A DNA stretch of 64,000 nt, taken from positions 372,001 to 436,000 of the forward strand of contig NZ_CP031376.1 in the NCBI RefSeq assembly GCF_003363775.1, written 5' to 3'. The position numbers and the translations under genes are program-made. How positions within the stretch are numbered: position 1 is the stretch's first letter; the number at the start of each line of letters is the position of its first letter. This document shows positions 1 through 64,000 of this stretch, in pieces. The stretch comes from Spiroplasma alleghenense. Lineage in GTDB: Bacteria > Bacillota_I > Bacilli_A > Mycoplasmatales > Mycoplasmataceae. The notes under the pieces were generated by a model that was given only the letters and a program-made list of their open reading frames with translations, ran no database searches and was not told the DNA's origin.

Positions 1-1944
1 GAGTGATTACCATTATTCATTAAGGAACTAAATAAATTAGACCCAGAACACGAATGAGTTTTGAGTGATTATGATATGTTTTGTGAAGATATTAAAAAGG
101 GAACAAAAGATTTACCTAAAAATCAAATTCAAGGAGAATTGAAACATGGGCAATACTCTAGAACCCATAGAACAATAGCATCTTCAAGATATGATATTAA
201 ATTACTTTCTAAGAAAGTTGAGTACCAACTTTATAATGAGGCTGAGCCAATGGGGCTGATTTACAAAAAATTTACCGGCAAATATCCAGCAAGAATTTTT
301 GAAAAAGCCAACAAATTATTATTGGAATGTCATGCTCATGATAGTTTAGGTGGTAGTTGTACAGACGAAACCAATAGAGAAATAATTATTAGGCTAAAGC
401 AAGCGCAATCAATGTTAGAATCTCAAACCGTACTAATTAAAAGAAGAATTACTGAATTTTTAAACTTGCAAAAAAATGATTTAATTATTTTTAATACAAT
501 GCCCTTTAAACAAAAAGTAAAAGTTTTAATGCCTGTTGTATCAAGAAATAAAAAATTCTTAATTAAAAAGGATAATAGTAATATTGATTTTAAAATAATT
601 AGTCAAAAATTTTATAACCGAGACCAATTTATAATTGAAAATGAAACTCATTATAAATTTAATAATGGCGAGGAAAAAGGATTTTATGTTACAGAAGTAG
701 AATTTTTCACTCATGAAATAGATGGATTATTTTATGATGTCTTTAAAATTGAAGATGATGAAATAAACTTAACCGGTAAAGAGATTTTTAATAAAGTTTT
801 AGCAAATAAATTAAAAGTAAAGGACATCGAAATTGAATTGCTAAAAAATGGTGATATCTCTATGATTCAAGATGGTAAAAATTCTATTATTTCATTAGAA
901 GCGATGTTTGATGCGGGTGATACATATGACTACTCACCATCTAAAATTAATGGTGGAAAAATAAATAAATTAGTTTCATTTGAAAGCGCTGTTGTAAAAG
1001 ATAATAAAGAAATTTTGATTGAACAAAAATGAAAAGTAAATGAAAGCTTAGAATCAAAAGTTATGGTAGAACAAAAAATACTATGAAAAATATTTATTAA
1101 TTCTGACAACGTTGATATAAAAATAAACTTACTAAATAAAGCGAAGGATATTCGTTGAAGAATTCTTTGAGATACCAAAACCAAAAATCAATACTCTTAT
1201 GCTGACCAATCAGGTTCTTTAATTAAAAGACCCGTAGTTGATGAATTGAATTCAAATCGTTGAGAAAAAGATAAATGAAAAGATAATCCCGTGTGTATTG
1301 AGACTTGTGAGTCACTTGTTTATCTAAATCCGGAAAATAAAACAAAATATGCTATTTTTACAATTGGAAATAACGAGTTTGAAATTATAAATAAAGATTT
1401 TTCTACAATTGCAGTTACTTTATTTAGAGGAGTTTCTTTAATTGGACGCAGGGGCCTTGCTTACAGACCGGGAAGAGCTAGCGGTATTAATGATTATCCT
1501 TATGCAACTCCCGAAAGTAATTTGCAAGAAGAAATGGAGTTCAATTTAAACTTTAGAATTTCTGATAAAGAGAATTTACCTATATTGTCAAAAATGCATT
1601 TCTTGCCCACTTCAAGTTTCCAAAAACAAAGTATTTCTGTTTACTTATTTAAAGGTCAAACATTCTGAATGTCAAAAGTAGAGCAGTTAAAAGAGAAACC
1701 TATTCCTACAAATATTTTTGCATGAGACCAAAATTTCTTTGTAGCCTGTTCTAAAGAAGGGTATAATCAAAATGATTATGTATTTAGACTATATAATCCG
1801 TCTGAAAAAGAAATTAAATTAAATTTATTGGATTCTAAATCAAAAATTTTAGAAGCGAACTCTCTTGAGCGAAAAGAAACTGATTTGATAAAAACTATCC
1901 TTGCCAATAAATTTAAAACAATTATTAAAAAAGGAGAAAAATAA
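1..1944 (+). CDS. Alpha-mannosidase, GH38 family (3' part; start outside window)
   Basis: Glycoside hydrolase family 38 protein, probably cytoplasmic and acting on a phosphorylated mannoside brought in by the adjoining PTS (substrate is inference). The window holds the last 647 codons. Visible: a HDSLGG segment near residue 113 of the visible part, matching the conserved His-Asp region of MngB-type enzymes, and RRGLAYRPGRASGIN in the C-terminal beta domain, also typical of mannosylglycerate-hydrolase-like members. The frame is open across many TGA codons read as Trp (for example 1030, 1078, 1156, 1261, 1666) and ends with TAA at 1942. The catalytic nucleophile region lies upstream and cannot be checked. 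The next gene starts directly after the stop, so hydrolase, transporter and regulator are probably one operon. Confidence 0.88.
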
Positions 1945-3954
1945 ATGTCAGAAAAAAATATTTTTCAAAGCCAGTATTTGGAAACAGATGTTGAAGTAAG
2001 TGGCGTTGAAGACTTGCTTGAAAAAATTGCTGAAATTTGTTTAAAAAATAATATTTGCGAAGATAAAACAGAGCTAATAAAAAAAATTAAGGAAAGAGAA
2101 GAATTAACATCAACTGGTTTTGAAAATGGTATAGCAATACCTCATACCAGATTTAAAGATATTAAAAAAAGTGCTGTTCTTTTTATAAGACTAAAAAAAG
2201 GTATTGATTGAAAAGCTATGGATGGAAATGTTTCAGATAAATTCTTTTGTATTTTAGTTCCAGAAAACGAAAATGTTGGAGATGAACATTTAAAGATTTT
2301 AGGCATTCTAGCTAACAAATTACTTGATGATAAATTTATTAATATTTTATCAACTGAGAAAAATAAGAATAATCTTTTTAAAACTATAAACAATATTTTT
2401 AATGATGAAGACAAAAAGGAAACACCCAAGGTTGTTGAATCAACAAACAGTAAAAAAGACTTTTATGTAGCAGTTTCTGCTTGTACATTCGGATTAGCTC
2501 ACACTTATTTGGCTGAGCAAAAATTAATAAAATTTGCTAAAGAAAATGATTTTGAAATAAAAGTTGAAACTCATGGTGCTCGTGGAGATCAAAACATAAT
2601 TACTGAAGAAGATTTGAAAAAGGCAAAAGGTGTTTTGATAGCAGTAGACAAAAACTTAGATTTAAAGCATATTAAACATGAAAATATTTATCGTACCAGA
2701 ACAATTGATGCAATCAAAAATACTGATAAATGTTTTGAAATTTTAAAAGGAAATATCAAGATAAATAAAACTAAAGCGTCGATAGATAATTTCTTCAAAC
2801 TAAAGCTTCACCAAAGCGCTTCGTTTGCTGCTGGAAAAACATACAATATAATCAGACTATTCGCACTAATTATCGCGATTATGGTGTTTGCATATAAAAT
2901 AAATGATGAAAGTAAATTTCTCATTGATTCGCTTAATTTACTGAAGTATTTGGCCATTCCTGGAATACCACTTATTGCAGCCTTTCTAACATTTAGCTTC
3001 ACGAAGTCTGAAGGGACTGCTAGTGCAGTTGGGGGATCTTTATTCGCAATAACAGTTTATAAAAATATTAATTATTTTAATAATGATTTAATTAAACCGA
3101 TTGCATCAATAGGAATAATGGGTGCAATAATTATTACATTATTTGCAGTGCTATATCACCTATACATTTATAAATTAAACTCAAAGATTTTTGCAAAAAA
3201 TCGTAAGTTAAACGGTGGATTTAAATGATTTCTTCAAATTATGTTAGTTATGCTTGTTTTAGTAATAGTTTTTTACAGTTTTGATTCAATTTCATTTGCT
3301 AATAATTTCTTGTTTGAACACATTATAAAATTGGATAATGATCATTGATGATTTAGAACTATTATGGCAACTATGTTTTTTGCCCTAATGGTAACCGATA
3401 TGGGAGGCCCATTAAATAAATGAGCAATAACTTTCTCTGCTTTATTTTTCATTGATTCGTTTGCTATTAGTCCATTAAATCCATGAATGACTCCTTTAAC
3501 AGCTCAAGTAATAGCGATTTCTACTCCAGGAATAGCAATTTGAGTAAGGGGATTGATATTGAAAAATAAATTAACAAGCAAAGAACTGGAATTATCAAAA
3601 ACCGCTGGTAAACAGGGATTTAACGGAATTTCTGAAGGGGCTTTATGAACACTTGAAAAATACAAGTGAAAAGCATATCTTTCAAATTACATTTTAGCTC
3701 TCTATTGTGGATTTATAATTGGAATATTTCACATCCAAACATTTGGTGGCTACAATAATATTTTAGGAGTATTTTTCGGATTTTCAACCGATAATTTCTT
3801 ACAATTATGCGGCTTTGACCTACCTTCATTCAATATAGGATTTTTAATTCTAACCTTATCTTCTCCGATTTTTGGAGGTATAATAAGTACGTTAGCATTA
3901 AGAAATAGTAATGAGAATAAGGTAAAAAATGAAAAAAGAATTCAAAAAATTTAA
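1945..3954 (+). CDS. PTS system fructose/mannitol-type EIIABC
   Basis: Fused phosphotransferase permease of 669 aa that imports and phosphorylates a sugar. Domains in order: EIIA (about 1-145) with the phospho-accepting His67 in GIAIPHT; EIIB (about 172-270) with Cys180 in VSACTFGLAHTYLA; EIIC (about 290-655) with many membrane segments and the conserved MGGPLNKWA stretch. TGA codons at 2212 and 3226 are Trp. Start ATG follows AAGGAGAAAA. The 3' end overlaps the next gene by 26 nt. Odd point: the EIIC segment ISEGALWTLEKYKW departs from the usual GITEGAIPFA motif found in the paralogue at 6719, so substrate or efficiency may differ. The neighbouring GH38 gene suggests a mannoside substrate; this is inference. 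Confidence 0.92.
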
Positions 3955-4855
3955 TTTAGAAAATTTAAGCAATAAACAGGTTGATTTTTATAATTTCGTA
4001 ATAAATAATTTAGATGATATTTTAGAACTATCAATTAAAGAAATTTCAGAAAAGTATGGATGTGGGATTAGTTTCATCTATACTTTTTTGGCAAGTTTAA
4101 ATGTTCATGGCTGAAAAACATTTATTTTCCTTTTAGGAATACAACGTGGAATTAACAATGCTGTCAAAATAAATAAAGCCTTTAATAAAGAGGAAAATTT
4201 AAAAAATAAAATTACAAATTTAGTTTTTAATAACAATAAAATAACCGATTTTGAAAACAAATTAATTTTGGATGAACAATATCTAAAATTAGATAAAATG
4301 TGCGACGATATAATTAATGCCAAGAAAATAATAGGCTTTGGTCAAGGTCATGGATTATTAGCAGTGAATGATTTATTTGGCATGTTTTCAAAATTAGAAC
4401 TAAAATGTACCCAACTTATTAAAAATAAGAGTAATTTCAAACAAATAATTGAAGAAATAGAGGATGAGGATTTATTTATTTTTTACTCATTTAAAGGAGT
4501 TTCGGAATTTACGATAACTTTATTTAATTTGATAAAAGAAACTAAACCTAATGTTAAAACTTACCTAGTAACTTCAAATTATAATTGCAAGGTTCCTGAA
4601 CTTTCAAATAGAACAATCTTTATACATAATAATTTAATGGAAATAGAAATAAAAGGGGAGATTATTTTGGCAAGTCCACTAAGGTCATTCATTATTTTTA
4701 ACGATTTCCTAAAGACTCTACTATATTATAAAAACAAGAAAGAATTTTCAAATTTAAAATTATTGATTACAGAACTTAATTCATGAAAAGATAATAATAA
4801 TGATTATTATCGCTCTGAAAAAAATGTCCTTAAAAAAGACGAAAAAAAATCTTAA
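3929..4855 (+). CDS. RpiR/MurR-family transcriptional regulator (SIS domain)
   Basis: Protein of 308 aa. The N-terminal region (about 1-75) contains SIKEISEKYGCGISFIYTFL, a helix-turn-helix of the RpiR type. The C-terminal part (about 115-290) has the alternating strands of a sugar-phosphate-binding SIS domain (for example IIGFGQGHGLLAV and TYLVTSNYNCKVPELSNRTIFI). TGA at 4112 and 4784 encode Trp; the true stop is TAA at 4853. The start overlaps the end of the PTS gene, so it is the third gene of the mannosidase/PTS operon and probably senses the phosphosugar made there (inference). It is closely similar in layout to the regulator at 4975, suggesting duplication. Confidence 0.88.
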
Positions 4856-4883
4856 AAAAGCAAAGCAACAGCTTTGCTTTTTT
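4854..4883 (+). terminator. Rho-independent terminator after the mannosidase/PTS/RpiR operon
   Basis: Perfect 7-bp stem GCAAAGC (4860-4866) / GCTTTGC (4871-4877) with an AACA loop, flanked by A and T runs that extend the pairing and supply the U tract. Confidence 0.9.
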
Positions 4884-4930
4884 AAATTTTGATAATAATA
4901 TTCCAAATCAACTAGAAAACCTTTATTTTT

Positions 4931-4959
4931 TTGACAAAGTAGTACAATGAATTTGTCAA
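4931..4959. promoter_or_regulatory. Palindromic operator centred on the -10 box of the second RpiR gene
   Basis: Perfect inverted repeat TTGACAAA (4931-4938) and TTTGTCAA (4952-4959) separated by 13 nt. The spacer holds TACAAT (4943-4948), a good -10 hexamer, so a bound dimer would cover the promoter. The RBS AAGGAG follows at 4961. Placement suggests autorepression by the RpiR protein encoded just downstream; which protein binds is inference. Confidence 0.6.
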
Positions 4960-4974
4960 TAAGGAGTTGATTTA

Positions 4975-5826
4975 ATGAAGTTAAACCTGGAAAAATTGAA
5001 TGATAAGCAAAGAGATTTTTGAGATTTTTATAACCAAAATTTTGATGAGTTTAAAACAATGTCAATTAAAGAAATTAGTAAGATTTATGGCTGTGGAATT
5101 AGTTTTATCTATAACTTTTTTAATAGTCTTGGAATTAAAGGAATAAAGGAATTGATTATGAGCATTAGCTTTGAGCAGGGCCAAATAAATTCTAATAGAA
5201 TTTTTAATCAAGAACTACAATTAGAGGATCGAATTTTTGAAACTATTAACCAGTCAAATTTGAGAAATAATAATCTTTTAAAGGAAAATAAGAAAATAAT
5301 TGATGATTTAGTCAATGATATTATTCGTACTAAACGTCGCTTTTGCTTGGGCTTTGGCTATTCGAAATTGGCGGCTCTAGATTTTATTGGTCCTTTTAAT
5401 CATATTGATAACTCTTTTGTTTTGGTCAATGATGAGGACTACGAAAAATCTAAGCTAATTCAAAAAATAAATAACGAAGATATTTTAATAGTTTTTTCAA
5501 TGCGAGGCAAAAATAAACAACTATTAAAATATCTAAGATATTTACGAAAAAACGCTTCAGAGCTTTGCATTTATTTGGTTACTTCAAAGCTGAACTGCCT
5601 AGCGGCTCAATTCACCGATAAAGTTATTTTGATTGATAATATTATGAAGAGATCGGATATCTATACTAATGAGATTTTTTATTCACCACTTCAGACATTT
5701 TTATTTTTTAATACAGTAGTTAAAAATATTTTGTACCAAAAAATTAAAACCACAGCCAACAGTCAACAAAATTTTGTAAATGAGCAGTTAAGTTGGATAT
5801 ATGAAAAAAATGATATTGACAATTAG
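4975..5826 (+). CDS. RpiR/MurR-family transcriptional regulator (SIS domain), second copy
   Basis: Protein of 283 aa. The N-terminal RpiR helix-turn-helix is seen in SIKEISKIYGCGISFIYNFF (residues 29-48), almost the same motif as in the regulator at 3929. The C-terminal SIS domain includes FCLGFGYSKLAALDF and IYLVTSKLNCLAAQFTDKVI. Start ATG at 4975 is chosen because AAGGAG lies 8 nt upstream and the first residues align with the paralogue; TGA at 5020 is Trp. The stop codon sits inside the promoter of the following lipoprotein/PTS operon, which it probably controls (inference from position). Confidence 0.88.
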
Positions 5827-5867
5827 GAATTAAATTCCATAAAATGCGTTAATACTATTTTTTTGTC
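5816..5867 (+). promoter_or_regulatory. Promoter with palindromes ahead of the lipoprotein-PTS operon
   Basis: A consensus -35 TTGACA (5816-5821), 18-nt spacer and -10 TAAAAT (5840-5845). The spacer carries the perfect 13-bp palindrome GGAATTAAATTCC (5826-5838). In addition TTGACA (5816) and TTTGTC (5862-5867) are inverted half-sites of the same type as in the operator at 4931, again roughly centred on the -10 box but with wider spacing. The -35 overlaps the last codons of the RpiR gene. Confidence 0.55.
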
Positions 5868-5904
5868 TAATATTGGTATATTTTCTATTTAGGAGGGAAT
5901 TAAA

Positions 5905-6705
5905 ATGAAAAAATTATTACTATTACTTGCTTCGAGTGCTATAGTAACCACCAGTGCAACTACGGTTGTTAGTTGTTCGTGAAAAACTCCACCGATTAGT
6001 TTTGAAGAAATTTCGCAAGTTATGAAATGAGTGGAACAACAAGTTGTTGAAAACCCCCAGTCTGATACCGGGGTTGGAACTTTAAAATCTGATTCAGAAT
6101 TTGATGAATCAATTTTTACAATGAATTATCAGAAGAAAACAGAGAATAATTCAACAAATATTGATTTAAGAAAAAAATGAAATGATTCTGTTGTAAATCC
6201 AGTTAACTCAACGATGGTTGACTATATTCACAGCGGCAAAAGCATTACCACTGGAGAAGATGATGTAAAAATGCAAACCGAAGAAATGAAGGCTTTAACA
6301 GCTAAAATTCAGACCTACCATTTTACAACTCGAGTTTCGGATGTTTTTGTTGAAAATGCTCAATTAGAAACTTCAGAGAGTTATTGGTTAAGCGATAAAT
6401 ATCAAAACCCGGTAACAACTTTTAAAAGAACCGTTGATGAAGATATAAATCCTATTGCAGGCAATCAACCGATTGACAAAGCGGCTAATGATTTATTGAC
6501 AGAAAAAGGAGTCGAAAAAGAGTCGGGACATTGAGATAAAAATTTCTTAATTTTTGATGATAACGATATTTTTAATCTTTCTCGATCATTGCGACCTGAT
6601 TACTATATAGTTAGATTTAATGTCTCTTTTGGAATTAACAGTAAGAAAACAGAACACCGTGATAAAAAAGTTTGTTTTTATTTGGATGTTAAATTCAATG
6701 CTTAG
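5905..6705 (+). CDS. Lipoprotein of unknown function upstream of a PTS operon
   Basis: Protein of 266 aa with a mollicute lipoprotein signal: MKK, a hydrophobic stretch and the lipobox VVSC with the acylated Cys at residue 24. The mature part is mostly polar with no family I recognise. Trp codons are TGA (for example right after the lipobox) and TGG. A strong RBS (AGGAGGG) precedes ATG 5905. It is followed after 13 nt by PTS EIIBC with a strong Shine-Dalgarno, so it is probably co-expressed and exposed on the outer face of the membrane. A role in substrate capture or surface attachment is possible but not shown. Confidence 0.82.
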
Positions 6706-6718
6706 AAGGAGGTAAAAA

Positions 6719-8728
6719 ATGGAAAAACAAATTGAAACTGAAGTTGAAGTTGTCGAAAAACAAGCTAGCCTAAAAAATATTGTTGCTGTAACAGCGTGTG
6801 CTGCTGGAATTGCTCACACTTATATGGCAGCTGATGCTTTAACAAAAGAAGCAAAAAGTCGTAATTTAAATATTAAAGTCGAAACCCAAGGCACTATTGG
6901 AGCTGAAAATGTTTTAACTGATATTGAAATTGCTAATGCTGATTTAGTAATAATTGCAGCTGATGTAAAAATTGATTTATCACGTTTCAATGGTAAAAAA
7001 ATTTTTCAAACTGGAGTAAATCCACCAATTAAAAATCCAGGTAAGTTGATTGATGATGCTTGGGAAAAAGGGGTGGAATATGGAAAAAAAGGGACCAAAG
7101 CTGGGTTTGTAACCTTTGGTAAAACTAAGCGCAAAGGGGTTCTTGCCCACCTAATGACAGGAATTTCTTGGATGTTGCCATTAACAATAGCTTCAGGACT
7201 ATTAATGGCTATTGCCAATTTATCAGCATTTCAAACCGAGTATGTTGATAACCAAGGGTGATACACTGAAAACTGAGTATTAGGAACTCGAGTATTTCCC
7301 CAATTCCTGATGGATGTAGGAAGTTTAGGATTCAAATTAATGATGCCTATATTTGCTGGTTTTGTGGCATACTCCATTGCCGATCGACCTGGTTTGGCAC
7401 CGGCTTTAGTGGGTGGTTGAATTATCAATGATAACAAAATGTTAGGAGTAACCGTACAGGTTTCAGAAAATTCAGCTATCGAACCAGGAGCTGGATTTAT
7501 TGGGGCAATTGTTGTGGGATTGTTAACTGGATATTTTGTCCAATTACTAAAATTAATTCGCTTCCCTAAATTTATTCAACCAATTGTGCCGATAATGATT
7601 ATTCCAATTATCTCAACAATTGCGATAGCATCGTTAGTAAAATTTGGAATTGGGGTTCCAATTGCTGGATTGGTTTTAGCAATGTTTGAAGGGTTAGAAA
7701 ATCTTAACAACCAATTTGCTGGCACCGGGATCATTATCGCCTTGATTTTGTCGATGATGATTGCCTTTGACCTTGGTGGTCCGTTTAATAAAACAGCACT
7801 TGTATTTGGAACTGTTATATTTTATCAAACCCTAGCAGAGGCGTTAGCTAAAGGAGGGACTTTCTGAGATGCTAACTTTGTTCCTGGAACTGCTACCCAG
7901 GCAGCAATTTCAGTCCCTCCATTAGGAATGTGGCTATCAACAGTTATGTTTAAAGATCGCTTTACCAAAAATGAACGAATCATGGGTACCGCAGCTTTAG
8001 GAAGTGGGGCTATGGGGATTACTGAAGGTGCAATTCCGTTTGCCGCTGCTGATCCTTTTAGAGTAATTTTTGCCAATGTTGTTGGAGCTTCGGTAGCAGG
8101 GGTTGGAGTTACATTATTTAACGTAAAATTTGCCGCTGGACTAGGTTCTCCATTGGGGGCGTTTTTAGGTTATATTCGTATGGATAATGCTCCTTTTTAC
8201 CCAATGGCTTGAATACTGCCAATATTCTTAGGGATTTTTATTACAGCTTTACTGACAGGATTAATGAAGAAAAAAATTACTGGTGAGGAATATGAAATGT
8301 ATCTACAAGATCGTAATGAAACTCGCTTGAAACGTAAAAATCGTCGTAAAAATTTTAAACTTTTATTCACTGAGCCAAAATACGCCTTTAAAAAATTTGG
8401 AGCTTCTCAAAAAATATGATGAAAAAATTTTGGTAAAAATTCAAAAGAGTACTGAGCTTGAATTGGAAATGGAATTAAAGACTACTTTGTACAATGGGGT
8501 CAAGACTTTGCCAGTTTAGGCGCCAAAATTAAAAAGACTTTTACTAAAAAAACCGCTGAACAAAAAGAGTTTTTAACTTTACAAAAAACTCAGCATAAAG
8601 AACAGTTGGCTTTAAATAAAGTTCGCCAAAAAGAAGAAAAAGAAAAAGAACGTCAACAAGATTTACAAGATCGCGAAGAAAGACGAGCTTTAGCTAGACA
8701 GAAAAAGGAAGATAAAAAAGGAGTTTAG
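6719..8728 (+). CDS. PTS system fructose-type EIIBC
   Basis: Protein of 669 aa. EIIB is about residues 17-120 with the phospho-Cys27 in VTACAAGIAHTYMAADAL. EIIC (about 140-510) has the hallmark FDLGGPFNKTA and GITEGAIPFAAADP motifs of the fructose family. A charged K/E/R-rich coiled-coil tail (about 560-669) ends the protein, longer than is usual for EIIBC. The upstream RBS GGAGG is perfect. TGA codons at 7259 and 8210, among others, are Trp, mixed with several TGG. It needs an EIIA partner, supplied by the gene that starts 1 nt after its stop. Confidence 0.92.
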
Positions 8729-8729
8729 A

Positions 8730-9188
8730 ATGAACAAAGAAATATTTGATATTGACCAAATTTATATTGATATAGAAGTTAAAAACAAAAAAGAGGCTTT
8801 TAAATTTATTGCTCAAGCATTTGTTGATTCAAAAACATCAAGTGATTTAAAAGTTTGCTACAAAGGATTGTTAGATCGAGAAAAAGAAGGATCTACTGGA
8901 TTCAACGAGGGGATTGCGATTCCTCATGCTAAAATTAAAGAAATAACACATCCCAAGGTTTTTGTTATCAAATTTAAGCAAGGGGTTGAGTGAAAATCTA
9001 TTGACGGCTCAAAAGTTAATTTAGCTATTGCTTTAGCAATTCCTGCCGATAAAGTTGAAAGTGATCATTTAAAAATACTAAGCAGCATTGCTAGAAAATT
9101 GATCGATGATGATTTTAGAAATAAACTAAATAGTTCCAAAACTAAGGAAGAATTTTTCACCATTGTAAATAAGGTAGAAATTATTTAA
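8730..9188 (+). CDS. PTS system fructose-type EIIA
   Basis: Stand-alone EIIA of 152 aa with the phospho-accepting His66 in STGFNEGIAIPHAKIKE. It accepts phosphate from HPr and passes it to EIIB Cys27 of the gene upstream. TGA at 8991 is Trp; the stop is TAA at 9186. The start lies 1 nt past the EIIBC stop with GGAG in the end of that gene, so translation is probably coupled. It is closest to the EIIA domain fused in the EIIABC protein at 1945. Confidence 0.93.
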
Positions 9189-9189
9189 A

Positions 9190-9227
9190 AATTTAAAAAT
9201 GTTCGCACAAGCGAACATTTTTAAATT
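9190..9227. terminator. Bidirectional terminator between PTS EIIA and pepA
   Basis: Near-perfect 17-bp inverted repeat with GC core TGTTCGC (9200-9206) / GCGAACA (9211-9217), ACAA loop, and A/T flanks that give a U tract on both strands. It separates convergent genes. Confidence 0.88.
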
Positions 9228-9238
9228 ATAATAAAATC

Positions 9239-10588
9239 TTACTTATTTAATAATTCAAACATATTTTTTAGCATGATACCATTACCTCTAGTTGGGGTGT
9301 GTCCTGTTGCAGCAACATCCAAGTGAATCAAAGGTATTCCTTCGCTAAATTCAGCCAAAAAAGCTGCAGCATTACTGCTTCCTCCATCAGGAACTGGTGC
9401 CATATTTGTTAAGTCGGCAACTGCGCTACTTCGCATATATTTATAATTTTGACTGTGAATTGGCAATCTTCAAATTTCTTCATGACCCTTTAAAGCTGCA
9501 GCTTCAAACTCTTGGTAAAATTTATCGTCAGTTGCAAATGCACCAGTCATATAAGTACCCAAGCAAAAACGTATCGCCCCAGTTAAAGTAGCAACATCAA
9601 TAATTCTTTGAGCTTTTAAATCTCTAATAGCATAACTAATTGCATCCCCAAGTACTAATCGACCTTCAGCGTCGGTATTAAGAATTTCTACAGTTTTACC
9701 ACTATAGCTAGTAACCACGGTTTCCACCAAGGTTCCCTTACCTCCGATTCGGTTTTCGGTTAAAACAGCAACGGCAACAACGTTAGCTTTAGCTTTAGCT
9801 TTAGCTAAACCAAGAACTGTAGAACAAGTGACCGCAGCTCCGGTCATATCAAATTTCATTCCCTTCATACTAGCTGAGGGTTTTAGTGAGTAACCACCTG
9901 AATCAAAAGTGATTCCCTTACCAACTAAAGCGGTTTTTTCTAATTTATTGTCACTGCAGTATTCAACAATTACCACACGCGGCTCTTCATAACTTGCAGC
10001 ATTCACAGCCAATAGCATTCCCATTTTTAGTTTTTCTATTGCTTTTTTATCCAAAATAGTTACTTTAACACCACTGATTTCTCCAGCCTTTTTTGAAATC
10101 ACTTGAGCAAAATAATCTGGTGTACAAATATTTGGCGGTGTATCTTGAAGATCGCGAGCAAAATTAACAAATTCCATTTTTATTTTTAGATTTTCAAAAT
10201 ATTTTTGAAAATCCTTTTTTGTTACCATATTAAAATTATTTTCTTTAAAAGTTTTATTTGTTTTTAAAGAGTAGGCTTGATGATTTTTTCAAAGTAAAGC
10301 TTCACCGATTGCGTCAAAAATGACAGTCTCTTCTTTAAAAATGTCTATAAATTCATCGACCACAACATCAAAGTCAAATTTAAAGTCATCAATCACCTTT
10401 TTAATTGCCTCATTTAGCTCAAGATAAAGATTTTTCTTCATTTCCATTCCCACAACAAGATAAATAGTGTTTTCCTCAGAAATAATTGAAGCCTTTCCTG
10501 CGATTGGGACAATGCAGTTATTTTTAATATCTTTAATTAATATTGGTTTTAGGATTAAATCCTGATTTTTTTTATTTAATGTAATCAT
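9239..10588 (-). CDS. pepA: Leucyl aminopeptidase (M17 cytosol aminopeptidase)
   Basis: Cytoplasmic dinuclear metal aminopeptidase of 449 aa that removes N-terminal residues from peptides. The M17 signature NTDAEGRL is intact, and the metal/active-site block VGKGITFDSGGYSLKPS and GMKFDMTGAA are present. The C-terminus PTRGNGIMLKNM is typical. Start ATG at 10588 is chosen over an upstream TTG because GGAGG lies 5 nt ahead of it. In-frame TGA (on the minus strand at 10291 and 9469) are Trp. The N-terminal domain (about 1-150) is weakly conserved, as usual. It is transcribed alone, convergent with the PTS operon. Confidence 0.93.
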
Positions 10589-10604
10589 AGTTACCTCCAA
10601 ATTA

Positions 10605-10634
10605 ATTATATTATTATTTTTTCGATTATTTCAA
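10605..10634 (-). promoter_or_regulatory. Promoter of pepA
   Basis: On the minus strand: -35 TTGAAA (10634-10629), 18-nt spacer, -10 TATAAT (10610-10605). The predicted leader is only about 10 nt, just enough for the GGAGG ribosome site. Confidence 0.6.
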
Positions 10635-10716
10635 CTATTAAAAATTATTTATGTTAAAATTTTGTTTCAGAACGATGTGAAGCATTTAGATTATTTATTC
10701 AAAGGGAGACGCTCAA

Positions 10717-11013
10717 ATGAAAAATAAATTAATGTTATTAAACCACAATAAGTATGATTATATTTTTATAATGGGTAAAAACGAATCACCGATTTGATAT
10801 TTTAGATCTATTGAAAAACAAATAAGCAAAGCCAATGCGAAAGTAATTTTTGATTTAAATTCTCAAAGTGAGAAATTTAGTGAAAGATTTTGTGTTTGTG
10901 ATATCAAAAATAGTTTTTTTGATATTAATACATTTTCAAAAATTAGTGAAGTTTCAAATGATTTGATAGAGGCAATTTCTTCAGTATATGATAAAAAAAG
11001 TCGTGTTAAATAA
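10717..11013 (+). CDS. Small hypothetical protein (98 aa)
   Basis: An ORF of 98 codons starting at ATG 10717 with the RBS AAAGGGAG. One TGA (Trp27) hides it under the standard code. The protein is mixed: a beta-like start (YDYIFIMGKNESPIWYF), a middle with two Cys in FCVCDIK, and a basic end. No signal peptide, membrane segment or family that I recognise. It sits between divergent pepA and oligoendopeptidase F, with a -10-like TAAAAT at 10655-10660. Cytoplasmic location is inferred from composition. Confidence 0.7.
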
Positions 11014-11058
11014 GTATCTAAGTTTCCAAGGTGCTATAATCTTTTAAAGGGAGATTTT

Positions 11059-12840
11059 ATGAAAAGAACAGAAGCGAATAAAGAATACAAATGAGACTTT
11101 TCTCATTTGTATAAAGATATTTCAGATTGAAAAAAAGAATTAAAAAATTTAGAAAAAAATTTAGAAACATTTAGTAAATTTAAAGGCAAATTATCTTCAG
11201 AAAAGATTTTTTTAGAATATATAGACTTTGATAATAAAAATGATTTAATTATGATGAAATTGGGTCAATATTTACACTTGCAAGACATCGACCAAACTAA
11301 TACTGAATTACAAGAGCTTGAAGGTCATATGATGAATTATTATCAAAATCTGCGAATTGCTACTAGTTTTATAGCTCCAGAAATAAAGGAAATCGGAGAG
11401 AAAACTATTACAGGCTGATTAAATAATAATTCGAGTTACCAGCACTTTATTTATCCAATGAAAAAGTTTTTTGAACAATCAAAACATATTTTAGATTCTA
11501 AGGATGAAGAATTATTAAGCAAGGTTTCGCGCTCGAGAGCAGCCGTCGGAGGAATGTATGATGTATTAGCATATGCGGATCGTCAAGAGCAAAATTTCAC
11601 ATGAAAGGGAAAGGAACAACCATTAACTCAGACATTGCTGACAGAAATTATGGAAGATTCTGATCCAATTGGCGATCAAAAAATCAGAATAGAGGCAAGT
11701 AAACTTTTTGCTAAGAATTTTGTAGATAAAAAACACTCCTTTGCTAAAATTTATGAAGGAATTTTGCAGTCAAGTTATGAAAATGTTAAATTAAGAAATT
11801 ACAATTCAGCATTAGAAGCAAATTTATCAAGTGATGCTGTTCCAAAAGAAGTATATGAATCTCTCATTAAAATTGGTAAAAAATTTATTAAGCCATTTCA
11901 AGATTATAATTTATTACTTAAGAAACATTTCAAGTTTAAAAAATTCTATCCAACTGACAGAATGTTGAAACTTGAAAAAGAATTTAAGTCTAACTTTAAT
12001 ATTGAGCAAGCTAAGAGCCACATAAGAAATGCCTTAGCAGTTCTAGGCCCAGATTACTTACAAAAATTGGAGATTGCATGATCGGCAAACCGTATTGATT
12101 ACTATGAAGATACAAATAAAAGAGACGGTGCTTATTCTTCTGGAGGAGCAGGGGTTGAGCCAATTATTTTAATGAACTGAGATGATAAACTTTCTTCTGT
12201 AGCGACTCTAGCTCATGAAATAGGCCATAGTGTTCATACTTTATTCGCTGATGAATCTCAAGTTTACCCCTTAAGTGAGTATCCAATAATTTTGGCCGAG
12301 GTTGCAAGTACTTTGAACGAGCACTTGCTATTTGAATATCTTTATGAAAATTCAAAAGATAAACATGAGAAAATATATTTATTGCAACAAAGGATTGGAG
12401 ATCTGACTGGAACATTTTTTAGACAGATTCAATTTGCTGACTTTGAATTAGAATGCCACAAGTTGATTGAAAATGGAATTCCAATAACAGCAGAAGTTTT
12501 GGCAAAGCAATATAAAGAGACAGAATTGAATTTTGGTTATGACGTTTTTGAGAAATCAGATAAATTGCCATTTGGTTGACCAAGAATTTCTCACTTCTTT
12601 CATTCGCCTTTCTATGTCTATAAGTATGCAATCGATGTAACTGCAAGTTATAAACTATATCAAGATATTAAGAATGGTCAAGTTCAAAAGGCTCTTGATT
12701 TTCTTAAAGCCGGCGGACACAAGGACCCTTTGGAAATTTTAAACGAACTAGGAATTGATTTTACAAATGAAAGCACTTACGAACCATTAATATTAGCTAT
12801 TGAAAAAATGGTAGCTGACCTTAAAAGTTTGCTAAATTAG
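11059..12840 (+). CDS. pepF: Oligoendopeptidase F (M3B)
   Basis: Cytoplasmic zinc oligopeptidase of 593 aa, the usual family length of about 600. The HExxH motif is HEIGH at residues 386-390 and the third zinc ligand is probably Glu414 in ILAEVASTLNEHL, 28 residues later as expected. The C-terminal HSPFYVYKYA segment and GGHKDPLEIL are family hallmarks. TGA codons are Trp. The RBS AAAGGGAG precedes ATG 11059. With pepA it supplies amino acids from peptides. Confidence 0.95.
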
Positions 12841-12852
12841 GAGGTTAATTTT

Positions 12853-13221
12853 ATGGATGATATAATTAATCTTATATTTAGGATTCTTTACTTTGTTTTC
12901 TTCTGATGACTAATTTCTTTAATTTTCAATCATAAAAAAGGTAGGAGAAATAAATACAATACTTATGATGATGAAAGTACCTATGAAAGCGAACAAGAAC
13001 AAGAATTTTCAAGGGTAAGTAAATCTAAATTGCAAGAAAGTTATGAAGTTCTTGGTGTAGATCCAGATATTAGCGATAAGGAACTCAAAAAAACTTACTT
13101 AAATTTAGCAAAGAAGTATCACCCTGATAATTCTGAAGATAAAGAAGCAAATGAAATTAAAATGACTAGAATTAATTCGGCTTATCAATTTATTTGCGAA
13201 ACAAGAGGTATTCGTAAATAG
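12853..13221 (+). CDS. Membrane-anchored J-domain protein
   Basis: Protein of 122 aa. Residues 1-28 form one hydrophobic segment (including consecutive TGA-coded Trp residues), followed by a basic stop-transfer stretch, an acidic linker (about 35-55), and a C-terminal J domain (about 62-120) with the essential HPD at 90-92. Such proteins recruit DnaK to a membrane site. It starts 12 nt after pepF with the RBS GGAGG. Because the N-terminal membrane segment contains TGA codons, standard-code annotation keeps only the J domain. Its DnaK client is unknown. Confidence 0.85.
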
Positions 13222-13230
13222 AATTAAAAT

Positions 13231-13266
13231 TAGCATAGCGGTATGATTATTGTTATGCTATTTTTT
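13231..13266 (+). terminator. Rho-independent terminator after the J-domain gene
   Basis: Stem TAGCATA (13231-13237) / TATGCTA (13254-13260), extended inward by G-U and C-G pairs, a 10-nt loop, then TTTTTT. Confidence 0.75.
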
Positions 13267-13330
13267 GTGGATTTTTTTATAAAAGTCGCTTGAAAAAATA
13301 AAAATAAACAATTTAGTAAACTTAAAAATG

Positions 13331-13336
13331 TATAAT
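13331..13336 (+). promoter_or_regulatory. -10 box for the DUF3137-like gene
   Basis: Perfect TATAAT preceded by TG. No convincing -35 is seen at 16-18 nt upstream. Confidence 0.45.
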
Positions 13337-13369
13337 AAATTTATATGAGAAAAAGTTAGGAGAAATTTT

Positions 13370-14407
13370 GTGAAAGAGTACGAGAAGCAAGATCTTGAGA
13401 GTTTCATTGAAAAAGATATTTTTGATAAGTATCAAAAATATAAAGCAATTAAAAAAAAGCCCAAAAAAAGCACTATTTGGATAATATTTGTTTTCGCAAT
13501 ATTATTAGGATTAGTTACTATTCTTTTTAAGACCGAAGTTATCTATCTTTGAATTTTTAATGAACTAATATTTTTCGGATTAATAATTGCCGATATTGGC
13601 TTGGTAGTTGCTTTGATTTGCCTTATTTTTAACTATTTTAGTCAAAAAAGACGTTATGAAATAGGTTTCATAAATACTTTAGAAACCGATAAGTATTATT
13701 ATATTGCACTTTCTAATTTAACTGGGGGTTATGTTGACCAACTTGTAATTCGAGGAAACTTTCTAAAAACTTATTTTAATGTTAAACCGTTTATAAAAGG
13801 TGCTCATAGAATTTCTGTTAATGACGTTTTAAGCTTTGTCCTAGAGGGCCAATTATTTTGCTACGGAGTAGTAATGTCTTCCACAAGGTATCCTGGAACC
13901 AAAAAAAGTGGCGATATTTATGTACCTCATTATCAAACATTTATAGTTGGAGACTTTATTAAAAAATTTATAGAATATCCTGCTCAAATGTTTTTCAAAA
14001 CCGGACCTTTTTTTAAAAGTAAAAAAACTGAAAAGATTGAACTAGAGTCAAAGGAATTCAATGAGTATGCAAACTTATATGCTGATGACCAAATAGAGAT
14101 TAGAAAGTTTTTTACTCCAAAAAAAATATCTGGTGTCTTGGACATAAAAGATGAGCCGGACCAAGCAAAGTTAAAGTACCTATTTATGGGTCGTAATGGA
14201 ATACTTGGGGAAGTTATAAATCATAGGGCAATGCACTTAAATCAACACAGTTTTAAAGATTTTAGTATGAAAAAAACTCCAAAGGAGTTGGCTGAACAAA
14301 TTAATGCTAAAGTTTTAAAGGAAACTCGAGATTTGTTTGATATTTTAAGATTCATTCAAAGGCTTGAACTTTTTCCTGAACAAGAAGACTCTCAAAAGGT
14401 AACATAA
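13370..14407 (+). CDS. DUF3137-like membrane protein
   Basis: Protein of 345 aa with a GTG start at 13370, chosen because AGGAG lies 7 nt upstream and no ATG is near. A basic N-terminal region (1-35) is followed by two membrane segments (about 36-58 and 64-90) and a large cytoplasmic domain. The part around residues 225-320 (EFNEYANLYADDQIEIRKFF, then a hydrophobic strand, then a long helix) matches the pattern of DUF3137 proteins common in Mollicutes; function unknown. TGA at 13550 is Trp. It is a single-gene unit with a -10 box at 13331 and terminators downstream. Confidence 0.82.
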
Positions 14408-14429
14408 TTGAAAAAATTTCATAAAAAAA

Positions 14430-14511
14430 CCTCATGATTTTCAATCGAAATGTTATAAACATTAAGTTTAAAATCAGAGGTAAATACAATCTTAAATGAT
14501 TGTATTTTTTT
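14430..14511. terminator. Tandem hairpins between convergent genes
   Basis: Two structures. The first nests a stem CCTCaTGATTTT (14430-14441) / AAAATCAGAGG (14470-14480) around AATGTT (14449-14454) / AACATT (14458-14463). The second is AAATACAATC (14482-14491) / GATTGTATTT (14498-14507) followed by T residues. The second looks like an ordinary bidirectional terminator. Confidence 0.7.
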
Positions 14512-14525
14512 ATTTTATAATTGTT

Positions 14526-14951
14526 TTATAGTGCTGCTATCAAATCTTTAATATGACTGACTGCTTCAACATTACGCATTTCTTTAATAATATTTAAATC
14601 TTTATCTAAAATAAAAGATGAACGAATAGCGTTATCGCCATCTTTATTATCTAGAATCATTAACCCCTTGTGTAATATTTCATCAGTATCACAAATTAGT
14701 GGAAAATCCAAATTACAATTGCTGCTAAATTCTTTTTGGTCCATAATTTGATCTCGTGATGCTCCAACAATGCCGTACCCTTTTCCTTCAAAAACTTTAA
14801 GATTTTTTTGAAATTCTTTGGCCTCCAATGCGCAAATTGTAGAGTTCGCATGAGGATAAAAGAATAAAATTAATCCGTTTTCTTTTGTCAAATCTTTTAA
14901 CATTACTTCTGAGTCATTATTTAATTTGTAAACTATAGTTTTTCAGTCCAT
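14526..14951 (-). CDS. Peroxiredoxin (Bcp/PrxQ-like)
   Basis: Thiol peroxidase of 141 aa that reduces hydroperoxides. The segment LILFFYPHANSTICALEAKE aligns with the YPKDxTxGCTxE block of PrxQ, making Cys40 the peroxidatic residue. The resolving Cys found five residues later in many PrxQ proteins is missing (Lys in its place), so a 1-Cys or other mechanism is likely. The proline and Arg of the active site are only partly conserved. The start ATG at 14951 is followed by a TGA-coded Trp3, and AAAGGGAG lies upstream. It overlaps the preceding gene by 35 nt in another frame, so the pair is translationally coupled. Confidence 0.85.
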
Positions 14952-15393
14952 AATATATCTCCCTTTGGATCTCGCTGAGATCTCATTCTTGATATTTGCT
15001 ACGAAATTCTTTTTTAATATTTAAGTCTGAACTTAGCAAGAATATTGATTTTTGAATTATCGGTCTGCTAAACTCAATTGTGTTTTCAAAAAATACAACA
15101 TTGAAAACATTAGTTAAAGTGCCATCAAAATCACTAATCAAAATTATGTTTTCTTCTAAATTAATAAGTTTGTGATTATTATTACCAGGAAGCGTTCTGC
15201 AAATTCCGATAATTTGATATTCACAGGGATTATGTTTTTTTAATTCGTTATTGAATTCTACTATTTCTAAATAATATTCCTCATCTTCGGGGAAAAATCA
15301 GAAAATCAATGGTTTAATATTTATTAAGTTTGTAAATGATATTTTAACTCCATTTTGATGATAAATTGAATATTCACGTAATTTTCAACCCAT
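14917..15393 (-). CDS. Peroxiredoxin-like protein lacking the peroxidatic Cys
   Basis: Protein of 158 aa, invisible under the standard code because Trp3 and Trp32 are TGA. It runs parallel to the peroxiredoxin downstream: LIFWFFPEDEEYY aligns with LILFFYPHANSTIC, IIGICRT with IVGASRD, and SIFLLSSDLNIKKEF with SSFILDKDLNIIKEM. The peroxidatic Cys position is occupied by a non-Cys residue, so it is probably catalytically inactive; the two remaining Cys (in NPCEY and GICRT) are elsewhere. AAAGGAG precedes ATG 15393. It may regulate or pair with the active enzyme. The homology call is my own alignment by eye. Confidence 0.68.
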
Positions 15394-15447
15394 CTTTTCT
15401 CCTTTTTAGCAAGCGAAAAAGTATCAAATTGCTAGAGTGGCTAAAAT

Positions 15448-16320
15448 TTACACTTCTTCACCCGCAAGCAATTTTTCTAAAAAGAATCCGACTCCACCTT
15501 GGTCGTTGGTTTCGTGTGTAATTCCTGAGGCAACCGCCTTTAAGTCATCGTTACCATTCTTCATAGCAACTCCATAACCCACTAATTGAATCATGTCGTA
15601 GTCATTCATCTGGTCTCCAAAAGCAATCACATCTCTAATGTCTTTGTTATAGTATTGAGCTAGTATGTTTGAAACAAAACCTTTATTTACTAATTTATTT
15701 GTTAGAGTAATCATACTTCGATTCTCATCATCTAAGTGACCATATACAGTCCCAGTTTGGACCTTTATAGTATTTTTGAAGGCTTCTAATCTACGAAGCA
15801 CATTATCTTTTAATTCGGGACTCTTTAAAGTTAGAACAACGTTAGTGCTCGGTCCTGCTCAAACCTCATATGGATCGGCGATGAAATATTCATCATCTTC
15901 AACGTCATCTAAATGAAAAAAGTTTTCTAAAAATGAATCCTTTTTCATAACAACAGCTCGATTGTAGTTTTCTATCAAGATATTGTCTACTGATTCTTTA
16001 ATAATAGGGTCATTGATAACACCAGTGACAGTTTCATAACTAATCGGTAGCACCATGCGTTTAAACATGCGCTTTAACGGGTCATGAATATGAGCTCCAT
16101 CAAAATTAGTCAAAAGGGAAGAAAGACCTAATTCTCTATAAAATCTAATACTTGCTCGGTGCGGACGTCCGGTTACGATGCAAACACGGTGACCATCTTT
16201 TTCGGCTTTCTTTAAGACTTCAACAGTTTTTGGGTGCATACCCATACCACCCTTGACCAAAGCTGTACCATCAAGGTCAACTAAAATCAGCCTTTTCTTA
16301 TCTAAATGTTGTAATTTCAT
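15448..16320 (-). CDS. HAD-superfamily phosphatase (Cof type)
   Basis: Protein of 290 aa, the normal Cof length. Motif I is LILVDLDGTAL with nucleophile Asp15 and acid/base Asp17; motif II Thr is in CIVTGRP; motifs III/IV are the late Lys region and FGDQMNDYDMI. The cap domain lies between. The family dephosphorylates sugar phosphates, nucleotides or cofactors such as FMN; the substrate cannot be told here. Start ATG 16320 is preferred over an upstream ATG because AAAGGAG is placed correctly for it. One TGA is Trp (in YEVWAGPS). Confidence 0.9.
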
Positions 16321-16389
16321 CGTTCTACTCCTTTGAAACATTTTAACTCACATTTAAACAAAACACAAAGAATAAATTATAATTTTTGA

Positions 16390-16417
16390 TTGACTTTAAT
16401 GTTAAAATAATCATAAT
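16390..16417 (+). promoter_or_regulatory. Promoter of the ABC ATPase/permease pair
   Basis: -35 TTGACT (16390-16395), 16-nt spacer, -10 CATAAT (16412-16417), followed by the RBS AAGGAA. A minus-strand TATAAT at 16381-16376 may serve the divergent HAD gene. Confidence 0.5.
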
Positions 16418-16438
16418 AATATTAAAGAAGGAAAATAG

Positions 16439-17212
16439 ATGAGTCAGACAGTTTTAAGTATTAAAGATTTAAAAAAGAATTACGGCAAAAAAGTTGTTCT
16501 AAAGAATATAACAATCGATATAAAAGAGGGTGAAAGAATTGCTATAGTTGGACCCAATGGTTCGGGAAAAACTACATTTTGTGAAGCAATAGCAGGAATT
16601 ATTCAATACAACTCAGGAAATATTGAAAAGGCCAAAAATTTGGTAATTGGAATGCAGTTGCAAGGCACAGAATCTCCAAAGAAGGTCAAGGTTTGAGATT
16701 TAATTAGATATTACCTAGATAGTTTTCAATTAAATATGAGTGATGCCGAACTTTCTGAAATGTTTAAAAAATTTGCGGTTAATGAAGTAATTGATAAAGA
16801 TATTTCTGCTCTTTCGGGAGGGCAAAAGCAAAAGGTAAATATATTGCTGTCCATAATTAACGATCCAGATTTATTGATTTTAGATGAACTAGGTAACGGT
16901 TTAGATATTGAGATTGTTGACACAATTTATAATAATTTGACTAATTTTTTGAAGGATGAAAAAAAGACATTGATTCTTGTATCTCATAACATGGAAGAAA
17001 TTCAAAATTTTTCTCAAAGAATTTTCTTTATTAATGACGGGGAAATAATTTCAATACACAATACCAAAAATGTTATAAAAGAATATGGAAACGTAAGAGA
17101 ATTTGTGCGAGCCAAATTTAAGGAATATAAAGTTGACAGTTATGATGTTAGCGATCAGAAAGGGATAGACGAAAATGCAGAATGAGTTAAAGATCGTAAA
17201 AAACGAAAGTAA
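16439..17212 (+). CDS. ABC transporter ATP-binding protein
   Basis: Protein of 257 aa with one ABC domain: Walker A GPNGSGKTT near residue 40, signature LSGGQKQKVN, Walker B LLILDEL (the catalytic Glu is present: DELGNGLD) and the H-loop in LVSHNMEE. A short basic tail follows. Frame and end: TGA at 16694 and 17183 are Trp, so the true stop is TAA at 17210, 38 nt inside the permease gene. It pairs with the permease that follows; cargo unknown. The layout resembles small drug or peptide exporters of the CcmA/NatA type. Confidence 0.9.
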
Positions 17213-17948
17213 TTTAAATAATTTAAGGGTTCAAAAACCAGGTAAGGCTTACTTTAAATTTATATTAAGAATCTCAAAGAGACAAAAATTTTTCTTAATT
17301 GCTTATTTTTTTGTAGGACTTGTAATGAGTTGTTTGCTTCCACTTTTTTATCAAATTTCTTTTAACGGTTTTGTCAAAGATAGAGAACAATTTTTAGTAA
17401 TTTCTAGATTAATATTTTTAATAATGAGTATATTAACTTCGATTACATTAATTGGAGGCTTTTTTCAAAAAATATTTTTTGAAAATCGTAATACAGTTGT
17501 ATTTAAGAGGGTAGCTTTAACACAAATATCAAAAAAGAAATTTTTATTTATTAGTGCAGCCATTATGTTTTCTTATTCTCTTGTAGTTTACATTCTTTCA
17601 ACTATCACTTTCTTAATTGGCTCTTCAATTTTTATAGATAATGGATTCGCAAGAGTCATTGGATCTTGATTTTTTTTAAGAGATTTCTTAATTTATTTAG
17701 CGAGTTGTATATCTTTTGTCGCTTTTTTATTCATAGTTTTTTCTCTGACTTATTCAGTAACTATTGCTAAATTGATGTCAATACCGTATATTTTATTTAA
17801 TACAGTAATTGCTGTACTTGTTTTGGCAAACTTAGATGTTAAACCCGATTTATTAAATCTTATTATGTTAATTTATTTATTAATTTTAGTTATTTTATCT
17901 GTATTATTTTGACTTCTTGCGTTCAAGAAATTCAGATTTCATTTTTAA
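17175..17948 (+). CDS. ABC transporter permease (ABC-2-like)
   Basis: Protein of 257 aa with about six predicted membrane segments (around residues 37-60, 70-95, 125-150, 165-190, 200-220 and 228-250) after a basic N-terminal region. It overlaps the ATPase gene by 38 nt in a different frame, and a purine-rich AAAGGGAT lies upstream of ATG 17175. No solute-binding protein or signal-type substrate motif is seen. TGA at 17667 is Trp. It is probably an exporter half with the ATPase; direction of transport is inferred from the ABC-2-like organisation. Confidence 0.8.
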
Positions 17949-17977
17949 AAAAATATCTTCTTGAAGATATTTTTTTA
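17947..17977 (+). terminator. Rho-independent terminator after the ABC pair
   Basis: Near-perfect hairpin AAAAAAATATCTTC / GAAGATATTTTTTT with a 2-4 nt loop; it begins at the stop codon of the permease gene. Confidence 0.8.
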
Positions 17978-18040
17978 CTCTATCACCTTTTTTTAGCCTT
18001 GTGTGATAAAATAAAAATAATTATTTTAGGAGCAAATTAT

Positions 18041-20722
18041 ATGAAGAAACTAAGTACCAACGCAGTAAGACAAATCTGAATCGACTTTTTCAAAAGCAAA
18101 GATCACTTATTTTTACCACCAGTATCACTTGTACCAGTTCAAGATCCAAGTTTACTATGAATCAATTCTGGAGTGGCTACATTAAAACCATATTTTGATG
18201 GAAGATTATCCCCCCCAAGTCAAAGATTAACTAATTCTCAAAAATCAATCAGAACAAATGACATTGAAAATGTGGGAGTTACAGCCCGACACCATACTAT
18301 GTTTGAAATGCTTGGAAATTTTTCAATTGGTGACTATTTTAAAAAAGAAGCTATTGAATTCGCTTGAGAACTCTTGACATCAAAAAAATGATTTGATATT
18401 CCTGTTGAAAAACTTTATATTACAGTTTTTGAGGAGGATCAAGAAGCTTTTGATGTTTGAACCAAAATTATCAAAGTCGCCCCAGATCATATTTTTAAGG
18501 GTAACAGGGATACAAATTTTTGAGACGTCGGTCAAGGACCATGTGGACCTAATAGTGAAATATTCTTTGATCGTGGGCCAAGTTGGGATCCTGAAAATAT
18601 AGGTCCTAGATTATTAAAAGATGATATTGAAAACGATCGCTATATTGAAATTTGAAATATAGTTTTCTCTCAGTTTAACAACGATGGTAAAAATAATTAC
18701 TCAGATTTACCTAGAAAAAATATTGATACTGGAGCCGGTTTAGAGCGTTTAGTCTCAATTTTTCAAGATGCACCCACTAATTTTGAAACAGATCTTTTTA
18801 TGCCAACTATTGAAGCTATTGAAAATATTGCAAAAAGAGAAAAACTTTATGATATTAAAGCGGCTCGCGAAAATAAAGGAATTATAAATAAAAATAATAC
18901 TGCTTTTAAAGTAATCGCTGACCATATTCGAGCTGTAACTTTTGCTATTTCTGATGGAGTATTTCCTGGAAACAAAGACCGTGGATACATAATTCGTCGT
19001 TTAATTAGAAGAAGTAGTGTATATGGTAGAAAACTTGGTATTAATGAACCATTTTTATTTCGTCTAGTTGATATTGTGGTTGGAACAATGAAAGAATTTT
19101 ACCCATATTTAATTGAAAAGCGCAACTTAGTTGTTGACGCAATCAAAGTTGAGGAAGAAAAATTCTTAAAAACTTTAACAAAGGGCAGCGAAGTCCTAGA
19201 GGTAATGTTGGCTAAAAATAAAAATATTTCAGGTAAAGATGCCTTATTATTGTTTGAATCATTTGGCTTTCCGATTGAATTGACAAATGAATTAGCCCAA
19301 GAACAAGGTGTTGAAGTTGATATAAAAGAATTTAATCATCTTTTAGAAAAGGCTAAGGAAATTGCTCGTAGTTCTCGCAAAGATTTAAAAGCATGAGATA
19401 AGCAAAATGAAATTTTCACCAAACTTAAGGTTTCTTCAAAATTTGTTGGTTGGGAAACCGAAAAATGCGAAGCGAAAGTAGTTTACTTGTTTAAGGATAA
19501 TCAACCGCTTCAAGATGCTAGTGGTGATGAGGTTTTTGTTATTTTAGACCAAACCCCATTTTATGCTGAAAAAGGTGGTCAGGCAGCAGATAACGGAATT
19601 TTTATATTAAATGACAATCAACTAAACGTTATTGATGTTCAAGAAGGTCCTGGGCACCAACATATTCATCGAGTAATTTTGAATGGTAATAAATTGAAAA
19701 TCGGTGATAAAGTTACAGCACAAGTTGATTCGGAAAAAAGATATTTTACAATGAAAAATCATTCAGGAACTCACATTTTGCATGCTGCTTTAAGAGAGGT
19801 TTTAGGAAAAGAGGTAATGCAATCTGGTAGTTATAATGATGAAAATGGATTAAGAATGGATTTCAACTTTAATCGACCAATTACTTTGGAAGAAAATCAT
19901 TTGATTCAAAAAGTTGTTGATCGTGAAATTTTAGCCCAAGTTACGAGAGAAGTCTATTTTACTTCAATGGATGAAGCGGTTAATAAATACAATGCTTTAG
20001 CATTTTTTACAGAGAAATACGAAGGTATTGTTAGGGTTGTCAAATTTGGTGATTTTTCATCAGAACTTTGTGGGGGAACTCATGTTGAGAATACTAAAGT
20101 TATCGAAGACTTAGTAATAACTTCAATTGAGTCAAAAAGTGCTGGAATTTATCGAATCCACGCTCTTACAAGTAACCAATCTGTTAATGACTATATAAGT
20201 GATATTTTCAACTCAGTTTTCGAAGAAGCTAAAGTTATCATGAGTAAATATAAAAATAATTCTTCATTATTGAAGGATGAAATAATTGAAAAAGCTTATC
20301 AAAAAATCTTGAATGTTAAACAAAACAAATTTAATATTGGAATTTTAAAACAAAACCTTGAAGAATTAAAGACTATTTTTAAAAGTTTCGATAAAAAAGT
20401 TCAGGATTTAGTAACTGAAAGTCAAATTTCAAAATGAAAAAGCGTAAAGCCTGTTTTGAACGCCCAAGGTGTTAAACAAATTGAAATTTCAACTGAGGAA
20501 TTGGAAATAAAAGCTATCAAATCTCTAATTGACTTCCTAATTAACCAGCACAAAGACATTATTGTAATTATTTCTTCAAAAACTAATGGAGAAAATGTTT
20601 TAGCCGTTGGTGTTAGCGATGTTATAAATGAAAAATTCCCTGCAATAGAAATTTTCAAAAACTATAAAAATCTTAGTCCTAAGGGTGGAGGTAATAAGTT
20701 TTTCGCCCAAGGAAAATATTAA
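18041..20722 (+). CDS. alaS: Alanyl-tRNA synthetase
   Basis: Class II synthetase of 893 aa that charges tRNA-Ala; length is close to the bacterial norm. The catalytic domain (about 1-240) includes the [20 protein letters not shown] block and the motif 3-like DTGAGLERL. The editing domain has [11 protein letters not shown] and CGGTHVENT, the metal ligands that clear Ser- and Gly-tRNA. The C-terminal C-Ala domain is complete (ends [12 protein letters not shown]). TGA codons are Trp. ATG 18041 follows TTAGGAGC. A likely single promoter lies in the short gap upstream, but I cannot assign its boxes. Confidence 0.97.
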
Positions 20723-20740
20723 AAAATATATGGAGGCATT

Positions 20741-21988
20741 ATGAGGGTAATTACAAAAAAAATAGTGACAACAATGTTTTTGTTGGTGTTATACTTTATT
20801 TATTCAGCTTTCTTGAAAGAATTTCAAGAATCAAATTCAGTTTTATTTTCGCTATTTGATCCTTTCAAATTGCTGATTTTAGCCTTCATTTTTGGAATAA
20901 TTGTTTCAACCTTTAATTCAATTTTTTTAGGATGAATCAAAAATATCAGTACATATCAAAAAAACCGTAACAGCTACTTATTGACAGATTTTGATCAAAC
21001 AATCGAAGGTCTTAAAAAAGCTCAGGTTTTTTTGAAGTCAAACAAAATAAGTGAGTTAAAAAATCAACTTGCATTACTAAATAAGTTGACATACCGCCCG
21101 ATTTTTATGAGTGTTTTAATAAACGATTTAATTAAGGAAATTATTGCTCAAAAAGATTTAAGTAGCTTTGAAATTCTGATTGATAAATGTATTTTGCAAA
21201 TTTCGGAGATAAAAAGCATTGAGGAAAATCGACTACAAGAACATAAAAAGCAAGCATTATTTGATTTTAAAAGATCGTATGAATATAATTCACAAGGATC
21301 AAAATTCTATATTGACTATTATGAAAATAAGCAGGAACTTAATATAAAAACTAAAAGAAGTGAGTGAAACTTATTAGCTTTACAAATGCTTAGGTTTTAT
21401 CCTATTCTTATATTTTCTGTGTTAATATCATTAATAGCATGTATGTTGTTCGCGCCATTAGCTATATTTGTTATAAAAAAAGATATTTTCATCATATTAG
21501 CCACAGCTTTTGTATTTTGCAGTACATGTGTAGCAATTATATGACACTCAATTTATCTATTTAAAAACAAGAACAGTAAGATTTTATTTAAAAAGGCAAT
21601 TATTTTTTACACCATTTTAATTATTATGGCATTAAACTTAGTTTGATGTTTCTTCAACATTAAAAATTCGTTAAGTAATAATATTGCCACTGATAGCCAA
21701 GAACGTTTATTCAATTTTTTATTCGAAATACTTTATTGTGTACTTTCAACTGCATTATTAGCATACGTTTTTACAACCTTAATTGAACTATTCCGTGATG
21801 TTTATCTTAACAAAATAATACTTTGAGAAGGAATTATAATTCCAAGCGTAGTATTTTTAACAATTTCTTTAGTTAACCTATTGAATATTGCAGTTTTTAA
21901 CTCAGCTGTAACTTTCAATGTTAATTTATTAATTATGAGTATTTATTGAGTGTCAGTATGATTTATGACACCTATTTTAAAATTTTAA
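20741..21988 (+). CDS. Polytopic membrane protein of unknown function
   Basis: Protein of 415 aa. Two membrane segments at the N-terminus (about 10-30 and 42-63) are followed by a helical, charged cytoplasmic region (about 70-210) and then about six membrane segments to the C-terminus. No family I recognise. It sits between alaS (18 nt upstream) and an ABC half-exporter (20 nt downstream), all with short gaps, so the three may be co-transcribed. RBS TGGAGG before ATG 20741. TGA codons at 20933 and 21364, among others, are Trp. Confidence 0.78.
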
Positions 21989-22008
21989 AATTAGAAGGGT
22001 TGATATAA

Positions 22009-23889
22009 ATGATCAAAGAAAAAAAATCTTTCACAGATGTTAGTAAGTATATCGAAACTGCCGAGGAACAAAAGCAGCCATCGCTTGCATTGATGAAAAG
22101 TATTAATAATCGTCGAATCGGTTTCTTTAAGTTGGTGACAATTTATTATGGAAGATACTTTTGAGAGTCATTAACTATCATTTTAGCTCTGATTATTTCT
22201 TCAGTGGCCATTGTTTCAATGACTTTTATTATTTCAAAGCTAGTAGCTCAAGTAATGTTTGAATTCGGAACAAATTCTGAAAATGCTACCAACCTTGTAG
22301 CAACAGGTCTACGTTGGTATTGATGACTTGTTATCGCATTTAGTACTTTAATAATTGCTACAATTGCTACTTGAATCCGTGAAAAAATCGGAGGAATGTT
22401 GGGTCGTAAGATTGAAATGGATGTAAGAAATGCGGTTTTATCAAATCTAATTAATATGAATATTGGTTATTACTCTGATAAAAAAATTGGGGAAATAATG
22501 ACTAAATTAATAAATGATACCCAAATTTTAGGTGATGAAGCACAATTAACACCAGCAAACTTGATTAGTATTCCGATTATATTTTTGGGATCAGCATTTT
22601 CATTAATAATTGTGGATTGACCAACAGCTTTAATTGCTTTATTTTGTACTTTAATATTTATGCTATTAGTAATTTTCACGTTTAATGCTCAATCAATTGA
22701 AACAGAAAAAGTTCGTAAAAAAGTTACTGAGGTAAACGGAGATTCAACAGATAGAATTGGTGCAATAGCTCTAATTAAGGCTTCTGGTACCGAAAGATAC
22801 GAACAAAAACGTATGAAAATGATTAATGAAGACTATTATCGTTCTAATAGAAAGCTAAATTCTGTACAAGCGAGCACAATTACAATTATCATAATGAGTG
22901 CATTATCTCTAACTCTGATTGCGATTGCTTCAGCTATTTTAATTTACAAGGACCGTGAAGGCGGAGGGGATATAATTATTAGAATCTTGCCATCTTTAAT
23001 TACAGGAATAAACACTTTGGCATGACCGATTTACACTTTAACTGGTTTAATACCTGGAATGGCGAGAGCTACCGCTTCAACAAGAAGAGTAATTGAATTA
23101 ATTAAAGTTGATTCAACTTTAGATCCTAATGAATTTGCTCCAATCGTTGAGAGTATTGAAGGTGATATTCATCTAAAGGATGTTGTTTTTGAGTACCCCG
23201 AAAAACCGGGTGTAACAATCCTACCTAAAACGAACATTACCTTTAAAAAGGGTAAAAGTTATGCTTTTGTTGGAGAAACCGGAAGTGGTAAATCAACCAT
23301 TTCTAAATTGTTGCTAAGATTTTATGATCCTACAAGTGGTTCGGTATTAATTAATAATACGGACTTAAAAAAAATGAATCTTTCAAGTTATTTAAGTCAT
23401 GTTGGATATGTTGAGCAAGAACCAAAAATTTTATATGGAGATGTTATGTATAATGTCAGATATGGTAATTTCCAGGCAACCGATGAAGAAGTTATTGAAG
23501 CTTGTAAAAAAGCTAACTTGCATCATTTGGTTGAAACTTGGACAAACGGTTATCAGACAGTTTTGGGAGAGCGTGGTTTTATTATGTCAGGTGGACAAAA
23601 ACAACGCCTTGTAATTGCTAGAATAATTTTAAAAGATCCCCAAATATTAATTTTAGATGAGGCGACAAGTGCTCTTGATAATATTGTTGAAAAGGAAATT
23701 CAAAAAGAACTTGAGAAAATTATGGTTGGTAAAACGACCATATCTATTGCCCACAGATTGAGTACAATTAAAAATGCAGATGAAATTTTTGTACTAGGAA
23801 GTGGAGAAGGTATCGTTCAAAGAGGAACTTATGAAGAATTAATTAGCAAACCGGGTCACTTTAAAAAGTTACACAGTGCTGGTAGTTAA
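22009..23889 (+). CDS. ABC exporter half-transporter (fused TMD-NBD)
   Basis: Protein of 626 aa. The N-terminal type-IV exporter membrane domain (about 55-350, six segments) is followed by an ATPase domain (about 375-620) with Walker A GETGSGKST (422-430), signature MSGGQKQRL, Walker B ILILDEATSALD and H-loop SIAHRLS. Families with this layout export lipids, drugs or peptides as dimers. No partner half-transporter is adjacent, so it is probably a homodimer. No peptidase domain precedes it. TGA codons are Trp. Confidence 0.92.
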
Positions 23890-23953
23890 TTACTTAAAAT
23901 AATATTTTTTAAGATATAATATTATTAATTAGTAGTTACATGTGAGGTATTTT

Positions 23954-24415
23954 ATGGTAATTTGGATAGTTTTAGCAGTTTTGGTATTTCTAATATTAAT
24001 AGGATTTGTTTGCTATACAATAATTTCCAAATTTAGAAATTATCAAGAGCAAGCTCGCCTACAAATTGCAGATGCATTTGTAAATTTGGGTGTGCCTGAG
24101 TATCAATTTGTTAATCCAGAACTTGAAATTGAACTTCTTAAAGTTGTTAAAAAAGAGGTTGTTTCGATCAAAAACAATTTCGGGTTAGCTAGAAATAATC
24201 GTGATTGGGAAGAAAATAGAATTAAAAAAAATTGTTTCAATATTGTTAAGGATTATTATGAAAAAGACTCTGGAAAAGTATTTAAGCATTTAGGTGCCAT
24301 AAAAAACCAGCATTTGTCAAAAAGCCAAATATTGGGTGATGAAACAATTTCTATTGACGAGAGAAATCGACTAATAAGAGAACTTGAAAACGAGATTAGC
24401 AAACATAAAGAATAG
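23954..24415 (+). CDS. Small membrane-anchored protein of unknown function
   Basis: Protein of 153 aa: one N-terminal membrane segment (about 2-25) followed by a charged, helical cytoplasmic domain with KNNFGLARNNRDWEENRIK in its middle. Resembles LemA-like anchored helical proteins in architecture only; I do not claim homology. ATG 23954 is chosen because GAGG lies 6 nt upstream; GTG 23942 is the alternative. A TATAAT at 23915-23920 is a plausible -10. Confidence 0.72.
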   Translation: MVIWIVLAVLVFLILIGFVCYTIISKFRNYQEQARLQIADAFVNLGVPEYQFVNPELEIELLKVVKKEVVSIKNNFGLARNNRDWEENRIKKNCFNIVKDYYEKDSGKVFKHLGAIKNQHLSKSQILGDETISIDERNRLIRELENEISKHKE

Positions 24416-24422
24416 TTTTTTG

Positions 24423-24451
24423 AGACAGATTTTGGAATTTGTCTTTTTTTG
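24423..24451 (+). terminator. Weak terminator after the small membrane protein gene
   Basis: Stem AGACA (24423-24427) / TGTCT (24440-24444) with further weak pairing inside, then T7. Confidence 0.6.
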
Positions 24452-24476
24452 TGAAATATTTTGTATTTGATAAAAT
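24449..24476 (+). promoter_or_regulatory. Promoter of the structured RNA
   Basis: -35 TTGTGA (24449-24454), 16-nt spacer, -10 TAAAAT (24471-24476). Predicted start is near 24483. The -35 overlaps the T tract of the previous terminator. Confidence 0.5.
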
Positions 24477-24482
24477 ATTATT

Positions 24483-24875
24483 TATTTGAAATTTAATTGT
24501 AATATCGCTTGCATTATCTAACATATGTAGTAACATAAAAGAACCCCTAGCTTTTATTTGATTAGTAAACATTTGTTAGGGTTTAAAAATGTTAGCATTA
24601 AATTTGTAGAATATAAGATAAGCCCATTTACAAGTTTTTAACATTCTATAAACCCGAAAAGGAAGAAAATCTAACAAATTGAGCTAAAACTTAGATTGAT
24701 TAGAACGGAAGTACCTATAATTAAACTGCATATAAAATACTTGATTAGCTTAATATTGTTGATTAAATCTACCGTTTCATAATGAACTTTCTTTCTATAA
24801 ACCCTTTAAAAAGCTAATTTGGATGAATTATGCTTTAGCAAAAACAACCAAATTTACATTTGGTTGTTTTTTTTG
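24483..24875 (+). ncRNA. Candidate structured non-coding RNA, about 390 nt, unknown family
   Basis: No ORF fits this stretch. It has a promoter at one end and a strong terminator at the other, with several long-range perfect helices between. TAGCTTTT (24548-24555) pairs with AAAAGCTA (24809-24816) and closes the domain. ATTTGTTAG (24571-24579) pairs with CTAACAAAT (24671-24679). Inside that, GGTTTA (24580-24585) pairs with TAAACC (24649-24654), AATGTTA (24588-24594) with TAACATT (24639-24645), and TTGTA (24604-24608) with TACAA (24629-24633). A second arm has AACGG (24704-24708) / CCGTT (24772-24776) and AAGTA (24709-24713) / TACTT (24738-24742). I see no RNase P, tmRNA or SRP signature. The 5' end is uncertain. 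Confidence 0.62.
24842..24875 (+). terminator. Terminator of the structured RNA
   Basis: Perfect 12-bp stem AAACAACCAAAT (24842-24853) / ATTTGGTTGTTT (24858-24869), TTAC loop, then T5. Confidence 0.92.
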
Positions 24876-24939
24876 ATTAAATTAGATATTTATACAAGTT
24901 TTTAAATATTAAAAAAATAAAAATATTTATATAAAAGTA

Positions 24940-24967
24940 TTGAAACTTAAATTTAAGAGTGTATAAT
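24940..24967 (+). promoter_or_regulatory. Promoter of the S10 operon
   Basis: -35 TTGAAA (24940-24945), 16-nt spacer, consensus -10 TATAAT (24962-24967) preceded by GTG. Together with the leader it should drive the ribosomal block to rplQ. Confidence 0.75.
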
Positions 24968-24972
24968 TTGAA

Positions 24973-25022
24973 TTGCATGTATATTTTGTGTGCAAAGAGA
25001 CAACACACTGATAAAGGTTGTC
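24973..25022 (+). promoter_or_regulatory. S10 operon leader with two hairpins
   Basis: Hairpin TTGCA (24973-24977) / TGCAA (24991-24995), then GACAAC (24999-25004) / GTTGTC (25017-25022), in the short leader before the GGAGG of rpsJ. In other bacteria the S10 leader binds L4 for feedback control; whether this leader does is inference. Confidence 0.45.
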
Positions 25023-25042
25023 ATTGATAAAGGAGGACTAAA

Positions 25043-25354
25043 ATGGCTCAACAACAAAAAATTAGAATAAAATTAAAGGGCTATGACCACGCAATTGTTG
25101 ATCAATCTATTTCAAAAATCATTGAAGCTGCTGAATCAACAGGTGCTAAAGTTCGTGGACCAATACCACTACCAACCGATAAACAAATCATCACAATTCT
25201 TAGAGCTGTTCATAAATATAAAGACAGTCGCGAGCAATTCGAGATGAGAACACACAAAAGAATACTAGAAATCTTCAACCCAACACCAAAAACAATGGAT
25301 ATTCTTACAAGAGTACAATTGCCAAGTGGTGTAGACATTGAGATTAAATTATAG
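25043..25354 (+). CDS. rpsJ: 30S ribosomal protein S10
   Basis: 103 aa, normal length. Begins the S10 operon; RBS AAGGAGG. The core [15 protein letters not shown] and RTHKRILEI segments are canonical. S10 also works as NusE in antitermination. The reading frame contains no Trp. Confidence 0.98.
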
Positions 25355-25402
25355 TTATTTATAACAAAATATGCATGATTATCAAATAGGAGGAAATATC
25401 GT

Positions 25403-26245
25403 ATGAAAGGAATCTTAGGACGCAAGTTAGAAATGACTCAAGTCTTTACAGAAAATGGTAAATTATTACCTGTAACTGTAATTGAAGTTCAACCAAATAA
25501 GGTTTTACAAGTTAAAACAGTTGAAAAAGACGGTTACCAGGCTTTAAAGCTTGGTGTTCAAGATAAAAGACAAAATCTTGTGAATAAACCATCAATGGGT
25601 AACTTTAAAAAAGCAAATTCAAATCCTAAGCGCTTCGTAAAAGAAATCAGAGATATGAACGGATTTGAAATGGGAAGTGAAATAAATCTTTCCGACTTAT
25701 TCGTAGCTGGTCAATTTGTCGACGTAACAGGAGTATCAAAAGGAAAAGGTTTTGCTGGTGCTATTAAGCGTCATAATTACTCAAGAGGGCCAATGGGTCA
25801 TGGATCGGGATACCACCGTGGAATTGGTTCTATGGGAGCAATTATAAACAGAATTTTTAAAAGTAAAAAAATGGCAGGTCACATGGGACATGAGCAAGTT
25901 ACAATTCAAAATTTAGAAGTTATTTTTATAGATAGCGCTAGAAATTTATTACTTGTAAAAGGATCGGTTCCTGGACCTAAAAAACAGTTTGTTAGAATTC
26001 AAGAAAATGTAAAAGGAATTAAAACAAAAGAAGCCGTTAAATTATTAATGAGAAAGTCAATGGAAGAATCTAATTTGGTAACTCCAAAAACTACTTCAGA
26101 GGCAATAGCTGAAGAAGTTGCAGTGGAAACACCAGTAGTTGAAGAAGTTGCAGTGGAAACACCAGTAGTTGAAGAAGTTGCAGTGGAAACACCAGTAGTT
26201 GAAGAAGCTGCAGTTGAAGAATCAACAAATAGTGAAGTTGAATAG
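25403..26245 (+). CDS. rplC: 50S ribosomal protein L3 with repeat tail
   Basis: 280 aa against about 209 in most bacteria. Residues 1-210 are ordinary L3 (starts [15 protein letters not shown]; contains [15 protein letters not shown] and the [12 protein letters not shown] loop that reaches the peptidyl-transferase region). The extra 70 aa are an acidic Val/Glu/Thr/Pro tail containing three identical 10-residue repeats ([10 protein letters not shown]). The tail is probably disordered and outside the folded protein. RBS AGGAGG. Confidence 0.96.
26111..26200 (+). repeat. Three exact 30-nt tandem repeats in the rplC tail
   Basis: Units 26111-26140, 26141-26170 and 26171-26200 are identical at nucleotide level, with a decayed partial fourth after them. 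Identity points to recent copy-number change. Confidence 0.95.
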
Positions 26246-26256
26246 AGGGAGATAAC

Positions 26257-26883
26257 ATGAAGGCACAAGTATATGATATAAAAGGCGCAAGTGTTAAAGA
26301 AATTAACTTAAATGATAAAATTTGAGCAATCGAACCACATCAACAAGCAATTTATGACACAGTTATTTCTCAACAAGCAGCTTTAAGACAAGGAACTAAA
26401 AAAACCAAAACCAGAGCAGAAGTACGCGGTGGAGGAAGAAAGCCTTGGAAACAAAAAGGTACTGGTAGAGCTCGTCAAGGTTCAATTAGAGCACCTCAGT
26501 GAAGAGGTGGGGGTATTGCTTTCGGGCCAACTCCAGACATTAATTACAAAAAATCTGTAAATAAAAAAGTAAGACAATTGGCATTCAAAAGTGTATTAAG
26601 CTTGAAAGCGCAAGAGCAAAACTTAGTAATAATTGACAAATTTAACTTTGAAAAACCATCAACAAAAGATATGGTAGAAGTTATGACAAACCTTAAAGTA
26701 GATAATCAAAAAACTTTAATTGTAACAAGAGAATCTGAAGAATTGGTAATTAAGTCAGCAGGTAACCTACCAGGTGTAAAAACTCTTGATTATCAAAAAT
26801 TGAATTTATTCGATTTATTAAACGCAAATAAATTATTAATAACAGAAGAAGCTATTCTTCGTGTTGAGGAGGTGTATGGATAA
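26257..26883 (+). CDS. rplD: 50S ribosomal protein L4
   Basis: 208 aa. Contains [35 protein letters not shown], the extended exit-tunnel loop, split here around the TGA Trp at 26500. Potential feedback regulator of this operon in other bacteria. The stop overlaps the next start by one base. Confidence 0.97.
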
Positions 26884-27167
26884 TGCATTTAACTAATGTA
26901 ATTAAAAAACCAGTGTTAACTGAAAAGTCATACATCGGCCATGCAAATGGTGTTTACACCTTTGAGGTTGATCGTAGATCAAATAAAACTCAAATTAAAA
27001 AAACATTTGAACAAATTTTTCAAGTAAAAGTTGATTCTGTAAGAACAATGAATTACGATGGAAAAGAAAAAAGAATGGGTAAATTTGTTGGAACAACAAA
27101 TAACAAGAAAAAAGCAATCATCACACTAAAAGCTGGTGAAAAATTAGACTTATTAAACGACTTATAG
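26883..27167 (+). CDS. rplW: 50S ribosomal protein L23
   Basis: 94 aa, normal length; lies at the tunnel exit and docks SRP and trigger factor. Starts [14 protein letters not shown], typical. TAATG-type overlap with rplD implies coupling. Confidence 0.97.
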
Positions 27168-27224
27168 AAAAATGCTAAAGCAAAATTATTGTAAGCGTAT
27201 AGTTTGGCGATAAGGGGGAAAATT

Positions 27225-28061
27225 ATGCCAATTAAAAAGTATAGACCTATAACAAATGGTCGTCGTAATATGACAACCATTGATTATAGTGTTTTGACAA
27301 CATCAAAACCAGAACCCTCATTATTAGGAAAAATAAATGAGCATGCAGGTAGAAATAATCATGGTCAAATAACTACTCGTCATAAAGGCGGGGGACACAA
27401 GCGTAAATACCGTATTATTGATTTTAAAAGAAACAAATTTGATATTCCAGGAAAAGTTGCAACAATTGAATACGATCCTAATAGAAATGCATTTATTTCT
27501 TTAATTAATTACGCAGACGGAGAAAAACGTTATATTTTAAATGTAAAAGATTTAAAAGTCGGAACAGAGATAATAGCTTCTGAAAATGCTGATATCAAGT
27601 TAGGTAATGCAGCGCCTCTTAAAAACATTCCAGAGGGAACTTTGGTTCATAATGTTGAATTGCGTCCAGGAAAAGGTGGACAAATGGCAAGAAGTGCTGG
27701 TTCAAAAGTTCAAATTCTTGGTAAAGATGACGATGGTAAATATGTAACATTGAGATTAGCTTCTGGAGAAGTTCGTAAGGTTCTATCAGAATGTTATGCC
27801 ACAATTGGAGAAGTTGGAAATGAAGAGTACAACTTAGTTAATTGAGGAAAGGCGGGTCGTAATCGTTGAAGAGGGATTAGACCAACAGTTAGAGGTTCGG
27901 TAATGAACCCTAATGATCACCCACATGGGGGAGGAGAAGGGCGTGCTCCAATCGGACGCAAGGCTCCTTTAACTCCATGAGGTAAAAAAGCTCTTGGAGT
28001 TAAAACTCGTGATAAGAAAAAAGCTTCAACTAAATTAATTGTAAGAAGAAGAACTAAATAG
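27225..28061 (+). CDS. rplB: 50S ribosomal protein L2
   Basis: 278 aa. ATG 27225 with AAGGGGGAA upstream is chosen over an in-frame TTG at 27204. [16 protein letters not shown] and the C-terminal [22 protein letters not shown]-type block (written here as [15 protein letters not shown]) with the key His are intact. TGA at 27843 and others are Trp. Confidence 0.97.
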
Positions 28062-28079
28062 GTTAGGGAGGAATAATAT

Positions 28080-28349
28080 ATGTCAAGATCACTTAAAAAA
28101 GGTCCTTTTGTTGATGACTACTTGTTAAAAAAAGTTGAAGCATTGGGCGAAAAAAAAGAAATTATTAAAACATGATCACGTCGTTCAACAATTTTCCCTA
28201 ACTTTATTGGGCATACTTTTGGTGTTTACAATGGGAAAGAATTTATTCCCGTTTATGTAACAGAAGATATGGTTGGACACAAATTGGGTGAATTTTCTCC
28301 AACAAGAAAATTTGGTGGTCACGGAGACGACAAGAAAAAGAAAAAATAG
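28080..28349 (+). CDS. rpsS: 30S ribosomal protein S19
   Basis: 89 aa. Starts [35 protein letters not shown] is the conserved core and its Trp is TGA. Basic tail DDKKKKK. RBS GGGAGGA. Confidence 0.97.
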
Positions 28350-28368
28350 GTAAAGGGAGAAAATCATA

Positions 28369-28704
28369 ATGGAAGCAGTAGCTAAATTACAAATGATTCG
28401 TATCGCACCTAGAAAAATGAGACTTGTTGTCGATACGATCAGAAATAAAAAAATAGCAGACGCTGTTGCAATTCTAATGAACTTAGATAAAAGAGCAGCT
28501 GAGCCAGTATTAAAACTATTAAATTCAGCAGTTGCTAATGCTGTAAATAATAACGGTATGGAAGCTGACAAATTGTTTGTTAAGACAGTATTTGTTAATG
28601 AGGGAGCAACCTTAAAAAGATTCAGACCAAGAGCTCACGGAAGAGCTTATGAAATATTAAAAAGAACTAGCCACGTAACAATAATTGTGAGTGACATTAG
28701 ATAA
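28369..28704 (+). CDS. rplV: 50S ribosomal protein L22
   Basis: 111 aa. [15 protein letters not shown] and the C-terminal [18 protein letters not shown] tunnel loop are canonical, the latter being the macrolide-site hairpin. Confidence 0.97.
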
Positions 28705-28717
28705 GGAGGAGTAGAAA

Positions 28718-29416
28718 ATGGGACAAAAAGTATCACCAAATGCCTTGAGAATAGGTATTATTAGAACTTGAGATAATCGTTGATTTGCCGAAAAGCAAGA
28801 ATATGTTAAATGATTGCACCAGGATATTAAAATTCGTAAAAATGTCTTAAAAAAATTGAAAAATGCAGCAGTTTCTAAAATTGAAATTGAACGTACTAAG
28901 AAAGAAATAAAAATCATTGTCAAATCTGCTCGTCCGGCTATAGTGCTAGGACAAGAAGGAAAAAATATTGAGAGTATTATTCTTGAAGTTAAAAAAACAA
29001 TTAAAGATAGAGCGGCAAACGTTAAAATCGAAGTAATTGAAATAAAAAATCCAGATGTTGACGCAACTCTGGTTGCGCAATGAATCGGAGAACAAATTTC
29101 AAACCGTGCTTCTTTCAGAACAGTGCAAAAATTAGCAATTCGAAAAGCACTAAGAGCAGGAGCAAAGGGAATCAAAACCTCTGTGTCTGGTAGACTTGGT
29201 GGAGTAGAAATGGCAAGAACTGAAGGTTATCTTGAAGGATCAGTGCCATTAAGTACTCTAAGAAGTGACATTGATTATGCACTGTATGAAGCAAAAACTA
29301 CATATGGTCAAATCGGAGTAAAGGTTTGAATCAACCATGGAGAAATACTTGTTAAAGAAGTAAAAAACAAGGATAAAGCAATTGCTGATAAAAACTTTAA
29401 AAGGGAGGCGAAGTAA
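28718..29416 (+). CDS. rpsC: 30S ribosomal protein S3
   Basis: 232 aa. Starts [16 protein letters not shown]. The KH motif GQEGKNIE and the C-terminal [11 protein letters not shown] block are present. Four or more TGA Trp codons lie in the first 40 residues and near the end. RBS AGGAGG. Confidence 0.97.
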
Positions 29417-29419
29417 TTT

Positions 29420-29833
29420 ATGTTAATGCCAAAAAGAACAAAATATCGCCGTCCTCATAGAGTTAGTTATGAAGGAAAAGCAAAAGGAGCAAGTTTTATT
29501 GCTTTTGGGGAATATGGATTAATGTCTTTAGATGGGGCTTGAATTACAACTCGTCAAATAGAAGCTGCTCGTATAGCAATGACTCGTTATATGAAACGTT
29601 TTGGTAAAGTTTGAATAAGAATTTTTCCTCACATGGCAAAAACTAAAAAACCTTTAGAAGTACGTATGGGTAGCGGAAAAGGGGCTCCTGAAGATTGAGT
29701 AGCAGTAGTTAAACAAGGAACATTCATGTTTGAAATAGCAGGTGTTCCTGAAGAAACTGCTAGAGAAGCTCTTCGTTTAGCTATGCATAAATTACCTGTA
29801 CGTTGCAAAATTATTAAGAGAGGTGAGGAATAA
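29420..29833 (+). CDS. rplP: 50S ribosomal protein L16
   Basis: 137 aa, exact family length when started at ATG 29420 (the alternative is ATG 29426). [28 protein letters not shown] and RCKIIKR are canonical. The TAATG overlap with rpmC couples translation. Confidence 0.97.
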
Positions 29834-31800
29834 TGTCTAAGTCAGTAGAATTAATGACTGAATTAAGAAGCAAGTCTGTTGAAGAACTTATAAAATTAGG
29901 TGAAGAACGTCGTGCGGAATTATTCGCTCTTAAATTTCAAGCAGCGGTTGGTAGTTTAGAACAAACTCACAGAATTTCTTATATTAAAAAAGAAATAGCT
30001 AGAATTGAAATGCTTTTAACTGAGAAAAAAAGTAGCGGTACAACTGTTAATAAAAATGTTAAAATTGATTATTCAAAAGCTGTTGAAGCTGCTGAGAAAT
30101 CAGGAAAAGAAGTACGTAAAAAACAAAAAGAAATGATTGAAAAATTACAAGCCGAACATTTTGGTCAAGAAGATAATTCAAACGAAGATGCAATTGCTAA
30201 ATTACTTCAAGAAAGTTCATCTGATGAAATAAAAGAAGAGCCAATTATTGAAGAAGTAATTGAAGAAGTAATTGAAGAAGTAATTGAAGAAGTAATTGAA
30301 GAAGTAATTGAAGAAGTAATTGAAGAAGTAATTGAAGAAGTTGAAGTGGAAGAACCGGTCATCGAAGAATTAGAAAATAATTCTGAAGATGAAGCTGATA
30401 TATTAGCAGCCGAAAAAGCAAAAGCTGACGCTGAAAAAGCAGAAGCCGAAAAACTTGCAGCACAACAAGAAGCTGATAGATTAGCAGCCGAAAAAGCAAA
30501 AGTAGATGCTGAAAAAGCAGAAGCCGAAAAACTTGCAGCACAACAAGAAGCTGATAGATTAGCAGCCGAAAAACTTGCAGCACAACAAGAAGTTGATAGA
30601 TTAGCAGCCGAAAAACTTGCAGCACAACAAGAAGCTGATAAATTAGCAGCCGAAAAAGCAAAATCAGATGCTGAAAAAGCAGAAGCCGAAAAACTTGCAG
30701 CACAACAAGAAGTTGATAGATTAGCAGCCGCAAAAGCCAAAGCTGACGCTGAAAAAGCAGAAGCCGAAAAACTTGCAGCACAACAAGAAGCTGATAGATT
30801 AGCAGCCGAAAAAGCAGCTGAAAAAGCAAAAGCTGATGCTGAAAAAGCAGCCGCAAAAGCCAAAGCTGACGCTGAAAAAGCAGAAGCCGAAAAACTTGCA
30901 GCACAACAAGAAGCTGATAGATTAGCAGCCGAAAAAGCAAAAGCTGATGCTGAAAAAGCAGCCGCAAAAGCCAAAGCTGACGCTGAAAAAGCAGAAGCCG
31001 AAAAACTTGCAGCACAACAAGAAGCTGATAGATTAGCAGCCGAAAAAGCAAAAGCTGATGCTGAAAAAGCAGCCGCAAAAGCCAAAGCAGATGCTGAAAA
31101 AGCAGAAGCTGATAGATTAGCAGCCGAAAAGGCAAAAGCCAAAGCTGACGCTGAAAAAGCAAAAGCCCTTGCAGATGAAGAAGCAAAAAGACTTGCAGAA
31201 GACACAAAAAAATTAGCCGAAGAACAATCAAAAGCTAAAGCAAAAGCTGACGCTGAAAAAGCAGCCGCAAAAGCCAAAGCAGATGCTGAAAAAGCTAAAG
31301 CCAAAGCAGATGCTGAAAAAGCAGCCGCAAAAGCCAAAGCTGATGCTGAAAAAGCCAAAGCCAAAGCAGATGCTGAAAAAGCAGCCTCAAAAGCCAAAGC
31401 AGATGCAGAAAAAGCCAAAGCCAAAGCTGACGCTGAAAAAGCAGCCGCAAAAGCCAAAGCAGATGCTGAAAAATTAAAACAAACAAAAAACAAAATAACA
31501 GAAGCTAAAAAAACAAGTCAAGACAATACTTGATCTATTAAAAAACCAACAGCAACAACAACTAAACCCAAAAAGGTTGAACAAGTTTCAATTAAAAAAG
31601 TAGAAATAGGTAAGGCTCAGAATTCAAATGTTGAAGGAATTCAATTAAAATTACAGGCTAAGCCTAAAAATTCAAATACTTATGTATTTGGTTCAAATGC
31701 TGCAGAAGCGAAAAAACAAATCGAGGAAGCTAATAAAAGAGCTGCTGAGAAGAGAATGCAAAAACGTCAAGAAGCAGCTAAAAAAGGAGTTAAAAGATAA
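29833..31800 (+). CDS. rpmC: 50S ribosomal protein L29 with a 590-aa repeat extension
   Basis: 655 aa against about 65 for a normal L29. Residues 1-65 are ordinary L29 ([20 protein letters not shown], then the second helix [19 protein letters not shown]). Then: an acidic region with seven EEVI repeats (about 140-170); about 350 residues of Ala/Glu/Lys/Asp/Arg repeats ([24 protein letters not shown] types) predicted as one long helix or coiled coil, like the TolA stalk; a Thr/Pro/Lys linker; and a distinct basic tail (from [20 protein letters not shown] to the end). TGA at 31531 is Trp, and the frame then stays open to TAA at 31798, which abuts rpsQ. The intact frame and coupled start of rpsQ suggest the whole product is made. 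Confidence 0.93.
30250..30345 (+). repeat. 12-nt tandem repeat in rpmC
   Basis: Seven near-identical copies of the 12-nt unit GAAGAAGTAATT encoding EEVI. Prone to slippage in multiples of 12, which keeps the frame. Confidence 0.93.
30400..31475 (+). repeat. Long imperfect repeat array in rpmC
   Basis: About 1.1 kb of interleaved 33-, 60- and 75-nt-type repeats built from the segments GCAAAAGCTGACGCTGAAAA, GCAGAAGCCGAAAAACTTGC and AGCACAACAAGAAGCTGATA. All indel lengths visible are multiples of three, as expected if the protein is under selection. Confidence 0.9.
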
Positions 31801-32057
31801 TGGACAGAAATAGTAGAAAAACATACCAAGGTAGAGTTGTTTCAGACAAAATGAATAAGACTATTACTGTTCTTGTCGAAACTTACAAAAACCATCCAGT
31901 ATATAAAAAACGTGTAAAGTATTCTAAAAAGTATAAAGCCCACGATGAAAATCAAGTTGCTAAAATCGGTGATAAAGTTGAAATAATGGAAACAAGACCA
32001 TTATCAGCAACAAAAAACTTCAGACTAGTTAGAGTTATAGAGAAGGCTGTAGCTTAG
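31800..32057 (+). CDS. rpsQ: 30S ribosomal protein S17
   Basis: 85 aa, normal. [20 protein letters not shown] is the conserved opening. The ATG shares a base with the rpmC stop; GGAG sits in the rpmC tail. Confidence 0.97.
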
Positions 32058-32092
32058 TTTAGTTACACAATTCGAAAGGTTAGTGAAATAAA

Positions 32093-32461
32093 ATGATCCA
32101 AAATGAATCAAGATTAAAGATAGCCGATAATTCTGGCGCAAAAGAGGTTTTAGTAATTCGTAATTTAGGTGGAAGTGTTAGAAAATTTACAAATATTGGT
32201 GACATAGTAGTTGTGACTGTTAAATCAGCCGCTCCTGGGGGAACAATAAAAAAAGGACAAGTTGTAAAAGCTGTAATTGTTAGAACAGTTAGGGGTTTAA
32301 GAAGAGAAGATGGAACTTATATCAAATTCTCAGAAAATGCCGCTGTTATTATAAAAGAGGATAAGACTCCTCGTGGAACGCGTATTTTTGGCCCAATTGC
32401 ACGTGAAGTAAAAGAAGCTGGTTTTGCTAAAATAGCATCACTAGCTCCAGAAGTTTTATAG
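32093..32461 (+). CDS. rplN: 50S ribosomal protein L14
   Basis: 122 aa, exact family length. [19 protein letters not shown] and [12 protein letters not shown] are canonical. Confidence 0.98.
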
Positions 32462-32474
32462 GAGGACTTTTATA

Positions 32475-32792
32475 ATGAATAAACAAAAAATCATTAAAGG
32501 CGACGTAGTAAAAATAATCGCTGGAAGTCACAAGGGAAAACAAGGGCCAGTAACAAAATTATCAAAAGATAAGAAAAGAGTTTATGTTGAAGGTGTCTCT
32601 GCAATTAAACATTTTAAACCAACTCAATCAGATTCAGAAGGTGGAATTAGAGAAATTCCAGCTACTGTTGATATATCAAATGTAGCAATTATTGATCCAA
32701 AAAATAAAAATGCTTATTCAAAAATTGGATACCAAATTACTGATGATAAAAAAATTAGAATAGCGCGCAAATCAAAAGCGCCGCTTAAATAG
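32475..32792 (+). CDS. rplX: 50S ribosomal protein L24
   Basis: 105 aa. KOW motif in [19 protein letters not shown]; assembly initiator protein. RBS AGGAGG in the end of rplN region. Confidence 0.97.
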
Positions 32793-32803
32793 AGGGAATT
32801 ATT

Positions 32804-33358
32804 ATGGCAACAAAATATGTGAATCGTTTAGAAAAACAATATAAAGACAAAATTATTCCTGAATTATTTAAGGAAAAACAATATAAATCAGTAATGGAAG
32901 TACCAAAATTAGAAAAAATTGTAATTAATATGGGTATAGGTGATGCTGTTCATGATGTTAAAAAACTTGATGATGCGGTTAATGAACTAACCCAAATTAC
33001 AGGATCAAAACCTTTGGTAACAAAGGCTAAAAAATCTCTTGCCGTATTTAAATTACGTGAGGGAATGCCTATTGGGACCAAGGTCACATTAAGAGGAAGA
33101 AAAATGTATGATTTTTTAGATAAATTAATCAACGTTGCATTGCCTCGAGTGAGAGACTTCCGTGGAGTGCCTAAAACAAGTTTTGACGGTTTTGGAAACT
33201 ACACTCTTGGAATTAAAGAACAAATTATTTTCCCTGAAATTGACTATGATAAAGTTAAAAAAGTAAGAGGAATGGATATTACTATGGTAACAACTGCAAA
33301 AAACAATACCGATGCATACTCATTATTAGAAAAAATGGGAATGCCTTTCGTTAAATAG
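32804..33358 (+). CDS. rplE: 50S ribosomal protein L5
   Basis: 184 aa. [33 protein letters not shown] and the 5S-contact segment [20 protein letters not shown] are canonical. Confidence 0.98.
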
Positions 33359-33370
33359 GGGGATGGAGAA

Positions 33371-33556
33371 ATGGCAAAAAAATCATTAAAAGTAAAACAG
33401 GCACGCCCGCAAAAATTTGCTGTTCGTGCTTACACTAGATGTGGAAACTGTGGTAGACCGCACTCAGTTCTAAAGAAATTCAATTTATGTCGTTTATGTT
33501 TCAGAGACTTGGCTTATAAAGGCCAAATTCCTGGAATTAAAAAAGCATCTTGATAG
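33371..33556 (+). CDS. rpsN: 30S ribosomal protein S14 type Z (zinc-binding)
   Basis: 61 aa. Zinc ligands Cys24, Cys27, Cys40, Cys43. The last residue is Trp encoded by TGA (33551-33553), followed directly by TAG, giving the classical KKASW end; a standard-code reading drops it. Confidence 0.97.
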
Positions 33557-33583
33557 AAAGTATTTGAAAGGAAAAAAAGAAAA

Positions 33584-33973
33584 ATGACAACAGACGTTAT
33601 AGCAGATATGCTAACAAGAATTCGTAATGCAAATCAAAGATATCACAAAGATGTGATAATTCCTGGTAGCAAAATGAAATTAGAAATAGCTGACATTTTA
33701 AAACGTGAAGGTTTTATTGAAGGTTTTACAGTAGAAACAGATTTCAAAAAAAACATCACAATTAATTTAAAATACAAAGGTAAATCAAGAGTAATTCAAG
33801 GACTAAAAAGAATTTCAAAACCAGGACTTAGAGTTTATGCACAAGCATTGGAAATCCCACAAGTATTAAACGGATTAGGTATTGCAATAATTTCAACTTC
33901 GAAAGGAATAATGACAGATAAAGAGGCTCGCCAACAAAAAATTGGTGGAGAAGTCTTGGCATTTGTTTGATAA
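33584..33973 (+). CDS. rpsH: 30S ribosomal protein S8
   Basis: 129 aa. [16 protein letters not shown] at the start and [20 protein letters not shown] near the end. As with S14 the last codon is TGA (Trp), followed by TAA, giving the canonical AFVW terminus. Confidence 0.97.
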
Positions 33974-33989
33974 TAGGGGGTAATAAAAT

Positions 33990-34532
33990 ATGTCACGTAT
34001 AGGAAACAGAGTTTTATCAATCCCTGCTGGAGTTGAAGTAAGAGTTGAAGCAGGAAATAATGTTACAGTAAAAGGTTCTAAAGGTGAGTTAAAGGCAACT
34101 TTTGCACCAGTAATTGAAATTAAGGTCGAAAATAACACAGTTAGCACAATAAGAGCTAACGAAATAAAACATACAAAACAATTGCACGGAACTACAAACT
34201 CGTTACTTCAAGGAATGATCGAGGGTGTTAGTCAAGGTTTTGTAAAGGAATTACAAATTGTTGGAGTTGGTTATCGTGCCGCTCTAGCGGGTAACAAAAT
34301 AAACTTATCGCTAGGTTACTCTCATCCAATTGAATATGAAATACCAAAAGGAATCTTAGTTGAAATTGCAAAACCAACAGAAATTAAGATTTCAGGAATT
34401 GATAAACAATTAGTTGGTGAGGTAGCAGCAAATATTAGAGCATATAGAAGACCAGAACCTTATAAAGGTAAAGGTGTTAAATACAAAGATGAATACATTA
34501 TTAGAAAAGAAGGTAAAGCAGCTGGTAAATAG
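33990..34532 (+). CDS. rplF: 50S ribosomal protein L6
   Basis: 180 aa, normal. [16 protein letters not shown] and the C-terminal [16 protein letters not shown] are canonical. RBS AGGGGG. Confidence 0.98.
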
Positions 34533-34547
34533 GCTGTAGATTAAAAA

Positions 34548-34898
34548 ATGAAATTTACAAAAGCAGAAGCAAGAAAAAGACGACACTTTAGAGTTCGTAA
34601 AAAGGTTTCAGGAACCAGTTCAAAACCAAGACTTAATGTATTCAAATCTAACACTAATTTTTATGCTCAAATTATTGATGATGTTGCTGGAGTTACTTTG
34701 GTATCATCATCATCATTAAAAATGGATTTAAAAAATAAAAGTAATATTGATGCCGCAAAAGCTGTTGGTAAAGATCTAGCAGAAAAAGCTAAGGCTAAAA
34801 AAATATCAGAAGTTGTGTTTGACCGTGGGGGATATTTATTCCATGGTAAAGTGAAAGCGTTTGCTGATTCAGCAAAAGAAAATGGAATGAAATTTTAA
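34548..34898 (+). CDS. rplR: 50S ribosomal protein L18
   Basis: 116 aa; binds 5S rRNA with L5. [20 protein letters not shown] and [17 protein letters not shown] are canonical. The Shine-Dalgarno is poor here, so translation may depend on coupling to rplF 15 nt upstream. Confidence 0.97.
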
Positions 34899-34917
34899 TT
34901 AATGGAGGAAATGAAAA

Positions 34918-35634
34918 ATGAGTACAGAAGATAAAAAAGTAATCGAAGTTAATTCTTCAGAAACTGAAAAACCAGCCGAAAAAACTTTCACTCCAAAACC
35001 AGGTGCCCGTCCAGGTGCTAAATTTGGAAATGGTGAAAAGAAACCTTTTAATAAAGATGGTAAAAAACCATTTGACAAAAATAACCGTCGTTTCGAAAAA
35101 GAAAAAGATCCATACGAAGAAAAGGTTGTTAAAATTAACCGTGTTACTAAAGTAACAAAAGGTGGACGTCGTTTTAGATTCGCAGCAGTTGTTGTTATTG
35201 GCGATAAAAAAGGTAAAGTAGGATTAGGAACTGGAAAAGCTAATGAAGTTCCAGATGCAATAAAAAAAGCTGTAAAAGAAGCTAAAAAATCATTAATCAA
35301 AGTTTCATTATCTGGAACAACTGTTCCCCACGAAGTAATTGGACATTACGGAGCTGGTAAAGTTTTAATTAAACCTGCTAAAAAAGGTACAGGAGTAATC
35401 GCCGGAGGACCTGCAAGGGCAGTTATAGAACTTGCCGGAGTTCATGATGTTTACGCTAAATCGCTAGGATCAAACACACCAATAAATATGATTAGAGCAA
35501 CTCTTGAAGGTTTAAAATCAATGCAAACCCCTGAGTCAATTGCTAGATTACGCTCAAATTCAAAAATAGAACAAAGACAAGCAGCTCCATTAGGAGAAGT
35601 TAGCCCAGTAGCTGATAAATCAGCTACTGTTTAG
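34918..35634 (+). CDS. rpsE: 30S ribosomal protein S5 with N-terminal extension
   Basis: 238 aa against about 166. The first 65 residues are a Lys/Glu/Pro-rich extension; the S5 double-stranded-RNA-binding fold starts at [39 protein letters not shown] is conserved. The next gene is rplO: rpmD (L30), normally between them, is absent. Confidence 0.96.
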
Positions 35635-35652
35635 TGAAAGGAAGTTAAATTT

Positions 35653-36090
35653 ATGAAATTACATGAATTAAAATACACTCCTGGTAGTCACAAAGATTCT
35701 ACCAGAGTAGGACGTGGAATGGCTTCTGGAAAAGGTAAAACTTCAACTAGAGGGCACAAAGGTCAAAATTCTCGTTCTGGAGGAGGAGTTCGCCCTGGTT
35801 TTGAAGGGGGACAAACACCTTTATTCAGAAGATTGCCAAAAATTGGATTTACAAGCATGAATCGCAAAGAATTTGTAATTGTAAATTTAGAACTAATTGA
35901 AAAACTAGGTTTGACAACTGTTGATCACAAAAGTCTTATTGATAAAAAAGTAATTAAAAGTGAAAAAACCTTGGTAAAAGTTCTTGGAAATGGTAAAATA
36001 ACAAAATCAATTAATGTTAAAGTTAATAAAGTATCAAAATCAGCCGAAGAAGCAATTAAAGCTAACGGGGGAACAGTAGAGGTGATTTAG
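35653..36090 (+). CDS. rplO: 50S ribosomal protein L15
   Basis: 145 aa. [20 protein letters not shown] and [15 protein letters not shown] are canonical. It follows S5 directly with 18 nt between. Confidence 0.98.
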
Positions 36091-37524
36091 GTGGCTCTTA
36101 AGTCTATTAAGAAATCTAAAAGAAAAAAAACTACAGTACAAGACGAATTCGTAAGAGGTAATTTCTTTATTAGAAATAAAGACCTTGTAAAACGAATTGT
36201 TTTTACTTTAATAGTCCTAATATTAGTTAGGCTAGGTACTCTACTTACAGTGCCGGGTATTACTTTATCACCCAACTTTAAAGAAAGTATTGATAATCAA
36301 GAATTTTTTCAATTACTTTCAACTCTTGGAGGAGGGAGTATTGGTCGTTTCTCAATTCTTGCATTGGGTGTTTCGCCGTATATTACAGCATCTATTATAG
36401 TTCAACTTCTTTCAACAGATGTTATTCCGGTGTTATCTCGTTGAAATAAATCTGGTGAGAGAGGTAGAAAAAAACTAGATCGCCTAACTAAATTGTTAAC
36501 AATTCCATTTGCATTAATGCAAGGAATTGCAACAATATTCACACTTGTTCAGCAAGGTTTAATTGTTCCAAAATGAACGAGTGACGAGTTAGGTACAGCT
36601 CCAGCATGGTTTTACTTTATACTGGTTCCTGCTGTGATGCTTGCAGGTACTTTCTTAATGCTTTGAATTGCAGACCAAATAACTACTCGCGGTATTGGGA
36701 ATGGAGTTTCAATAATAATTTTTACTGGAATTACAGCAAGTCTGCCTGCCAACTTTATAAATACATTTAAATTCTGAGTAAATGGAAAAGAAGAAGCTAC
36801 AATTCTTTTTGAAGGAATACTTTATTACATGATTTATATATTAGCATTTCTACTTGTTATTTTCTTCGTTGTTCTAATGAATGAAGCAGAAAGAAAAGTT
36901 CCAATTCAACAAACTGGTGCAGGGCTTATTGATTCAGAACAACATACCCCGTATTTGCCTCTTAAGGTAAATAACGCTGGTGTTATTCCTGTTATATTTG
37001 CTTCTGCAATTATTTCGACTCCGATGACTGTTTCACAAATTATTGAGGTAACGAATCCTTCAAGCGGTTTCGTTTACTTTACTAATAATTTCCTATCCTT
37101 CTCAACATGATGGGGTATTGGTATATATTCAGTTCTGACAATATTATTTACATTCCTGTACGCTCAAGTACAAATCAACCCTGAAAAGATTTCGGAAAAC
37201 TTCCAAAAATCTGGTACATTCATTCCTGGAATTAAACCAGGAAAAGATACAACAAAATACCTTTCCTCGACAGTGAATAGGTTAAGTATAATAGGTTCAT
37301 TCTTTTTAGCATTAGTTGCAGTTTTACCTTATTTGATAACAAAAGTTACCAATTTACCAAGTAACTTGGCTATCGGGGGAACTGGTTTAATTATTTTAAT
37401 CTCAGTTTCCTTACAAACAATTCAACAAATAAAAGGAAGGGTAATCCAACAAGCCTTTATTGATAAGAAAAAAGAGAAATTTTCTGGTCAAGTTAGCGAA
37501 ACAACTATGAACCATATATGGTAG
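36091..37524 (+). CDS. secY: Preprotein translocase subunit SecY
   Basis: 477 aa with ten membrane segments; forms the protein-conducting pore. GTG start at 36091 immediately after the rplO stop, with AGAGGTGAT upstream. The N-terminus carries a 30-aa basic extension before the first membrane segment. The plug and pore region GTLLTVPGI, GGGSIGRFSILALGVSPYITASI and the cytoplasmic EAERKVPIQQT loop are canonical. TGA codons (36442, 36574, 36664, 36778, 37108) are Trp, but one Trp near the C-terminus is TGG. Confidence 0.97.
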
Positions 37525-37533
37525 GAGAAAAAC

Positions 37534-38178
37534 ATGAACATTATTTTATTAGGAGCTCCTGGCAGCGGTAAGGGTACACAAGCAGAGAAATTAGTTCAGA
37601 ATTTTAATTTTGAACAATTATCAACTGGAGATTTATTTAGAAAAAATATCTCTGAAAAAACTCAAATGGGTCTAGAGGCTAGTAAGTTAATAAGTGCTGG
37701 CAAGCTAGTTCCAGATGAAATAACAAATAAAATGGTTGAAGAATATCTAAAAAATGGCAACAAGGAAAATATTATATTCGACGGTTATCCCCGCACAATT
37801 AACCAAGCGAAAGCTTTGAAAGAAATTCTAGTTTTGAATAATTCGAAGATTGATAAAGTCATCTTGTTAGATGTTGAAGAAAAAATTCTTTTAGAAAGAT
37901 TAGTTGGTCGACTTATTTGTCCTAAGTGTAAAAGAAGTTATCATTTAAAAAATCGCCCACCAAAAAAAGAGGGAATTTGTGATTTTGATAATTCTTCATT
38001 GGAAACAAGACCAGATGATAAACCTGAAAAGATTGCTATTAGATTGCAATCTTATCTAAGTGATACAAGCCCTCTGATTGATTATTATAAAACTGAAAAA
38101 AAATTAGTTAAAATTTCTGTTAGTAATTTGACATCTGAAAAAGTTTTCGAAAAAATAAGAGAGGCTTTGAAATTATAA
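37534..38178 (+). CDS. adk: Adenylate kinase, zinc-lid type
   Basis: 214 aa. P-loop GAPGSGKGT (7-15), LID zinc ligands Cys129, Cys132, Cys149 and Asp152, FDGYPRT substrate motif. Interconverts AMP+ATP and 2 ADP in the cytoplasm. TAATG overlap with map. Confidence 0.98.
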   Translation: MNIILLGAPGSGKGTQAEKLVQNFNFEQLSTGDLFRKNISEKTQMGLEASKLISAGKLVPDEITNKMVEEYLKNGNKENIIFDGYPRTINQAKALKEILVLNNSKIDKVILLDVEEKILLERLVGRLICPKCKRSYHLKNRPPKKEGICDFDNSSLETRPDDKPEKIAIRLQSYLSDTSPLIDYYKTEKKLVKISVSNLTSEKVFEKIREALKL

Positions 38179-38933
38179 TGGTTTCGATCAAATCAAGTTC
38201 AGAAATTTCAAAAATGAAAATTGCTGGAAAAATTCTGGGTCAAGCTTTAAAAATGTTGGAAGAAATGATAAAACCTGGTATTAATTGCTTAGACTTAGAT
38301 AAAGCTTTTTTAGAATTTATTACTTCAAAAGGTTGTACAAGCAACTTTTTTGGATATTATGATTATCCGGCTCATATTTGTGTTTCTATAAATGAACAAT
38401 TAATCCATGGTATTCCTCAGAACCGAACTATTCAAGATGGAGATATTGTTTCAATCGATACAGGTTGCGTATATGAAGGATATCACGCAGATGCGGCTAT
38501 CACAAAAATTTGTGGTATGCCAAAAAATGAAAAAGATATTAAATTAGTTAATGACACTAAAAAGTCATTAGAATTGGCAATTGAACAGGTGAGAGACGGT
38601 GTACGCATCGGAACCATTTCTGCTACTGTTCAAAAATTTATTGAGCAAAATGGTTTTCAATTGCCAACGGATTTTGCTGGTCATGGAATTGGTACTGCAA
38701 TGCATGAAGATCCCTTAATTCCAAATACTGGAGTGGCTGACACAGGAATGCGTTTGAAGGCCGGGATGACTATTTGTATTGAGCCAATGGTACAAGTTTC
38801 AACTAGCAAAACAATTACTGCAAAGGATAATTGAACAGTTATTAGTGCAGACAATAGTATGGCCGCACACTTTGAACATACTATCTTGGTAACCGAAGAA
38901 GGGTGCGAAATCCTTACTTTATTTAAAGATTAG
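38178..38933 (+). CDS. map: Methionine aminopeptidase type I
   Basis: 251 aa. Metal ligands are visible: Asp in SIDTGC and HADAAIT, His in AGHGIGTAMHE, Glu in CIEPM and FEHTILV. Removes initiator Met from nascent proteins. TGA at 38832 is Trp; the last third is lost under the standard code. Confidence 0.97.
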
Positions 38934-38945
38934 GAGAAGATAAAT

Positions 38946-39167
38946 ATGGCAAAAGAAGATCTTTTAGAAGTAGAAGGTATTGTGCAAGAAGTGTTGCCTA
39001 ATGCAACATTCAAGGTGAAACTAGAAAACGAGATTGTTATCGATGCCCACGTGTCGGGTAAAATCCGAATGAACTACATCCGCATTTTACCCGGAGACAA
39101 GGTAACAGTCGCAATTTCACCATACGATATGACACGTGGTAGAATTACTTACCGAAATAAAGGATAA
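38946..39167 (+). CDS. infA: Translation initiation factor IF-1
   Basis: 73 aa, normal. S1-like fold with [14 protein letters not shown] and [21 protein letters not shown]. Confidence 0.98.
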
Positions 39168-39206
39168 ATAAGTATATATTAAAACAAAAATTATGGAGGT
39201 TATAAG

Positions 39207-39320
39207 ATGAAAGTAAGATCATCAGTCAAAAAAATTTGCGATAAATGTCGTGTAATTAGACGAAAAGGCCGTGTAATGATTATTTGTGGCCAACCCAAAC
39301 ATAAACAACGACAAGGTTAA
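39207..39320 (+). CDS. rpmJ: 50S ribosomal protein L36
   Basis: 37 aa. [14 protein letters not shown] start; zinc ligands Cys11, Cys14, Cys27 and His32. RBS TGGAGG 8 nt before ATG. Too short for most ORF callers. Confidence 0.97.
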
Positions 39321-39344
39321 TATAAGAAAGAAAGGAAACGAAAA

Positions 39345-39710
39345 ATGGCTCGAATTAGTGGAGTAGAAATTCCAAATGAAAAAAGAGTAGTAATTGCTCT
39401 TACTTATATTTATGGAATTGGTTTATCAACATCACAAAAGGTCTTATCCGCAACAAAAATAAGCGAAGATGTTCGTGTAAAAGATTTAACAGAAGAACAA
39501 ATTAAGAAAATATCAACTGAACTTTCAGAAATAAAAACTGAGGGGGATCTACGTAGAGAGACAGCTCTAAATATCAAAAGATTAATGGAAATTGGAAGTT
39601 ATAGAGGAATGCGTCACCGTAAGGGATTGCCTGTAAGGGGACAATCTACCAAACAAAACGCTCGTACCCGAAAAGGTCCTAAGAAAACTGTAGCTAACAA
39701 GAAAAAATAG
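39345..39710 (+). CDS. rpsM: 30S ribosomal protein S13
   Basis: 121 aa. [20 protein letters not shown] start, [25 protein letters not shown]-type tail contacting tRNA. Confidence 0.98.
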
Positions 39711-39729
39711 GTAGAAGGAGAACGTAATT

Positions 39730-40122
39730 ATGGCAAAACCACAATCAAAAACAACCCGCAAAAAAGTCAAAAAAGATATTGCTAAAGGGATAGCTCACAT
39801 TCACTCTACTTTTAACAATACAATTGTTACTATTTCAGATGAAAAGGGAAATGTATTATCTTGATCTAGTGCTGGAGCTCTAGGTTTTAAAGGTGGAAAA
39901 AAATCAACACCTTATGCAGCCCAAATGATTGCTGAAGCAGCTGGGAAAGGTGCTATGGACAATGGAGTTAACTCTGTTCAAGTAGAAGTGAAAGGACCAG
40001 GCCCAGGAAGAGATGCTGCTGTTAGAAGCTTACAAGCAATCGGATTAACAATTACATCAATTAAAGATACTACACCAATCCCACATAACGGAGTGCGTCC
40101 ACCAAAACGTCCAAGAGGTTAG
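39730..40122 (+). CDS. rpsK: 30S ribosomal protein S11
   Basis: 130 aa. [17 protein letters not shown] and [19 protein letters not shown] canonical. One TGA (39862) is Trp. RBS GAAGGAG. Confidence 0.98.
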
Positions 40123-40123
40123 T

Positions 40124-41077
40124 ATGAAACAATTTACAAAACCAGAATTTAATCTTCTAAAAGAGGAAAAAGGTAAAGCTTACGGTAAATTTATGGTAGA
40201 ACCGCTGGAGAGAGGTTTTGGAATTACATTAGGTAATGCATTACGTCGAACACTTTTAGCGGCAACACCAGGAGCAAGCGTTTATGCAATTAAAATAACA
40301 GGAGCATCACACGAATTTACTTCAATTAATGGGATTGTTGAAAATGTAAGCAGAATTATTTTAAATATTAAAAATTTAGTACTAACAATAAATGATAACA
40401 TTTTTGAAGATGAAGAAGTGGCCGAATTAAAAATCTCAGCAAATACAGTTGGAGAGGTTTTAGCAAAAGATATTATTTGTCCTGCTGGAGTGGAAATCCT
40501 TAATAAAGATTTACATATTGCAACAATTGCTGACGGTGGTAACTTAGAAATGATTTTATTTGCAAAAAACTCAAGGGGATATCGATCATTTAAAGAAAAT
40601 AAAAAAGAAAAACTTGTTGCGGATGCAATAACAATTGATTCAAATTATTCACCAATAGTAAATGTCAATTATTCTGTTGATGTTACTAAAATAGGTCGTT
40701 CAATAGATCTTGAAAAGTTGGAAATAGAAGTAGAAACAAATGGATCAATCTCGGCTGCTGATGCAATTGCTGTAGCTTCTAAAGTTATGGTTGAGCATTT
40801 AGAATTATTTGTAAATTTAAATAGCGAAATTTCAACATTAGAGGTTATAGGTCAAGCTGATGATGACGATGAAAAAGAATTGGACAAAATGATTGAAGAT
40901 TTAGACTTCACACAAAGAAGTTTAAATTGCTTAAAAAGAGCACAAATAAACACTTTACGAGATTTAGTTTCAAGAACTGAAGATGAAATTCAAGAAATTA
41001 GAAACTTAGGTCGTAAATCATTTAAAGAAATTAAGGATAAAGTTGCTCAGTTAACTTTAAACTTTAAACAGGATTAG
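40124..41077 (+). CDS. rpoA: RNA polymerase subunit alpha
   Basis: 317 aa. N-terminal dimerisation domain (1-230) with ERGFGITLGNALRRTLL; C-terminal domain (about 250-315) with LNCLKRAQINTLRDL and IRNLGRKSFKEIKDK, which binds UP elements and activators. It starts 1 nt after rpsK, with AGAGG inside rpsK as RBS. Confidence 0.98.
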   Translation: MKQFTKPEFNLLKEEKGKAYGKFMVEPLERGFGITLGNALRRTLLAATPGASVYAIKITGASHEFTSINGIVENVSRIILNIKNLVLTINDNIFEDEEVAELKISANTVGEVLAKDIICPAGVEILNKDLHIATIADGGNLEMILFAKNSRGYRSFKENKKEKLVADAITIDSNYSPIVNVNYSVDVTKIGRSIDLEKLEIEVETNGSISAADAIAVASKVMVEHLELFVNLNSEISTLEVIGQADDDDEKELDKMIEDLDFTQRSLNCLKRAQINTLRDLVSRTEDEIQEIRNLGRKSFKEIKDKVAQLTLNFKQD

Positions 41078-41090
41078 GAGGAAAGATTAT

Positions 41091-41450
41091 ATGTCATATA
41101 TTCAAAAACGTGGTAAAAATACAGCTTGAAGAGTCGCATTAATGAGAAACTTGACTACTGAACTTATTATTTCTGAAAGATTAGAAATAACAGAAACAAG
41201 AGCAAAAGAATTACGTACTCATTTTGATAAAATGATTACTTTGGGAAAACGTCAGGATCTTCATGCTCGTAGACAAGCAGCGGCTTGATTAAGAGATATT
41301 GATGCAAGCGAAAAAGAAACTGCCTTGCAAAAATTATTTAATGATTTAGCAAAGCGTTTTAAAACAAGAAATGGTGGATATACTCGTATCTTAAAACTAG
41401 ATAACCGAAGAGGCGACAATGCCCCAATGGTCATTATTGAATTAGTTTAA
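41091..41450 (+). CDS. rplQ: 50S ribosomal protein L17
   Basis: 119 aa. [25 protein letters not shown] is canonical. Two Trp are TGA. Last gene of the S10-spc-alpha block; a terminator follows. Confidence 0.98.
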
Positions 41451-41464
41451 AATTAATGTTTTTT

Positions 41465-41494
41465 AAAATAACCCTTTATTGGGTTATTTTTTTT
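41465..41494 (+). terminator. Terminator of the ribosomal block
   Basis: Perfect stem AAAATAACCC (41465-41474) / GGGTTATTTT (41481-41490) and T tract. The next promoter (-10 TATAAT 41497-41502) begins inside the T tract. Confidence 0.92.
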
Positions 41495-41513
41495 GATATA
41501 ATAATTTCTAGAA

Positions 41514-42065
41514 ATGAGCAAAATTATGAGCAAAAATAAAATAAAATTACTACTTAAAATCGGGACTGCAGTTGCACTTATTATGTATTTATTAATAGTT
41601 CTTGTTTTTATACCTGTCTTAATTAAAAATGAAGACAAGAGCTCTTTTGTTGTATTTCTTTACGGTTATCTATTTCTAACAATAGTTCCTTACTCTGTAA
41701 TTGGACCATTGTTTCTATGAGATTACCAAGTGGAAAAAAGAAACTATAATCAAGCTTTTATTTTCTCAATTGTAATAATTTGCACGCAATTAATCTTAAT
41801 TGGAATGCTTAGCTACTCAATTTCTCAATTTCAAATTTGAAAGCAAACAGATTATGCAAACAGAAATCACCTAATTATAGAGTCGTTACTACTATTTGTT
41901 TCCATTATTTTGGTTATTATTGCATGCATGTCGCTAATTTTTAATCCAAAACCTAAAGAAATAGATACTTGAGACAGTATTGTTATTGAAATTGAAAAGC
42001 GTTCGCGTTTAAGTATAAAAAGTGCCAAAAACGATCTTCAAGATTTTAAGTCAAACTTAAAATAA
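41514..42065 (+). CDS. Four-segment membrane protein of unknown function
   Basis: 183 aa with membrane segments at about 13-36, 44-68, 81-102 and 120-143, and a charged cytoplasmic tail. No family recognised. No Shine-Dalgarno: a consensus -10 ends only 12 nt before ATG 41514, so the mRNA may be leaderless; ATG 41526 in the same frame is the alternative start. It sits between rplQ and ecfA1, where most Firmicutes have nothing. Confidence 0.75.
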
Positions 42066-42158
42066 TTTATAATTATTTTCTGGTTTATTGATAATATGCT
42101 TGATTATATTAATTTTAAAGGTTAAAATAATATCTAAGTGATTATAACTTATATGATT

Positions 42159-42173
42159 TATAATTAGTATAAT
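42159..42173 (+). promoter_or_regulatory. -10 boxes upstream of ecfA1
   Basis: Two TATAAT hexamers (42159-42164 and 42168-42173) in an AT-rich 140-nt gap; no clear -35. Either could start the ecfA1-ecfA2-ecfT-truA transcript. Confidence 0.4.
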
Positions 42174-42205
42174 TTGCTTTAAATTAGCAGTTCCAGAAAG
42201 GTAAA

Positions 42206-43411
42206 ATGATGAAAGAAAATGTCTATTTAAATAAGGGAGACTTGAATGATTTTAAACTTAAGTTAAATGAATTTAACGATAAATTAGCTCAGGCTGGTCA
42301 AGAATATGTTGAAATTAAATTTAAAATTATAAATGGTGAAGCTGAAAAATCAGAAAAGCAACATTATATTGACACCCACAAAAAAGCTCAATTAGCTTAT
42401 AAAGAAATTGCAAATAGTCCAATTTTTAAAGATAACTTTTTGAGAGCGAAAGCTCAACTTGATAAAATTAATCAGAAAGACGAAACTTTTGAATCTGCTA
42501 AAGAAAATTATATTGAAGCTAAGAATCTTTACAAGGCATCTAAAATGGCCATTAGAGAGCGTGGAATTTCGGGAGAGTTATCTAAACAGAGTGAAATTGC
42601 TTTAGAATTAAAAAATATTAGTTTTCGTTATGCTAATAGTCAACCCTTGGTTGTTAAAAATGTTAGTGTTAAAGTAAATCATGGAGAATACGTTGCTATC
42701 ATTGGACACAACGGTAGTGGTAAGTCCACTTTAAGTAAGTTAATTATTGGAGTCCTAACGCCAATTGAGGGTAGCATGCATGTATTTGGAAATCATGTGA
42801 CTAGAAACAACCTTAATATTATTCGCCGTTTTTTAGGAATAGTTTTCCAAAATCCAGATAACCAATTCATTGGCTCAACAGTAAAAGACGATATCGCTTT
42901 TGGTCTTGAAAATCGCCGAATAAATCCTAAATTAATGCAAGAAAAAATTGAAGCAGCAGCTAAAAAAGTGAGAATGGAAAGATTTTTAGATCACGAACCA
43001 CTAATGCTATCAGGTGGTCAAAAACAAAGGGTTGCAATCGCTTCTGCTTTAGCGCTTTCGCCTGATATTATAATTTTTGACGAAGCAACTAGCATGCTAG
43101 ATCCCAAGGGTAAGAGAGAAGTTAAGGAAATAATGGTTGAGTTAAAAAATACTCGAGAAAAAACCATTTTTTCAATTACTCATGATATGGATGAGATCTT
43201 GAATGCTGATAAAGTAATGGTTATGAATGGCGGAAATCTGGTTAAATTTGGAACTCCAAAAGAGATTTTAAAGGAAAGAGATTTTCTAAGATCAATTCAC
43301 CTTGATATTCCATTTATAGCTCAAGTTGAAGAAGCCTTAAATGAGGTGGGGTTTAAAATAAATAATACAGAAAATTTAGACGAACTGGTGGTAAAAATAT
43401 GCAAAAAATAA
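42206..43411 (+). CDS. ecfA1: Energy-coupling factor ATPase EcfA1 with N-terminal extension
   Basis: 401 aa, about 120 longer than usual. ATPase domain from residue 132: Walker [10 protein letters not shown] (167-175), Q-loop FQNPDNQ, signature LSGGQKQRV, Walker [14 protein letters not shown]. The first 130 residues are helical and charged, with no known domain. Two ATG in tandem (42206, 42209) follow AAAGG. With EcfA2 and EcfT it powers S-components for vitamins and metals; no S-component gene lies in the window, so it is a shared (group II) module. Confidence 0.93.
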
Positions 43412-44406
43412 AACATACGAAAGCACAAAAGGAAGAGTTTAAAGAAAACAAAAAAATTGAAAATCAACTTCAAAAAAAATATGCAATTGAATTTAAGGAA
43501 TTAAATAAAATTCATAAAGGAAATTATAACTTTAAAGGAGATATTAATTTTGAAAATGTATCTTATACTTATGGTCGCAAAACTCCTTTTGAATTTAGAG
43601 CGTTAGACGGTACTAGTATTGTAATTAAAAAAGATATAATTACAGCCGTAATAGGAACAACTGGAAGCGGTAAATCGACCTTGATTCAATTGACTAATGG
43701 ATTGTTAGTTTCTGAAACTGGAAGAGTTGTTGTCGGAAACTACCCAATCCTAGCAAATAGTAAAAAAATTAGAGAAGTAAAAAAATTGAGACGGGAAATC
43801 GGACTAGTTTTCCAATTTCCTGAATATCAATTATTTCAATCAACAATTGAAAAGGATATTTCTTTCGGACCAATTAATCTTGTTGGTAAGTCTCAAACAA
43901 AGGAGGCTATTGATGATGTTCCTAGATTACTAGAATTGGTAAGTTTGCCACCAGAGTACTTAGAAAGAAGTCCATTTGATTTATCAGGAGGACAGAAGCG
44001 AAGAGTTGCCATTGCCGGAATTATAGCAATGAATGGTAATACCTTGGTTCTTGATGAGCCGACAGGGGGGCTTGACCCGCAAGGCGAGGAAGACTTTATT
44101 AAGCTATTTAGTAAATTAAATAAGGAACAAGGAAAAAGAATCGTTCTAGTAACTCATAATATGGACCACGTTTTACAAATTGCCGATGAGGTTGTTGTTA
44201 TGCATTTGGGTAAGGTAATTAAAGTGGGAACTCCATTTGAGATTTTTAGAGATCAACAACTTTTGGAATTAATAGAAATTGACCCACCTAAAATATATCA
44301 ACTAGTTCATAAACTCGCAATGTCTGGAATTGACTTATCTGATAAGCCAATTCGCACAATCAAAGATTTTGCAAATGAACTAAAATTAATTAAAAAGAAA
44401 AAATAG
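43399..44406 (+). CDS. ecfA2: Energy-coupling factor ATPase EcfA2
   Basis: 335 aa. A 45-aa basic N-terminal stretch precedes the ATPase domain: Walker [10 protein letters not shown] (86-94), FQFPEYQ Q-loop, signature LSGGQKRRV, Walker [16 protein letters not shown]. The start overlaps ecfA1 by 13 nt. Forms a heterodimer with EcfA1. Confidence 0.95.
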
Positions 44407-44422
44407 ATTGGAGGAATAATAT

Positions 44423-45358
44423 ATGAGAATGGTCTTTGGAAGATACATGCCGTACAACTCGGTAATTCACAGAATGGATCCGCGATTAAAATTATTTATG
44501 ATTTTAGCGATGATTTTAGCATTATTTTTTCCAGTTGGTTTTACCGGTTTTGCCTTTTTAATTGTTTTAATAATGACAATTTTTACAATGTCAAAGCTGA
44601 AATATTCGATGCTTTTAAAATTACTAAGACCGATAATATTCATGTTTTTAGTTGTTTTTATCTTTAATATTTTTATAGCAAGGCCTTCAAGCGATCCTGC
44701 AAATATTTTAACTAACTGGACTCAATTGGGAGCAGGTTTCAGCTATGGTCTTTTTAAGGATTACGGATATACCCTAAGAATTTGAAACATTTATCTAAGT
44801 GAATACGTTATTTATTCATCTATTATGCTATCATTGAGAATATTTTTAATGATAACTTGTACAACTATTTTAACTGGGACCACACAACCTTTAGAGTTAA
44901 CTTTGGCAATTGAAGACTTGCTTTTCCCTTTGAGAATAATTGGAATACCGGTATATATTTTTTCAACTATAATATCAATCGCTTTAAGAATGATTCCAAC
45001 ATTAATTGATGAGGCAGGAAGAATCATGAAGGCTCAGGCTTCTCGAGGAATTGATATAAAAAATGGCCACTTTAAAGACAAAGTGAAAGGGATGACATCG
45101 TTAATTATTCCTTTACTCGTTTCTTCGTTTCAAAAAGCTGAAGATTTAGCTTTTGCAATGGATTCTAGGGGATATGACCCACATGCGAAAAGAACAAGAT
45201 ATCGTCAAGTTAAATTCCAAATTATTGATATTTTCATATTTTTAATAACTCTAACTGTTGTAAGTCTTGTTATCGCTTATGCTTTTTCAAGTGTATTGAG
45301 AACTTTTTATATACCAAGAATTGATGGTATCCTTTATAAAGATTTTAGTAGATGATAA
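44423..45358 (+). CDS. ecfT: Energy-coupling factor transmembrane protein EcfT
   Basis: 311 aa with four to six membrane segments and the two coupling motifs: ARS-type AQASRGID (after DEAGRIMK) and AMDSRGYD. MDPRLKLF near the start is typical. The last codon is TGA (Trp, 45353) before TAA, so the standard code would end it one residue early. Overlaps truA by 7 nt. Confidence 0.95.
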
Positions 45359-46131
45359 ATTACTACTTTCTTTTAAAACTTGCCTACAACGGAACTAATT
45401 ACTCAGGTTGAGTAATCCAAAAAAAACAAAAAACAATTCAGGGATGCTTGAATAAAGCAATAAAAAATGTTATTAAGAGTGATGAATTTCGCACAATTGG
45501 AGCCAGTAAAACAGATGCAGGAGTTCATGCATTGGACCAAAAAGTTTGATTGCAAACCCAATTTAAACCAAATTTAAGCGGTTTTATGGCTGGAGTCAAC
45601 AAAGCCTTGCCAAGTGATATTAGAATTATTGAAATCATTGAAGTGAATGAAGAATTTCATGTTCGTAACACCTTTGAAAAAATCTACAAATACCAAATAA
45701 ATAACGGTGAATACGACTTATTAAGTGAAAATTGAACAAATTTTTACAATCGACAAAAATTGTGTCTTGAAGAACTAAGAAAATATGCAGAATTATTTGT
45801 GGGAATTCACGATTTTTTTGCATTTTCTGGACTTAGTTTAGAGGAGAAAGAACAAATTAATACTAATAGGGAAATAAAAAGCATTCTTGTAGAAGAAGAG
45901 TCAAACAATAACTTTGCCTTTTACTTCAAAGCCAAGGGATTTATTCGTTACCAAATCAGAACAATAGTTCAAACAATTTTAGCACTTTGTGAAAATAAAA
46001 TCACTATTGATTTTGTTAAAGACTCTTTAGAAGGGATTTTTGTCAAAAAAATGCCATATAGAGCTAACCCAAAGGGTTTGATATTACTTGAAATTAGTTA
46101 TGGAGGTGAATTCAAAAGTATGATAATTTAG
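45352..46131 (+). CDS. truA: tRNA pseudouridine(38-40) synthase TruA
   Basis: 259 aa. The catalytic Asp55 is in SKTDAGVHA, but the usual GRTD is SKTD here: the Arg next to the catalytic Asp is Lys. The C-terminal FLYKMVR-type motif appears as FIRYQIR. Modifies the anticodon arm. ATG 45352 lies inside the end of ecfT. Several TGA Trp codons (45409, 45547, 45733). Confidence 0.9.
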
Positions 46132-46151
46132 AGAAATTTGTATTTTTTTCC

Positions 46152-46180
46152 TTTAAAATCATATCTATTTACTATATAAT
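46152..46180 (+). promoter_or_regulatory. Promoter of rplM-rpsI
   Basis: -35-like TTTAAA (46152-46157), 17-nt spacer, consensus -10 TATAAT (46175-46180). A roughly 40-nt leader precedes AAGGAG. Confidence 0.55.
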
Positions 46181-46227
46181 ATTATTGCTTACTCATTAGC
46201 CCCGGACAAGTCTAAGGAGATTTAAGC

Positions 46228-46686
46228 ATGAGACAAACAACACTAATCAAGACAGCAGAAATTGCTAAAAAATGATATATTGTGGACGCTCAAGACGCAA
46301 TTGTCGGTAGATTAGCTACTCAAGTTGCGATGGTATTAAGAGGGAAACATAAACCAACTTTTACCCCACATATCAACAACGGTGATCACGTTATTATAAT
46401 TAACGCTGATAAAGTTAAATTTACAGGAAAAAAAGAAACTGATAAAAACTACTACCACCATACAATGCACCCTGGGGGATTACGTAGACGTAACGTTGCG
46501 ACTCAACGTGAGCTACAACCAATTAAGATTTTGGAACACGCGATTCGTTTAATGTTGCCAAAAAATGTTCAGGGTTCAAACCAATACCGTGCTTTACATG
46601 TATATGCTGGAAGTGAACATCCACACCAGGCTCAACAACCAGAAATACTAGTGATTGATTCAAATAGAAATGGAGATAAAAAATAA
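46228..46686 (+). CDS. rplM: 50S ribosomal protein L13
   Basis: 152 aa. [19 protein letters not shown] and [21 protein letters not shown]-type core. The Trp is TGA (46274). One-base overlap with rpsI. Confidence 0.97.
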
Positions 46687-47093
46687 TGGCAGCAAAAAAA
46701 TCTGATGCAGCAATGTATCGAGGAACCGGAAGAAGAAAATCTTCAGTTGCTCAAGTTATTTTAACTCCAGGTACTGGTGAAATTATTGTAAATGGTAAAA
46801 AAGCATTAGAATTCTTTCCTTATGCAACTTTAGTTCAAGATATGGAACAACCATTAGAGGCGACAGGTACAAAAAAAGACTTCGATATTAAAATTAAAGT
46901 TAATGGCGGAGGATTCACAGGTCAAGCAGGGGCAGCTCGTTTAGGAATTGCTCGTGCGCTTTTAGAAGCCAGTATTGATTACAAACCTCAACTTCGCGGG
47001 TTAGGGTTACTAACTCGTGATGCTAGGGTTAAATTACGTAAGCAATATGGTCTTTATGGAGCCCGTCGTGCACCACAATACTCAAAACGTTAA
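46686..47093 (+). CDS. rpsI: 30S ribosomal protein S9
   Basis: 135 aa. [14 protein letters not shown] start and RRAPQYSKR end, whose C-terminal Arg contacts P-site tRNA. Confidence 0.98.
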
Positions 47094-47101
47094 GATTTAT
47101 G

Positions 47102-47124
47102 AAACACTTTTGGGTGTTTTTTTT
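47102..47124 (+). terminator. Terminator after rpsI
   Basis: Stem AAACAC (47102-47107) / GTGTTT (47114-47119) and T tract. Confidence 0.75.
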
Positions 47125-47142
47125 ATTTAATTTCACTCAAAA

Positions 47143-47173
47143 TTGTATACTATTTAAAAATAGAGTATATAAT
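47143..47173 (+). promoter_or_regulatory. Promoter and imperfect palindrome before the large lipoprotein gene
   Basis: -35-like TTGTAT (47143-47148) and -10 TATAAT (47168-47173), spacer 19. Between them TATACTATTT (47146-47155) and AAATAGAGTATA (47158-47169) form an imperfect inverted repeat, a possible operator. Confidence 0.4.
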
Positions 47174-47238
47174 CAATTTATAAATATAAAGCGAGAATTA
47201 ATAATCCTAATATCCTTAGCATAACGAAAGGGACTGTT

Positions 47239-49215
47239 ATGAAAAAAATTCTTAGTGTATTAGCTTCGGTAAGTTTAATTACTTCTACCGTAGGAACTAC
47301 AGTAGCTTGTTTTGGTAAAACAAGTGATTCTTCTCCACAAATTAATGAATCTCAAAATTTAGATGAGGCAACTTTGGCTGCTGCTCAGCCTTTTATTTTA
47401 GCCGATATAAAAGGATATAACGCAAACTATATTGCAGACCATTTCGTCAGTCAAACAAGAATGAATGATTCTTTGTACTTATTTGATAAAAATACTCCCG
47501 AGCTTAAAGCTGGAAAAACAATTGGAGATTTTTGACAGGGGAAAATGAATCTAAAAGCAAATTTTGAAGATTCATTAGCAAAAACCAATTTAGTTACAAA
47601 TAAAAATTCGGATATAGCACATAATAACCAAGCAATTTTAACTTCTCAAATTGTATTTGAACAAATTGAGCAATCAAATTTATTGAGTATTATTGACGGT
47701 TTTAAAGATTTAATAGGTGGATTTATTACTCCAGAAATCAAGGGTCAAGCCTTGAAAATTTTTAATAAGGAAAATCTTAAGGCCGTTACAGAAGCGTTGG
47801 ATTTCTCTAAATTTGAAGGTGTAACATATCAGACTGCAATTAGTTTTTCTATAAATATGATTGCTAATGCTCTAAGTATGGCTTTAGACTCGGAAAACGA
47901 TTTAGTTGAAACTAACCCAAGCGGGGATTCGATAAAAGATGAAAAAGCAGTAGCATCAGGAGTTGATTTACTGAAGGCAGTTTTTTTGAAGGTAAGCAAA
48001 AAAGAGGAAATGAATTTCCAAGACATTCGCGTTATTTGTCAACTTTTGAAAGCAATGATAATTATAAATAATTATATTGAAATGTTTGATCAGTTCGATA
48101 ATTTTGAAACTAATAATTCAGAAAAATTATGGTCTGATACGAAAAGCAATGAAGAAGTAATTAAGGATATTTTAAAACAAAAATTTTCGTCAGTAAATCT
48201 AAAATTTAGTTTATCGAGATTTGCTTTTAATATTGATAAATATCTAGTTCCTAAAGATAAAAACAAGGATGTTTTTCAACTCCAAAAACTACTAAGTATT
48301 ATTTTTCTGAATAACGATGGATATAAAATTGTAATGAAAGAGTTTTTGAGACCATATATACCTGAGTCATTTTTTGATATAAGCTTAGGTTTTGTAGTAG
48401 CAGTTATTACTGAAATCATTTCTCAAAAACCTATAAAAAAAAGTCTTGAACTAATTTTGGTTTTTCTTTCAGAAGAAATGAAGGCAAAATTTAAAGCGTT
48501 ACTAGAGGACGAAGACTTTTTGCAAAAAACTCTAAATAGTCTATATTATGGTAATGGCTTAGAACTTATTAATAATATCGTTCCCACCGGTCTTAAAGGT
48601 AATCTGGAAACTATTTTATCAAATTTTAAAATTGCGGACTTTTTTGGGTTTTCTGATATAAATAAGTCCATAAATCCAGATATTGAAAATTTGGGAAAAG
48701 ATAAAATAGAAATAAAAAAATTTTATGATTTAGTTAAAAGTCTTGATCAAAGCGATAACCCTGTGTTAAATGGCAAAACCCTTATCGAAGCTGCCTTAGA
48801 AAATCCAAAAGAAATGCTTTCAATACTAGGATTTGATAAAGAAAATTTATCTTTTGATGAAAATTCACCTCTAAAATTTCTTGGAGATATTTTAGAAAAT
48901 AAAGACTTACTTAAATCTATTATTAATTCTCTAAATTTAGTTAACAAAAAGTATGAGGCACTAGATTTGGAACTTGATGCAAGAATAAAAAAAGATCTTT
49001 TGAGAGAAAATTGAAAAATTGAAAGCACCAAGACATTTCATGACTTAAATTACAATATTGTAGGAAAAAAATCAATAATTAAATTTAAAGATGAAAGTTT
49101 TGTAGTTGAAGTTAAAGTTTCAGATGATTACGAAAAAAACATGAATTTTAAATTAAATTTAAATAGTATTTATAAAGGCGAATCAATATATTACTATAAC
49201 GAAAAGCGTAAATAA
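47239..49215 (+). CDS. Large lipoprotein of unknown function
   Basis: 658 aa. Signal peptide with lipobox TVAC, acylated Cys24, then a Ser/Asp/Gln linker and a long helical ectodomain with repeated Leu/Ile/Lys/Asn segments such as FKDLIGGFI and FLGDILENKDLLKSIINSL. Resembles the large surface lipoproteins of spiroplasmas and mycoplasmas in form; no specific family recognised. TGA at 47533 and 49012 are Trp. A single-gene unit between terminators, preceded by a possible operator. Confidence 0.85.
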
Positions 49216-49258
49216 TTTTTTATTATTAATATTAGATTACCCTTTAAAAATAGTCTAC

Positions 49259-49289
49259 AAAACCTTAAAGCAATTGCTTTAAGGTTTTT
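49259..49289 (+). terminator. Terminator of the lipoprotein gene
   Basis: Perfect 13-bp stem AAAACCTTAAAGC (49259-49271) / GCTTTAAGGTTTT (49276-49288), AATT loop, T tract. Confidence 0.92.
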
Positions 49290-49367
49290 GATTTATTAAA
49301 AAATTTTCTAGAAAAACTAAATTTTTAGAGTTTCTTTAATTTCAGTTTTAGGTTAATTACGCTTAAA

Positions 49368-49377
49368 ATGTTATAAT
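49368..49377 (+). promoter_or_regulatory. Extended -10 promoter of the helicase/AAA/radical-SAM unit
   Basis: TGTTATAAT: a TG one base before TATAAT (49372-49377), the extended -10 pattern that can work without a -35. Followed by AAAGGAGAG as RBS. Confidence 0.55.
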
Positions 49378-49402
49378 TAGAAAAAATAAAAGGAGAGATT
49401 AT

Positions 49403-52400
49403 ATGTCGCAAGAAATAACGCATAATAATAAAGAATTATTTTTTGATTTTTTTCTCTTTAAAAATAAATATAAGGAAAATTTGGATTATCTAGACGATTT
49501 TATCTTAAGTCTTAAGATTAATAATATTAATAAATTGTCAGATCTTGAAGGTTTTTTTAAAAATACAATTTTGAAGCAAACCTTTCTTTGTCTAGTGGAT
49601 GATAAAACTAATACTGTAGGACTAAAAAATTCTAAAAATGGCCAAAAAGAAGTTTTCAACTTCTTGCTTAGATTTGAGTTTTCAGAAGTGTATCAATCAA
49701 GACTCCCTCAGGGATGTTGCTTGGCTTTTGGAGCCGATATTGACCCAAATAGGGCCGTGATCAATGTCAAAAATATTTTTATTACAAAAATGGTCAATAA
49801 TCCACAGGAATTTGAATCAGTTATAAAAAATTGTCGATCAAGAGTAATTGCTTTAAATAACGAAATTTCTAATGAGGAGCTTTTGGAAAGAAATGTTTTA
49901 AATTCTCAAACGGTTTCAAATATTAATAAATTACTTACTAATTTTGAAAATGAAGCTTTGGCATGAAATAATTATCTAGACTACCTTTCAGATATTCTTG
50001 AAGTTAAAAGACGTTTAGCCTTACCTTACCTTAACGGGGAAGTCCAAAATTATATAAAGGTCGAAAACAAAGATGCATTAGGTTTGAAGCAAAAGGCGTT
50101 AGAATTTTTAAACTCTAGCAATTATAAGTACTTTGATTTTATTTATCATTCAGAATTTATAAAAAATAAAATTAATTTTGAAATAATTAACATATTAAGT
50201 TTTGATATTGTTGATAGTTCAGAATTTAAAAATTTTGAAAGAATAAAAAAAATGGAAGACTTGTTTTTGTTGCCAATATCAGCAAATAAAAACGTTCAAA
50301 ATTTGACTCAGTCAAAAAATAATATTAAAAAAATTTTAGATTTTAATAGTTTGGGAGAAAATTCGATAAGAATTGAAAATAAAATTCAACTCGAAGTTTT
50401 ATTAGGTACAAGAAAAAAAGGTTCTCTTATCGATTATTGAAAAGTTAATTCAAATACGATTTTGGGAGCTATTCCTAGTAATTCAAAAGATATAAGTGAC
50501 TTAGATTTGATGGATAAATTGTCAATTTTGGAGGTTTTTTACGAAATATCAGATTATGATTTTGATTTTAAAGTTGATAATGATTTAATTCGCAATTTGG
50601 AAAATGGATATTTGGCATATCTAGGAATTGGTGATGAGACTATAATTAATAGAAGTAGGAAAATAATAAATAGGATAAGAAATGGATGAGTTAAAAACCC
50701 TTATCTTGCTAACTACTTATTTAATACAGATTCAATAGTTGTAAATACCAGTAATCAAGAATTTACTTTAGATAATGTAGAATTCTACTACAATTTAAAT
50801 CACTTGCAAAAAGTTGCTGTGATAAAGGCTTTAAATTCAAAGGATATTTTTTTACTTCAAGGGCCTCCTGGAACTGGTAAAACTCAAGTAATTTCTGAAA
50901 TTGTCTATCAATTGGCAAATAGAAAAAATAAAGTTTTAATTTCATCTCAAAATCACGAGGCAATAAATAACGTAATCGAAAGACTACCTATAGAACCCGA
51001 CCTCTACAAGATGCGTTTGAGCAATGTGTCTTTTCTAGAAAATAAAAGTGTAAATAAGTATGCTCCAGAAAGATTGCTCTTGAACCATTATCAATCAATA
51101 GGGAAGGTCGCCTATGACAATCTATTTCAGAATGGTGCTGATTTAAATCTTGCAAAAAATGAATTAATAAATATTGAAAATTTACTTGTCGGTTTTGAGT
51201 CGATACAAATTAAAAGGCAAGAATTAGATAAAATTTCAGAAAAAATAACAGTTCTTGAGCAACAAATTACAAAATCTTTTGAAGATTTAAATCCAATTTT
51301 TCATAATTTAGAAGACATAGAAGAAGACATTTTTCAAACAGAAAATATGATTAGTAACATTAAAAATGAAAATTATCAAGGTGTAATCTCTAATAATAAA
51401 TTGATAATTGATTCCTACAATAAAGTTTTGAAAAAAAATCTTGAATCACTGTTTGTTAAATTGAAAAAGACTCCAGGAGAAAATATTTTCAAAAACATTA
51501 GTTTTATTTGAAATCACTTTATAACAAACAATGAAAAATTCATCGACTTGCTAAAACTTAAGAATGATTTAAATTCCGCTTCTATTCTTGGTGATTATGA
51601 GAAAGTAATCATAAATAGAAATAAAATTAATGACCTAGAATTTGAAATAGAAAATGATAAAATTATTAGCAATTTAAAGATTATTTTAGATAGGTATGTC
51701 AGAGAGCTTCAAAAAAAACTGGATTCGTTATCATCTAAAAATGATAATAATTTAGAAAAAGCAAAAAAGAATTCGATAAATGTTGAAATAAATAATTTGA
51801 TGATTGATCGAAACAAAATCAGAGGTAGTATTTCTGAAATGTTAGGGCCCGTTCAGGCAGGGGTTGAAAAATTTAATAGAGTCTACAGAGAAGAGTTAGA
51901 TATTTCAGATAAAAACTCAAAGCAAATTATTGAGCAAAAAATTAAAGAGCTTGATAAGAAAATAGATGATTTTGAAAAAAATAAGAATAGGTTAAAACCC
52001 TTATATGAGAAATCTCTTAATTTTCTAAAAAATAATTACGAAATTTCTTGTCAAGATGAAAATAAAATTGAAAAAAATAGATTTAATTTTCAGTTGATAA
52101 ATGATACAAAGAAATATTTGCCAATTATAACACAAAACTTGACGAATATTTATGCAATGACATTAAATTCCCCCAATCAGTTCTTTTTTGATAAGAATAA
52201 ATTAGCAAAAAGTGTAGGACTTGAGAAAATTGATCTAAATAATTTAAATATTGATACTGTAATAATTGATGAGGCAAGTAAAGCGACTCTGCTTGAAATT
52301 ATAATGCCGCTTGTATTTGGACATAGTTTAATTTTAGTTGGAGATTATCGTCAATTGCCGCCATTAATAAAGATAACTCAAAAGGAAGTTGATTTTATTA

Positions 52401-53245
52401 ATTCAGAGACTAATAAAAACTATGATTATGAAGAAATTTTTAATCTTCTAAATGATTCTATTTTTAAGCGATTGATTACTAATGCTAACTCAACAATTAA
52501 AGAAACATTACAGTATCAATACAGAAGTAACCGTCAAATTATGGATGTAGTAAACAATTTTTATGATGGTTATTTAAAAATTGATGAAGAAACAGACTTA
52601 AAAAAATTTCATAATTTAAAAGTTAGTTCATCAATTGGTAACCCAATTATCACTCCTGAAACTTCGACTTACTGAATTGACTCTTCAGTAGATTTAAAAG
52701 GGGAATGAAATCTAGAAAAATCAGAGGAATATTCAACTAGTTTTTACAATAAATTAGAGGCTGAATTAACTATTGAGATGATAAAAAAAATCGATCGCAG
52801 TATTTCTGAAAATATAGAAAGTTTTTCAGAAACTCCTACTTTAGCAATTATTTGCATGTATGGTCTTCAGGTAAATAAAATAAAAAAAATATTTAGTAAA
52901 ATAAGAAACGAAATTAAAAATTTAAAAATAATTATTAGCACCGTTGATGATTTTCAAGGTAAAGAGTGTGATTTTGTTATTGTAAATATGGTTAGAAACC
53001 CAGAAAAAGTTTCTACAAACGGTCAAAAATTTATAAAACAATATGAGAGAATTAATGTAGCACTTTCGAGGGCAAGAAAATTGTTAATTATAGTAGGTTC
53101 ATCACGAACAACTAGGGGTGTATCTGTTAAGATACCTGACATGGATAAACCAAACCAAGTCAGAACTACAAATGTTTACGATGATATAATCTCGTACATA
53201 AAATTTAACAATGGATACAAAACCGCAAAAGATATTTATGAATAG
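49403..53245 (+). CDS. SF1 helicase of the Upf1/DNA2 type
   Basis: 1280 aa. Motif I GPPGTGKT (487-494), motif II DEAS (956-959), motif III LVGDYRQLPPL, a YRS segment of motif IV (LQYQYRSNRQIM), motif V STVDDFQGKECD and motif VI NVALSRARKLLIIVG are all present, so it should be an active ATPase on RNA or DNA, 5'-3' by family. Between motifs I and II lies an unusually long insert (about 450 aa) with coiled coils. The N-terminal 450 residues have no recognised domain. TGA codons (49964, 50438, 50687, 51509, 52673, 52706) are Trp. First gene of a five-gene unit. Confidence 0.9.
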
Positions 53246-53256
53246 GAGTTGGTTTA

Positions 53257-55476
53257 ATGATTTTTGAAAATATAAAATTAAAATACAAAAAAATTTATCA
53301 TCAAGTTCAAATTGAATATTTTCAAACTCGAAAACCTAATTTATTTGAATTCATTTTAATTCAAATAATTTTGGATCATCCTGAAAAGGATAAATCTATA
53401 AGTGAAATATTGAAAAAAGATTTCAATATTTCTGAAACTACAATTTTTAATAAAACTTTTGCAGAATTAAAAAAAATAAAAATAATAAAGGAAAATATAG
53501 CGAACTCTGTAGAATTTATTGTTTCAAAAAGTAATTCAAGTTTTGAATCACCAATAAAAGGTTTTTCAATTGACGAAAGTATTAAGACTGGCTTTATAAA
53601 GGAAAATTATGTAATTTCCCAGGAAACAAAAAATAAGAGATTTTATATTAGCTATGATTTTTTAAATGATGATTTGAATTTTTTAATGTCAAATTCGGAA
53701 AAAGGTTTTAATTCAAGCTATGAATTTGAAATTGAAAGAAAAATAAATAAAAATATTGAAAAAAAATTATTTTTAGAATTACTAAGAAAATTTTTAAATA
53801 AAAATGGAGAGTGATTTTCGCAGGATGATATTTTGAAAAATGTTTTTTTTGATAACGAAAATGTGAATGATTTAAACTTGGTTCGTTTATCAAATGAAAA
53901 TAATTTTGTGATTGCAGAAAAATTAATTAATCTAGAAATTTCATCCGATAGCAGAATTAAAATTTTATCAGAAGAAAAAAGTATTTTGAACTACTTTGAA
54001 GGAAATCCTCAATTAAAAAAAGAATTATATATTTCAGTAATTCAACAATATCAAAAAAAGGTTCGTGAAATATTTGAACCTAAAAGAGGGGAAATTGATT
54101 TTGAAATATTTGATTCAAAAATATTAAATTATGAAAATTTACCGGTATATGATGCCAGCGAAATTTTATTGATAAATAATGATGATTATTTTGCAGAAGA
54201 TAAAGTTTTGAATTTCAAAAAAATTACAAGAAACGTAAAGTATATTATAATTTATAATTCTAAGGCGAATAATTCATTTCAAGAAGTTAAAGATGGTAAA
54301 ATGATTTTTTATCTAAATCAATTGAGCGACTATACACTAAATAATTCAACTATTTCTTTTTTAAATTTTGAAAGTGGATTTACGAACTTTGCTTTTATAG
54401 AATCTGATTTAGTTGATTTAGATATAAAAGTGCCTTTTTTTCAAAAAATTTTAAACTCCGAATCAGATCAAAAGAATATGCTGTCAAATATTTCAGTTGG
54501 TCTTTCGAGAACTTTTTCGAAGTGCTTGGATATCAAGGAATATGGTCGATCAGTAAATCTATTTAAAATACTTGAGACACTAAACCAATTAGACATTGCT
54601 CTTGAAGTGATTCGAGAAAAGTTGCAAGAAAATATTTTAGAGGGTAGTATTTTTACCGAATTTGGTAAAATTTTAAAGCATTCAGTTTCTGAAAAAACAT
54701 TTCAAAAATATGAAGAAATTTTAATAAAAATACTTTTTGATATTTGTAATTCAAAAAACTATTTGAATTTCCCAAGAATAATAAGTAATTATAAAATTAT
54801 TAACAGCAATCTTTTCAAAAAATATTTGCTCGAAACTTCATGCGTTTTTGATATTGAAAAATTAATTCAAATCGATTTAGTTTTACAAGAAATGGATATA
54901 GATTTGTGAAAATTTAATATTTTTGGTTCCTTAAAAGTTTTTAGTGAATATTTTTTTGAAAATAAAAGATTGGAAATTACAAAACATCATCAAGTAAAAT
55001 CGAATATTTTTCAAAGTCATTACGAGTTTTTTAAAGATTTTTTAATAATGAATTCATATTTCTATAAAAAGCAATACGATGAGGCTGCTCAAATATATTT
55101 AAATGTTTTCTCTAATATGAAATCTATTTTCAAAAATTTTAAAAATATAAAATATGACTTCGAGAGTTACTTTATTTTAATTTCCAATTTAATGTCAAGT
55201 TATTATAGGGATTATGATTTATATTTAGAATTGAAAATTTCTGCCAATATTAAACTTCCGATTTGAAAAATTAGATACGATAGTATTCAAAAATATAACG
55301 ATATAAGCAAAAGATTAAATGCAAATATGCCAACGGAATTTCAAAATGCGCCACTTGAGTTTAAAGTTGCCTATTTATGTGAATTTAAAGGTGAAAAAAG
55401 TTTTGTTGAACAATTATTAGATAAAAATACAAAAAATATTGATGATATTATTTTGGATATTTATTCGAGAAAGTAA
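53257..55476 (+). CDS. Large protein of unknown function in the helicase/AAA unit
   Basis: 739 aa, rich in Lys, Asn, Ile and Phe. Residues about 25-95 (SISEILKKDFNISETTIFNK and following) look like a winged helix-turn-helix. The middle (about 250-400) has alternating strands, for example NVKYIIIYNSKANN. The last 330 residues are helical and may be a TPR/HEAT-like solenoid. No signal peptide or membrane segment. No family recognised and no catalytic motif seen. It starts 11 nt after the helicase with AGGAG and ends 12 nt before the coiled-coil gene. Confidence 0.82.
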
Positions 55477-55488
55477 AGGGGTGAAATA

Positions 55489-56580
55489 ATGAGTAAATCA
55501 GCAAAAGAAGTATTATTGGATTATCAAAAAAAGGTTAAACATATCTCAGATGATATCAATTTTTTAATCAATTCAATAAAATTAATCATAGCTTCTTGTG
55601 AAAAAATTGACAATTCAAATATTTATAAAGAGGAATTGAATAATTTACTAAAAAAATTAACTGAAAAGCAATACGATTTGAAAACAAACGCTTTAGACAA
55701 GGCAATATCAAAAGATGTTCACACAGCAACCGAAACTTTAAAAGAAATCAACGCCTACTTGAATCGACAAGTTGATGGAGTAGCTGAGATAAAGCAAATG
55801 GCATTGGCTATAAAAGAAAAGGTAATCAAGGCCGAACTCGAACAAATTAAAACAAATTTGAAAAATAACAGTTTTTCTTCATTTTCTCAAAAAATTGAAA
55901 ATATATTATCAAACATTACCGAAGCTGATAGTCATAATTACTTGAAAGACTTTATAGATAAAAATCAAAACAAATTAATTAACACCAATCAAGATAATTT
56001 GCAAGAATATCTTTTAGATGAATTAGCAAAATTTAATTCAGATCCAAAAAATATTTTTGAAAAAGTTGTAAATTCCCAAATTGAACAATTTAAAACAGAA
56101 CCTGATTTATTGTCTATAATAAATGAATCTAAATTAAAAATTTCTAAAGAAATTAGTCAAGAAAATTTATCAAGAAATATTAATAGCTTTTTGCAAGAAA
56201 CAGAGCACAAAATTGCATCTGAGGTTACTAGGAAAGAAGTTGTTATTAAAATAATAAAAGCAATAAGAGATGTTGGTTTTGTGGTTAACAAAGAAGACGT
56301 AATTAGAGCTAAAATGGGTTCAAAAGTCATGATTTTAGCACAAAAACCGACCGGAGAGACGGCTCAATTTGCTGTTGATTTGGATGGTAGCTATATTTAC
56401 AATTTTGAGGGTTATGAAGGCAAAGAACACGACTATGATTCTGATGACTTCATTCAAAAATTGCGAGAATTCGGATTAGCTACAAGTGAAGAATTTGATA
56501 AAGTTTATCGTCAACCAAGTTTTGTTGCTAAAAAAAGTCAAAGTCAGACTAACATTAATAAAAAGAAAAAATCAAACTAA
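55489..56580 (+). CDS. Coiled-coil protein with a conserved-looking C-terminal domain
   Basis: 363 aa. Residues 1-240 are helical coiled coils. Residues about 245-340 form a compact alpha/beta piece: KAIRDVGFVVNKEDVIRAKM, then VMILAQKPTGETAQFAVDLD, then YIYNFEGYEGKEHDYDSDDF. The GYEG pattern recalls DUF2997-like proteins encoded near AAA ATPases and radical-SAM enzymes in other bacteria; that is a weak resemblance by eye. A Lys/Ser-rich tail ends the protein. No Trp at all. Confidence 0.8.
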   Translation: MSKSAKEVLLDYQKKVKHISDDINFLINSIKLIIASCEKIDNSNIYKEELNNLLKKLTEKQYDLKTNALDKAISKDVHTATETLKEINAYLNRQVDGVAEIKQMALAIKEKVIKAELEQIKTNLKNNSFSSFSQKIENILSNITEADSHNYLKDFIDKNQNKLINTNQDNLQEYLLDELAKFNSDPKNIFEKVVNSQIEQFKTEPDLLSIINESKLKISKEISQENLSRNINSFLQETEHKIASEVTRKEVVIKIIKAIRDVGFVVNKEDVIRAKMGSKVMILAQKPTGETAQFAVDLDGSYIYNFEGYEGKEHDYDSDDFIQKLREFGLATSEEFDKVYRQPSFVAKKSQSQTNINKKKKSN

Positions 56581-56589
56581 GGAGATCTT

Positions 56590-58395
56590 ATGAGTACAAG
56601 AAACCAATTCATACAACTAGAAAATATTTTGGGTATCAAAAAAATAATTATTATTGAGGGAAATGTTGATGACATATATCTTGATAATAATAACTTTGTA
56701 AACATTCACAAAAAAATAAGATCAATTTTAGAATCAAAAAAAATTGACAGTAAAATATTTTGAGATAAAATTGATGGTCTAAAGGGTCAGGGGATAAAGG
56801 ATTTGATTTTAATGCCTGAAAAAGAAAAGATAGAAGGAGAATCCTATGATGAAATTGATGAATTGTTTTCTAATAAGCCAGAAAACGACCAAAAGGACCC
56901 TAATTTTAAAAAACCAGAGAATTTCTTTGCATTAGTAAGAAGAAATTTAAATCGAGATGATGATAAAAAAATAGTCTTTGTCTTAGACTATTCTGATTTC
57001 ATTTTTAATGATACACAGCTCCTTGAAGAAGATCGTAATAACTTAATTAGTTTGAGTAAAACTTTAAAGGAAAACCAATTCAGAATTTCGCGAGTTTCAA
57101 AAACAGAATCTTCACTAATTTTGATTACCAAACAATTATCTCAGCTACCACCAAGACTATATTTGAACAATCCAGAAGTAACCACTCTCACATTGCCAAA
57201 ACCAAATCGTGATGAAAGAAAAAGTTTTATTGCTTCTATCAAAAATCAAATTCAAGTAACAGATTCTGATGATAAAAACTTTTTAGAGAATTTAACCGAC
57301 ACCTTTGAGGGCTGAACTCTCAAGGAAGTTTTGCAATTCGCAAAATTCACAAATAATAATGAAATGCTATCATTTGAAAAATCTCTTAATAAATACAAAT
57401 ATGGAGATAAAGATTCACCATGAGAAGACTTGAATTATGAAAAGTTATCAAATTTAAAAAATGAATTAAAATCAAGGGTTATTGGCCAAGATTCAGCGAT
57501 TGATAAGGTGGCAAATGTAATATATAAAGCTTACACCGGTCTTTCTGGAGTTGCTTACTCAGCTAAAAAAACAAAGCCAAAGGGAACTCTTTTTTTTGTT
57601 GGCCCTACTGGAGTTGGTAAAACTGAGCTAGCAAAAGCAATTGCTAAATTTGTTTTTAATGATGAAGCTAATCTAATAAGATTTGATATGTCCGAATATT
57701 CTCAATCAAATAGCGATCAAAAACTAATAGGAGCTCCACCGGGTTATGTAGGTTTTGAAGGGGGCGGGCAGTTAACAAATGCAGTTAAACAAAAACCATT
57801 TTCAGTTATTTTATTCGACGAAATTGAAAAGGCGGATTCTAGTATTTTTGATAAGTTTTTACAAATCTTAGAAGATGGTCGTTTAACAGATAACACTGGC
57901 CAAACTGTTAGTTTTACAGATTCGATAATTATTTTTACATCAAACATTGGTTCTGCCCATGTAACTGCTTCTAGCAGTCCTGAAGTTGTTTCAAAGCAGT
58001 TTATGAAATTTGTAGAGGATTTCTTTACCCAGGATTTGGGAAGACCTGAACTATTGGGTCGATTCGGAAATAACATAATACCTTTTAATTTCATTACCGA
58101 TGAGAAAATAAAATCAAAAATTATCAGACAGAAATTAAAACCGATTCAAATGGCTGTTTATGAGAAATTTCATATTCAAGTCCATGTTGATATCACAGAT
58201 CAACTAATTGCAATTATTCTTAAAGAAGCAAACGAACAACGTGGGGGAAGGGATATCCTAAACGCCTTGGAAAAACAATTCGTAGATCCGCTCTCATTAT
58301 TTATTTTTGAAAACCAAAGTACTTTAAAACCGGGAACTAAAATTAACGCAGTTATAAACCAAAATGAAATAAATTTTGTTGTTAAAGTTGGCTAA
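56590..58395 (+). CDS. ClpB-like AAA+ protein with a degenerate first AAA domain
   Basis: 601 aa. Residues 1-270 look like an AAA module with no Walker A; only a Walker B-like IVFVLDYSDF and a sensor-like SLILITKQL remain. Residues 280-560 are a Clp/Hsp100 D2-type module: VIGQDSAIDKVA, Walker A GPTGVGKT (338-345), IGAPPGYVGFEGGG pore loop, Walker B ILFDEIEKAD with Asp410-Glu411, sensor FTSNIG, arginine-finger region LGRPELLGRF and sensor 2 GGRD. It lacks the ClpB N-domain and middle domain and the ClpP-binding loop. Starts 9 nt after the previous gene with AAGGAG. Confidence 0.9.
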
Positions 58396-58993
58396 TTTAA
58401 ATATAAATAATTTTGTTTCCCAAACTTTGATCGAAGGACCAGGTAAAAGATTTGCGGTTTGATTCCAAGGATGTTCAATTGGGTGTAGAAATTGCAGCAA
58501 TCAAGAAATGTTAAGTTTTGAGAAGAGAATGTTTTTGCCAGTATCTTTATTAATTGAAAAAATTAAGGAATCAAAAGAAAAATTTGGTATTTTGGGTCTC
58601 ACTATTCTTGGGGGTGAGCCCTTTTTGCAACCCGATGGGTTACTAGAATTAGTAGAAGAAACTAAAAAGTTAGGACTAAATATCATAATCTTTTCAGGAT
58701 TTCTATATGAAAATTTAGAAAAACAATTTTTTGAAATTTTGGCCCATATTGATTTGCTAATTGATGGGCCATTTATATCCTCAAAACTGGATAAAAATCG
58801 TCGCCTAATTGGTAGTACTAATCAAAGAATAATAAAAATTAGTGATTGTTTTGAAAATGAAGACTATTTTGAAAAACCTGTTTGAGAAGTTGATATTCAT
58901 ATCAATAATTCAATTGCAACAGTTAACGGGGATGGATCAATTTTGGATGATGCAGACGGAAAGAATATATTCAATATAGAAAAAAACAAATAG
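58388..58993 (+). CDS. Small radical-SAM protein (activase-like)
   Basis: 201 aa with the CxxxCxxC cluster motif Cys29-Cys33-Cys36 (GCSIGCRNC), GEP-type motif LGGEPFLQP for SAM, and LLIDGPF. The GPGKRFAVWFQGC lead-in is shared by NrdG-like activases. No nrdD or pflB partner lies in the window, so the target is unknown and is most simply a protein of the same unit. Start is probably TTG 58388, inside the end of the AAA gene with no clear Shine-Dalgarno (coupled). The last residue block is charged. TGA at 58460 and 58883 are Trp. Confidence 0.85.
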
Positions 58994-59000
58994 TATGCAA

Positions 59001-59037
59001 TAAAATACCACTTTTTTACAAAAAGAGTGGTATTTTT
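59001..59037 (+). terminator. Terminator of the five-gene unit
   Basis: Stem AAAATACCACT (59001-59011) / AGTGGTATTTT (59025-59035), extended by A-T pairs inside; T tract. Confidence 0.88.
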
Positions 59038-59116
59038 TAAATTAAGAAATATAATATTTTTAGATTTTAGATTACAAACCATATTAAATTAAATAAACAG
59101 AGGAGAAGGTGTCACC

Positions 59117-59605
59117 ATAAAACACAAGATAAAGATTTTGGCTCCGATTGATGGATTTATTACAAATCAATCTTTTGAACTTATTATGAATTTAGACAAA
59201 AAAATTGCAATTATTAGAATTCGTCCTGATTCAGAAACTATTTATCCACCAATTCAAGAATCAAAACTAAACTATTATCCAGAAAAACAGAAAATATCAT
59301 TCACTGCTTTACGTAGTTTAGCTGAAATTAACTTATTAACAAATAAAACAAACTGTGATTTAATCGTAAGTCACAAATTTGAAGAAATTATCACAAACTT
59401 TCAACAAATTGCAAAAATTGATTTAAATTACTTCACCAAAAATGAGGGTACAGTTGATTTAGAGTTTATAATGAATCCAAAATGAGATTTAACTCTCAAA
59501 AAATCAAACCGAATTGTCGCTCATGGCGATTTAATTGCGGAATGATCTTATGAATCTCCGACAAAAAAAGAGCGTTCAGATTCGCAAAAATACGATTTTG
59601 ACTAA
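59117..59605 (+). CDS. EIIA-Glc-like protein with apparent AUA start
   Basis: 162 aa if started at ATA 59117. The opening KIKILAPIDGFI and the late VAHGDLIAEW match the start and end of the glucose-type EIIA fold, but the phospho-His motif HIG is not preserved, so it may not carry phosphate. No ATG, GTG or TTG lies in frame before TTG 59138, and GAGGAGAAGG sits about 10 nt upstream of ATA, so AUA is the likely start. TGA at 59483 and 59540 are Trp. It is a single gene between a terminator and the tRNA promoter. Confidence 0.68.
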
Positions 59606-59631
59606 AAAATAGCAAAAATAATTAAAAAATG

Positions 59632-59660
59632 TTGAAAAAGTTTTTTAATTAACATATAAT
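59632..59660 (+). promoter_or_regulatory. Promoter of tRNA-Ile
   Basis: -35 TTGAAA (59632-59637), 17-nt spacer, -10 TATAAT (59655-59660): near-consensus. Confidence 0.8.
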
Positions 59661-59673
59661 TGTAAATGGTTTT

Positions 59674-59750
<77 letters not shown>

Positions 59751-59808
59751 TTTAGAGAATTATGTATCGCCAAATTGGTGATATTTTTTATTTTGAAAGG
59801 GGCAAAAA

Positions 59809-61512
59809 ATGGACACTAATTTAAAATCAATTAAAAAGCAAAAGTTTTTTGCCTCAAAAGGCTGATATGCTGCCGCTTTTGGAATTATCATTTGAGCAAT
59901 ATTTCAAGAAATTATTATGGCATCAACAGACATTGTTGATAATATTTTTGTTAATTTTATTAGGGATTTACCTGGTTTAAAAGATTTGAATAATGATATT
60001 ACAAATTCAAATTGATCTTTATTGACAAAGGAGCAACTGAAGGCGGCCCGATTAACTGATTATTTTCAGGACGGGATGTTCTACTCAGCTGGTCAACTCT
60101 CGGTTAATGGGGTAGCTGCAAGTAATCAAATCTATATTTTAATGTATACAATATTATCTGGTTTTTGTTATGGAGCAGGAATTTATTCAGCCCAATATTT
60201 TGGGTCAGGTAATTATGAAAAACTACGCCAAATTACAACCTTAAAATTTTATGTCGCTTTAATCGTAACGGTGTTTTTTGCCTTATTAGGAATCAAGGGA
60301 ATAACTCACCATCTAATCTGGTTTACAACTGGAGTCCCTTTGGCAGAAAAGCCAGAATTTTATTTAACAAATGCAAGTACCACAGAAGAAATTCAACAAT
60401 GATTTAGTTACTTCCAGTATGAGGCTGCTAAAATTTCAACTCAACAAGGTGAGCAATACTACCGTATTGTTTCATCCAGTTATCTACTTTTATCAATTAA
60501 TCAGACTGCCATTACTTCTTTAAGAGAAACAAGAAGACCGTTTTATTCATTTTGAATGTCTGTGATTTCGCTAGTAACGAATTGCATTTTAAATGTGTTC
60601 TTAACTGCTCCTAGTTTTTTAGGAGAATTTCAAGGTCTTGGAGTCTTGGGATGTGCTTGAGCTACTTTTACTTCAAGATGTATTCAATCAATATTTATTG
60701 TAACTCTTTGTGCAATTAAACGTTTTGAGTTCATTCCAAATTCTCAAAGCTTTATTATTCAGGGGAAAATACTAAAAAATTCTCTAGGAAAAGCAATGCC
60801 TATTGTGATGAATGAGTTATTTGCTGCAACTAGTTTGATTTTACAAATCAAATTACGCGCAAGCTACTCGGTTGAGGCTTTAACGGCAAATGCGATTTAT
60901 AGTACGATTGTAATGTCATTCTTTTGACCGCTATACCATGGAATGAATGCTGGGATTTCAGCCTTTGTTGGTAACGAATTGGGGGCAAATCGCCTAAATG
61001 AAGCCCAATACAATGCTAAGCATTTAATGTTTATGTCATTGGGAATTGGACTCGCTTTTGGGGTAATTTTATCAATTGCCTCCCCATGAATTCCGGGATT
61101 AATTTTTACTTCATCAAATGCAGAAGCTCAAAGAATAGCTCACTTCATGCTTTTATTCTACGGAATATTCTATCCGCTAATCACTATATCAAATGCTTGT
61201 TATTCAACCCTAAGGACTGGGGGAGCTGTTTGAAATGCATTTATAATGGATGGACTATTTACTTGAGTAATTCAGATTCCGCTCCTAGCAACGCTAATAA
61301 CTTTAAATTCAAACGGGACAATAATTTTAGATATTATTTGAATGCAGTTGGCTTTAATGTCAACAGAAATTATTAAGGTATTCTGAGCTTACTATAATTA
61401 CTCGAAAAAACGTTGGGTAAAAAATTTGACAATTGATTTGGCAAAAATTGGTTTTAAAGAAGAACAAAAAACTATTGCAAATAAAAAATCCGCCAAAAAA
61501 GTTAATAGTTAA
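59809..61512 (+). CDS. MATE-family efflux transporter
   Basis: 567 aa, about 100 longer than usual. Twelve membrane segments in two halves: SAQYFGSGNYEKLRQ after segment 2 and FVGNELGANRLNEAQYNAK in the second half are the paired MATE signatures. Extra length sits in the first external loop (about residues 48-100) and another loop near 170-215. The family extrudes drugs or metabolites by Na+ or H+ antiport. The RBS AAAGGGG follows the tRNA, with possible read-through. Many Trp are TGA. Confidence 0.9.
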
Positions 61513-61530
61513 ATTTATTTAAAATTAACA

Positions 61531-61568
61531 AAAAATCTTATTATCAGTAATGATTTTAAGATTTTTTT
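61531..61568 (+). terminator. Terminator after the MATE gene
   Basis: Stem AAAAATCTTA (61531-61540) / TAAGATTTTT (61557-61566) with a 16-nt loop and T tract. Confidence 0.75.
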
Positions 61569-61605
61569 TATGTTAAAATTATTGAAATTAGAAATGAGTG
61601 TAATT

Positions 61606-64000
61606 ATGGATTTTTCGCATAAAGCAGTAGAAAAAAAATGACAAAAATTTTGAGAACAAAATCAAACTTTTAAAACTACAAATAATAATGACAAAAAGGC
61701 TTATATTTTAGATATGTTTCCTTATCCATCTGGAGCGGGATTACATGTTGGACATCCCCGAGGCTATACCGCAACAGATATTATATCTAGAATGCGTCGT
61801 ATGCAAGGTTATGATGTGCTTCACCCAATCGGATGAGATGCCTTTGGTTTACCAGCTGAACAATATGCATTAAAAACTGGAAATGATCCTAGAGAATTTA
61901 CAAGCCAAAATATTAAAGTTTTTAAAAAGCAATTGCAGACTTTGGGATTTAGTTTTGATTACAACAAAGAGATTAACACTTCTGATCCAAATTACTACAA
62001 AATTACTCAGTGGATTTTTCAAAAGATGTACGAAAATGGATTAGCCGAAACTCGAGAAGCTGACGTTAATTGATGTGAGGAATTGGGGACAGTTTTAGCC
62101 AACGAAGAAGTTCTTAACCAAAACGGTAAAATGGTTTCTGAAGTTGGGGGATTTCCTGTTATTAAAAAACCGATGAAACAATGAGTGTTGAAAATCACCA
62201 AATATGCCGATCGCCTACTTGAGGGGTTGGATAAATTGGACTGACCAAGCTCGGTGAAAGAATTGCAAAAAAACTGAATTGGTAAATCAGAGGGACTAGA
62301 AATTAAATTTCAAGTAAAATCAAGTTCAGATCATATCAACGTTTTTACAACAAGAGGGGACACAATATTCGGGGTTTCTTACTTAGTATTAGCACCAGAA
62401 CATAATCAAGTTCTAAAAATAACTACAGACCAACAAAAAAAAGCCGTAGAACAATATATTCAAGAAACTAGAACCAAAACCGATATAGATCGCCAAGATG
62501 ACTCAAAACCTAAAACGGGTGTCTTTACTGGAGCTTTTGGAATTAATCCAGTTAATCAAGAATTATTACCGATTTATATAGCAGATTATGTTTTAAAAGA
62601 CTATGGTTCAGGCGCTGTCATGGCGGTTCCAGCTCATGATCCTCGAGATTGAGAGTTTGCTCAAAAATATCAATTACCTATTAAATTTGTTCAACAATCT
62701 AAAACAAATGATAAGCCATTTGTTGGAGAAAGTCCTTTAATTAATTCAGATTTCTTAAATAAATTAAATCCTAAAAAGGCTCTTGAAGTAATTGCCAAAC
62801 ATCTCAAAGATAAAAAAATTGCTGAAAGTAAAATAAACTTCAAACTAAGAGATTGACTTTTCTCTCGTCAAAGATTTTATGGAGAACCATTCCCATTATT
62901 ATTTTTAGAAGATGGCTCAATTGCATTAGTTCCTGAAAGCGAGCTACCAGTTCAATTACCAAAGATTGATTACATTAAACCAAGTGGAACCGGAGAGTCT
63001 CCTCTGGTTAATGCAAAAGAGTGAGTTAATACCACTTTTAATGGCAAACAGGCACGTCGTGAGACCAATACAATGCCTCAGTGAGCCGGAAGTTGTTGAT
63101 ATTACTTGGCCTACATTCTAACTACTAGTCCTAATAATTTTGTAGAAATTAATAGTAAAGAAGCGTTTGAACTATTTAGAAAATGACTGCCAGTTGATTT
63201 ATATATTGGCGGTCAAGAACATGCTGTTTTACATTTACTTTATGCTAGATTTTGACATCAGGTTTTATTTGATTTAAAAATTGTTCCAACTGCAGAGCCA
63301 TTTCAAAAACTTTTAAACCAAGGAATGATTCTTGGGGAAAATGGTGAAAAAATGTCTAAATCAAAAGGAAACGTTATTAATCCAGATGAAATAGTGGATT
63401 CTCACGGAGCAGACACTCTTAGAGTTTATGAGATGTTTATGGGACCAATTGATGCAGCTCTTCCTTGAAGCTTTAAGGGATTAGATGGTTCAAGAAAATG
63501 ACTTGATCGAGTATATCGATTAATTGCTAAAAAAACGATTAATGCCAAAAATAATAAAAATCTAGATTTCATTTATAACGAAACAGTTGCTAAGGTTTCT
63601 CAAATGATTGAGGATATGAAGTATAATACTGCAATTTCTCAAATGATGGTTTTTGTTAATGCTGCAAATAAGGAGGATGAAATTTACAAACCATATGCTG
63701 AAGGTTTTGTTCAATTACTATCACCATTTGCTCCACACTTAGCAGAAGAATTATGAGAATTGTTAGGTCATAAAGAATCTATTTCTTCATCTAAATGACC
63801 ACAAAGTGATGCTACAAAGATGCAAAAAAATACTAGCATTATTGCCATACAGATTAATGGTAAACTTCGTGCAACTATTGAGGTTGAATTAGGAACTAGC
63901 GAACAAGAATTATTAAAAAAAGCCAAGTCTGAGGAAAACATTGTAAGTCACTTAAAAGATAAACAAATTTTAAAAGAAATTGTTGTTGTTGATAAAATTG
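61606..64000 (+). CDS. leuS: Leucyl-tRNA synthetase (3' end beyond window)
   Basis: Class I synthetase; 798 codons visible of about 805, so only a few residues are missing. HIGH motif as HVGH in [25 protein letters not shown] intact in [15 protein letters not shown]. The CP1 editing domain carries the Thr-rich TRGDTIFGV and the Asp of [12 protein letters not shown]. Many Trp are TGA. ATG 61606 has only a weak purine-rich GAAATGAG upstream. Confidence 0.96.

Follow-up and report, generated by a model that had tools for sequence, protein, structure and literature searches.

A candidate structured RNA gene upstream of rpsJ in Spiroplasma alleghenense

Three kinds of bacterial RNA invite comparison with the locus described here. 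Ribosomal leaders are found upstream of rpsJ (S10): the S10 leaders of Firmicutes and the rpsJ motif of Peptostreptococcaceae (available portions of PMC7247131 and PMC11109978). Housekeeping RNAs (RNase P RNA, tmRNA and 6S RNA) have multi-helix folds and a size range similar to that of the candidate. Lineage-specific sRNA genes, which have their own promoter and a Rho-independent terminator, are also intergenic, insulated, ended by a terminator and devoid of a reading frame. Typical base-pairing sRNAs are shorter and have fewer helices than the ∼335-nt candidate. The literature searched describes few Spiroplasma non-coding RNAs beyond the housekeeping set, and its open-access part yielded nothing on this RNA.

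The candidate is an ORF-poor unit in the genome of the insect-associated Spiroplasma alleghenense (G000), located within a 64-kb stretch of DNA (genome positions 372001-436000) that was analysed as a whole (the window). Like the S10 leaders and the rpsJ motif it precedes rpsJ and has the same orientation; unlike them, as far as the available portions of the two papers describe these leaders, it stops at its own terminator before the rpsJ promoter. The reading preferred here, at slightly better than even odds (about 0.52), is that the unit is a free-standing, fast-evolving, structured non-coding RNA gene of ∼335 nt, which would act in trans and belong to one Spiroplasma clade. Its narrow distribution and rapid sequence change are again those of lineage-specific sRNA genes.

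The unit is flanked on the 5′ side by w157, a gene for a small, likely membrane protein, and on the 3′ side by rpsJ (Table 1). The terminator of w157 upstream, and the unit's own terminator and the separate rpsJ promoter downstream, insulate it on both sides. An initial annotation had placed a promoter, a terminator and a highly structured RNA in a stretch without ORF. The absence of a gene is borne out: no convincing gene was found in 24483-24875, where the sole intruding ORF is a minus-strand frame of 58 aa, and the reading frames of the RNA region reach at most 53 codons, with none conserved in the sister species (G001). The terminator is real, with 0.1 sites of such strength expected in shuffles. 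An own terminator together with the lack of a conserved ORF fits a free-standing small RNA gene. The GC content is 26% in the RNA body, and 16% and 6% in the two spacers.

Table 1. Features of the RNA unit and its surroundings (positions in the window).
Feature	Position	Strand	Remarks
w157, upstream neighbour	23954-24415	+	153 aa, code 4; N-terminal membrane segment likely
w157 terminator	24422-24445	+	10-bp hairpin then T run; -8.6 kcal/mol, z -2.3
Conserved block ATATGTAGTAACATAAAAGAACCC	24523-24546	+	putative promoter -10 region and RNA 5′ end
RNA unit (candidate)	24539-24875	+	5′ end placed by inference; 3′ end is the terminator
P1 hairpin	24540-24584	+	24540-24551 pairs with 24575-24584
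P2 hairpin AAAUUUGUA/UACAAGUUU	24600-24637	+	loop with AAGCCC at 24620-24625
P3 long arm	24656-24778	+	P3a, P3c, P3d and 24-nt apical loop
P3a	24656-24662/24772-24778	+	
P3c	24675-24687/24745-24758	+	
P3d	24709-24713/24738-24742	+	24-nt loop
P5 hairpin GCUAA/UUAGC	24813-24839	+	G001 counterpart UCAAGG/CCUUGA
Intrinsic terminator of RNA unit	24840-24875	+	14 pairs; G001 counterpart exists
rpsJ promoter (TTGAAA-16-TATAAT) and leader with WhiA-like motifs	24940-25042	+	11/12 consensus; separate unit

The upstream neighbour w157 is probably outside the RNA unit. Its homologs are 60% identical in G001 and 47% in the third genus genome (G002), with one weak match in G013; in total w157 is found in four of the 60 family genomes, S. 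alleghenense itself included. Against Pfam it gives a sub-threshold match only, with no family above the cut-off, and a w157-based search of wider genome contigs found no loci. All three genus species have the w157 terminator; its z score is -6.6 in G001 and -4.1 in G002.

In spite of the similar size range, the candidate matches none of the housekeeping RNAs. At gathering score, Rfam finds one tRNA in the 64-kb window and nothing in the RNA region, and when E values up to 10 are allowed, the region and its G001 counterpart give scattered matches far below gathering (best E 0.068 and 0.025). The initial annotation had excluded RNase P RNA, tmRNA and SRP RNA, and all three are located elsewhere in the genome: RNase P RNA (RF00011) has its sole genome match at 859356-859699 (242.8 bits), with none in the window; tmRNA (RF00023) lies outside the window at 91426-91834 (109.4 bits), and ARAGORN detects no tmRNA within it; the bacterial small SRP RNA (RF00169) is at 8555-8651 (55 bits), also outside. 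The 6S RNA (RF00013) was detected in none of the three genus genomes with E up to 10. A CRISPR tracrRNA was considered and rejected: Cas9 is present in S. alleghenense only, and G001 has the RNA without a Cas9 match, which makes a shared CRISPR RNA unlikely. AT-rich RNAs of Mollicutes can score low, as the tmRNA and SRP RNA of this genome do, so that the candidate might belong to a known class that has diverged too far for its Rfam model; with RNase P, tmRNA and SRP RNA accounted for, no family near gathering score in either species, and neither 6S RNA nor a shared tracrRNA in play, such an origin is very improbable.

The RNA region folds with a lower energy than its dinucleotide shuffles. For 24483-24880 the z score is -3.12, with none of 100 shuffles equally good; without the terminator (24538-24841) it is -2.20, and two of 100 shuffles are equally good. 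The number of perfect helices, of which the initial annotation counted at least seven in favour of a structured RNA, is at chance level: seven helices of at least 8 pairs are present vs 5.75 in shuffles (5 vs 4.25 without the terminator), and 43 of at least 6 Watson-Crick pairs vs a mean of 55.2 in 100 shuffles. An outer helix spanning 270 nt had also been proposed. Its strings TAGCTTTT/AAAAGCTA are indeed present, at 24548-24555 and 24809-24816, but the fold of the G001 unit lacks this helix, which vies with hairpin P5 for 24813-24816, and it was discarded. Fold energy, covarying helices and an equally long syntenic unit in a relative lend partial support to the initial claim of a structured RNA outside known families; its seven-helix and outer-helix arguments fall away.

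The genus sample comprises three genomes: S. alleghenense, to which the window belongs, G001 and G002. G001 has the same layout, with a unit of near-equal length and a matching terminator between the w157 homolog and rpsJ. The stretches compared between the two species measure 338 and 335 nt, and this length is maintained while the distance from the w157 stop to the RNA differs (about 123 vs 99 nt). The G001 unit is itself unusually stable (z -4.06, 0/100 shuffles as good).

Comparison of the two units gives a predicted set of helices of unequal standing. P1 has one pair changed on both sides and three on one side (helix 1 of alignment A4), and in S. alleghenense it is a weak prediction, rivalled by GGGUUUA/UAAACCC in the predicted fold. 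P2 takes the form UUAAGCCUGC/GCAGGCUUAA in G001, with 4/15 pairs altered on both sides and AGCCC retained in its loop. In the P3 arm (A4 helices 4-6) 9/32 pairs are changed on both sides, in P5 (A4 helix 8) 3/7, and the terminator (A4 helix 9) has two such changes. Helix P4 of G001 has no counterpart in S. alleghenense. The credible part of this model consists of P2, P3, P5 and the terminator, in which pairing would be kept despite changes on both sides.

The letters of the RNA are poorly conserved, with a body 50-59% identical to that of G001. Global alignment with G001 gives 145/293 identities (49%) for the body, and 34/69 (49%) and 20/50 (40%) for the spacers, whereas the coding neighbours have 315/460 (w157) and 286/312 (rpsJ) identical positions, and the rpsJ promoter and leader (24926-25042) have 106/116. 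In RNase P RNA the two species are 92% identical; in the candidate RNA they differ by about half. Compared with 60 shuffles, the body reaches 146 identities against a mean of 117 and a maximum of 142, although as a proportion its identity is within the shuffle range. In A4, which includes the promoter block and terminator, 186/314 positions are identical (56% of paired and 63% of unpaired columns), and no conserved island is significant. If the RNA is real, its letters would appear to change at a near-neutral rate. Because its letters are hardly more conserved than those of the spacers, the main rival explanation is neutral drift: non-functional intergenic DNA bounded by a terminator, decaying or drifting, and maybe what is left of an earlier RNA or gene. 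AT-rich DNA folds easily, and the near-neutral identity, the chance-level helix counts, the modest z score without the terminator, the lack of significant islands and the absence of the unit from G002 are all as this explanation would have it. The constant unit length next to a stretch of differing length, and the z score of -4.1 in G001, speak against it.

Further evidence on this point comes from models of the G001 unit. R1, a full-length covariance model based solely on the G001 sequence, aligns along its whole length with 24529-24875 (13.9 bits, E 0.07), its one non-self match in 69,903 bases. R3 is a stricter test, built from the G001 body with the promoter block and terminator left out. 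Its best match in the 64-kb window is at the collinear place (24680-24754, model positions 142-224; 11.6 bits, E 0.26), which counts against mere drift; in the 5-kb surroundings with filters off E is 0.02, and 20 control loci from relatives give a single match (E 0.8). The P2 positions of R3 (58-97) fall on 24600-24637 with 2.5 bits (E 5.1). The R1 and R3 scores are weak.

A purpose-written program that folds and aligns two sequences simultaneously yields a common-fold score higher than those of 200/200 column shuffles (z 4.9; 3.65 without the terminator). The score also exceeds 42/42 rotated or reversed controls, which allow for both sequences folding well individually, with and without the sequence term; the margin is about 2-3 standard deviations, and one rotation per set is small enough to fall inside the alignment band. 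That no control reaches the score of the true pair speaks against non-functional DNA. The count of both-side changes in the same test is unremarkable, with 40 and 37 of 200 shuffles reaching the observed value. In A4, 96.4% of cells are paired, with 21 both-side pair changes, vs 87.0% and 10.6 in shuffles, and 0/500 shuffles reach either value; A4 was fitted to the G001 structure, which inflates these pairing counts and leaves the shared fold partly a product of fitting. On balance, non-functional DNA is a somewhat unlikely account of the locus, and the candidate is a real one of modest strength, outside known families.

A promoter is less clearly defined than the terminator. The scan for sigma-70-like sites found none passing the threshold at the 5′ end of the unit, so that the promoter claimed in the initial annotation is reduced to the hint offered by the conserved block. 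By a by-eye count on alignments A1/A2, 21/24 bases of this block are identical in G001; as an island within A4 it is not significant. It is a poor match to TAWAAT/TTGACA, and fits badly the Mollicute promoter elements, -10 TAWAAT and TRTG, reported in the available portions of PMC5138195. It may be the promoter of the RNA unit.

If the unit is a free-standing RNA gene, transcription would start from this weakly defined promoter near 24523-24538. The transcript is predicted to fold into P1, P2, the long arm P3 with its A/U-rich apical loop, and P5, and would end at the intrinsic terminator. Any function would most likely be exerted in trans, possibly through P3 and the P2 loop, by protein binding or by base pairing.

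The distribution of the unit is narrow. In G002 a terminator and the rplU region come after w157, and the gene before rpsJ is nagB (rplU and nagB named by inspection). The separation of w157 and rpsJ in G002, compared with G000 and G001, marks a rearrangement breakpoint at the site of the RNA. The unit is at neither candidate site in G002, and model R2 finds none genome-wide; a BLAST match at 502407-502433 covers 26 bases, with the rest of the unit lacking, and was taken as chance. Nor was such a unit seen in the rpsJ upstream regions of 18 further genomes. Among 60 family genomes R1 detects G001 only; this count of 1/60 is a lower bound, as the stricter filters of the scan also missed the S. 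alleghenense copy. Over 40 relatives, only G000 and G001 give credible R2 matches; those in G020 (E 0.6) and at G000 827585 (E 2.2) fall within reading frames or on their borders and were dismissed as chance. Two viral contigs from a pattern search do not match R2, and of the phage and plasmid searches one gave a 35-base chance match and the other none. An S10-based search of wider genome contigs returned 80 loci, with no Mollicutes among the matches listed. On present evidence the RNA is limited to S. alleghenense and one sister species.

A bolder version of the free-standing RNA gene, less likely than not, is that the locus represents a new class of large structured RNA confined to one Spiroplasma clade. 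Its letters would change at a near-neutral rate while compensatory change keeps a core, made up of P2, whose loop carries AGCCC, and the P3 arm, whose loop carries UAUARUUAAACU; such an RNA might be of recent origin or coevolving fast in a reduced genome. Should the RNA be real, it would clearly illustrate an RNA gene invisible to sequence search, in which place, length and part of the fold are kept at about half identity, and would allow the study of how fast an RNA can evolve in a reduced genome. If the unit is not transcribed, it shows how easily AT-rich spacers appear structured.

The tie between the RNA and the S10 operon is most likely one of position alone, and the candidate is very probably not an S10 leader: rpsJ has its own promoter and leader, and the relatives read have this leader in front of rpsJ, also where they lack the RNA. 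In contrast with S10 leaders, the candidate occurs in 2/3 genus genomes only, and the rpsJ upstream regions of the other relatives read did not show it. On the cis-acting reading, the unit would be an S10 leader or attenuator, in which transcription from a distal promoter halts at 24875 unless a signal opens the terminator. Its strand and its place immediately upstream of rpsJ would suit such a role, as would the P5 loop (AAUUUGGAUG), which resembles the 3′ arm of the terminator and is clearly the best partner of the 5′ arm (-7.1 vs -4.1 kcal/mol for the next); in G001, however, the P5 loop is merely the fourth-best partner (-7.4 vs -8.5 for the best). The strong rpsJ promoter after the terminator makes an attenuator unnecessary, and with the leader conserved where the RNA is lacking, attenuation is improbable.

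Within the rpsJ leader, ACAACACACTG...GGTTGTC is similar to the core motif and the auxiliary motif (GTTGT) of the WhiA operator. A WhiA operator with both kinds of motif is reported at the rpsJ promoter of Mycoplasma gallisepticum (available portions of PMC11701221), and an RNA pseudoknot considered for the leader was set aside in its favour.

Two ribosomal proteins encoded in the window carry repeat extensions. Ribosomal protein L3 (25403-26245, +) is extended at its C-terminus by acidic repeats ([10 protein letters not shown]). The uL29 gene runs from 29833 to beyond 31533 (+, code 4), and encodes an L29 domain (PF00831, E 4.4e-17) and, after it, EEVIEE and KADAEKA repeats over some 500-570 residues. 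G001 (642-aa frame) and G002 (638-aa frame) share the giant extension; there the repeats vary, and the tail in which it ends, WSIKKP...[16 protein letters not shown], is kept.

Follow-up and report, generated by a model that had tools for sequence, protein, structure and literature searches.

Mokosh, which has been reported to degrade viral transcripts (PMC11291487), is a described defence system to which the five-gene operon analysed here, located in a 64,000-nucleotide window of the Spiroplasma alleghenense genome, bears a likeness in plan. Both have an MkoA-like SF1 helicase (gene 1 of the operon) adjacent to a predicted nuclease; they differ in that a HEPN, PIN or NYN domain replaces the PLD nuclease of Mokosh, and in that five genes, adding gene 3, a ClpB-type AAA+ protein and a radical SAM protein, stand where Mokosh has one or two. 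An MkoB-like N-terminus is weakly detected in some gene 2 proteins (1e-5 to 4e-4 overall), namely in 4 of 43 members and in plasmid copies (1.1e-5 and 1.4e-4), with no MkoB match in the gene 2 product of the window (P0002). The PLD motif HxKxxxxD is absent from P0002, and Pfam scans of P0002 and its relatives found no PLD domain. As the PLD nuclease is missing and the composition is different, we reject the operon as Mokosh proper and class it as a Mokosh-like variant, i.e. a putative helicase-RNase system with swappable RNases and extra parts.

A second resemblance to described systems concerns gene 4, whose ClpB-like core matches the PADLOC models of Dodola DolB (1.9e-23) and PDC-M37B (1.3e-40), a generic AAA+ similarity; the operon differs from both systems in that no partner-gene model matched. 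Dodola was rejected on DolA, which is unmatched among the six proteins scanned, and for the PDC-M37 candidate the M37B models alone matched, in the window and in the plasmid copies. The earlier note had allowed that the unit might correspond gene by gene to a described system; no such match was found in PADLOC 2023 or NCBIfam 2026 (newer catalogues may contain the set), and no description of the five-gene set was found in the literature searched, which included few subscription papers. We read the operon as a predicted RNA-targeting machine of defence type whose plan is akin to that of Mokosh, and assign this reading a probability of about 0.5.

Organization of the operon in the window

The five genes occupy positions 49403-58993 on the plus strand, and each is uninterrupted over its full length when read with genetic code 4; code 11 breaks genes 1, 2, 4 and 5, and gene 3 alone survives. 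The intergenic distances, in order from gene 1 to gene 5, are 11, 12, 9 and −8 nt. Read directly from the sequence, TGTTATAAT (49369-49377, plus strand) is an extended −10 promoter element by consensus match only, and AAGGAG lies upstream of the ATG of gene 1. A terminator-like hairpin (49259-49288, plus strand; −17.1 kcal/mol, z −5.0) ends the preceding lipoprotein gene, and a terminator hairpin followed by T's (about 59002-59036, plus strand; −15.7 kcal/mol, z −5.7) ends the operon. Rereading under code 4 and folding of the hairpins confirm the arrangement described in the earlier note: five tightly spaced genes on one strand, an extended −10 promoter, and terminators. The isolation from housekeeping neighbours that it also described is correct as to the terminators and incorrect as to the adjacent upstream gene (47239-49215), which encodes a fast-evolving lipoprotein (37% identity in the nearest relative vs. 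98% for L13 and S9), with the housekeeping genes rplM-rpsI beyond. Past the operon terminator lies a sixth ORF (59104-59605), in which GAGGAGAAGG is present and an ATG start is absent; this ORF is confined to the three genomes of the genus and resembles a PTS EIIA domain by eye.

Distribution across phyla and descent in spiroplasmas

Species genomes were scanned for the N-terminal part of gene 4, which yielded 80 loci from many phyla. Using profiles grown from the spiroplasma proteins, we found all five genes in the identical order in 61 of the 80, and therefore dismiss a chance arrangement; most of the remaining 19 loci are truncated by contig ends. The complete loci span nine or more phyla and include Bacillota, Mycoplasmatota, Bacteroidota, Campylobacterota and Spirochaetota, as well as Planctomycetota, Actinomycetota, Pseudomonadota, Synergistota and Fibrobacterota. 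An archaeal MAG (L165) carries genes 1, 3, 4 and 5, with an unmatched 835-aa ORF at the position of gene 2. The set is also present on five proteobacterial plasmids (Acinetobacter, Polaromonas, Moellerella, Photobacterium and Leisingera), two of which are typed as conjugative; the existing plasmid annotations read, in order, AAA protein, PIN protein, hypothetical protein, AAA ATPase and 4Fe-4S protein. The AAA+ gene of the Moellerella plasmid was unmatched in E. coli genomes.

In the gene 4 tree, the spiroplasma copies form one group (support 100), next to a HEPN-type clade with members from Bacillota, Bacteroidota, Campylobacterota, Planctomycetota and Mycoplasmatota; Helicobacteraceae stand beside Prevotellaceae, and Planctomycetota fall among Lachnospiraceae. 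The simplest reading outside the mollicutes is horizontal transfer, with the reservation that many of the copies are MAGs and that in several of the transfer cases these may be misbinned. Proteins in the non-mollicute flanks match AbiD, AbiE, type IV restriction and type I methyltransferase (MTase_I), and also CARF regulators, Csx1, SIR2 and resolvases; this census is qualitative because it had no control set.

Within the spiroplasmas the operon behaves as an inherited unit. Genes 3, 4 and 5 are syntenic across related genomes, and over wider stretches the order 1-2-3-4-5 is seen in every copy retrieved, apart from one contig fragment and two interrupted copies. Of 60 genomes in the family, 39 have a gene 4 orthologue, as do 39 of the 40 that belong to six genera; the gene is missing from the sister genera with small genomes and from G267, a spiroplasma. 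The window genus, the S. citri group and a third genus all have the operon downstream of rplM-rpsI; another large genus has it after leuS, a gene found downstream of the operon in the window genus. These positions fit vertical inheritance from a single ancestral location. Purifying selection acts on all five genes (dN/dS of 0.03-0.23 across three informative pairs); in most pairs gene 2 evolves fastest, and genes 4 and 5 slowest. The earlier note had pointed to the operon as a heavy investment for a minimal genome: the size of about 9.6 kb stands, and the argument becomes less telling since nearly every spiroplasma has the operon and purifying selection acts on it. Two loci (L065 and L066) contain extra ORFs that interrupt the operon, and in S. 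poulsonii (L144) genes 4 and 5 alone are adjacent.

The proposal that the five genes form one machine is strongly supported by these data: the same genes occur in the same order in distant phyla and on plasmids, and are jointly inherited in spiroplasmas. The scatter of homologues that the earlier note named as evidence against a single unit was not found; the set stays together.

Predicted products of the five genes

Gene 1 (P0001; 49403-53245, plus strand; 1280 aa) is, by sequence, a predicted UPF1/MkoA-like SF1 helicase: it matches Pfam AAA_12 (2.1e-36) and AAA_11 (2.8e-27) and PADLOC MkoA (4.8e-94), its PDB matches are SEN1, SMUBP-2, DNA2 and UPF1, and helicase motifs I, II, III, V and VI are all found. 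It shares the SF1 core and its motifs with UPF1, Sen1 and SMUBP-2, and differs from them in being bacterial, in a long insert and in its operonic partners.

Gene 2 (P0002; 53257-55476, plus strand; 739 aa) had been regarded as an orphan, a view that no longer holds: it belongs to a family with an interchangeable C-terminal RNase (HEPN, PIN or NYN), its relatives sharing the N-terminal half of P0002 and differing in their C-termini. Profile comparison by hhalign of spiroplasma gene 2 gives 98.5% (E 2.8e-15) against the PIN-type family, over the N-terminal columns 1-552, and 97.3% (E 1.9e-11) against the HEPN-type family. In HEPN-type members, the Bacillota-type relatives, the RNxxxH motif is present in 38/38, with R, R, N and H invariant, and Pfam reports DUF4145 in 16/20 and HEPN_RiboL-PSP in 7/20; in a second group PIN_4 is found in 16/24 and a NYN RNase in one. 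Residues 618-725 of a model of one HEPN-type protein (pLDDT 88.9) match 7BXO, from a toxin-antitoxin system, over 107 residues (Z 9.4, rmsd 3.6); 7BXO, which we take to be a HEPN toxin pair, ranks first among the structural matches, with RnlA further down. A HEPN-domain profile had zero matches among PDB sequences. Gene 2 of the relatives thus carries the catalytic motif and fold of HEPN/PIN toxin-type RNases and differs from these in joining them to a large scaffold within a five-gene set; judging from sequence, it is a predicted fast-evolving scaffold with a swappable terminal RNase domain (HEPN, PIN or NYN).

The counterpart of this domain was not found in P0002. RNxxxH occurs in 0/21 spiroplasma copies, a Pfam scan of P0002 found no PIN, HEPN or any other convincing family, and a restricted comparison of profiles revealed no similarity between the spiroplasma C-terminus and either HEPN or PIN. 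The C-terminal part of P0002 is helical and poorly modelled (AF2 model, overall pLDDT 66); Foldseek searches of the PDB with two gene 2 models returned nothing below E 0.001, and a closer structural look at P0002 gave helical-repeat matches only, e.g. condensin Ycg1 (Z 11.4, 139 residues), a likeness that may reflect a common helical arrangement. As the spiroplasma and HEPN-type clades are sisters, we infer that the RNase domain of P0002 was likely lost or altered past recognition, and the window copy, lacking a recognizable HEPN or PIN domain, may therefore not cut RNA. In the second, PIN-bearing group, four Treponema copies of gene 2 also stop short of the RNase domain.

Gene 3 (55489-56580, plus strand; 363 aa) combines a divergent N-terminus with a C-terminal domain that is conserved and bears a Y-x-G motif, as seen in alignments, and comparisons within its family give 99.1-99.6% by hhalign. 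Pfam finds no convincing family in the window copy; weak matches to DUF2997 in 3/53 members (best 6e-4) suggest that the C-terminal domain is possibly DUF2997-like. Two ideas about gene 3 as a substrate of the radical SAM protein were rejected. The glycine of Y-x-G is replaced in several copies (e.g. L034, L079 and L086), and no Gly_radical domain exists anywhere in the window genome; a conserved Cys is missing in spiroplasma copies that retain gene 5 and is found in Metamycoplasma-type copies that lack it.

Gene 4 (56590-58395, plus strand; 601 aa) consists of an N-terminal region without Walker A followed by a single ClpB-D2-type AAA+ domain (Pfam AAA_2, 9.4e-51) with Walker A, Walker B, a GYVG pore loop and a sensor-2 GGRD. 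The full-length two-domain ClpB model scores 268.7 bits vs. a cut-off of 1232.1, with the match confined to D2, and gene 4 is therefore rejected as a ClpB chaperone; it is a predicted one-domain Hsp100-type AAA+ unfoldase with a threading pore loop. Phage matches to gene 4, among those listed, are confined to its ClpB part.

Gene 5 (58388-58993, plus strand) starts with TTG, overlaps gene 4 by 8 nt and encodes an NrdG-like radical SAM protein (Fer4_12, 9e-32) with conserved CxxxCxxC and GGEP. It scores 94.8 bits vs. a cut-off of 126.1 for the NrdG equivalog and 29.8 bits vs. 180 for that of prokaryotic viperin; viperin was rejected on this score, and NrdG on the sub-cut-off score and on the location of NrdD elsewhere, beside another weak radical SAM match. 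Among PDB entries, gene 5 matches pyruvate formate-lyase activating enzyme best. Gene 5 resembles NrdG and this activase in being a small radical SAM protein with CxxxCxxC, and differs from them in that its operon contains no glycyl-radical partner and in its sub-cut-off NrdG score. Several radical SAM loci are present in the window genome, gene 5 being one of them; the anaerobic ribonucleotide reductase NrdD (G000:C1:734329-736669), unusual in a mollicute, adjoins another, weak match.

A central role for the radical SAM enzyme is contradicted by related sets in Metamycoplasmataceae-type genomes, where genes 1-4 occur in order and gene 5 is missing (nine loci read, one of them disrupted; gene 2 was identified mainly from place and size, and gene 3 from hhalign at ~91%). 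Radical SAM and SufBD were found in 0/13 Metamycoplasmataceae genomes searched. As the four-gene sets persist in genomes without radical SAM or SufBD, gene 5 is an accessory part that some lineages dispense with. SufBD is present in 38/39 gene-4-bearing genomes of the family, a co-occurrence that is not independent evidence because Suf tracks one clade.

Predicted function and alternative readings

The reading of the operon as an RNA-targeting defence machine draws on its persistence as a fixed module across phyla, its carriage on plasmids, the RNase domains of gene 2, the MkoA likeness of gene 1, the MkoB-like N-terminus of some gene 2 proteins, the defence genes in the flanks, the transfer-like gene 4 tree and the fast evolution of gene 2. 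Against it stand the absence of a recognizable HEPN or PIN domain in P0002 and a similarity to MkoB that is weak in relatives and nil in P0002; vertical inheritance from an ancestral site in 39/40 genomes, which resembles a core function more than mobile defence; and the uncontrolled flank census, the several transfer cases that are possibly misbinned MAGs, and dN/dS values that indicate purifying selection only. In such a machine, the helicase would engage foreign or aberrant RNA, or an RNA-DNA hybrid, and hand the target to gene 2, whose RNase domain would cut it; gene 3 could be the adaptor that links gene 2 to the AAA+ ring, which would remodel or reset the complex, or remove proteins from the target; and the radical SAM protein might tune one component through a modification. 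We suggest, tentatively, that the set is an undescribed and widespread immune system in which a UPF1-like helicase and exchangeable HEPN/PIN/NYN RNases work with an Hsp100-type unfoldase and a radical SAM regulator, and which includes an RNase-less spiroplasma branch. That branch could, for example, strip proteins off foreign RNA, or use an unrecognized effector.

The alternative that survives best, although we consider it rather unlikely, is an endogenous machine for RNA surveillance or stress, comparable in bacteria to UPF1 acting with PIN-type nucleases: stalled ribonucleoprotein complexes would be cleared by the helicase and the unfoldase, and the RNA degraded by gene 2. A UPF1/Sen1-like helicase, an unfoldase suited to clearing protein-RNA complexes, and the near-universal, vertical and selectively constrained operon of spiroplasmas are all expected of such a machine; a housekeeping decay system would not usually show plasmid carriage, patchy distribution with apparent transfer outside the mollicutes, neighbouring defence genes and swapping of RNase domains, and the operon is missing from G267 and the small-genome sister genera. 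It is improbable that the operon is a module for the maintenance of mobile elements, for instance a large toxin-antitoxin-like set in which the RNase of gene 2 would be the toxin: toxins commonly have HEPN and PIN domains, the closest structural match of gene 2 comes from a toxin-antitoxin pair, and the set travels on plasmids, but five genes and 9.6 kb are large for addiction, and the operon persists with the RNase-less gene 2 of Treponema and with spiroplasma P0002.

Very little speaks for placing the radical SAM protein at the centre, as the activating enzyme of a protein that carries a glycyl radical or some other modification, the helicase and AAA+ protein serving as supports: the activase as top PDB match and the frequency of SufBD (38/39) are set against the four-gene sets that lack radical SAM and SufBD, the missing Gly_radical domain, an NrdD that adjoins a radical SAM match of its own, and the covariation of Suf with clade. 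That the spiroplasma copy is a degenerate, functionless remnant is hardly credible, since the missing RNase domain of P0002, the interrupted L065 and L066 and the reduced S. poulsonii locus are outweighed by purifying selection on all five genes and an intact operon in nearly all genomes.

These results turn hypothetical proteins of many phyla into one testable system, in which the pairing of an unfoldase and a radical SAM protein with a helicase and an RNase would give RNA-targeting immunity an unusual layer of control. Copies in which the RNase is exchanged or missing, or which lack the radical SAM protein, are built-in tests of each part, and for the spiroplasmas this concerns a conserved, near-universal 9.6-kb operon of no assigned function.

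Three further arrangements were observed. On an Aristaeella plasmid (L177), the radical SAM and AAA+ pair is accompanied by two kinases and by FHA, PP2C and DUF4011 proteins, and this may be a cousin under kinase control. Loci L071 and L086 (genomes G058 and G068 of the family) are second, Metamycoplasma-type four-gene copies that accompany the ancestral operon. In part of the S. citri group (L038, L039, L068, L069, L142 and L148), the ORF of gene 5 continues in-frame into a thiol peroxidase-like downstream ORF, giving a fusion of 368 aa in total; the two ORFs are separate in L037.
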